Of a stretch of DNA of 33,890 nt, positions 1 to 33,890 are shown in pieces. This DNA comes from Nitrospira sp. SB0662_bin_26. Its GTDB lineage: Bacteria; Nitrospirota; Nitrospiria; Nitrospirales; UBA8639. Under the pieces are notes generated by a model. That model did no database searches. It was given only the letters and a program-made list of their open reading frames with translations, and was not told the origin of the DNA. Every line of letters begins with the position of its first letter. The stretch's first letter is position 1. The stretch is taken from assembly GCA_009840285.1 (NCBI GenBank), contig VXOF01000082.1, positions 1 through 33,890 on the forward strand, given 5' to 3'. The position numbers were made by a program, and so were the translations under genes.

Positions 1-335
1 GGAAGATGGTCATTCCCATTTTTACACGATGGACATTTTACCGCAGGTACCAGAAAAAACCCTTGTTCTCGAAATTGCGAAAGGGTTGAAACCCTCTGTC
101 CGGCTTTTTGGAGAGCCTCAAATAGTCCCCTTCTCAAACCATCAGGTTGGGTGTCATCCCAAAAATATGATCCTCCCCACGGTGGAGCGACGGAAATAAA
201 CAGGAGGCGAGTTGGTTGCGGGGGAGGGAATGATGGATGCCGCTTTTTCTTTGGCACCACCAAATACCGGACTTTATCATTTTCGCAACGCCGACACTCT
301 TCAATTTGATTTTGGGCGGTTTCCCAACAATTCAT
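1..335 (-). CDS. Uracil-DNA-glycosylase-family-like Fe-S protein (partial, C-terminus outside window)
   Basis: An open minus-strand frame runs from an ATG at 335 off the left edge without a stop, giving 111 residues. A GGGAG Shine-Dalgarno site lies 7-8 nt upstream, and the start overlaps the end of the HEPN gene by 35 nt, so the two are probably translationally coupled. Visible: a CxxC pair (Cys14, Cys17), then 'RYLVVP', a hydrophobic strand ending in 'SVAPPWGG' (about 44-55), 'LRRGLFEALQKAG' (67-79), and 'VKCPSC' (99-104). Fe-S uracil-DNA glycosylases (families 4/5) have an N-terminal CxxC, a GEAPG-type loop and a 'VKCRPP' segment carrying the third cluster cysteine; the order and spacing here resemble that plan. 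The GEAPG motif is not intact (VAPPW), so glycosylase activity is uncertain. The remaining cluster cysteine and the catalytic C-terminal motif would lie beyond the edge. Confidence 0.55.
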   Translation of the reverse strand, partial: MNCWETAQNQIEECRRCENDKVRYLVVPKKKRHPSFPPPQPTRLLFISVAPPWGGSYFWDDTQPDGLRRGLFEALQKAGQRVSTLSQFREQGFFLVPAVKCPSCKNGNDHL

Positions 336-1035
336 GGGGTTCTCCCTCGGTATATTCGTGAGGATGTTCAGGATGGCCCCATCTTGGATAAGGAGCCTTT
401 GGCCATTTTTCAGATGGGTCCTCAAAGCGGGTCAAAAGGTCAAAGAAGGCAGGAACCATTTTTTCGATCACCGCCAGACCTCTTTCAAGAGAAGGGTGTC
501 CTCTGGATTTATCATCCCCTCTTGCCGATCCATGCACAATTTGATTTCGCAAGACGAGTAAACGGCCGCATGGAATGTGGAAAACCTTGTCAAAATCTAA
601 GCAATTCGTGCGCATCTGTTCATGGGTTTTTCCCCAATCACTTGCACATTGGCTCGTCACCGAACGAGGGCTCTCTTGACCCACCCAATATTCTTTGATC
701 AAAAAAGAATCTTTGATTAAGTCTTCCAAAGATCCCCTCATTTTATGAATATGCTGATAAAGTAGACCCCTCTCTTTTTCTCCACAAATTGTTATTACCC
801 CTTTCAATTTCTCGAGAAGCTTCCTTATCTGCTTCATTTGGTCTGGAGGGGGGTCTTCCTGATTCAGGGGTTCCAGCCCATATATGGCATTGAACGCAAT
901 CCAGTAAAAAATGAATCGAGCGTGTGCAGAATTTTTATGAGATTGAGCCAAGTCAATCCATGACCAAGCTCTCTCAAGGCGTATTCTTAAATTGTCATCG
1001 CGTATTCTGCTTAAATTAACATCGTGTGGGATCAT
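301..1035 (-). CDS. HEPN-domain protein (putative RNase-like)
   Basis: A 244-residue protein when started at the ATG at 1035, which has AGGAG 8 nt upstream. An upstream in-frame ATG at 1077 has no such site, and the longer frame reads through a REP-like palindrome, so it was not chosen. The helical segment 'ARFIFYWIAFNAIYG' (39-53) and the later 'RNQIVH' (Arg163-His168) are typical of HEPN domains, where the R-x4-6-H motif forms the metal-independent RNase site of toxins and defence effectors, or a nucleotide-binding site in non-catalytic members. The tail (205-244) is rich in Pro, His and Glu and looks disordered. The gene overlaps the downstream UDG-like gene by 35 nt. The exact HEPN subfamily and target are not recognised. 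Confidence 0.6.
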   Translation of the reverse strand: MIPHDVNLSRIRDDNLRIRLERAWSWIDLAQSHKNSAHARFIFYWIAFNAIYGLEPLNQEDPPPDQMKQIRKLLEKLKGVITICGEKERGLLYQHIHKMRGSLEDLIKDSFLIKEYWVGQESPRSVTSQCASDWGKTHEQMRTNCLDFDKVFHIPCGRLLVLRNQIVHGSARGDDKSRGHPSLERGLAVIEKMVPAFFDLLTRFEDPSEKWPKAPYPRWGHPEHPHEYTEGEPHELLGNRPKSN

Positions 1036-1154
1036 ATTTGGCTCTCCTATCTGAAGCTCTATACAGAGTGACTCCATAATGCCGCATACTCGTCGTCCTA
1101 CCGAAGTGGGTTTTTTGTCAGTGCATACGTGCAGGAGAATAGACTTTTGACTGA

Positions 1155-1175
1155 ATACCGGGTCAAGCCCGGTAT
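1155..1175. repeat. REP-like palindrome
   Basis: A perfect 8-bp inverted repeat, ATACCGGG / CCCGGTAT, flanks a 5-nt loop (TCAAG), between the HEPN gene and yfeX. The sequence is of the kind dispersed in many copies as extragenic palindromes in bacterial genomes. There is no T-run on either side, so it is not an obvious intrinsic terminator. Only one copy was seen in this window. Confidence 0.5.
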
Positions 1176-1223
1176 GACGACGTGCCGTCATCGGGATAAA
1201 AATAGGCAATTTAGAGCCCGTAG

Positions 1224-1275
1224 GTCGGGTTAGCCCTTCGACTACGCTCAGGAGACAGGCGTAGCGTAAGCCGAC
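1224..1275. repeat. Second imperfect palindrome, REP-like
   Basis: The arms GTCGGGTTA (1224-1232) and TAAGCCGAC (1267-1275) match at 8 of 9 positions and enclose a segment containing CCTTCGACTACGCTCAGG. It lies directly downstream of the yfeX stop codon and 49 nt from the first palindrome, so the two may form a paired REP unit. It could also act as a structured 3' end for yfeX, though no T-run is present. Confidence 0.35.
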
Positions 1276-1278
1276 AGT

Positions 1279-2178
1279 TTAACTGCAGACTTGCATGAGG
1301 ACTTCCCGTGATGGCGCAAACCAGTACGAACTGGTAACCGGCTGGGAATAGCGGATGAGGTGGTCGGAATCCCCGTCGCCAGACACGCCGAACATGCGTT
1401 CCAGCAGAACCTGAAACCGGTACAGGTCACAGGAGAAGGCCAGGAAGTACAGGCCATGTTCTGCGACCGTTCCATAGGGAGCGCTCCGACGGACGATCTT
1501 CAAGGCCTTGCCGTTTTCCTTATAATCGGTCCGGCTCACGTGTGAAGTCGGGGGCATGGCGTCGCCTTCGAGTTCGATGCTGTCGGGCTTGGTGCGGCCC
1601 ACGACCCGTTCCTGTTCGGACTGGGAAAGGGAATTGAACGCGGGAAGGTTGTGCACCCATTGCTGGGACAACACAAAACTTCCTCCCGCTCCCGCCTGCC
1701 CTTCAGGAATCAGCGCGGCCTCACGAGCCTTGTCCTCTTTGGGATTCGCGGTCCCGTCAATGAATCCGATGAGATCGCGGGAATCCAAATACTGAAACCC
1801 GGCCAGGTCGAGTTTGAGCGTTCCGACCATTCGCATGAACGAATGAATGGCCAGCGCCACCTGCATATTCACGTCGCGGCGTCGGCTCTGAATCCAGAAC
1901 AGGAGATCCCGCTGTGTTGAAGGAACGGAACAGCCATCGACTCCTGCAAGAGAGGAAAAGGGCCGCAGCCCTTCAGGGTGCCACGCGGGGTTCACCCGAT
2001 CCCAGGCATCCTTGCCGAAGGCGATCACCGTCTCGGCAGTACTCTCTCCTTGGAAAGCCAATGCCGACGCGATCGCCCGTCGTACGTCATCCGTCGTAGC
2101 GTCAGGTTGAAGCTGATATTCGAGGTAATAAAAATGCGTGTTGCCTTCGGTAAAGATCCCTGCTTGTGGTGACGACAT
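1279..2178 (-). CDS. yfeX: Dye-decolorizing (Dyp-type) heme peroxidase, YfeX-like
   Basis: A 299-residue protein, the same length as E. coli YfeX and similar along its whole length. Dyp peroxidases bind heme b and use hydrogen peroxide to oxidise dyes, porphyrinogens and other substrates. Visible: the family GxxDG motif as GFIDG (138-142, Asp141 being the distal catalytic acid), the proximal heme ligand His213 in 'PPTSHVSRTD', the distal arginine Arg230 in 'IVRRSAPYG', and 'HGLYFLAF' at 241-248. There is no signal peptide, so it is cytoplasmic, or cargo of an encapsulin; no encapsulin gene or obvious C-terminal targeting tail is visible. The ATG start has GGAAGGA about 10 nt upstream. It is transcribed away from the tRNA and appears monocistronic. 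Confidence 0.93.
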   Translation of the reverse strand: MSSPQAGIFTEGNTHFYYLEYQLQPDATTDDVRRAIASALAFQGESTAETVIAFGKDAWDRVNPAWHPEGLRPFSSLAGVDGCSVPSTQRDLLFWIQSRRRDVNMQVALAIHSFMRMVGTLKLDLAGFQYLDSRDLIGFIDGTANPKEDKAREAALIPEGQAGAGGSFVLSQQWVHNLPAFNSLSQSEQERVVGRTKPDSIELEGDAMPPTSHVSRTDYKENGKALKIVRRSAPYGTVAEHGLYFLAFSCDLYRFQVLLERMFGVSGDGDSDHLIRYSQPVTSSYWFAPSREVLMQVCS

Positions 2179-2304
2179 GATGTTCGATTCCTTCCTCTCT
2201 CAGACCATCCAATATTCATTCTATCAGGTTTTATTCGGCACACGTCCCTCCGTGGCGTCCCGGGTTGACAGGTCATTGAAAATAGGTGAAAAGGACGGTC
2301 GGAC

Positions 2305-2380
2305 GCGCCCGTAGCTCAATGGATAGAGCATCAGACTTCGGATCTGAGTGTTGGGGGTTCGACTCCCTCCGGGCGCGCCA
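2305..2380 (+). tRNA. tRNA-Arg (anticodon TCG)
   Basis: A 76-nt cloverleaf with CCA encoded. The acceptor stem GCGCCCG pairs with CGGGCGC, the D-stem is GAGC-type with loop TCAATGGAT, and the anticodon stem TCAGA/TCTGA encloses loop CTTCGGA (anticodon TCG). The T-arm GGGGG-TTCGACT-CCCTC has one imperfect pair, and discriminator G precedes CCA. A consensus -35 box TTGACA sits at 2265-2270, but the -10 is poor. An accessory-type nuclease gene starts 41 nt downstream; no duplicated tRNA 3' end (att site) was seen elsewhere in the window. Confidence 0.95.
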
Positions 2381-2421
2381 CGTTTGTACTTAGCGGTCAT
2401 TGAACAGAAAGAGAACATAAC

Positions 2422-3303
2422 ATGATGAGCCAAAATTACCTTAAACCAGTGCGGTTATCTCTTGAGCGTCACCCACACCTCAACGAAAAGTGGGTTCAGG
2501 GCCTTATTGCAGATGATCCTTCCATTCTAGGCCTTGGAGACCTGGTGTTGAGGGACATAGAAAGAAGACAACCACGAGCAGGCCGCTTGGATCTTCTACT
2601 ACAGGACTCGGATTCGCAACGACGGTATGAGGTGGAAATTCAGCTTGGCGCAACGGATGAATCCCACATTATCCGCACCATTGAATATTGGGATATCGAA
2701 AAGAAGCGGTATCCGCAGTATGACCATTGTGCCGTCCTTGTGGCAGAAGACGTGACCAGCCGATTCTTGAACGTTCTTTCTCTTTTTAACGGCACCATGC
2801 CTTTCATCGCCATCCAAATGCAGGCCCTTCAGGTTGGCGAGAACGTGACGTTGGTTTTTACAAAAGTCATGGACGAATTTTCGCGTGGGCTCGTGGACGA
2901 GGACGAAGATGCAGATGCTGTACCGACTGATCGAGCATACTGGGAACAACGTGCGACAAAGAGAACCGTTGCTCTGGCTGATCAACTGCTTGATTTACTC
3001 CATAAATTCGATTCAACCCTTATCCTGAAATACAACAAGTTTTACATCGGACTCGCAAAAGATGGCCAAGCATTCAACTTTGTTTCATTCAAGCCTAAGA
3101 AAAACCATACCATTCTTGAGCTCGGGCTTCCTCAAACCGATGAGCTGGATAACAAGATAGATGACGCGGGTCTTGATACTCTAGAATACAATAAGAACTG
3201 GAGGCGTTATCGGCTTCGCCTAAAGGAAGAAGATATCAAGTCGAAATCGGAGATTCTTGAGGAGTTGTCAAAACTGGCCTATGAACGGCGAGTAGAGACG
3301 TAA
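2422..3303 (+). CDS. PD-(D/E)XK-like nuclease domain protein with C-terminal DUF5655-like domain
   Basis: A 293-residue protein whose function is not established. The N-terminal half reads like a NucS/DUF91-type PD-(D/E)XK fold: 'HLNEKWVQGLIADDPSILGLGDLVLRDIE' by position 19-47, then 'GRLDLLL' (Asp57) and 'YEVEIQLG' (Glu72-x-Gln74), that is D-x(14)-E-x-Q with glutamine where lysine is usual. Helix 'HIIRTIEYWDIEKKRYP' follows. An acidic linker (about 158-166) leads to a C-terminal part (about 184-275) with 'FYIGLAKDGQAFNFVSFKPKK' spacing and 'NWRRYRLRL', resembling DUF5655. It lies directly downstream of tRNA-Arg, a common integration position, and looks standalone. A DUF5655-like tail also occurs on the GmrSD-type protein 6 kb away. 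A role in DNA defence or repair is an inference. Confidence 0.6.
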   Translation: MMSQNYLKPVRLSLERHPHLNEKWVQGLIADDPSILGLGDLVLRDIERRQPRAGRLDLLLQDSDSQRRYEVEIQLGATDESHIIRTIEYWDIEKKRYPQYDHCAVLVAEDVTSRFLNVLSLFNGTMPFIAIQMQALQVGENVTLVFTKVMDEFSRGLVDEDEDADAVPTDRAYWEQRATKRTVALADQLLDLLHKFDSTLILKYNKFYIGLAKDGQAFNFVSFKPKKNHTILELGLPQTDELDNKIDDAGLDTLEYNKNWRRYRLRLKEEDIKSKSEILEELSKLAYERRVET

Positions 3304-3757
3304 AGCCGTGATTTCGAGTAGCGCGAGAGTCTTAGACCAATTTACTTGATCAAGCTCTTTATCCGCCGGAAGAGAGCTTTTACATCCAGTCTTATACCCC
3401 CGGTTTAATTTCCAATATTTCTTCTTGATTTTGCACAGACGCTTCGGCAGTGGTTGGGCTAGGCTGTGATGTGGTGCTCCCGTTGTAGGAGTTGACTCGA
3501 AGTGGATCATAGTTATCTACATGCTTATTGTATCAAGTGAAATAAAGGCCTGACGAACTGCTGTTTTGAACTAAATTGTTGTCTGAGCATTGTTGAAATG
3601 AAAGTCCTTTCCACTTCTGTTGTCAGTCTCGTTATCTTGGCTTCTGAAAGGGATTGCTGATAACACAAAAAGGGAAAAGGAAGATCCCTTCCCGAAATCA
3701 ATCTTATCACACGGTGCGCTGGGGGTTCTTAACCAGACAATTGAAAAAGGAGCATCA
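3304..3757. other. Intergenic region without a supported gene
   Basis: The stretch is 454 bases of lower GC than its surroundings. Short frames in it have no ribosome binding site or recognisable protein similarity. No tRNA, tRNA fragment, insertion sequence or clear terminator was seen. It presumably carries the pirin promoter, but no -35/-10 pair was convincing. Confidence 0.5.
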
Positions 3758-4558
3758 ATGGACCCGATAGAGAAATCTCCCGACATCACAATCTATCCTC
3801 CCGACGTTCAGGAGATTGGAGAATTTGATGGGGGAAGGATTACCGAAATCAAGCCTCTTGGGTTTCCCGGAGAAGGTCCCGAAGTTCCCCATACGGGTCC
3901 CCTGTTTTACTGGGCCTGGGCCACGGCCATGGGCTACGGGAAGATTGGCCTCCACCCTCATCAGGCCTTCGAAATCATGAGTTACGCCCTCAAAGGGGAA
4001 ATCGGCCATTACGATACCATGGGCAATCGCAGCCGGGTGAAAGCCGGAGGCGCGCAGGTCATGCAGACGGGGTCGGGCGTCTCACATGAAGAGGAAACGG
4101 TCAGCGATCATAATGAATTTTTTCAAATCTGGTTCGAGCCGGACCTGAAGAAAACCGTGCGCCAGACACCGACGTATGCGGAGTTTCGCCATGAAGATTT
4201 TCCCGTTGAGGTTCGTGACGGGGTGACCCTGAAACACGTCATCGGGAACGGCGCGCCGGTCTCGCTCGTGACGGAGGCGGCCATGCAGGACATTCTCATT
4301 CCATCGGGCCAGCGGTACCAGCGGGAACTTTCCGCGAACCGCACTTTGGCCATCGTGGTGGTCAATGGAGAAGGCACGCTGAGCGATGTCATCGGTTCAG
4401 AAAAACATGATCTCGCGGTGAAATATTTTGCGGTCGTCCACGCCGGGACGAACGGCTCGGTTGCGATCCACGCAGGGCAAGCCGGCCCGCTTCGTCTCGC
4501 GATGATCGAGGTCCCCGCAGAGGTGGATTACGCATTATATCGGGAACAACAAGGTTGA
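3758..4558 (+). CDS. Pirin-family cupin protein
   Basis: A 266-residue protein. The start at 3758 is chosen because AAAAAGGAG lies 5 nt upstream; an in-frame start at 3620 would add 46 residues with no site and no similarity to pirins. Pirins are double-cupin, metal-binding proteins; some (E. coli YhhW) have quercetin 2,3-dioxygenase activity in vitro, others regulate metabolism, and the natural substrate is usually unknown. The metal site is intact: His66 and His68 in 'HPHQAFEIMSYALKG', then His110 and Glu112 in 'GSGVSHEEE'. 'HYDTMGN' (84-90) and 'EFFQIWFEPD' (120-129) are also family features. It may be a single-gene unit: a weak hairpin follows, and the CDGSH gene has its own Shine-Dalgarno site. 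Confidence 0.9.
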   Translation: MDPIEKSPDITIYPPDVQEIGEFDGGRITEIKPLGFPGEGPEVPHTGPLFYWAWATAMGYGKIGLHPHQAFEIMSYALKGEIGHYDTMGNRSRVKAGGAQVMQTGSGVSHEEETVSDHNEFFQIWFEPDLKKTVRQTPTYAEFRHEDFPVEVRDGVTLKHVIGNGAPVSLVTEAAMQDILIPSGQRYQRELSANRTLAIVVVNGEGTLSDVIGSEKHDLAVKYFAVVHAGTNGSVAIHAGQAGPLRLAMIEVPAEVDYALYREQQG

Positions 4559-4609
4559 GAACTCTCGTATCCGGCTAAAGGATCCTCTCGGCGTCATACT
4601 ACTGATGTG

Positions 4610-4629
4610 GTCGAGCGACTCGACCTTTT
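4610..4629 (+). terminator. Possible weak intrinsic terminator after pirin
   Basis: A perfect 6-bp stem, GTCGAG / CTCGAC, with a CGA loop (4610-4624) is followed by CTTTTA. The T-run is short, so termination would be partial. It separates the pirin gene from the CDGSH gene. Confidence 0.35.
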
Positions 4630-4690
4630 ACAAAAAAATTCGAAGAAAGGCCGTTGACACAACCTGTTTCTCAACGAAAGGAGAATACCA

Positions 4691-4927
4691 ATGGCAGATC
4701 CAATCATTGCGCAACGCGCGCCCTATGTGATGGAGGTTGAACCCGGGAAATACTATTGGTGCCGGTGTGGCCGATCCAAGAATCAACCGTTCTGTGATGG
4801 CTCGCACGAGGGAACCGAGTTCACACCCATGGAGGTGGAAATAAACGAAACAAAACAGGTCGCGTTTTGCGGATGCAAGCGCACCGGCACCCCACCGTTT
4901 TGTGACGGCACCCACTCGACCCTCTGA
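4691..4927 (+). CDS. Tandem CDGSH iron-sulfur protein (CISD3-like)
   Basis: A 78-residue protein with two CDGSH cluster-binding motifs of form CxCx2(S/T)x3PxCDG(S/T)H: 'CRCGRSKNQPFCDGSH' (24-39) and 'CGCKRTGTPPFCDGTH' (60-75). Each should hold a redox-active, acid-labile [2Fe-2S] cluster through three cysteines and one histidine. The protein is soluble, without a signal peptide or membrane anchor. The two-motif monomer resembles mitochondrial CISD3 and many short bacterial homologues. The start is supported by GAAAGGAG upstream. A role in iron-sulfur or redox homeostasis is inferred from the family; its bacterial partners are not known. Confidence 0.93.
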   Translation: MADPIIAQRAPYVMEVEPGKYYWCRCGRSKNQPFCDGSHEGTEFTPMEVEINETKQVAFCGCKRTGTPPFCDGTHSTL

Positions 4928-5039
4928 TAGTGGTTTCATGCATAGAAGGCGTGCTCGCGGTGAGACTGTCAGGGCTGAAATTTTCATGCGCATTTGGAAC
5001 CGTGGATTTTCTGTGGCTTGAATCTCCCATCCCTCCGTA

Positions 5040-5067
5040 TTGACAAGGCAATCCCGTCTGCTATGAT
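5040..5067 (+). promoter_or_regulatory. Strong sigma70-type promoter of amt
   Basis: TTGACA (5040-5045, full consensus) and TATGAT (5062-5067, 5 of 6) are separated by 16 nt. Transcription would start near 5074, leaving a 5' leader of only about 23 nt that contains the AGGAGG Shine-Dalgarno site at 5085-5090. No sigma54 -24/-12 element was noticed in front of this gene. Confidence 0.7.
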
Positions 5068-5096
5068 GACGTGCCTCACGAAGAAGGAGGGAAACA

Positions 5097-6374
5097 CTGG
5101 ACTTCGTCCTCAACACCTTTTCGTTCTTGATTTGGGGCGCACTGGTCATGTGGATGTGTGCCGGCTTCACCATGCTGGAGTCCGGTTCCGTCCGCACGAA
5201 GAATGCGTCCGTCATCTGTCTCAAGAACATCGGCCTCTACGCGATCGCAGGGCTCGCCTACTTCGCCATCGGCTACAACCTGATGTACGTGGACGTCGGG
5301 TCTTGGATCGGCTCCTTCAAATTCCTCTACGGTCCTTCCGCTGAAGAAATCGCTCTGCTCAAGGGCGATGCCTCCATGGAAAAAGCGGTCGTCGAGAACG
5401 GCTACTCGGTCATGTCGGACTGGTTTTTCCAGATGGTGTTCGTGGCGACCACGGCCTCCATCGTCTCGGGAACGTTGGCCGAACGGGTCAAACTCTGGTC
5501 GTTTTTCCTGTTTACGTTGATCCTCACCGCGTTCATCTATCCAGTGGTCGGCTCATGGACGTGGGGTGGTGGCTGGCTCAATCAGATGGGATTCAAGGAT
5601 TTCGCCGGCTCCACCATTGTACATTCGACCGGCGGGTGGGCGGCGCTGGCCGGAGCGATCGTGGTGGGACCCAGGCTCAGGAAGTTCCGGCCTGATGGTA
5701 CGGTCAAGTCCACACCGCCCTCGAACGTGCCCGCGGTCACGCTGGGCGTGTTTATTCTCTGGCTGGGCTGGTTCGGGTTCAATGGAGGTTCGCAACTGGC
5801 ACTGGCAGGGGTCGGTGATGCCGTGGCCATCAGCATTATTCTCGTGAATACGAATCTGGCAGCAGCGGCGGGAGTGATGGCGGCGATTTCAGTATCCAAA
5901 CCCATTCTGGGCCGGTACGACCTGTTTGCCGGGCTGAACGGGGCGATTGCCGGGCTGGTGTCGATTACTGCGGGACCTGATATTGTCGAGCATCACTGGG
6001 CCATCGTGATCGGCGCCGCGGGCGGGGTGCTCTGTACGGCAGGTATCAGGCTCTTGGAAACCCTGAAGATTGACGACGTTGTCGGTGCTGTTCCGGCCCA
6101 TCTCTTGGCCGGGATGTGGGGCACGCTGGCCGTGTGTATTGCTGCTGGCGGGAACGTGGGAGTGCAACTCCTGGGGATCGTGGCGATCGGGGCATTTGTG
6201 TTCGGTGCGTCATGGATCCTGTGGTTGATCATCGACAAGACCATCAAGGCGCGGGTCTCTCCGCACGTGGAGGAACTCGGTCAGGACGTGGCGGAGTTGG
6301 GCATCGAGGCCTATCCCGAATTTCTGGTTATCCCGGATGCCGATGACGTCGCTGAACTCAAACAGAATCAGTAA
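5097..6374 (+). CDS. amt: Ammonium transporter (Amt family), apparent CTG start
   Basis: A 425-residue integral membrane protein of the Amt/MEP/Rh family, which conducts ammonium across the inner membrane. The conserved N-terminal helix ('DFVLNTFSF' onward) is only included when translation begins at CTG 5097. A perfect AGGAGG lies 6 nt upstream, TGA codons at 5064-5069 close the frame further up, and the only other upstream candidate, TTG 5127, has no such site and would remove part of helix 1. The twin pore histidines are present in 'STIVHSTGGWAALAGA' and 'PAHLLAGMWG', as are the Phe gate region 'DWFFQMVFVATTASIVSG' and 'GSWTWGGGW'. The C-terminal tail 'EELGQDVAELGIEAYPEF' is the cytosolic region that contacts PII proteins in AmtB. 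No glnK is adjacent. Confidence 0.93.
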   Translation: MDFVLNTFSFLIWGALVMWMCAGFTMLESGSVRTKNASVICLKNIGLYAIAGLAYFAIGYNLMYVDVGSWIGSFKFLYGPSAEEIALLKGDASMEKAVVENGYSVMSDWFFQMVFVATTASIVSGTLAERVKLWSFFLFTLILTAFIYPVVGSWTWGGGWLNQMGFKDFAGSTIVHSTGGWAALAGAIVVGPRLRKFRPDGTVKSTPPSNVPAVTLGVFILWLGWFGFNGGSQLALAGVGDAVAISIILVNTNLAAAAGVMAAISVSKPILGRYDLFAGLNGAIAGLVSITAGPDIVEHHWAIVIGAAGGVLCTAGIRLLETLKIDDVVGAVPAHLLAGMWGTLAVCIAAGGNVGVQLLGIVAIGAFVFGASWILWLIIDKTIKARVSPHVEELGQDVAELGIEAYPEFLVIPDADDVAELKQNQ

Positions 6375-6583
6375 GGACTTTCTGAAAGAAAATCATATCG
6401 CTCCATTCAGATAAGACAACACCAGAGACAAATCCCTCCTCTCCTCCTTACAAAATAGGACCCCCTTCTGCCCCGTCCATTGTGAGAAAAGCGGTTTTTC
6501 GGTATAACATCGAACGGACACCTCTTGAAGCGTTGCTTCGGGCTCCATTTTGCAAATCCGACTCCCTGGTGAAAGGAGCGACG

Positions 6584-7363
6584 ATGTTACACCGACTCGC
6601 AGCATGCATGCTGGTTCTGTTTATCCCCTCACTCTGTCTTGCCGAAATCCAATCCAAGGCGATCTCCTATCAACACGGCGACGTGCAACTCGAAGGGTTC
6701 CTGGCATGGGATGACGCCCGAACGGGCAAACGACCGGGTGTCCTGGTGGTGCACGAGTGGTGGGGCTTGAACGAGTATGCCCGCGATCGGGCCCGGCAAT
6801 TGGCGGCACTTGGGTACGCGGCCTTTGCCGTGGACATGTACGGGAAAGGTCAGGTCACGACCCATCCGGACCAGGCCGCAACCTGGATGAAGCAGGTCCA
6901 GGCGGACGTGAAGCAATGGCAAGCTCGAGCCCTCAAAGGTTTGGCCGTGTTGCAAAGCCGGGAGATGGTCGATCCGCAACGCCTTGCAGCGATCGGCTAT
7001 TGCTTCGGCGGGGCCACGGTGCTCCAGCTTGCCTATAGCGGGGCCGACGTGAAGGGCGTAGTGAGTTTTCACGGGGCATTGCCGATGCCTCCTGAAAACC
7101 AAAACGTCAAAGCGAAAATCCTCATTGCTCACGGTAACGCCGATCCGTTTCTCACCGAAGAGCACGTACGCAAATTCCGACAGGCTTTGGATGCCGTGAA
7201 CCTGGATTGGCAAATGGTGGTGTACGCCGGTGCCCGACACAGTTTCACCAATCCCGGTGCTGATGCCCACGGTATAGACGCCTTGAAGTACAATCGCCAA
7301 GCCGATATGCGATCCTGGAAACAGATGCGGCTCTTTTTTGAAGAACTGTTCCAGGGTTCCTGA
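6584..7363 (+). CDS. Exported dienelactone hydrolase family protein
   Basis: A 259-residue alpha/beta hydrolase. The ATG at 6584 is chosen because GAAAGGAG lies 5 nt upstream and it gives a clean signal peptide (residues 1-20, ending SLCLA); a GTG at 6482 would bury that signal. The catalytic triad of the family is complete: nucleophile Cys140 in 'GYCFGG', Asp187 in 'HGNADPFL', His219 in 'ARHSFTNP'. 'VVHEWWGLN' (55-63) supplies the oxyanion and substrate loop. Classical dienelactone hydrolases open the lactone ring in chlorocatechol degradation, but secreted members in organisms without that pathway have unknown substrates. No ring-cleavage genes are nearby, so a general periplasmic esterase or lactonase is more likely. 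It appears monocistronic. Confidence 0.88.
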   Translation: MLHRLAACMLVLFIPSLCLAEIQSKAISYQHGDVQLEGFLAWDDARTGKRPGVLVVHEWWGLNEYARDRARQLAALGYAAFAVDMYGKGQVTTHPDQAATWMKQVQADVKQWQARALKGLAVLQSREMVDPQRLAAIGYCFGGATVLQLAYSGADVKGVVSFHGALPMPPENQNVKAKILIAHGNADPFLTEEHVRKFRQALDAVNLDWQMVVYAGARHSFTNPGADAHGIDALKYNRQADMRSWKQMRLFFEELFQGS

Positions 7364-7433
7364 CCCGAGCCGCACCCGTCCCGGGCGACCGGCCTATTGT
7401 GACAAACCGGCTTAACCCGATCTGTCTCCTCCC

Positions 7434-8669
7434 ATGGATTTATTCGACATCCTCGCCATCGTCCTTACGCTGACGGCCGGATTCTCGTATCTCAACTACC
7501 GGTTCATTCGATTACCCGTGACCATCGGTGTGATGGTCATCGCCTTGGCCGGGTCCCTTGTGCTGCACGGCATCGATCTGCTCGGGTATCACGTGGAGGC
7601 CTTGGCCGCCGGATGGCTCGAATCCATCGACTTCAACAAGACCCTGCTGCACGGCATGTTGAGTTTCTTGCTCTTCGCCGGGGCCTTGCACGTGAATCTC
7701 AACGACCTGTTCAATCAGAAATGGGCTATAGGATCGTTGGCCACCGTCGGCATCCTGCTATCCACGTTTCTGGTGGGCACCTTCACCTATTGGGTGCTGG
7801 GCCTGATCGGCATTCCGCTGTCCTGGCTCACTTGTCTGGTGTTCGGGGCCCTCATCTCACCGACCGATCCCATCGCGGTCCTGGGCCTGTTGAAAAATGC
7901 CGGCGCCCCCAAGAGCCTGGCAGTGAAGATTACGGGCGAATCGCTCTTTAACGACGGCGTGGGAGTCGTGGTGTTTTTGGTCCTGGCCGAAGTGGCGGCC
8001 GGTACGCATGAGCCCACCGTGGGTTACGTCACGGGATTGTTCGCGCAGGAAGCCGTGGGCGGGATCGTCTTCGGGCTGGGGCTGGGCTACCTGGCTTATT
8101 GGCTCCTGAAAAGCATCGACCAGTACCAGATCGAAGTGCTGATCACCCTGGCCCTCGTTACCGGCGGCTATGCCCTGGCGGGCGCGTTGCACCTCTCCGG
8201 TCCCATTGCCGTGGTGGTGGCGGGCCTGATGGTAGGCAATCAGGGGCGCGTGCTCGCGATGTCGGAGAAGACCCGTGAACACCTGGACACGTTCTGGGAA
8301 CTGATCGACGAGATCCTGAATGCGGTCCTGTTCGTGTTGATCGGGCTTGAGGTCCTCGTGCTCACGTTTACCGGGGACTATCTTATCGCAAGCGCGGCGC
8401 TGATACCGCTCATCCTCCTGTCACGGCTCATGGCGATCGGGGTGCCGATTGCGCTGCTGAGTCGCGTGCGCTCATTTACGCCCGGGGCCGTGTGGCTGAT
8501 GACGTGGGGCGGGTTGCGGGGCGGTATCAGCGTGGCCCTGGCCCTGTCATTGCCGGTCGGCCCTGACCGTGACGTAATCCTCGCCATGACCTACGTCGTC
8601 GTGGTCTTTTCCATCGTAGTCCAGGGCCTGACCATGGAAAAGCTCGTGAAATACCTGATCCCGCGTTGA
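7434..8669 (+). CDS. Na+/H+ antiporter, CPA1 (NhaP-like) family
   Basis: A 411-residue protein with about 12 hydrophobic segments and almost no cytosolic tail. Cation:proton antiporters of the CPA1 family exchange sodium or potassium for protons at the inner membrane in pH and salt homeostasis. The two signature sites are present: 'SPTDP' (142-146) in the first discontinuous helix region, and 'GESLFNDGVGV' with the Asn-Asp ion-binding pair (173-174). A conserved 'WGGLRGGISVALALSLP' lies near the C-terminus. The ATG start at 7434 matches the expected first helix but has no good Shine-Dalgarno sequence (upstream is pyrimidine-rich). It follows the hydrolase by 70 nt. The transported ion cannot be told from sequence. 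Confidence 0.9.
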   Translation: MDLFDILAIVLTLTAGFSYLNYRFIRLPVTIGVMVIALAGSLVLHGIDLLGYHVEALAAGWLESIDFNKTLLHGMLSFLLFAGALHVNLNDLFNQKWAIGSLATVGILLSTFLVGTFTYWVLGLIGIPLSWLTCLVFGALISPTDPIAVLGLLKNAGAPKSLAVKITGESLFNDGVGVVVFLVLAEVAAGTHEPTVGYVTGLFAQEAVGGIVFGLGLGYLAYWLLKSIDQYQIEVLITLALVTGGYALAGALHLSGPIAVVVAGLMVGNQGRVLAMSEKTREHLDTFWELIDEILNAVLFVLIGLEVLVLTFTGDYLIASAALIPLILLSRLMAIGVPIALLSRVRSFTPGAVWLMTWGGLRGGISVALALSLPVGPDRDVILAMTYVVVVFSIVVQGLTMEKLVKYLIPR

Positions 8670-8987
8670 GGGAAAGAAACAAATTCTTTCAAAAAGATCG
8701 ACCTGTAGAAGAGAGTTGTTGAATCGGCCTGCTCTGCATGTTGTAAGGTGACAGGCGACACCTTATACTCTCGTACAACCTACTGTGGTCTCTGAATCAG
8801 CAAAAAGCGGTTCACGTTTTTACGGGTTCTCGTTAAGTGGCCTCCACTGTGCAAGATTAAGAATAGTTGGTTCCTGTTGTTTGACGTCCTCATTATTCTG
8901 AATTCCATCCATGTGACTCATAACATCTCCTTTAAATCAATAGTTTATGCTGTCAAGTTAAGCATATAGTTTCCTTGGAGAGCATCA
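8670..8987. other. Intergenic region with hairpins, no gene
   Basis: The stretch is 318 bases. It holds a perfect 7-bp inverted repeat, TAAGGTG/CACCTTA (8744-8750 and 8759-8765), without a T-run, and a GAAAGAA/TTCTTTC repeat just after the antiporter stop. Base composition becomes more AT-rich toward the restriction gene. No coding frame is supported. Confidence 0.45.
8946..8966 (+). promoter_or_regulatory. Inverted repeat upstream of the GmrSD-type gene, possible operator
   Basis: TATGCT (8946-8951) and AGCATA (8961-8966) form a 6-bp inverted repeat with a 9-nt spacer, ending 21 nt before the ATG at 8988 of the restriction gene. The placement would suit a repressor site or a leader hairpin. 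No regulator gene is adjacent. Confidence 0.3.
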
Positions 8988-11084
8988 ATGAGAGCAATAA
9001 ACCGTCCATTCAACGCAATAATTAATGGTGCCTCGCAATTTGTCGTTCCTGTCTTCCAGAGGGATTACAGTTGGACTGAAATGCATTGCGACCAGCTATG
9101 GCAAGACATCCTCCATATCGCCGATGCGCCATCCGAGCGCGGACATTTCCTCGGCTCCCTGGTGTACGTTTCGACCGGAGATTCCGCCGCCAGTTTCACC
9201 CGGTGGTTGCTGATCGACGGACAACAGCGATTGACGACACTCACCTTGTTGCTAATCGCTCTCCGGGACCACATCGTAGACACGGGTTGGACCGGCTCGG
9301 AAGATGCCCCTACGGCAAAGCGAATTGAAGCTTACTTCTTGAAGAACGTGCAGGAAGAAGGCGCACGCGAGCACAAACTGGTCTTGCGTAGGCACGACCA
9401 AGCGAGCCTGGGCGCCCTTCTAAACAGCCGCGAACTTCCAGATTGGACATCGGACCGGATCCGCGAAAATTACGAGATATTTCGAGAGCGCTTGAAAGAT
9501 GTCGATCCCGAAAAGGTGCATCGCGGTATCAGTCGGCTCATCGTCGTTGATGTGACTCTAGAACGTGGCACGGACGATCCACAGTTGATCTTCGAGAGCC
9601 TCAACTCGACCGGCCTCGACCTCAGCCAATCGGACCTCATCCGTAACTTCATTCTGATGAGCCTGCCCGAGTCAGAACAGACGAGACTCTATAGTTCGTA
9701 TTGGAGTCGAATCGAGACTCTGTTCAGAGACTCAGAGAAGACCTTTGATGCCTTTATCCGCGACTTTCTTGCATTGCGAACAAAAGCTAGCAAGCAGGAA
9801 CGATCAGATCAGATCTATTCCGCTTTCCGCCGAGAATTCGCGGGAATTGGGTCTGATCGTGAGCAACTCGAAGCGCTCCTTGGAGAACTCGCACGCTTCG
9901 CGCGTTATCATGCCGCCTTTAGCGTTGGCACGGAGGAGCCGCGAAACTTGGCGGAATCTCTCGTTCGGCTACGTGAACTAGTCGATGTGCCTGCCATTCT
10001 GATCATGCGTCTTTTCGATTGCTACGAGAGGCTCAAAACCCTCAGTGGCACGGAGTTTGTTGAGGCGATCACGCTGCTCGAGAGCTATGTGCTTCGACGG
10101 GCGGTCTGCGGGCTTCAGACACGCGGATACTGGCTGGAATTCGCAAGACTTGCCTATCGCATCTCCGACACGAAACCTCTGGAATCGCTGAAGGTCGGTT
10201 TCGCTCAACTACCTGAAAACTACGCCTTTCCAGGCAATAGCGCGTTCAGGGAAGCTCTTGAGAAAGGCGACATCTACCACAAGCGCGTTTGCTTCCATCT
10301 TCTCGATCGCATGGAAAACCACGGCACTATGGAACTGACTGACACCAGTAGATATTCGATCGAGCATGTCCTCCCACAGAACGAGAAACTTCGCATGGAG
10401 TGGCGTGAGATGCTTGGTGAACAATGGCAGGAGATTCAGCGTGAATGGGTTAATCGACTAGGCAACCTCACACTCACCGGATACAACAGCACCTATTCAG
10501 ATCGGCCGTTCGAGGAAAAGAAAAGTATGAAGGGTGGCTTCGCAGACAGTTCGGTTCGTCTCAACAAACTAGTGCGAGAAAAGGAGAAGTGGACGGCCCA
10601 GGAGATCCGCGAACGAGGACAGACGCTTGCGCTCCTCGCGCTCGAAGTCTGGCCCAATTTGAGGGTCGACCAATCGCTTATCGAGGCCGCAAAGTACGCG
10701 GAGTTGCGGGACCAAGCGGAGCGGCGAGATGTCATGAAGGTCCCGATGAGTGCCGTTGCGCGAGAACTCTTTGAGGTCCTGAGAGCTAGAATTTTGGCTA
10801 GCGATCCCGAAGTGGTCGAAATGGCTGAGCAACGATCCGTCAGCTACCATGGGCCCACATTTTTTTTGGAAGTCTTGCCACGTAAAAACAAGATTGCTCT
10901 GTTGCTTGCACTGGAATTCAATGAAATCAAGGATTCAACCGGTCTCGCCCAAGACAGCGGGCAGTGGAAGTTCATCGTGAACGCCGCCTACGAAGCTGGC
11001 GTCTATGTGGAAGTATCTGAGGAAACCGATATTGATAAGGCAATGCCAATCATTCAAAAGGCGCATGAATTGGCCAGGACATGA
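8988..11084 (+). CDS. GmrSD-type type IV restriction enzyme (DUF262-DUF1524 fusion) with DUF5655-like tail
   Basis: A 698-residue protein. The N-terminal DUF262 (GmrS-like, ParB/Srx fold) shows 'FQRDYSW' (23-29) and 'IDGQQRLTTL' (76-85), the nucleotide-binding and hydrolysing motif. The middle DUF1524 (GmrD-like HNH nuclease) shows 'SIEHVLPQN' with His460 and 'NRLGNLTLTGYN' with Asn489, Asn493 and Asn500, all matching the His-Asn-Asn pattern. Residues about 590-698 resemble DUF5655. The E. coli CT596 GmrS-GmrD system cleaves glucosylated hydroxymethylcytosine phage DNA; single-chain homologues (BrxU, for example) attack modified DNA more broadly. The start has GGAG 7 nt upstream. It stands alone and is convergent with the brnTA pair. 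The target modification cannot be read from sequence. Confidence 0.88.
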   Translation: MRAINRPFNAIINGASQFVVPVFQRDYSWTEMHCDQLWQDILHIADAPSERGHFLGSLVYVSTGDSAASFTRWLLIDGQQRLTTLTLLLIALRDHIVDTGWTGSEDAPTAKRIEAYFLKNVQEEGAREHKLVLRRHDQASLGALLNSRELPDWTSDRIRENYEIFRERLKDVDPEKVHRGISRLIVVDVTLERGTDDPQLIFESLNSTGLDLSQSDLIRNFILMSLPESEQTRLYSSYWSRIETLFRDSEKTFDAFIRDFLALRTKASKQERSDQIYSAFRREFAGIGSDREQLEALLGELARFARYHAAFSVGTEEPRNLAESLVRLRELVDVPAILIMRLFDCYERLKTLSGTEFVEAITLLESYVLRRAVCGLQTRGYWLEFARLAYRISDTKPLESLKVGFAQLPENYAFPGNSAFREALEKGDIYHKRVCFHLLDRMENHGTMELTDTSRYSIEHVLPQNEKLRMEWREMLGEQWQEIQREWVNRLGNLTLTGYNSTYSDRPFEEKKSMKGGFADSSVRLNKLVREKEKWTAQEIRERGQTLALLALEVWPNLRVDQSLIEAAKYAELRDQAERRDVMKVPMSAVARELFEVLRARILASDPEVVEMAEQRSVSYHGPTFFLEVLPRKNKIALLLALEFNEIKDSTGLAQDSGQWKFIVNAAYEAGVYVEVSEETDIDKAMPIIQKAHELART

Positions 11085-11161
11085 GGGCACATGTTGTTTC
11101 CATCTACCCAGTCTTCCAGTTTCTCCACGTTGCCGTATCCCGAGGGTTAATTGCCTCGGAA

Positions 11162-11410
11162 TCATTGACGCGATGGCGAGTAGTTAGAGTCTGATTGCTC
11201 AAGACGCTCGGCCAGCCAGACTTTAATAATGGATTGGCGCGTCACGCCGAGTCGACCGGCTTCCTTATCCAGAGAATCGATCATCCAAACGGGAAAATCA
11301 ACGTTGACACGTTTCTGTTCTTGCAGGGGTCTTCGGGCTTTTGATACATCCAACACATGAGAAACGTCTTTGCCTGCATCAAAGTCTGAATCAAATTTCT
11401 TGGCTTTCAT
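11162..11410 (-). CDS. brnA: BrnA-like antitoxin (CopG/ribbon-helix-helix family)
   Basis: An 82-residue protein, second in the toxin-antitoxin pair. Residues about 34-70 ('RVNVDFPVWMIDSLDKEA', 'VTRQSIIKVWLAERL') form a ribbon-helix-helix DNA-binding domain typical of BrnA/CopG antitoxins. The N-terminal part (1-33) is polar and probably wraps the toxin. The ATG lies inside the end of brnT (20-nt overlap), with AGAGGAGG upstream, a strong Shine-Dalgarno site that should favour antitoxin synthesis. In the family, BrnA neutralises BrnT and the complex represses the operon. It ends 77 nt from the convergent restriction gene. Confidence 0.85.
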   Translation of the reverse strand: MKAKKFDSDFDAGKDVSHVLDVSKARRPLQEQKRVNVDFPVWMIDSLDKEAGRLGVTRQSIIKVWLAERLEQSDSNYSPSRQ

Positions 11411-11663
11411 AGATCAATACCTCCTCTACGCGAGATCGACGAACGGAAATAATTCGGATGCGGCGGCCTCTCGGTGTGACAATGGCTGACCAGTGTTTGC
11501 CCTTGATGCGGCCTATGACCAAAAACCGTGTTTCATCCTCTGTTTTTGCCTGAATTTCAACGACGTGAGGATCATGCCACAGAGCTTGGGCTTGATCGAA
11601 GTCAACCCCATGTTTTTTCAGATTAATCCGACTTTTCCGTTCGTCGAACTCAAAAGTATTCAC
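11391..11663 (-). CDS. brnT: BrnT-like toxin (RelE-fold ribonuclease)
   Basis: A 90-residue protein with the BrnT pattern: 'FEFDERKSRINLKKHGVDF' by position 4-22, 'ALWHDP' (27-32), 'RFLVIGRIKGKHWSAIVTPRGRRIRIIS' in 46-73 and the final 'RRSRVEEVLIYE'. BrnT toxins have a RelE-like fold and inhibit translation by RNA cleavage. The order toxin-first, antitoxin-second, with overlapping frames matches the Brucella brnTA operon. The start codon is GTG at 11663, directly against a palindrome (11664-11680), so no Shine-Dalgarno site is possible there and the message may be leaderless. Confidence 0.85.
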   Translation of the reverse strand: MNTFEFDERKSRINLKKHGVDFDQAQALWHDPHVVEIQAKTEDETRFLVIGRIKGKHWSAIVTPRGRRIRIISVRRSRVEEVLIYESQEI

Positions 11664-11680
11664 GGTATAGAAAATATACC
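11664..11680 (-). promoter_or_regulatory. brnTA operator palindrome overlapping the promoter
   Basis: A perfect GGTATA-N5-TATACC palindrome abuts the brnT GTG codon. On the minus strand a -10-like TATTTT lies inside it, with TTGCAT 17 nt further upstream as a weak -35. A BrnA dimer bound here would cover the -10 and start site, which fits the autoregulation known for the family. Confidence 0.6.
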
Positions 11681-11757
11681 ATTATTGCGTTAAATGCAAG
11701 GATTGATGTTTAGAGTTTGACCTCATACGTAAGCAGACATTTTCGGCAACAGGAAAC

Positions 11758-12918
11758 ATGGACACACACACCATTCATCTCAGTCTGGCGATGTTGGCTG
11801 CTGGGTTCTGGATACCGGCCGGCGTCTGGCTCATGAGCAAGCGGCACGCGTTCACGGTGTTGGCGTCCGTATCGGTTAGAGACGAAGACCCGCTCCCCCC
11901 GGTCTCAGTCGTGATCCCGGCCCGCAACGAAGAACGAAACCTGGAGCAGGCGCTGCAATCGGTCCTGGCCTTGGACTATCCGGACCCGGAGATCATTGTG
12001 GTCAATGACCGATCAACCGACACCACCGGGGCGATACTTGCCAAGATGGCGGAACGGGACGCGCGCCTCACCGTGGTGACGATTGACGAGTTGCCGGACG
12101 GCTGGATCGGAAAGCCATATGCGTTACACACCGGAGCGCAACAAGCCCGAGGCGAATTCATCCTCTTCACCGATGCGGATATCGTGTTTCACCCATCCGC
12201 GCTCAGAAAGGCCGTGGCGCACGCGCAGGCGAACGGGTTCGATCACGTGACCTTGATTCCGGAAGGCACCATGCCCGGGAGTTTCCTGACGGCGGTGTCC
12301 GCTACCTTCGGGATGCTCATGTTCATCATCTTCAAACCGTGGCAAGCCCGAAATCCTTGGAGCCGGCGCTACATGGGCATTGGGGCGTTCAACCTGATCC
12401 GGACGTCCGTCTACCAGGACCTGGGCGGCCATGAGCCGGTGGCCCTGCGGCCGGACGACGATCTGAAATTCGGAAAGCTGGTGAAAGACGACGGCTACAG
12501 GCAGGACGTGCTGAACGGGAGAGGAATGGTCACGGTGGAATGGTACCGGTCGGTCGGGGAACTCATCGACGGCCTCATGAAAAACATGTTCGCGGGGATG
12601 GAGTACCGCGTCTCGTCGGTGATTGCGGCGACACTGGCCGCCCTGGTTATGCACATCTGGCCGTGGATCGGGGTCTGGGTGACCGGGGGATGGCCCCAGG
12701 CCGGGTATGCCGTGACGATCGTCATGATGATCATCAGCTTTGGAGTCACCATGGGGCCATTCGGGGTGAAATTTTGGCAGGGCCTGTTACTTCCCCTCAC
12801 GATTGGCCTGTTGGTCTATATCCAATGCCGTTCGGCTGCATTGGTGCTCTGGCGGGGAGGTATCGTCTGGCGCGGCACCTTTTATGAATTACGACAACTG
12901 AAAACAGGTAAAGTCTGA
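11758..12918 (+). CDS. Membrane-bound family 2 glycosyltransferase
   Basis: A 386-residue protein. A membrane segment at the N-terminus (about 7-26) is followed by a GT-A domain: 'PVSVVIPARNEERNLEQAL' by position 48-66, 'VNDRSTD' (the first acidic site), 'GKPYAL' and the DxD-type 'FTDADIVF', then 'RPDDDLKFGKLV' in the acceptor and catalytic-base region. The C-terminal third has three to four membrane helices and ends with 'WRGTFYELRQL', a signature of the subgroup that includes carotenoid (CrtQ-like) and hopanoid-associated glycosyltransferases. The donor sugar and lipid acceptor are not determinable. AGGAAAC lies directly before the ATG. No carotenoid or hopanoid genes are adjacent, so the acceptor assignment is an inference. 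Confidence 0.82.
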   Translation: MDTHTIHLSLAMLAAGFWIPAGVWLMSKRHAFTVLASVSVRDEDPLPPVSVVIPARNEERNLEQALQSVLALDYPDPEIIVVNDRSTDTTGAILAKMAERDARLTVVTIDELPDGWIGKPYALHTGAQQARGEFILFTDADIVFHPSALRKAVAHAQANGFDHVTLIPEGTMPGSFLTAVSATFGMLMFIIFKPWQARNPWSRRYMGIGAFNLIRTSVYQDLGGHEPVALRPDDDLKFGKLVKDDGYRQDVLNGRGMVTVEWYRSVGELIDGLMKNMFAGMEYRVSSVIAATLAALVMHIWPWIGVWVTGGWPQAGYAVTIVMMIISFGVTMGPFGVKFWQGLLLPLTIGLLVYIQCRSAALVLWRGGIVWRGTFYELRQLKTGKV

Positions 12919-12980
12919 ACACGGGTTTCAGTATCCCTCAAAGCCAAAGTTATGTAGAAAAATCAAGGAGTTACGAAAAT

Positions 12981-13011
12981 TTGGCACGGCGGTCGAACCA
13001 GGGTGTATACT
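12981..13011 (+). promoter_or_regulatory. Predicted promoter of the cupredoxin gene
   Basis: TTGGCA (12981-12986, 5 of 6) and TATACT (13006-13011, 5 of 6) are separated by 19 nt, slightly longer than ideal. Start of transcription would be near 13018, about 67 nt before the chosen ATG. Confidence 0.45.
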
Positions 13012-13084
13012 GTCGATAGAGACGGCTGTGCTTCGTGGCAACATCACGTCCAAGAGCCGAAAAATGCGGAAACGAAATCACATC

Positions 13085-13447
13085 ATGAAACGCTTCGCAC
13101 CGGTTGTGCTGGTGGTGATCCTTGCCGCCTCATGGGTCTTTGCGGCGACTGCACCGTTCAGGATTCAAATGGAATCGTGGTCTCCCTATTTCGCCCCGGT
13201 GGCAGCTACCGTGACAGCCGGAAGCACCGTTCGGTGGGAGAATCCCACCGGCTCGCATCACACGATTACGCATGACGGATGCCGGGGAAGCGGTGCCTGC
13301 GCCTTCGATTCCGGATCCATCGGACCGGATGGCGCGTTTGAACTGTCGGGACTCGCTCCCGGTCTGTATCCCTACCATTGCACGCTGCATCCGATCATGC
13401 GGGGAACCTTGGTCGTTGTGGATACGGAGCGTCCCGCGGAAATCTAA
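13085..13447 (+). CDS. Exported small cupredoxin (plastocyanin/amicyanin-like)
   Basis: A 120-residue protein from the ATG at 13085. The signal peptide 'MKRFAPVVLVVILAASWVFA' (1-20) precedes a single cupredoxin domain. Predicted type 1 copper ligands are His58 or His59 in 'GSHHTITHDG' and Cys99, His102, Met105 in 'YPYHCTLHPIMRG', the usual C-x2-H-x2-M loop. Two further cysteines (66, 72) may form a disulfide. Such proteins shuttle electrons in the periplasm. An in-frame ATG at 13064 would give a longer, still plausible n-region; neither start has a good Shine-Dalgarno site. The gene has its own predicted promoter and is followed 112 nt later by the ABC operon. Confidence 0.87.
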   Translation: MKRFAPVVLVVILAASWVFAATAPFRIQMESWSPYFAPVAATVTAGSTVRWENPTGSHHTITHDGCRGSGACAFDSGSIGPDGAFELSGLAPGLYPYHCTLHPIMRGTLVVVDTERPAEI

Positions 13448-13559
13448 CCCACCGACGTTCTCAAAATCCGCCAATGTCACTTAAAGAGAGCCTGCAAATC
13501 AGGTCCTGGAAAAATCCGGTTCAGGGCTCTTGACTCCGGCACACGTGTTATGAAACAGG

Positions 13560-14543
13560 ATGGAGAACCCGGAAACGGGAATAGTGAAAACAATGGACGC
13601 GATGGTTGAACTGGGACAACTTCGGAAAATATTCGGGCCGATCGTGGCCGTGGAAGACGTGTCGTTCACGGTCGGTCGGGGAGAAGTGCTGGGCTTCCTG
13701 GGTCCGAACGGCGCGGGCAAATCCACGACCATGAAGATGATCACGGGGTTTCTGACTCCGACCGGTGGCACCGTCAAGGTCAACGGCTTCGACGTGCAGC
13801 AGCAGCCGCTCGAAGCCAAAAGAAGCCTGGGGTATCTGCCGGAAGGAGCGCCGGCCTATGGGGAGATGACGTCGCTGAGTTTTCTGATGTTCATCGGCGA
13901 AATGCGCGGCTTTCGTGGAGCGGAATTGTATCGCCGGGTCTCCGAGACCATAGAAAAAGTGAATCTAGAAGGGGTGGCGCACCAGCCCATCGACACGCTC
14001 TCCAAAGGATTCAAGCGCCGGGTAGGCCTGGCCCAGGCCATCCTGCATGATCCGTCCGTGTTGATTCTTGACGAACCCACCGACGGGCTCGATCCCAACC
14101 AAAAACATGAAGTGCGCGGGCTCATCAAAACCATGTCGCGGGAAAAGGCCATTATTCTCTCCACACACGTGCTGGAAGAAGTCCACGCGGTCTGTACGCG
14201 CGCCATGATCATCGCCAAGGGCAAGGTGATCACCGACGGCACGCCGGCGGAGTTGGAGGCCCGGTCCCGGTATCACAATGCGGTGATTCTGCGATTGCGG
14301 GGGTCGCGAACCGATGGCGTGCAGGCGACACTGGAAGGGCTGCCCGGCGTTGAGCGGGCCGAGGCCCTCGACGGAACCGCGCCGGCATATCGGATCCTTC
14401 CGAAGGACGGGCAACCCATCATCGGAGCCGTCAGCCAGTGCGTACATCGGCAGGACTGGGACGTGGTGGAGTTGTCCGTGGAACACGGGCACCTGGATGA
14501 AGTGTTCCGTTCGTTGACCATACCCGCTCAGGCCCTCACGTAG
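13560..14543 (+). CDS. Gld-type ABC transporter ATP-binding protein
   Basis: A 327-residue ATPase with Walker A 'GPNGAGKST' (48-56), signature 'LSKGF' (147-151), Walker B 'VLILDEP' (167-173) and a downstream 'STHVLEEV' H-loop. All catalytic residues are present. The C-terminal 80 residues form the extension typical of GldA/NosF/CcmA-like importer-fold ATPases. It heads a tight operon with an ABC-2 permease, a GldG-like subunit and a DUF4340 protein. In Bacteroidetes GldA-GldFG is needed for gliding; outside that phylum the same set is widespread with no settled substrate. In-frame ATGs at 13593 and 13602 are possible alternative starts. Confidence 0.88.
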   Translation: MENPETGIVKTMDAMVELGQLRKIFGPIVAVEDVSFTVGRGEVLGFLGPNGAGKSTTMKMITGFLTPTGGTVKVNGFDVQQQPLEAKRSLGYLPEGAPAYGEMTSLSFLMFIGEMRGFRGAELYRRVSETIEKVNLEGVAHQPIDTLSKGFKRRVGLAQAILHDPSVLILDEPTDGLDPNQKHEVRGLIKTMSREKAIILSTHVLEEVHAVCTRAMIIAKGKVITDGTPAELEARSRYHNAVILRLRGSRTDGVQATLEGLPGVERAEALDGTAPAYRILPKDGQPIIGAVSQCVHRQDWDVVELSVEHGHLDEVFRSLTIPAQALT

Positions 14544-14594
14544 GAACAGCTCGGCAGGAACGGACAGCGGAAGGGACCGGCAAGATAACAGGAC

Positions 14595-15329
14595 ATGGGC
14601 AGGATCGGCGTCATTTTCAAACGGGAACTGGTCGGGTACTTTGCCACGCCGATCGCCGCGGTATTCATCATCATCTTCCTGATGCTGGCCGGATCCTTTA
14701 CCTTCTATCTGGGCGACTTCTTTGCCCGAGGGCAATCGGATCTCATCCCCTTTTTCGATTTTCACCCGTGGCTCTACCTGGTCCTGATTCCGGCCCTGGC
14801 CATGCGGCTCTGGGCCGAGGAACGGCGCGGGGGGACCATCGAATTGCTGTTCACGCTACCCGTGACCTTATGGGAAGCCGTGGTCGGCAAGTTTCTGGCC
14901 GCCTGGTGTTTTACCGGCATTGCGTTGGCGCTCACGTTTCCCCTGTGGGTGACCGTGAATATCCTGGGAGAGCCGGACAACGGGGTCATCCTGGCGAGCT
15001 ACCTCGGCAGCTTCTTGATGGCGGGCGGCTTTATGGCGATCGGCTCATGCATGTCGGCCCTTACCAAGAACCAGGTCATTGCTTTCGTGATCAGCGTGGT
15101 GGTCGGATTGGGGTTCGTCCTCAGCGGCTTTTCCATGGTGCTGGATCTGTTCAGCGGGTGGGCCCCGCAATTCTTCGTGGAACTCATCAGCTCGTTCAGT
15201 TTCCTGACACACTTCAACGCCCTGAGTCGCGGGGTCGTCGACCTGCGCGACCTGGTGTATTTTCTCTCGCTCATCGGCTTCTGGCTGTTTGCCACGGCGC
15301 TGATGCTGGAATGGAAGAAAGCGGAATAA
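14595..15329 (+). CDS. Gld-type ABC-2 permease (GldF-like)
   Basis: A 244-residue membrane protein with six predicted helices, starting with 'ELVGYFATPIAAVFIIIFLML' in 11-31. 'RLWAEERRGGTIELLFTLPV' (71-90) is the conserved cytosolic loop that couples to the ATPase in ABC-2 and GldF permeases. The C-terminal helix ends 'LEWKKAE'. It begins 51 nt after the ATPase gene, has an AACAGGAC sequence before the ATG, and ends 7 nt before the GldG-like gene, so the three are almost certainly co-transcribed. Confidence 0.87.
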   Translation: MGRIGVIFKRELVGYFATPIAAVFIIIFLMLAGSFTFYLGDFFARGQSDLIPFFDFHPWLYLVLIPALAMRLWAEERRGGTIELLFTLPVTLWEAVVGKFLAAWCFTGIALALTFPLWVTVNILGEPDNGVILASYLGSFLMAGGFMAIGSCMSALTKNQVIAFVISVVVGLGFVLSGFSMVLDLFSGWAPQFFVELISSFSFLTHFNALSRGVVDLRDLVYFLSLIGFWLFATALMLEWKKAE

Positions 15330-15336
15330 AGGATCT

Positions 15337-17259
15337 ATGAACACTCGACTTCTGACAGGAGGCGGATTGGCCATCGCGGTGGTCCTCTTCTTCACGGTCA
15401 ACGTCCTGAGTCACGTGGTGTTCCGGTCGGCCCGTATCGATCTCACGGAACAACGGCTCTATACCCTGTCCGAAGGCAGCAGAAACATCCTGCAGGGGCT
15501 CGACGAGCCGGTGACCCTGCGGTTTTACCTGTCGAAGAAGCTGGCGGTGGAACTGGCCGGCATTCGAGGCTATACCAGCCGGGTGCTGGAACTCTTGCAG
15601 GAATATGAACAGGCCGCCGGCGGGCACCTGATCCTGCACGTCATCGACCCCGAGCCCTTTTCGGAGGAAGAAGATCGCGCCGTGGGATACGGCCTGCGCG
15701 GCGTGCCGATCGACCAGGGCAACGCGCAGTTCTATTTCGGACTGGTGGGCAGCAATGCCACGGACGACCGGGAACTCATTCCCTTTTTCCAACAGAGCCG
15801 TGAGGAATTTCTCGAATACGATCTCACCAAACTCGTGTACCGGTTGGCCAACGCCAAGCAGAAAGTTGTCGGTCTGTTGAGCACCCTGCCTCTGGACGGC
15901 GGCCCGCAAATGCCGTTCCCACCGACCGCGGGCGGAGGGCCGCCCTGGATGATCATGGACAGCATCCGGGAGGTTATGGAAGTCAAGGTCCTGGACAAGG
16001 CCGTCACGGACATCCCCGAAGACGTGGACGTGCTCATGGTCGTGCATCCCAAACGGCTGGGCGACCCGACCCTCTATGCCATCGACCAGTTTGTGTTGCG
16101 CGGTGGCCGCACTGCCGTCTTCGTGGATCCCCATGCTGAAGCCGACCGCGTGTTGCCCAATCCCCGAAACCCCATGGGCATGCAGGGGCCGCGCAATTCC
16201 GATCTGGGTCCGGTTTTCGACGCCTGGGGAATCGAACTGGTTGACGGCAAAGTGGTGGGCGATCTCCCCTTGGCCAAACGGGTCAACTTCCAAAAGCAAG
16301 ACCGCACGATGGTGGCGGACTACCCGGTGTGGATCGACCTGACGCCCCGGCAATTCAATGCCGAGGACGTCGTGACTGCCAAGCTCCCGAACCTCACTAT
16401 GGCCTCGGCCGGAATCCTGCGCAAAAAAGAGGGCAGCGCGGTCGAGTGGACACCCTTGGTGGAAACCGATGACCAGGCCATGCAGATCGAGTCCGCCCGC
16501 TTGCAGTTCATGCCCGATGTTGAAGGTATCCTGCGGGACTACCGGCCGGGAGATGAAACCCTCGTGTTGGCCGCCCGCCTGACCGGTAAGGTGAAAACAG
16601 CCTTTCCCGACGGCAGGCCGCCCGTGGAGGCAACGGACGAACCGAAGGAACCGGAGGCCGCGGGTGTCGGCAAAGAAACCGAACATCTGACCGAATCCGC
16701 AGAGCCCATCAACGTCATCGTGGTGGCGGACACCGACATGTTGCAGGACCGGTTTTGGGTCCAGTCCCAAAACTTTCTGGGACAGCGTATCGGGATCCCT
16801 ACCGCAGCGAACAACGATTTCGTGACCAATGCCCTGGACAACCTGACCGGCAGTCATGACCTGATCAGCGTCAGGAACCGGGGGAGCTTCTCACGCCCCT
16901 TCACCCTGGTCAGGGCCATCCAACAGGAAGCCGAAGCGCGGTTCCGGCAAAAGGAACAAGCCCTGCAACAACGCCTGAAAGACACCGAACGCAAAATCCA
17001 GGATTTGCAAAAGCGCAAAGAAGACCAGACCACCATCATTCTGAGTGCCGAACAACAAGCCGCGCTGGAGGGCTTCCGGCAGGAGCTGGTGGCGACCAGA
17101 AAAGCCCTGCGAAACGTCCAGCACGAGTTGCAGAAAAACATCGATAGCCTCGAAAACGTCGTGAAGTTTCTGAACATCGGCCTCATGCCGCTGGTGATCG
17201 CCGTGGGCGGCGTCGTGCTCGGCGCTTGGAATATGCGCCGCCGCCAGCGTAGTGCATGA
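15337..17259 (+). CDS. GldG-like ABC auxiliary protein
   Basis: A 640-residue protein of the 'ABC-type uncharacterized transport system' family (PF09822). An N-terminal membrane helix (about 7-28) is followed by 'FRSARIDLTEQRLYTLSEG' in 29-47, the family hallmark, then a large extracytoplasmic region, a long coiled coil rich in Lys, Gln and Glu (about 525-610), and a C-terminal membrane helix ('LMPLVIAVGGVVLGAW') with a basic tail 'NMRRRQR'. In GldG the extracytoplasmic part resembles sugar- or ligand-binding folds; its function is unknown. An acidic linker at about 425-450 may be disordered. It sits between the permease and the DUF4340 gene. Confidence 0.85.
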   Translation: MNTRLLTGGGLAIAVVLFFTVNVLSHVVFRSARIDLTEQRLYTLSEGSRNILQGLDEPVTLRFYLSKKLAVELAGIRGYTSRVLELLQEYEQAAGGHLILHVIDPEPFSEEEDRAVGYGLRGVPIDQGNAQFYFGLVGSNATDDRELIPFFQQSREEFLEYDLTKLVYRLANAKQKVVGLLSTLPLDGGPQMPFPPTAGGGPPWMIMDSIREVMEVKVLDKAVTDIPEDVDVLMVVHPKRLGDPTLYAIDQFVLRGGRTAVFVDPHAEADRVLPNPRNPMGMQGPRNSDLGPVFDAWGIELVDGKVVGDLPLAKRVNFQKQDRTMVADYPVWIDLTPRQFNAEDVVTAKLPNLTMASAGILRKKEGSAVEWTPLVETDDQAMQIESARLQFMPDVEGILRDYRPGDETLVLAARLTGKVKTAFPDGRPPVEATDEPKEPEAAGVGKETEHLTESAEPINVIVVADTDMLQDRFWVQSQNFLGQRIGIPTAANNDFVTNALDNLTGSHDLISVRNRGSFSRPFTLVRAIQQEAEARFRQKEQALQQRLKDTERKIQDLQKRKEDQTTIILSAEQQAALEGFRQELVATRKALRNVQHELQKNIDSLENVVKFLNIGLMPLVIAVGGVVLGAWNMRRRQRSA

Positions 17260-17286
17260 ATCGGGACCTGAAATCTGTACAAACTC

Positions 17287-18432
17287 GTGAAGCTCAAGAC
17301 CCTCAGCACGCTGGTCGTCATCGCTGCCGTCCTAATCATCGTGGCGGTGTTCATGGCCGAACTACAAGGACCCGGCGTCCCGACGACGGGCCAACCTGTC
17401 TTCCCGGAACTGAAGACCGTGATCAACGACGTCACGGAGCTGAGCGTGGCCACGCAAAGCGGCACCATCACGCTTCACCGGCAAGAAGATATATGGCGCG
17501 TCAAGGAAAAATATGACTACCCGGCCGACCTTGGAACCGTGCGGGAAACGCTCATCGGCCTCGCGGAACTTACAACACTCGAACCCAAAACCCGGAAACC
17601 GGAACTCTACGAAATACTGGGGGTGCAGGACGTGGACGCCGAAGGCTCGTTATCCACGGGCATCACCCTCAAGGATGCAACGGGCAACACCGTAGCTGCG
17701 GCCGTCATCGGCAATGATCGAGCGGCGCAGGGGAAGAGCGGGTACAAGGAACTGTTCATCCGCAAAGTCGGAGACCCGCGGACGTGGCTGGTCCAGGGCA
17801 GACTCACGGTCGAAAAGAATCCGGGCAAATGGCTGGACGAGGAACTCACGCAGATTGAAACAAAACGAGTAAGGCGCCTGATCGTGACCCACCCGGACAA
17901 GACCCGGCTGGTCGTGGAGAAAGCCAGGCCCACGGACCTCAACTATCAAGTGGGCAACGTGCCGCAAGGTTTGGAAATAGAGTCACAATTTACCGTGAAC
18001 AACATCGTGTCCACGGTCACCTCCCTTTCGTTGGACGACGTCAAACCGCGGAGCGAAGTCCCGTTCGACGGCCAACCGGTCGTGACCGCCGTGTTCGAAA
18101 CCTTCGACGGCCTCCAGGGAATTGTGCAACTTTTCCCGAAAGATGAAAACAACTATGTGACGATCTCCGCAGTCTTCAACGCCGACTTGGTCTGGAAACC
18201 CGAACCGGAAAGAGAATCAGAACCCCAGGCAGGCCAGCAATCCGACGGAGACACGCAAGACAAGGAAGCTGACACCAACCCCGAGCAACCCAAGATCAAG
18301 TCCGAAGCCGAAGTCAAAGCCGAAATCGAAGCCCTGAATAAACGGGTCGGGGACTGGGTGTATGTCATCCCCAAATTCCGCGCCGATACCCTCCTCAAAA
18401 AACCCCAAGACCTCCTCAAAACATCCGACTGA
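17287..18432 (+). CDS. DUF4340 protein of the Gld-type ABC operon
   Basis: A 381-residue protein starting at GTG 17287, the only reasonable start before the N-terminal membrane helix (about 4-22, 'TLSTLVVIAAVLIIVAVFMA'). The rest is extracytoplasmic beta-rich DUF4340 sequence: 'VKEKYDYPADLGTVRETLIGL' in 71-91 and 'KWLDEELTQIETKRVRRLIV' in 181-200 are typical. A highly charged low-complexity segment (about 305-345, Glu/Lys/Pro) precedes a final conserved 'GDWVYVIPKFRADTL'. DUF4340 proteins nearly always accompany GldG-like genes, presumably as part of the same envelope complex. It lies 27 nt after the GldG-like gene. No Shine-Dalgarno site is clear, so translation may be coupled. Confidence 0.85.
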   Translation: MKLKTLSTLVVIAAVLIIVAVFMAELQGPGVPTTGQPVFPELKTVINDVTELSVATQSGTITLHRQEDIWRVKEKYDYPADLGTVRETLIGLAELTTLEPKTRKPELYEILGVQDVDAEGSLSTGITLKDATGNTVAAAVIGNDRAAQGKSGYKELFIRKVGDPRTWLVQGRLTVEKNPGKWLDEELTQIETKRVRRLIVTHPDKTRLVVEKARPTDLNYQVGNVPQGLEIESQFTVNNIVSTVTSLSLDDVKPRSEVPFDGQPVVTAVFETFDGLQGIVQLFPKDENNYVTISAVFNADLVWKPEPERESEPQAGQQSDGDTQDKEADTNPEQPKIKSEAEVKAEIEALNKRVGDWVYVIPKFRADTLLKKPQDLLKTSD

Positions 18433-18539
18433 TAAGAGACACCTCTCTTCTCTCTTTTGCTTTCGTAGCCGAGGCATCTCCGTTTGGAGACAGGGACATG
18501 CCTTATAGTGATGGTTTCACTGAGGCATGATCGGGCGCA

Positions 18540-20204
18540 TCAAACGTTCAAGGGCATTTCACAAAGATCAAGGCTCTTTTCCACATACAGCTTGACAAAG
18601 GGATCGATGGTGAGGATCACCAACGTCCAAGGACAATCCTTGGAACCAAGTTGATGAAGAATAGGTTTGCGAAGATGGCTGGCAATTTCATGCAAATCTC
18701 CATCCAAGATCAGGAGCGATGGACGCGTAATAATGGCACGAGCGAGTAAAATTCTGAGTCGCTGACCTGGCGTGAAGTCTCTTCCGCCTTCCTTCGCGAC
18801 AGTTGTCAGCCCATCAGGTAACGCTTCGAGGTCTTCCTCCAATTGCGCAACGCGTAACGCCCATATCAAATCCTCCGACTGCACGCCTGAACGACCCATG
18901 GTAATATTGTCGGCGATAGACCCTTCAAACAAAGTAAGATTCTGTTCAAATACGATACTTCGCTGTCCGTTAATCTGGTCGGTGGAGAGACTTCGTAGAT
19001 CGACGCCGTTATACCGCACGGCTCCCGACGGCGGTTGCAGTAACCCGGCCAACACCAACGATAGACGATGACCTGTCGACGGTGTTGGGCAGATCAACGC
19101 CCATTTTTCTCCCGGCAGGGCTTCAAAGTGGACGTCTCGGGCATGTGACTCTGAGTCGGTTGCCCAACCCATTTGGCTGCACGTCAGATGCAAGCCGCCC
19201 TCGTGGGATTCAGGCATTGACAAACTCGATCCATCCAGGAACTTGTCTTGAGGCAATGACAACAAATAACGCAGTTCCGCTAAAGCCGCAAAAAAATAAA
19301 ACACGATATACGCGCGTTTCGTAACCGAATCAAAGTTGAGGAGCAAACTCGCGACGACCACTTCTGCCGCCACGAGTTGCCCGACGGTCAATTCCCCTTG
19401 ACTGACCAACCAGCCCGCAATTCCCAGCAGTTCCGCGTGCAGGATCACTTGAAGGGTCAATGACCCAATGTATTGACGAACCAAAACACGAAACCGGGAT
19501 TGACGTGCTTGTACGTAGGTCGATGCTAATCGATCAACGTTTCGCATGATGAGGTTAGAGGAATTGACGGTCTTGAAATGCAAAAAATTGTTGGCAACCT
19601 CTTGAAACCAATTAAACACATCATATTTGGCTCCGGACATCTGAAGTGTCGTTTGGAGCCCGCCCCTGCCAAGGAGACAGATGAGGATCATTGCCCCAAG
19701 CAGCTCGACATCAAAAAATGCAAAATAGGGGTGATAGATTGCCAGCAAGACCATTCCGATAACCCCTCCGACCAGCACATTGATAAAATCGACAAAGAAG
19801 CTCGACAGCGCTCGTTGGAGAAACACGGTTTCAAAAAACCGACTGACGGCCTCAGACTGAAATGTCTCCTTCTGATATCGCGGTAATCTTTGAGCTAAGA
19901 TGAGGGCCACATGAACGAAGACCCGTCGTTCGAGAATGTCCATCGCATAAAATTGCAAGACTCGAAAAACACCCACAAAGACTAAAATCACGGCCATGAT
20001 TCCGACAATCGTGAGGACCATCACTGGAGAGACCGAAAAGGCAAAGGTATTCACCAATTCTTGAACGGTGAGGGGAATAATGAGAGAAAACACGCCTACC
20101 ACAATGGCATAGGTAAGCATGACGAGGAAAATGGAGCGCTCTTGTCTTAAGAACAGACCTAACGAAGCCCAGAGTTCTCGAAGGGAAGAAACGGGGTGAT
20201 TCAT
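18540..20204 (-). CDS. ABC exporter (membrane + nucleotide-binding domain) with degenerate ATPase motifs
   Basis: A 554-residue protein from the ATG at 20204, which follows the tolC-like stop by 7 nt; the longer frame from 20354 overlaps that gene and was rejected. The N-terminal half (about 22-310) is a type I ABC membrane domain. The C-terminal half aligns with an exporter ATPase but lacks the key residues: Walker A is 'CPTPSTGHR' (372-380, no P-loop lysine), the signature is 'FTPGQ' (477-481, not LSGGQ), Walker B is 'LLILDGD' (497-503, aspartate kept, catalytic glutamate replaced by glycine) and the H-loop reads 'ILTID'. The Q-loop glutamine (Gln421) is kept. It is co-transcribed with HlyD and TolC partners, as in type I secretion, but probably cannot hydrolyse ATP alone. 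Confidence 0.85.
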   Translation of the reverse strand: MNHPVSSLRELWASLGLFLRQERSIFLVMLTYAIVVGVFSLIIPLTVQELVNTFAFSVSPVMVLTIVGIMAVILVFVGVFRVLQFYAMDILERRVFVHVALILAQRLPRYQKETFQSEAVSRFFETVFLQRALSSFFVDFINVLVGGVIGMVLLAIYHPYFAFFDVELLGAMILICLLGRGGLQTTLQMSGAKYDVFNWFQEVANNFLHFKTVNSSNLIMRNVDRLASTYVQARQSRFRVLVRQYIGSLTLQVILHAELLGIAGWLVSQGELTVGQLVAAEVVVASLLLNFDSVTKRAYIVFYFFAALAELRYLLSLPQDKFLDGSSLSMPESHEGGLHLTCSQMGWATDSESHARDVHFEALPGEKWALICPTPSTGHRLSLVLAGLLQPPSGAVRYNGVDLRSLSTDQINGQRSIVFEQNLTLFEGSIADNITMGRSGVQSEDLIWALRVAQLEEDLEALPDGLTTVAKEGGRDFTPGQRLRILLARAIITRPSLLILDGDLHEIASHLRKPILHQLGSKDCPWTLVILTIDPFVKLYVEKSLDLCEMPLNV

Positions 20205-20211
20205 GCCTTGA

Positions 20212-21681
20212 CTATGAGCCCTTATCTCCTTCCTGTTGAATGCCGGCGATCGATGGGGCATTGATCCACCCACCAGTAGCCCATTGATACAGGGCGCGGG
20301 CTTTCTGATAGTCGGCCATGGCCCTAATCCATCCCTCAGCCGCGGCAAGAACATTGCGTTCCCGCAGGTTCACAAGAAGTAAACTCGTCGCACCAAGTCT
20401 GAATCGAGTGCGTTCGCCCCTTTCTAATTTCCGTGCCAGTTTAAGCGCTTGTTGCGAAACCTGAACACGATCCTGCGCTCGCATGATGGCTGATTGTGCA
20501 TTCGCCACATCCATAGCCACCTGCTGAAGACGATAACGTTGCAGGAACTTGAGGCGTTGGGCCTTACCCTCCATCTGAAGCAGGTCGCCGCGAGCCCCTC
20601 GTTGAAGAAACGGAAAGCTCAACTGAACCCCAAACCGGTACCCAAGACCCAGGACGAATTCGCCGGGTTTCCTCGAAGGCTGAGCTTCGGCGGTCAGATC
20701 TGGGAGAAAATTATTTTCGGCCACTTCCAAGTCGACATGATTGAACTCGGCCTCCAAATGGACGAGTCGGACTTCCGGACGGATGGTCAGGGCTCGCTGT
20801 TGCGCTTGTTCGATTTGCTTAAACGCCTGCTCTGACAGGATGGAAGGAAAAGGTGGAGCCGTGAGATGTTTAGGGACGAGCAAATCGTCATCTTTCCACA
20901 AAAACAATGCGAGCTTGTATTGCTCTTCATCTACTCGACGTTCGGCTTTAATCAGCCGCTCTCGACGCCGCTGAACTTCCTGATTCGCCTCAATCACGTC
21001 AAATTCCGCTCGCGCTCCGGCCTTAGCCTGTTTCGACAATTGCAAGGCACGAACTTCGGCCACGGCCACGGCCTTTTTTTGTAATTCCATGAATTTTCGG
21101 GTCGCCACCCAACTCCAATATTGTGTCGCGGCCCCAAGGTACAAATCTTGTCGGGCTAGCTGAATTTCCAATTCCGCTTGTTTATCGGCCAGCGAGGATT
21201 TCTTCAATTCCGCGTGAGCCGGGTTTGTGACCAACCCTCGAAGGAGAGGAAACACGATACCCAACAGCGGCTGATTCGAGGTATTGATATCCAAATCTGC
21301 AACTTCCACGTCCCCTATGCCCGCTCGAAATCCGGCAAACCCTTTGATGCCCCACGGGTGCCGCATTTCCACAAACGTATCATTGAATCCCACATTTGTC
21401 GTCTTCCCATCCTTCACGAGTCGTTCCAACTCCCAATCGTTGACGAGATTCGGTTCAAACTTTCCCAGTGCTTTCAGCAACTTCCCGCTGGCCACCAGTT
21501 TCTGTGTCTGACTCCCCCGAAGGAGTGGATGGTCCTCTTCCACTCGTGTCAACACAGCTTGCAACGTCAGCATGGAAGGCGATGAGTTCTCTGCCGTTGT
21601 CGGTGTGGATTCCCGTGCCCAGAGAGAAGTCCCGGGACAGATCGCCAGCATCCCCACCATCACAAGTTGTAGAAGTTTCAT
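20212..21681 (-). CDS. TolC-family outer membrane channel protein
   Basis: A 489-residue protein with a signal peptide (about 1-22, 'MKLLQLVMVGMLAICPGTSL' onward). Two outer-membrane-efflux repeats follow, with the heptad-rich helices that form the periplasmic tunnel (for example 140-255 and 360-470). It would form a trimeric channel across the outer membrane and dock with the HlyD-type adaptor encoded 33 nt upstream. 'PLLRGSQTQKLVASGKLLKALG' in 52-75 and 'VANAQSAIMRAQDRVQVSQQAL' in 402-425 show the repeated helical pattern. The order adaptor, channel, ABC is a complete tripartite export unit. The exported substrate is unknown: no RTX or bacteriocin gene lies beside it. Confidence 0.88.
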   Translation of the reverse strand: MKLLQLVMVGMLAICPGTSLWARESTPTTAENSSPSMLTLQAVLTRVEEDHPLLRGSQTQKLVASGKLLKALGKFEPNLVNDWELERLVKDGKTTNVGFNDTFVEMRHPWGIKGFAGFRAGIGDVEVADLDINTSNQPLLGIVFPLLRGLVTNPAHAELKKSSLADKQAELEIQLARQDLYLGAATQYWSWVATRKFMELQKKAVAVAEVRALQLSKQAKAGARAEFDVIEANQEVQRRRERLIKAERRVDEEQYKLALFLWKDDDLLVPKHLTAPPFPSILSEQAFKQIEQAQQRALTIRPEVRLVHLEAEFNHVDLEVAENNFLPDLTAEAQPSRKPGEFVLGLGYRFGVQLSFPFLQRGARGDLLQMEGKAQRLKFLQRYRLQQVAMDVANAQSAIMRAQDRVQVSQQALKLARKLERGERTRFRLGATSLLLVNLRERNVLAAAEGWIRAMADYQKARALYQWATGGWINAPSIAGIQQEGDKGS

Positions 21682-21714
21682 GGCTGCCTCTTTCGCGACG
21701 ACACGCTCGTTTGT

Positions 21715-23121
21715 TTATCTACCCGCTCTTCCGGCCTTTGGCAAAAACACGTCTGTCAAACTTTTTTCCGCTGATTCATAATCCGACGGAAACAAGTTAA
21801 ACCGACGCCACATTTCATACCACAGCGGCACACGATTTAAGATGACCCAGCCCATCACCTGCGCTCCCTGTCGAATATTGACGTGCGAAGGCCAGTTTCG
21901 CCGTTCAGTATCAGGCACCACCCACAGCCGGAATTGACCATTGGTGGACGCCGATTGATCGACAACTTGAATTCGGCCATCATACGTGCCGACCATCGAT
22001 TCCGGCCATGCCGGGAGAGGGATTGCCGGGATTCCCTGGAACAGTAATCGAACGGGACGCCCTGGTCTTAACAAAGGGGCATCAATGGCATGGGCCCACA
22101 TTTCAACGGCTGGCGTGGCACTGAGAGGCACAATCGTAAACAACAGATCCCCAGGGTGTACGATTTCACCAGAACCGATCCGCGTCAAACGGACGACCGT
22201 GCCGTCAAGCGGGGCGAGGACACGGCTGGCGATACGTCTCTGAAGCGCATTGGATCGAGTCAATTCCAAATCCGCTAAAGCCTTCGAAGCCTCGGCGGCC
22301 TCACCTAGCGCCGAAGCCCGCTGTGCCCGTGTCTCCAGTTGACGTTGTACCAATTCCGCATCGACGCGTTCACGATTGTGCGCCAAAGCGCGCCGTGCTT
22401 GTTGAGCTTCACGAAGCGAGGCCTGGGCCGCCTTCACGTCCGCCTTGCCCGCCGTTGCCGCTCGAACGGCAAGTTCAAGGTCACGTCGAGAGAGTAACCC
22501 TTCAGCTTCCAGGATACGCGACCGGTCGAGGTTCAACACAGCAGTCTCCTTGGCGACGTTGGCTGCGGTCACACGCTGCTTTGCGATTTGCACCTTATTG
22601 TCTGCTTCGGCAACTCTTGCCTGGGCCGAAGCCGTAGCGGCCTGCGTCAAGGTGGTCATTTCTTCCAGACGTTCAGCCAGAATTTGTGCCCGCTCTCTAG
22701 CGGCCTGTCGCCGCTGTTCCAAAGCCTCGCGAGATTGATCCAATCGTTGAAGGAGGTCCTCCGCCATGAATTGAGGATTCACGTCTTCCAGTTCGAGGAC
22801 CAAGTCCCCTTTCTGTACCGTGCGCCCTTCGTTCACGTGCCAGGTGCGAATGCGTCCATTGATTTGCGCATGAATTTCTTGGGGTCGTTCCGTAGGAGAA
22901 TACGCCGAGAGTTGGCCCTGAACAGTCACCGTTTGCGTCCATGGCACAAAGCACACAATCGCGACCAAGACGAGGGACAGCACAAGGGCTGATCGTGACC
23001 ATCCGTACAATCGTCGAGGAATTCTGACCAATGTTCGGGATCGGAGCCGCTGGTCTTCAAGGCGAGACGGCACCGCAATGGGTAGCGTGACTTCGTCGGA
23101 TTTCATTGCTCGATGTGCCAT
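21715..23121 (-). CDS. HlyD-family membrane fusion (adaptor) protein
   Basis: A 468-residue protein, first gene of the export operon. A basic cytosolic N-terminus (1-44) is followed by one membrane helix ('ALVLSLVLVAIVCFVPW', about 45-61), a lipoyl half-motif, a long alpha-helical hairpin rich in Ala, Gln, Arg and Glu (about 125-290), the second lipoyl half ('RVLAPLDGTVVRLTRIGSGEIV' in 293-315) and a beta-barrel domain. This is the layout of HlyD/AcrA adaptors that bridge an inner-membrane pump to TolC. The start at 23121 is kept; an ATG five codons later is equally possible. Confidence 0.88.
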   Translation of the reverse strand: MAHRAMKSDEVTLPIAVPSRLEDQRLRSRTLVRIPRRLYGWSRSALVLSLVLVAIVCFVPWTQTVTVQGQLSAYSPTERPQEIHAQINGRIRTWHVNEGRTVQKGDLVLELEDVNPQFMAEDLLQRLDQSREALEQRRQAARERAQILAERLEEMTTLTQAATASAQARVAEADNKVQIAKQRVTAANVAKETAVLNLDRSRILEAEGLLSRRDLELAVRAATAGKADVKAAQASLREAQQARRALAHNRERVDAELVQRQLETRAQRASALGEAAEASKALADLELTRSNALQRRIASRVLAPLDGTVVRLTRIGSGEIVHPGDLLFTIVPLSATPAVEMWAHAIDAPLLRPGRPVRLLFQGIPAIPLPAWPESMVGTYDGRIQVVDQSASTNGQFRLWVVPDTERRNWPSHVNIRQGAQVMGWVILNRVPLWYEMWRRFNLFPSDYESAEKSLTDVFLPKAGRAGR

Positions 23122-23208
23122 TCACAGGCTAGCCCCTATACTCGTTTCGGGCGCAAGGTGATGCCATTAGATAAATTAGTTAAGAATAATTCCGTAATAT
23201 GCCCCGCT

Positions 23209-23238
23209 ATCATACCAGATAGATTGTGATATTGTCTT
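23209..23238 (-). promoter_or_regulatory. Predicted promoter of the hlyD-tolC-ABC operon
   Basis: On the minus strand a -10 TATGAT (23214-23209) carries an extended TGG in front. A -35-like AAGACA (23238-23233, 4 of 6) lies 18 nt upstream. The leader would be about 80 nt long. Confidence 0.45.
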
Positions 23239-23253
23239 GAATATTAACTTTAG

Positions 23254-23265
23254 GTAACAAGTTAC
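23254..23265. promoter_or_regulatory. Palindrome GTAAC-AA-GTTAC, possible regulator site
   Basis: A perfect 5-bp inverted repeat with a 2-nt centre sits 15 nt upstream of the predicted -35 box of the export operon. This is a position typical for an activator. No regulator gene is next to it. Confidence 0.35.
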
Positions 23266-23534
23266 TTAGATTGGCTGAACGGATCGCCGGGATATCGCGG
23301 ACGGTCTTGCCGGACCTGAGAGGCCTGACGCGGGCCTCGGTGAGAGTGACCTTAGGCACGGTTGTCCACCCGGTTCAAGTTGCAACCGGGCATAAACCGT
23401 TGCACGGGCTGCCCTCTGAAAAGTAAAGTACTTAGAGAAAAGATTCCAGTCATTTAGCATCGGAGGTGTGGTGCGTCTCCGGCCTGACGTTGCGACAGAC
23501 CGAAGGCGGCCTCGTCATCCTCGGCGTGTGATGT

Positions 23535-24281
23535 ATGCCCAGACCCGGATCAAGCAAAGCGCAAACACGGGTTGAACAGCCCCATACGGCGTTGCGAAAA
23601 CCAGAGCCCGCAACCGAATGGCAGCCGGACGACCCGACGGACGAGGAGCCGTTGCCGGAGATAGGACTTCTGTTCGCGGCAAACCGGGCGTGGGCGAAGC
23701 ACCTGAAGGAGACCGATCCAGACTACTTTAAGAACCTGGCCAAACAGCAGAAACCGGAGATCCTCTGGATCGGCTGCGCCGACAGCCGGGTGCCTGCCAA
23801 CCAGATCATTAACCTGCCCCCCGGCAAAGTGTTCGTTCACCGCAACATCGCCAATGTGGTCGTCCATTCCGATCTGAACTGCCTCTCGGTCCTGCAGTAT
23901 GCGGTGGAGGTACTGGCGGTTCGGCATGTCATCCTCTGCGGTCACTACGGCTGTGGCGGTATCCGCGAGTCCCTGGCCAAGCCGGAGCATGGTCTGATCG
24001 ACAACTGGCTCAACCATATCCGCAATGTTCAGCGGCTTCACTGCGCAGAACTCGATTCCCTGGAGGGCGAGGCGCGTGTACGACGACTGTGCGAACTGAA
24101 CGTGATCGAGCAGATCTCCAACGTGGCCAACACAACCATTGTGCGCGACGCCTGGGCGGCCGGCGTGGGGCCGGACATTCACGGCTGGATCTACAGCATT
24201 GACGACGGACTTCTTCGGTCGCTTTGCGTGTGGGCCCGCGACGACGACGCCCCTTTCATCGTTCACAAGGCGGGATTGTAA
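23535..24281 (+). CDS. can: Beta-class carbonic anhydrase (Can-like)
   Basis: A 248-residue protein closely similar to E. coli Can along residues 45-245. It interconverts CO2 and bicarbonate in the cytoplasm, supplying carboxylases. The zinc ligands are Cys81, Asp83 (with Arg85, the Asp-Arg dyad, in 'GCADSR'), His137 and Cys140 ('GHYGCGG'). An Asp in the ligand set is the type II, bicarbonate-regulated form. 'VHRNIANVV' and 'CLSVLQYAVEVL' are family features. About 40 extra N-terminal residues, polar and rich in Pro, Glu and Asp, precede the usual start; an in-frame TGA at 23529 means the frame cannot begin earlier. No Shine-Dalgarno site is visible before this ATG. Confidence 0.93.
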   Translation: MPRPGSSKAQTRVEQPHTALRKPEPATEWQPDDPTDEEPLPEIGLLFAANRAWAKHLKETDPDYFKNLAKQQKPEILWIGCADSRVPANQIINLPPGKVFVHRNIANVVVHSDLNCLSVLQYAVEVLAVRHVILCGHYGCGGIRESLAKPEHGLIDNWLNHIRNVQRLHCAELDSLEGEARVRRLCELNVIEQISNVANTTIVRDAWAAGVGPDIHGWIYSIDDGLLRSLCVWARDDDAPFIVHKAGL

Positions 24282-24384
24282 ACATTCACCAATTTGTTGA
24301 CGTAAGCAGTGAAAACCGCCACGGGCGCCAGCCTACGCCACTTCTTCAATTTTCAGGAGATTTTTGGTTTGAGTCTCTTCAAAA

Positions 24385-25011
24385 TCAGCCCGAGCCTTGT
24401 GCGCTGTGATTAAGCCACACGTCCTGGAGTTCCTGATATACCTGCATCAATCGCGAATCTTCAAGCCGGTAGGCCAGGGACATCAGGATTAACCCGAAGA
24501 GCAGGACCAGGATGCCGAGGCCTCCCACTCCCAAGGCCAGGGCCCAGCCGCTTGCTGAATTGTATCCGCCGTCGATGCCGAATGTGACCAGAAAGACCAG
24601 AGTGCCGATTGCCACGAGTCCCAGCCAGATCAAGGTGAGCAGACCCGATGACCAGGGCACGCGTTTGGTGAGGTGCAAGGCCACGCCGGTTTCTGTGGGA
24701 TGAAGTGTGATGGTGCCTTTCAACGGCCATGCCGTGCGAAACCGCATGGAGAATAATTGGTACGAGGGCCGGAGCGAAATCACTTCTTGTACGCCGAACC
24801 AGCGAGCAACGCCGTGGGGCAGGGCAATCGTATCGTGCTTTCCGAATCGCCTGATCAGGGACTGACGGGAGAGAGTGTCGAGGCGGTCGCGCCGGCGGGC
24901 GATGCCGAACCCGTATTGCGCGGCAAAGGGCCGGAGGCTGGTGAATTGATACCAGTCCCCGATGATCAGCAGCACAAACAGAATGCCTCCGAAGATTCCG
25001 GCCAAGAGCAT
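24385..25011 (-). CDS. Hypothetical membrane protein with three membrane helices
   Basis: A 208-residue protein I do not recognise. It starts at the ATG at 25011; the open frame extends upstream to 25569, but that part is antisense to the tRNA-fMet and its intron and is not protein-like. A membrane helix opens the protein ('MLLAGIFGGILFVLLIIGDW'), followed by a soluble stretch of about 100 residues with 'GFGIARRRDRLDTLSRQSLIRRF' in 36-60 and beta-like segments, then two helices ('LLTLIWLGLVAIGTLVFLV' and 'ALALGVGGLGILVLLFGLIL') and a short polar tail. A 6-bp palindrome (ATGGTG-N4-CACCAT, 25010-25025) overlaps its start codon. The Shine-Dalgarno site is weak. Confidence 0.6.
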   Translation of the reverse strand: MLLAGIFGGILFVLLIIGDWYQFTSLRPFAAQYGFGIARRRDRLDTLSRQSLIRRFGKHDTIALPHGVARWFGVQEVISLRPSYQLFSMRFRTAWPLKGTITLHPTETGVALHLTKRVPWSSGLLTLIWLGLVAIGTLVFLVTFGIDGGYNSASGWALALGVGGLGILVLLFGLILMSLAYRLEDSRLMQVYQELQDVWLNHSAQGSG

Positions 25012-25076
25012 GGTGTGCGCACCATAGCACAACTGACCCCGATCCTGTGAAGCCGTGCGTGAGTCGCGGCGGTGAT

Positions 25077-25106
25077 TTGACTTTGTTTGCGACGCTTCGC
25101 TACGAT
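25077..25106 (+). promoter_or_regulatory. Promoter of the tRNA-fMet gene
   Basis: TTGACT (25077-25082, 5 of 6) and TACGAT (25101-25106, 4 of 6) are spaced by 18 nt. The expected start of transcription (about 25112-25114) coincides with the mature 5' end of the tRNA, leaving almost no 5' leader. Confidence 0.55.
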
Positions 25107-25111
25107 GCCTC

Positions 25112-25469
25112 TGCGGGGTGGAGCAGTCTGGTAGCTCGTTGGGCTCAATACCGTGAGGAGTGATCCGCTGGTTGCGTGAAACATAAGCAACCCCTCCCAA
25201 CAATGAATGGGCTGTGCAGAAGGAAACTTCTGTACGATCACCTGTCAAATTCGGGGAAGCCGGTAGCGGGGTAACCCCGAGCCAAGCTGGCGGAGCCATC
25301 GCGCTCCGGCAGAAGGTGTAGAGACTTGACGGCAGGCATCCTAACGGCGGCAAAGCCGGTCCGAGGATGAAGAGAAAGTCCGGACCACGAACTGGATTCC
25401 CAGGCAGCGAAAGCTGTAGTGGCGCGCATAACCCAAAGGTCGAGGGTTCAAATCCCTCCCCCGCAACCA
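25112..25469 (+). tRNA. tRNA-fMet (initiator, CAT) interrupted by a group I intron
   Basis: The exons 25112-25145 and 25427-25469 join into a 77-nt initiator tRNA with CCA encoded. Acceptor stem is GCGGGG/CCCCGC, D-arm GAGC-AGTCTGGTA-GCTC, anticodon arm TTGGG-CTCATAA-CCCAA, and T-arm GAGGG-TTCAAAT-CCCTC. The three consecutive G-C pairs in the anticodon stem are the hallmark of bacterial initiators. Position 1 is T opposite A72, a weak U-A pair rather than the usual C1-A72 mismatch. The junction is placed after T33, giving an exon ending in U and an intron ending in G; a CA dinucleotide repeated at both borders means the cut could be 1-2 nt further right. Confidence 0.93.
25146..25426 (+). ncRNA. 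Group I self-splicing intron (IC3-like) in tRNA-fMet
   Basis: A 281-nt intron without an open reading frame. Core elements are readable and resemble the Azoarcus tRNA-Ile intron: TGTCAAATTCGGGGAAGCC (25243-25261, P3/J3-4/P4 region), CCGAGCCAAGC (about 25277-25287), and GGTGTAGAGACTTGACGG (25315-25332). P7 pairs GACTT (25323-25327) with AAGTC (25376-25380), a covarying version of the common GACTA/TAGTC. P3 pairs CCTG (25241-25244) with CAGG (25333-25336). P2 pairs GTGATC (25160-25165) with GATCAC (25236-25241), and inside it CAGAAG-GAAA-CTTCTG has a GNRA loop. P8 is closed by CATCC/GGATG, and P9 is CAGC-GAAA-GCTG (25403-25414). The last base is G (25426). CTCA (25144-25147) can pair with TGAG (25154-25157) as P1, but a U-G wobble at the 5' site is not evident. 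Confidence 0.93.
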
Positions 25470-25488
25470 ACGCTTTCATCGATCTGAC

Positions 25489-25521
25489 GGGATCGTCCTC
25501 TCGGGGCGGTCCCCTTTTTTT
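25489..25521 (+). terminator. Intrinsic terminator of tRNA-fMet
   Basis: The stem GGGATCG (25489-25495) / CGGTCCC (25507-25513), 7 bp with one G-U pair, is followed by C and seven T. It lies 20 nt past the tRNA 3' end and closes a single-gene transcription unit. Confidence 0.75.
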
Positions 25522-25631
25522 GCCATAAAGAAGAGCCTGACAGTTCGTGGCATTCAGCGGAGGTCGCACCGGAACGGCATTTTTTATAAAATGTCCCGGT
25601 TCCGTATTTTGGAAAACGCGAGGAGGGAGGA

Positions 25632-25880
25632 GTGGTCAACGTCCGCTGGTTGTGGGTTCCCTTGGTCGGGGCGAGCGCGTTTTTGGCGTTGCCCGGCAAC
25701 GAGACCATTGGAGGGGTGCTGGGCGACGTGGTGGGACACTTTTTCTCGGCGGCCCTGGTGGCCGTCGTGCCGGTCGTGGGGTATCGCCTGATTTACAGAG
25801 ACATCGGTGAAAAGGAAATCACCTACATCTTCGCGGCATCCTGGGCCTATCTCGTGATCTCGCAGCTATTCAAGTTGTAG
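25632..25880 (+). CDS. Small hypothetical membrane protein
   Basis: An 82-residue protein starting at GTG 25632, with a purine-rich AGGAGGGAGGA stretch immediately upstream. Two hydrophobic segments are predicted: a short one near 7-22 ('WVPLVGASAFLALPG') and a longer pair of helices covering about 36-52 ('HFFSAALVAVVPVVGYR') and 64-80 ('YIFAASWAYLVISQLFK'). It is followed by a strong terminator, which supports it as a real expressed gene. No family is recognised. Confidence 0.6.
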   Translation: MVNVRWLWVPLVGASAFLALPGNETIGGVLGDVVGHFFSAALVAVVPVVGYRLIYRDIGEKEITYIFAASWAYLVISQLFKL

Positions 25881-25903
25881 AACCGACGAGATTTACCTTT
25901 CAC

Positions 25904-25937
25904 GCAGGGAACAACGATCCTCGTTCCCTGCTTTTTT
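25904..25937 (+). terminator. Strong intrinsic terminator
   Basis: A perfect 9-bp stem, GCAGGGAAC (25904-25912) / GTTCCCTGC (25923-25931), with a 10-nt loop is followed by six T. It lies 24 nt after the small membrane protein gene. Confidence 0.85.
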
Positions 25938-26048
25938 ACACGGGTATCAAGCGACCATAACACGACCGACATCCGCAGCCTGTACTCTGCGGCGCATGCA
26001 TGTGACTCCGAGCCGTCACACAATGCCCAAACCATGGTAGGATAAAGT

Positions 26049-26339
26049 ATGAGCAGATACAGGCCGTGTCCCCAATGCCGGCAGGTGATGGTCCTCGAAG
26101 ATCATGGCGAATTGCTTGAGGCCGTTGACGTGCTGAGTTTCTTCGAGTACCGGTGCCGCACCTGCGGCCATCTCGACCGCTCCGACAAGGGTTTCTTTCA
26201 GATGGAGACGACGGGTCGACTCGACGACACGGGCGAGATCCCATACCGCTGGTCGGAGTCGGATCCCCCCGTTACGCGTAGACCCGTCCAAAGCGATTCG
26301 AGAGAACCGCTGAGAGCGGAAACGTCTCCTGCGAAATAA
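26049..26339 (+). CDS. Small zinc-ribbon-like hypothetical protein
   Basis: A 96-residue protein. 'CPQC' (7-10) and 'CRTCGH' (36-41) form two CxxC pairs about 25 residues apart, the layout of a zinc ribbon. The C-terminal half is polar, rich in Asp, Glu, Arg, Ser and Pro, and probably disordered. GGTAGGAT lies 5 nt before the ATG. Its 3' end overlaps the end of the convergent saccharopine-type dehydrogenase gene by 68 nt. Function unknown; a nucleic-acid or regulatory role would be a guess. Confidence 0.55.
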   Translation: MSRYRPCPQCRQVMVLEDHGELLEAVDVLSFFEYRCRTCGHLDRSDKGFFQMETTGRLDDTGEIPYRWSESDPPVTRRPVQSDSREPLRAETSPAK

Positions 26340-27357
26340 ACCCGTGGTAGCGAACCGGGTCGGAGAGGACCAAATCCACCACGCTGCACACGCCGGCAGC
26401 CGTGGTCACCTGAATGGCCGACCATAGGTTTCCCGCAATAGTTCGCGGATAAAGCTTCTTGACATAATTCTCTTCCATCAATGTTCCGTTTTTTCTCCCC
26501 ACCACGGATACGTAAATCAGGACCACGTCCTGCTCGGTTTTGGGAACGGCGTTCTCCAGCAGGTGTTTGAGCGTGTCCCGTTGCTGATTCAGTTTCAGGT
26601 CGTTCATCAGAAACTGAATTTTGTCGCAGTGCCCCGGGTACCTGAGTGTTTTATAATTCATGGTCTCCACTTTTCCCGCATAGGTATCCGCCAGGGTTCC
26701 CAATCCTCCCGAGGTGTTGAAGGCCTCATAGAGCAGGCCGTCGACTTCAATGGTCTCATACCCTTCGAGCGGCCTCAGCGCGGTCTTGACCCCGTTTTCA
26801 ATGCCGTAGCACACGTTGCCGTATTCATTGATCAGACCGTCCGTGGACCAGGTCAGGGAATATTTCAACGCGTTGCTGGGGTGGACCGGCAACGCTCCGA
26901 CGCGCATTTTGACTGTCTCCAACGTGTCGAAGTGTTGCATGACCTCATTGGTCACGATGCTGATAAACCCGGGGGCCAATCCGCATTGTGGCACAAAGGC
27001 TTTCCGGCTGCAGCGGCTGATGCGTTCAATGCGTTCGGTGACCTCGACGTCTTCCGTCAAGTCGAAATAATGAAGGCCGTGCTTTCTGGCTACCGCCGCG
27101 ACCGTGGGATTGGAGAAATAAGGGAGACTGGAAATGACGGCCTCGGGTTGATGTGTCAACACGTAGTGTTCCAGGCTTCGCCTGTCATTGGCATCCAAGG
27201 CCACGGGCACGACCTCCGGCCGCGCATGAGCAAAACTCCTGTCTGTAGCCTTGAGGTCGACGTCGGCCAGATGAACCCTGTAGTCCCTGGTCTCCGCCAG
27301 AAAGGTGGCAATGAGGGAACCGATCTTTCCCGCGCCCAATAGTAGGATTTCCGGCAT
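26272..27357 (-). CDS. Saccharopine dehydrogenase / lysine 6-dehydrogenase family protein
   Basis: A 361-residue NAD(P)-dependent oxidoreductase. The Rossmann motif 'LLGAGKIGSLIATFLAE' (5-21) and Asp34/Asp36 after the second strand are at the N-terminus. 'VISSLPYFSNPTVAAVARKHG' in 74-94 and the C-terminal-domain marks 'GLINEYGNVCYGIENG', 'EAFNTSGGLGTLADTYAGK' and 'YKTLRYPGHCDKI' are characteristic of saccharopine dehydrogenases and the related lysine 6-dehydrogenases. Both make alpha-aminoadipate semialdehyde, the substrate expected for the aldehyde dehydrogenase at the head of this operon. It is the third gene, 14 nt after the HPPD-like gene. Which of the two reactions it catalyses is not decided by the sequence; no lysine-ketoglutarate reductase is present in the window. 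Confidence 0.82.
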   Translation of the reverse strand: MPEILLLGAGKIGSLIATFLAETRDYRVHLADVDLKATDRSFAHARPEVVPVALDANDRRSLEHYVLTHQPEAVISSLPYFSNPTVAAVARKHGLHYFDLTEDVEVTERIERISRCSRKAFVPQCGLAPGFISIVTNEVMQHFDTLETVKMRVGALPVHPSNALKYSLTWSTDGLINEYGNVCYGIENGVKTALRPLEGYETIEVDGLLYEAFNTSGGLGTLADTYAGKVETMNYKTLRYPGHCDKIQFLMNDLKLNQQRDTLKHLLENAVPKTEQDVVLIYVSVVGRKNGTLMEENYVKKLYPRTIAGNLWSAIQVTTAAGVCSVVDLVLSDPVRYHGFISQETFPLSAVLSNRFGRVYA

Positions 27358-27371
27358 GGGTTGCCCGTTGG

Positions 27372-27965
27372 TTAATAGTTCACCGTGGATTGCATCAGGG
27401 CGTCGGCCTGAGGCGGGGAAAACCCCTGGTAGCCGGCATGCCGTTCAATCAATTCCAGCACGGAAAACGGAATTCCCCGAACCCGCTCGGGCACGCTGAA
27501 AACTTGCCGGAGGGCCTCACCTTTTTCGCCTATCACTGATCCGGCAAAGGTCACGCTTTTGCGCTGCAACTGCCCCATGGCTGTTTCAATGTCTTCCGTC
27601 AACAGAGCGATATGATGAAGAGTCTGGTCGCCGAACGTGTTCACCCAATCCGGGATGATGCTGGTCTTGCCCCGTTCGTCATCGTAGGCTTGATCAACGA
27701 ACAAAGCCGGAAATCCCGGGGCCCGGTACACCTTGGCATACCAATCACGATACTCCAAGGTCTCGGAATAGACGTACCCGAGCCTGACGAATTCCCGGGC
27801 GCACCGGTCGATGTCTTCGGTTCTGATGGTGATATGATCGACAACCGGTTTGAGCCCGATTCCCGCGGCATCCAGAATGCCTTTGGCAATCTGCGCCGCG
27901 CTGTTTTGTGCCACGTACTTACGAATGTAGGCGTCGGTTACGCGTTCAAGTTGGACGTTGTTCAT
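27372..27965 (-). CDS. Stand-alone HPPD-like catalytic domain (VOC-fold Fe(II) dioxygenase)
   Basis: A 197-residue protein, about half the length of 4-hydroxyphenylpyruvate dioxygenase (HPPD). It carries what looks like the C-terminal catalytic domain only. The Fe(II) facial triad seems intact: His44 in 'VDHITIRT', His118 in 'LHHIALLTEDI' (compare 'QHIALNTEDI' in HPPD), and Glu171 in 'SVLELIERH' (compare 'EIIQRH'). The end 'GYQGFSPPQADALMQS' parallels the HPPD tail 'GFGAGNFKALF'. HPPD, hydroxymandelate synthase and the 2-oxoadipate enzyme HglS are 2-oxoacid-type VOC oxygenases. Sitting between lysine-catabolic-type genes, a 2-oxo acid such as 2-oxoadipate is a reasonable substrate guess, but only a guess. 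Confidence 0.65.
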   Translation of the reverse strand: MNNVQLERVTDAYIRKYVAQNSAAQIAKGILDAAGIGLKPVVDHITIRTEDIDRCAREFVRLGYVYSETLEYRDWYAKVYRAPGFPALFVDQAYDDERGKTSIIPDWVNTFGDQTLHHIALLTEDIETAMGQLQRKSVTFAGSVIGEKGEALRQVFSVPERVRGIPFSVLELIERHAGYQGFSPPQADALMQSTVNY

Positions 27966-27995
27966 GGTGCCCTCGCCCGTGATTCACATTTCTTG

Positions 27996-29480
27996 TCAGT
28001 TCATGTCGATCTGCGCGCGTTGTAACTGGCCGCTGTAATCGACATAAATGGATTTCCATTCACTGAAGGTATCCAGCGCTGCCTGCCCGGCCTCACGGTG
28101 TCCGTTCCCCGTGGCTTTCACGCCTCCGAACGGCAAATGCACTTCACTGCCGATGGTCCCGGCGTTGATGTACACGATCCCCGAGCGGAGCTCGCGCATG
28201 GCGTAGTGGGCCCGGTTGACGTCTTGCGTATACAATGCGCTCGAAAGCCCGTACTCTACGGAGTTGTTCAAGGAGATGGCCTCATCGAGGTTTTCGACTT
28301 CCAGGACGGTCAGGACCGGCCCGAAGATTTCTTCGTTGGCAATTCGCATGGAAGGGGTGACTTGGTCGAACAAAGTCGGCGCGAAAAAACAGCCGGAGGC
28401 ATATTCGCCTTCGGTCAGCGGATATCCGCCTGCGAGCAGTCGAGCACCTTCCTGTTGACCAGCCTTGACGAACTCGTGGACCCGGTCGAGTTGACTTTGA
28501 TTGATCAATGGTCCCACGTCGGTTTCGGGGTCGAGGCCGTTGCCCACTCGAAGCATCTGCATGCGCTTCAACAGCAACGTCGCCAACCGGTCTTTCACTG
28601 CTCGATGCACAATCAACCGGCTACAGGCCGTACAGCGTTGTCCGCTGGTACCGAAAGCACTCCACACGATGCCTTCGACGGCCAACTCCAGGTCCGCATC
28701 CTCCATGACGAGGATGGCGTTCTTGCCACCCATTTCCAGAGCCACCCGTTTGTGATGAGTCGCGGCATCCGAGGCGACTTTTCCACCCGTGGCCGTTGAG
28801 CCCGTAAAGGAAATGAGCGCGACGTCGGGATGTTTCACCAGGGCCTCCCCGGCTTGCGGGGTGCTCCCCAGTATCACGTTGACGACGCCAGGAGGAATGC
28901 CGGCCTCTTCCAGTATCTTCACGAAAAGTGCCGCCGTGAACGGTGTATCGGGAGACGGCTTGAGCACCACCGTATTACCCATAATCAGGGCCGGGAAACT
29001 TTTCCAGGCCGGAATGGCCACGGGGAAGTTCCAGGGAGTGATCAAGCCGACGACGCCAAGCGGCTCTCGTATTGCACAGGCGGATTTATGGGGCAACTCG
29101 GCCGGAGCGATGTGCCCGAACTGCCTCCGGCCTTCTCCTCCCATGTAATAGGCCATATCAATGGCCTCCTGGACGTCACCTCGCGCTTCGACAAGGACTT
29201 TGCCCATTTCACTCGTCAAGGTTCGGGCCAGGGATTCTTTCTCGTGCACCAACCGTTCGGCGACCCTGTACAACAATTCACCGCGTCGGGGCGCCGGCAG
29301 ACGACGCCAGGAGTCAAACGCCTCCCGAGCTGCCGAGACGGCTTGGCGGACGTCTTCGACGCCGGAGTCCGCGCATTGGACAATCGTTTGGCCGGTGGCG
29401 GGATTCCGGCTTTCAAAGGTCCGTCCGGATTGGGCGGGAATCCATTTTCCTCCAATAAAATTGCAGACTTGGTTATCCAT
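27996..29480 (-). CDS. NAD(P)-dependent aldehyde dehydrogenase, possibly alpha-aminoadipate semialdehyde dehydrogenase
   Basis: A 494-residue aldehyde dehydrogenase of normal length. The catalytic set is complete: Asn151 in 'PWNFP', Lys174 in 'LKPSP', Glu249 in 'LEMGGKN', Cys283 in 'SGQRCTA'. 'FTGSTATGG' is the nucleotide-binding loop and 'EEIFGPVL' lies near the C-terminus. The '[16 protein letters not shown]' region and '[15 protein letters not shown]' fit the clade with antiquitin (ALDH7) and related semialdehyde dehydrogenases, but the assignment rests mainly on the saccharopine/lysine dehydrogenase gene in the same operon. GGGAG lies 4 nt before the ATG. It is first in a three-gene operon (30-nt gap to the next gene). 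Confidence 0.85.
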
Positions 29481-29708
29481 GGCTCTCCCTCACGAGCTGT
29501 CGAATGCATGTCCTACTTACACGGTACTCCCGGAAGAGGGGGATAACAAGGAAAGAGGTAGGAAAGTGAGGATCAACGATTGTCGATCCCTGCGCCGTTG
29601 GTCAGGAACGCCCAGACACGTGAGTCAGGGTATTTTCATGCCACGAACGGCGATGGACAGTGAAAGCGCCTGCGCAAAGCTAAATCAGGGCTGGGAAACG
29701 TGCGATGC

Positions 29709-30578
29709 TCAGGAAAAACGGCGCAGAGAACTGGCAAGTCCTAAGCGGGAGAGACCGTAGATGAGCCACTTCGACGGATCGAAATTGTACCACTTGGGAC
29801 CATTCCGATAATCACTTTGGTACATGTGGTGATAGTTGTGGTATCCCTCTCCGAAGGTGATGAGCGAGACCCACCAACTGTCACGACTGGAATCGGAATC
29901 TCCATGCGGTTGGCCCCCCCACAGGTGGCAAATGGAATTGATGCAAAACGTGGAATTTAGGACGAAAAAGGTTCGCCCGACTCCGGCGAGCAGGAAACAA
30001 CCCAGTCCTTCAATCCAGCCGCCGTACACGAAACCCACCACAAAGGGCAGCGCCAGGCCGGACAGAACAATCGGGATATAATACCGGTTTTGCCACACCA
30101 CCACGGGGTCCTGTTTCAGCTTGGTGGCGTATTTGTCGTCTTTATGGGGATCCTTCCAGAAGAGCCACCCACAATGGCTGTACCAGAATCCCAATTGCGC
30201 ATTATACGGATCCTCTTCCTGGTCGCACCGCGCGTGATGGCGTATGTGATCCGCCGCCCATTTGAGTCCGGAATTTTGTAACGCCCAGCCCCCGGCGATC
30301 AAAAACGCGCCCTTCACCCAATCGGGGCACGTAAAACTTCGATGGGCCAATAAACGGTGATATCCCACGGTGATGCCAAGGCCCGTGATGATGTACAGCA
30401 GCCCGAACATGGTCCACGCCAGCCATGAATAATCATAGAAATAGGCGTAGGTGGGCAGTCCCACGATAGCTCCGGCCGTGACGGCGCAGAACATCGATAG
30501 GGTCAAGTGATCAGTGGCACGCGGGATGGGAACGGCTGCTTTTGTATCGGTCAGGGTCGACATGGCGTTAGTGTCCAT
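29709..30578 (-). CDS. Acyl-CoA/acyl-lipid delta-9-type fatty acid desaturase
   Basis: A 289-residue membrane desaturase that introduces a double bond into acyl chains using oxygen and a diiron centre. The three histidine boxes are present: 'HRLLAHR' (HxxxxH), 'HIRHH' (HxxHH) and 'HNYHH' (HxxHH, in 'GEGYHNYHHMYQSDYRNG'). Four hydrophobic segments flank them in the usual pattern. The start is set at the ATG at 30578; the frame is open to an ATG at 30623, and an ATG at 30563 is also possible, none with a strong Shine-Dalgarno site. No ferredoxin or reductase partner is adjacent. It would raise membrane unsaturation. Confidence 0.9.
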   Translation of the reverse strand: MDTNAMSTLTDTKAAVPIPRATDHLTLSMFCAVTAGAIVGLPTYAYFYDYSWLAWTMFGLLYIITGLGITVGYHRLLAHRSFTCPDWVKGAFLIAGGWALQNSGLKWAADHIRHHARCDQEEDPYNAQLGFWYSHCGWLFWKDPHKDDKYATKLKQDPVVVWQNRYYIPIVLSGLALPFVVGFVYGGWIEGLGCFLLAGVGRTFFVLNSTFCINSICHLWGGQPHGDSDSSRDSWWVSLITFGEGYHNYHHMYQSDYRNGPKWYNFDPSKWLIYGLSRLGLASSLRRFS

Positions 30579-30902
30579 TGAGTGATCGGTCTCGTCAGGT
30601 CTGAGAACAAACCGGCATTCCAAATTTTGAAGAATTGTTCAAAAAGCGGGTGCTGCCCTTCACACACTTCTAGATTCTTCTTCTCGATAGCTCGTCCACC
30701 TTCTGATGAAGCAGCACTCGAAAAGGCAAGTTTCCCAAGGATACCTGCCCAACGACGGATTGTAAAGGCTTAACCTTGCTTTTCGTGGAACGCGTGCGGC
30801 TCAAATACGTTGCATAGCAAGCCGGGAGTCCGGATGTAAAGGCGTTCCTGCTATCGGCAAGGTGTGAAAACGTCAAAGGAATCAGGGGATTGTGGCCAGA
30901 AG
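30579..30902. other. Intergenic region, no supported gene
   Basis: The stretch is 324 bases between the desaturase and the RRM gene. A 68-codon minus-strand frame (30670-30876) has an ATG, but no ribosome binding site or similarity I recognise, and was not accepted. No clear promoter or terminator was found. Confidence 0.4.
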
Positions 30903-31175
30903 TTACCCTCGCGGGCGGAAAGATTTTTCTTTAGGTCTCGCCTCATTGACCACGAGATTTCTGCCTTGGAAGTCTGTGCCATTGAGCGCCTCGATGGCTT
31001 GCTGCGCTTCCTCTCCGCTTCCCATTTCCACAAACCCGAAGCCCCGGGATCGTCCGGTATAACGATCCGTGACCACGTTGGCGGATTGGACGGTTCCATG
31101 TTGGGCAAACAGTTCCTGCAATTCGAGGTCCGTCGTCTCATAGGACAGGTTCCCAACGTATAACTTTTGATTCAC
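30903..31175 (-). CDS. Single-RRM RNA-binding protein
   Basis: A 90-residue protein with one RNA recognition motif covering almost all of it. RNP2 is 'LYVGNL' (5-10) and RNP1 is 'RGFGFVEM' (44-51), with the aromatic residues that stack on RNA. A short basic tail follows ('RPKEKSFRPRG'), shorter than the glycine-rich tail of cyanobacterial Rbp proteins. Such bacterial RRM proteins bind single-stranded RNA and are often cold- or stress-induced. The start is GTG 31175 with GGAGG 5 nt upstream. It lies 113 nt downstream of the hibernation factor gene on the same strand. Confidence 0.9.
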   Translation of the reverse strand: MNQKLYVGNLSYETTDLELQELFAQHGTVQSANVVTDRYTGRSRGFGFVEMGSGEEAQQAIEALNGTDFQGRNLVVNEARPKEKSFRPRG

Positions 31176-31288
31176 TTAGGCCTCCATTGTGTCAAGGTGT
31201 CACACGGCGAAGCGCACCGTTTAACCGGATCCCTGAAAGATGGCCGGTCGCTTTCCGCAGATCCGGCGATCATTCGACCTGGGATGAG

Positions 31289-31621
31289 TCAGAGTTCCTC
31301 GAGTTTGACGGGTTTCTGCGAAACGGGCTTTTCGCGAAATTTCTTGATTTCGGTCGTTGCGGCTTTGAACGCGGAGCGAATGGCTTCCTCGAAACTCTTG
31401 GCTTCTTTCCGTGCAGTCACGGTATGACGCGGAGGAAGATTCAGCACGATCAGCGCTTCGGCGTTATCGTCTCCCTTTTTATGGTGTGGGTTCTTGGTCA
31501 ACGTGATTCTGGCGTGAGTGATGTTGTCGTACTCGGTTTGCAGTGTGGTTATCCGGTCTTGGATTTCCTGTTTCCATCTCGGCGTCATGCCGACGTTCCG
31601 GCTGTCAATTTTTAAATCCAT
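31289..31621 (-). CDS. hpf: Ribosome hibernation promoting factor (short HPF/RaiA family)
   Basis: A 110-residue protein of the YfiA/HPF fold: 'MDLKIDSRNVGMTPRWKQEI' in 1-20, a central 'ITHARITLTKNPHHKKG' segment, 'AEALIVLNLPPRHTVTARKEAKSF' in 54-77, then a helix and a basic tail. It would bind the 30S decoding site and silence ribosomes in stationary phase. It lacks the long C-terminal dimerisation domain of long HPF. AAGGAGGAG lies 5 nt before the ATG. The middle region has a more basic character than classical HPF, so a divergent member is possible. Confidence 0.8.
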   Translation of the reverse strand: MDLKIDSRNVGMTPRWKQEIQDRITTLQTEYDNITHARITLTKNPHHKKGDDNAEALIVLNLPPRHTVTARKEAKSFEEAIRSAFKAATTEIKKFREKPVSQKPVKLEEL

Positions 31622-31833
31622 CGGTCTCCTCCTTGCTCGGGTCCATCGCGATCACGAGTTTTAGAGACACCAACTACGAAATATTATCTCACGAATGATC
31701 GCCTGTTGTCATGAGAGAATTATGAACCGGCCGGACAAAAACGTGCCACCCTCTTGAAAAAACTCTCAATTTCAATCTTGTGCGACCCCAGCCTCCTAAG
31801 GTACCATCGGTTTTTATTGCTCAAGGAGGAATC

Positions 31834-32604
31834 ATGGATAAAACAAAAGGGGCTGTTAAAGAAAAAGGCGGCGCGCTCGACCAGAACATCGATCTGTTTC
31901 GTCAACAAATCGCGAGCCTGAAAACGTTTGTGATGGGAGGCTCATCCACGCATTCATCTATAGAAGAATTTGACCTAACGGTCGAAGAACTCATTGCCGA
32001 GGTGTTGGGCAGTTCCTCGAGCATGTTGGAAGCCTATGAGTACGCGCAGTTGGGGGAAGCAGGGGGACTGGTCAATCTTTCGGATGAAGCTCCGGAAGGG
32101 GCCGGCCTGGATAATGAACGGGAAGCCCTGCGACAACGGCTACGGGTGTTGGAAAGTTGCGTGGCGGACCTGGAGGCTCGCCGGGCTCAGGCCAGTTCCG
32201 GCCAACGCTCCCAGTCGACGGGCGGCCCGACCGTGAGTGAGTATATGTCCCGGTCAATTCGCTCCGTCCCGCATGACGCCACGCTGCGGGAAGCCGGAGA
32301 ATCCTTGCAGAAGTGGAAAGTCGGCTCGCTGTTGGTCGAAGGCGGTGATGAATTCATCGGAAGTATTACGGAAACCGAATTGAGCCGGGAAGTGGTCGCC
32401 AACGGGGTCGATGCGGCGACAACGACTGTCAAAACCTGTATGCGGGAACCGATTCTGACGATTGAAAGTAGCGAGTCGGTGGTGGCGGCCGTACAGCTCA
32501 TGAAAGAAAAAGCGACCCGTCACGTGTGCGTGACGGAAAGCGGTAAAATCATCGGCCTGATTTCCGTGTCGGATATTCTGCGCTACTACTCCGGGGTGGC
32601 CTGA
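31834..32604 (+). CDS. CBS-pair domain protein with N-terminal helical region
   Basis: A 256-residue protein. The ATG at 31834 is chosen because AAGGAGG lies 5 nt upstream; the frame is open to 31780. The first 130 residues are polar and helical ('EREALRQRLRVLESCVADLEARRAQ' in 93-117 looks like a coiled coil). Residues about 131-256 carry two CBS motifs: 'SEYMSRSIRSVPHDATLREAGESL' and 'VKTCMREPILTIESSESVVAAVQLM', ending 'GLISVSDILRYY'. CBS pairs bind adenosine nucleotides and act as sensors. The output here is unknown because no enzyme or channel domain is attached. It is divergent from hpf across a 212-nt gap. Confidence 0.85.
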   Translation: MDKTKGAVKEKGGALDQNIDLFRQQIASLKTFVMGGSSTHSSIEEFDLTVEELIAEVLGSSSSMLEAYEYAQLGEAGGLVNLSDEAPEGAGLDNEREALRQRLRVLESCVADLEARRAQASSGQRSQSTGGPTVSEYMSRSIRSVPHDATLREAGESLQKWKVGSLLVEGGDEFIGSITETELSREVVANGVDAATTTVKTCMREPILTIESSESVVAAVQLMKEKATRHVCVTESGKIIGLISVSDILRYYSGVA

Positions 32605-32627
32605 CGCCAGATCCACCCCGTGGCATG

Positions 32628-33890
32628 CTACTTCCCCTCCTCGCGTGTCGATTCGAGCATGCCGACGGCCTCGGCTAGGTCAAACGGGTCGCCTGAGTGA
32701 AGCCTCAGGGTCGAGACTCGTTCGTCCGGCGCGAGCGGTTCTTGGTCCCGCTCCTGTTGTTCCAGCACGGACAGATCGGCTTCCGAGACGTCTTCCGACG
32801 CGACGGCTCTAGCCGCGATCCTTTCGCGACGAGCGGCCGCCTTGGCCTGCATGTCCAGTATCACGAAGGGGACGTTGAACGAGGCTGCCAGCTTTTTGAA
32901 CGCATCACGATGCTGCCGTTTCAAAAAGGTCGCATCCACGATGACCGGATATCCGAACAGCAGAAGCTGCCGCGCAAGGGCTTGCAGGCGGTCATAGGTC
33001 TTTCGCGTCGTTTCCGATCCATACACGGCGTCCTTGATTTCCCCGGAACTCCGATCCGACGGTGATAATCCGAACAGGCGTTTGCGTTCGACGTCAGACC
33101 GCAGACGGACGGCGCCTGTCTGTTCCAGCAACGCTTCCGAAACGGTCGATTTCCCGGTTCCGGTTACTCCGTGCATGATGACGAGCCACGGTGCTTGAGC
33201 TTCGGTCAAGGATTGGGCAGCCGAGAGATACCGAATGAAATCGTCCGCGTGTGACGAAATTCGCGGCCCACGGATCTGGGCGAAAGCGAGTGCAGCAACC
33301 TTCACCCGGACGAGGGCCCGGTAGACTTCGTAAAAGGGAAGAAGTCCCAAGCCTTCATAGTCCCCCGTGAATTCGAGGTAGCGATTCAGGAACCGTCTTG
33401 CCGCTGCAGGCTGTCCCCTGGCCTGGAAATCCATCACCGTAAATGCCACGTCGTTGATGACGTCGATCCATCGCAGCCGTTCACTGAACTCAATGCCGTC
33501 GAATGCGACAATCCGATCATCCAGAAGCGCCAGATTGGCCAAGTGAAGATCACCATGGCACTCTCGAATGAACCCACTCACTTTGCGTTTTTCGAAATCC
33601 CTGGCATGAGCCGTGCAAAAGCCGGAGAGCCAGTGCCGAAGTTGTTCCAGGGATCGGGCATGTTCGGAAAAACGGCCATCAGAGTAGATCTGTTCAAAGA
33701 CTTCTGCGATGACTTCTGCTATCAATTCGGGAGTTCCAAAGGACGTCTCCCGTTCCGCTCCGGCCGCGTTGTGATGAAAAGTGGCGATATCCCCGGCCAA
33801 TCGGTCGATCTGATCCGGTCGAACTTGGGCCAGCACGTGATCCAAGGTGGCATCGGCCATGAACTGTCGCATTTTCACGGCGAATTCGAA
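32628..33890 (-). CDS. Fused APH-like kinase and P-loop AAA/kinase domain protein (partial, N-terminus outside window)
   Basis: At least 420 residues; the frame continues through the right edge ('FEFAVKM...'), so the N-terminus is missing. The first part is an aminoglycoside phosphotransferase-like (APH) domain with the catalytic loop 'HGDLHLANL' and the metal-binding 'FDGIEF' about 12 residues later. The second part is a zeta-toxin/gluconate-kinase-type P-loop domain with Walker A 'GVTGTGKST' and later 'VIVDATFLKRQHRDAF'. This fusion is common in bacteria, especially sulfur- and nitrogen-cycle organisms, and is annotated as bifunctional aminoglycoside phosphotransferase/ATP-binding protein; its substrate is unknown and resistance is unlikely to be its role. 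Confidence 0.88.
   Translation of the reverse strand, partial: FEFAVKMRQFMADATLDHVLAQVRPDQIDRLAGDIATFHHNAAGAERETSFGTPELIAEVIAEVFEQIYSDGRFSEHARSLEQLRHWLSGFCTAHARDFEKRKVSGFIRECHGDLHLANLALLDDRIVAFDGIEFSERLRWIDVINDVAFTVMDFQARGQPAAARRFLNRYLEFTGDYEGLGLLPFYEVYRALVRVKVAALAFAQIRGPRISSHADDFIRYLSAAQSLTEAQAPWLVIMHGVTGTGKSTVSEALLEQTGAVRLRSDVERKRLFGLSPSDRSSGEIKDAVYGSETTRKTYDRLQALARQLLLFGYPVIVDATFLKRQHRDAFKKLAASFNVPFVILDMQAKAAARRERIAARAVASEDVSEADLSVLEQQERDQEPLAPDERVSTLRLHSGDPFDLAEAVGMLESTREEGK

Follow-up and report, generated by a model that had tools for sequence, protein, structure and literature searches.

The window analyzed here is the whole stretch of 33,890 nucleotides of contig VXOF01000082.1 from Nitrospira sp. 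SB0662_bin_26. Its tRNA-fMet gene is divided into two exons (Table 1). Once joined, these form a 77-nt tRNA-Met(CAU) that shows initiator features, among them an anticodon stem with three G-C pairs. In intron mode, ARAGORN reports a tRNA-fMet at 25112-25469 with anticodon CAU, a GGG/CCC anticodon stem, an intron length of 281 and the insertion gggct^cataa. The same program makes no tRNA-fMet call at this location in default mode. Position 1-72 of the tRNA is U-A, a weak pair; this position is C-A in the E. coli initiator tRNA.

The split gene looks like a single-gene transcription unit, given that promoter-like hexamers lie upstream and a strong terminator lies downstream. The hexamer pair ends 6 bases upstream of the gene, and the consensus scan that detected it gave 0.2 matches on average in shuffled regions.

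Table 1. Features of the split tRNA-fMet gene, with the tRNA-Asn intron of the same genome (last line)
Feature	Position	Strand	Basis
Candidate promoter, sigma-70-like, TTGACT-18-TACGAT	25077-25106	+	Consensus scan, 9/12 matches
5′ exon of tRNA-fMet, nt 1 to U33	25112-25145	+	ARAGORN intron mode
Group I intron, 281 nt, between U33 and C34	25146-25426	+	ARAGORN boundaries, RF00028, covariation
Enlarged P1 loop without ORF; site of the endonuclease ORF in related introns	25146-25208	+	Least conserved part within the genus
Internal guide sequence GGCT (P1)	25210-25213	+	Pairs with 5′ exon GGCU, including U33·G; from sequence
P2 hairpin, 9 pairs, GAAA loop	25214-25235	+	Sequence, MFE fold
P3, 5′ strand (partner 25331-25336)	25241-25246	+	100% of cells paired; 5/6 pairs change on both sides
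P4 (25251-25256/25275-25280) and P5	25251-25280	+	100% paired
P6/P6a	25282-25316	+	Changes on both sides
P7, 5′ strand GACTT (partner AAGTC, 25376-25380); guanosine-binding helix	25323-25327	+	Pair test
P8 (25337-25342/25364-25369), extra hairpin in loop	25337-25369	+	96% paired; 5/6 pairs change on both sides
P9 region: base stem, CTGG/CCAG hairpin, CAGC-GAAA-GCTG hairpin	25385-25422	+	92-99% paired, changes on both sides
3′ exon of tRNA-fMet, C34 to encoded CCA end	25427-25469	+	ARAGORN intron mode
Intrinsic terminator, 3′ of the tRNA gene	25489-25513	+	11-pair stem, then T run
Group I intron of tRNA-Asn(GUU), 282 nt, between U35 and U36	L084:886-1243 (= G000:C18:13885-14242)	- (L084)	RF00028, 64.4 bits

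Structure of the tRNA-fMet intron

The last base of the intron is the conserved terminal G (omega-G), and the 3′ junction reads ...GCGCG|CATAACCC. The Rfam group I intron model, RF00028, matches positions 25188-25395. The score of 45.1 bits (E = 2.3e-10, 481 bases searched) lies under the Rfam gathering score of 50 for this model. The intron is absent from routine annotation because its score is below this curated cut-off, and a scan of the window at the gathering cut-off gave no RF00028 report for it. A related fMet intron in G026, another genome of the family, scores 69.9 bits and thus exceeds the cut-off. Compared with shuffled sequences, the MFE fold of the SB0662_bin_26 intron has a z-score of -3.5.

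A structure derived from the SB0662_bin_26 intron sequence was tested against 54 homologous introns. It comprises 42 pairs in P3, P4, P5, P6, P6a, P7, P8 and three P9 helices. The pairs form in 98.3% of cells, and in 25 of them both partners vary. In 500 shuffles, not one reached any of five covariation measures, and pairing falls to 30-50% when the partners are slid by 1-3 columns. The last pair of P7 is UA in 39 introns, GC in 9, CG in 5 and AU in 1, with zero mismatches. The homologs were recruited via the exon pattern and a P3/P4 motif, without using P7, P8 or P9, so these three helices constitute independent tests. The catalytic core (P3, P4, P6, P7 and P8) is conserved, and the pseudoknot formed by P3 and P7 contains compensatory changes.

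Around the 5′ splice site, all 105 related introns examined have a guide GGGC a short way 5′ of P3. The ATG at 25207-25209 is able to pair with the exon CAU (P10), and a possible P10 of 2-3 pairs is present in 101 of the 105.

The original prediction, made from the sequence alone, proposed a group I intron within tRNA-fMet, and this identity is confirmed by ARAGORN, RF00028 and covariation. Its gene coordinates and 77-nt initiator tRNA agree exactly with the ARAGORN intron-mode call. The P2, P3, P7, P8 and P9 pairings that it listed are all present, with covariation among the 54 relatives backing P3, P7, P8 and P9, and the covariation it claimed for P7 extends to all four Watson-Crick forms of the last pair. 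The RF00028 search that it proposed as a check yielded a real match, but one that falls below Rfam's curated cut-off.

Distribution of introns at this site

Among the other genomes of the genus searched, 10 of 13 carry the intron, with 80-97% identity over the gene. Thus, all 11 members in which an fMet gene is assembled have it, SB0662_bin_26 included. The draft assemblies G006, G007 and G013 contain no fMet exon anywhere, so fixation of the intron in the genus falls short of proof. In G006 and G013, whose completeness is 98-100%, the syntenic fMet spot is occupied by other DNA (L232, L233, L234). In the rest of the family and order, intact fMet genes prevail and introns are scattered. Within Nitrospirota, the intron-exon junction pattern was found in 14 of 296 genomes, belonging to 7 of 135 genera. 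Genome G045 was rejected as a case of interrupted fMet; the spacing of its exon matches reflects a run of N in the scaffold, and its anticodon loop is intact. Within the genus, the identity of the introns is lowest in the P1 loop (71% on average) and reaches 88-93% in the part from P2 to P7, as is expected if the ribozyme still works. Members of the genus are presumably sponge symbionts.

The genome of SB0662_bin_26 is a 2.2-Mb draft in 113 contigs that is 98.8% complete. Its 40 intact tRNA genes include an elongator tRNA-Met and no other fMet, and a search of the draft with the joined fMet exons found elsewhere only chance similarity to other tRNAs. In G009 and G010, relatives from the genus that are each assembled as a single contig, no fMet gene other than the split one was found.

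In 84,980 species genomes, we looked for an intron-terminal G followed by the 3′ exon of fMet. At least 114 stretches matched this pattern. Most of those among the matches listed have a group I core and the identical insertion point, between U33 and C34, as in the other fMet introns retrieved. By record title, the matches listed represent about 18 phyla, with cyanobacteria and Omnitrophota the most frequent. Some of the single-phylum cases may be mis-binned contigs.

Several matches were set aside because they have no group I core, namely those in Bifidobacterium (L095, L146), Shewanella (L188), Omnitrophota (L099) and Chloroflexi (L107, L145). In L095, L146, L188, L107 and L145, the 3′ half of fMet is preceded by unrelated DNA; these are perhaps attachment sites of integrated elements. 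In three Acidobacteriota matches (L103, L178, L193), the insert linked to fMet resembles a group I intron, but its core is very divergent and sits on a long branch. Two of them, L103 and L193, have CATAACC at the 5′ side, and the Acidobacteriota inserts are perhaps located at a different site. These matches may therefore represent another insertion and are not to be counted on as U33|C34 cases.

Group I introns are already known in the fMet genes of Synechocystis and Gloeobacter, and 36 bacterial genomes in which group I introns hide fMet or Ile2 genes are reported with tRNAscan-SE 2.0 (PMC8450103). These cases represent the same phenomenon, in that an apparently missing fMet gene is explained by an intron. 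In its passages on these genes, that paper names cyanobacterial fMet cases and Ile2 cases in Acidovorax and Burkholderia, and does not mention Nitrospirota (PMC8450103). As of 2007, group I introns were known in four bacterial tRNA genes, and the Synechocystis fMet intron is 655 nt long with a 150-codon gene for I-Ssp6803I (PMC1995217). The SB0662_bin_26 intron shares its host gene and a similar group I core with that of Synechocystis sp. PCC 6803. By contrast, it has no endonuclease, its short P1 extension is unrelated, its host belongs to Nitrospirota and its core does not group with cyanobacterial cores. The Synechocystis sp. PCC 6803 intron was reportedly described by Biniszkiewicz in 1994 and by Bonocora and Shub in 2001. 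The IC3 ribozyme of Azoarcus, a group I intron in tRNA-Ile(CAU), is likewise compact and has no ORF, although its host tRNA differs. We take its core strings to be near-identical to those of the SB0662_bin_26 intron, e.g., GTCAAATTCGG and AAGGTGTAGAGACT. A literature search found no paper on a Nitrospira with a group I intron in fMet.

Endonuclease genes and a second intron

In fMet introns of about 600-700 nt, an ORF lies within the enlarged P1 loop. In a long Methylomirabilota intron, this ORF matches Pfam PDDEXK_5 (E = 4e-52) and the solved endonuclease in PDB entry 2OST (E = 1.7e-65), which we take to be the I-Ssp6803I encoded in the fMet intron of Synechocystis. The endonuclease-bearing relatives encode close homologs of this enzyme. 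The G026 intron has a nearly complete copy of the endonuclease and, at 655 nt, is exactly as long as the Synechocystis intron. The introns of L088 and L112 retain C-terminal remnants. There is no ORF in the 281-nt SB0662_bin_26 intron, and no endonuclease was found in the introns of its genus. Given that ORF-less fMet introns are common among the matches listed, the missing endonuclease reflects loss rather than exclusion from the I-Ssp6803I-type family.

Two fMet introns of 935 and 952 nt (L142 and L165, from Omnitrophota and Desulfatirhabdium records) have a LAGLIDADG-like ORF instead of the usual PD-(D/E)XK one, and Pfam LAGLIDADG_2 was confirmed for that of L165. Judging from the ORF sequences, the endonuclease family is swapped at one insertion site. 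In the long introns L098-L199, the endonuclease ORF extends into the ribozyme. Trp-Ala codons (TGG GCN) near the C-terminus of the endonuclease seem to overlap the guide GGGC, and the frame continues through P2 and P3 in several of these introns.

SB0662_bin_26 also has a group I intron in its only tRNA-Asn gene (Table 1), and the RF00028 score of this second intron exceeds the cut-off. It is present in 8 of the 14 genomes of the genus, and the other 6 have an intact tRNA-Asn. It also occurs in G316, a genome from a different family within the order. In G010, which is assembled as a single contig, the only fMet gene and the only tRNA-Asn gene are both interrupted. The tRNA-Asn intron of G009 (L209) is 347 nt long. 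Toward the 5′ end it has about 65 additional nucleotides that can be read as a short open frame and may be left over from an endonuclease gene. Bacterial tRNA-Asn genes with a group I intron did not appear in the literature that our incomplete search covered.

Origin and retention of the intron

In a tree of 108 intron cores, most introns of the genus form one clade (support 99). They fall with other introns from Nitrospirota and with those of Methylomirabilota (SH-aLRT 91), and the cyanobacterial introns are in separate groups. The G009 intron has the most divergent placement and does not resolve into the genus clade, but it shares the P1 extension. Given that the nearest relatives are introns of Nitrospirota and Methylomirabilota rather than those of cyanobacteria, the tree suggests that the intron was acquired long ago and has since descended vertically within the genus. 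An intron that entered by homing, subsequently lost its endonuclease and was then retained vertically would fit both the distribution of endonucleases and the core tree.

Alternatively, a cyanobacterium might have donated the intron recently, perhaps while living in the same sponge, as fMet introns are common in cyanobacteria and the cyanobacterial-type introns have an endonuclease family in common with the relatives studied here. This scenario is very unlikely, given the separate position of the cyanobacterial cores in the tree and the divergence of 80-97% identity within the genus, which points to long residence. The original prediction correctly regarded the genome as Nitrospira-like (the genus includes Nitrospira sp. 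bin75), but its suggestion of lateral transfer or an undescribed lineage is less apt, since the intron is shared by all members of the genus with an assembled fMet gene and introns occupy the same site in many phyla. A recent cyanobacterial donor, in particular, finds no support in a tree that groups the intron with those of Nitrospirota and Methylomirabilota.

About as doubtful is the idea that the split gene is a decayed pseudogene with a dead intron, and that the true initiator gene resides in unassembled DNA. The draft is in 113 contigs, which leaves room for such a gene, and a few other tRNAs are missing from the assembly. However, the exons are intact and identical in G009 and G010, single-contig genomes without another copy. 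Moreover, every core helix is kept and covaries, the core is better conserved within the genus than the P1 loop, and the promoter and terminator are in place. The reading of this gene as the only fMet gene is upheld in the 98.8%-complete draft and in both of these relatives. An insert of another kind, such as an archaeal-type tRNA intron or a mobile element, could explain why default tRNA and Rfam searches reported nothing. Yet the E-value of the RF00028 match, the terminal G, the compensatory changes in the P3/P7 pseudoknot and the same-site group I homologs with an I-Ssp6803I-type endonuclease all contradict it. Covariation over 54 introns rules this explanation out, and we assign it practically no chance.

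We are therefore highly confident that the sole initiator tRNA gene contains a formerly mobile group I intron that has lost its endonuclease and is kept by the need for splicing. Within this reading, splicing in vivo, homing in the past and selection in the present are what we infer. By analogy with the biochemistry of group I introns, the promoter, tRNA-intron-tRNA and terminator would be transcribed as a unit, and the intron would fold into P1-P10. A guanosine bound in P7 would attack after U33, and the freed U33 would then attack after the terminal G, joining U33 to C34 and releasing a linear intron. The product would be the mature initiator tRNA. The intron interrupts the anticodon loop, so a transcript that still contains it should be unusable as an initiator tRNA, and any use of the split gene would require splicing. 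The ancestor was probably a mobile intron with an I-Ssp6803I-type PD-(D/E)XK endonuclease in its P1 loop that entered intron-less fMet genes. In the genus, the endonuclease would have disappeared and the ribozyme would have been retained. We propose that the need to splice this intron for translation initiation is what now maintains the ribozyme.

One might go further and suppose that the homing-incompetent fMet intron, together with the tRNA-Asn intron of some members, has been domesticated, such that the rate of guanosine-dependent splicing limits the supply of initiator tRNA and couples translation initiation to GTP or Mg2+ status. We regard this extension as highly improbable.

The kind of element, the host gene and the region of insertion are already known. 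What stands out is that the host gene is essential and single-copy, that the intron is retained without an endonuclease and that a second tRNA gene is split. Hidden introns explain some of the fMet genes that appear to be missing from metagenome assemblies. Versions that bear an endonuclease, have a decaying one or have none occur at one nucleotide of an essential single-copy gene in many phyla, and constitute a data set for studying the cycle of gain, fixation and loss in homing. In the genus itself, every initiator tRNA, and in some members also every tRNA-Asn, appears to depend on splicing by a ribozyme.
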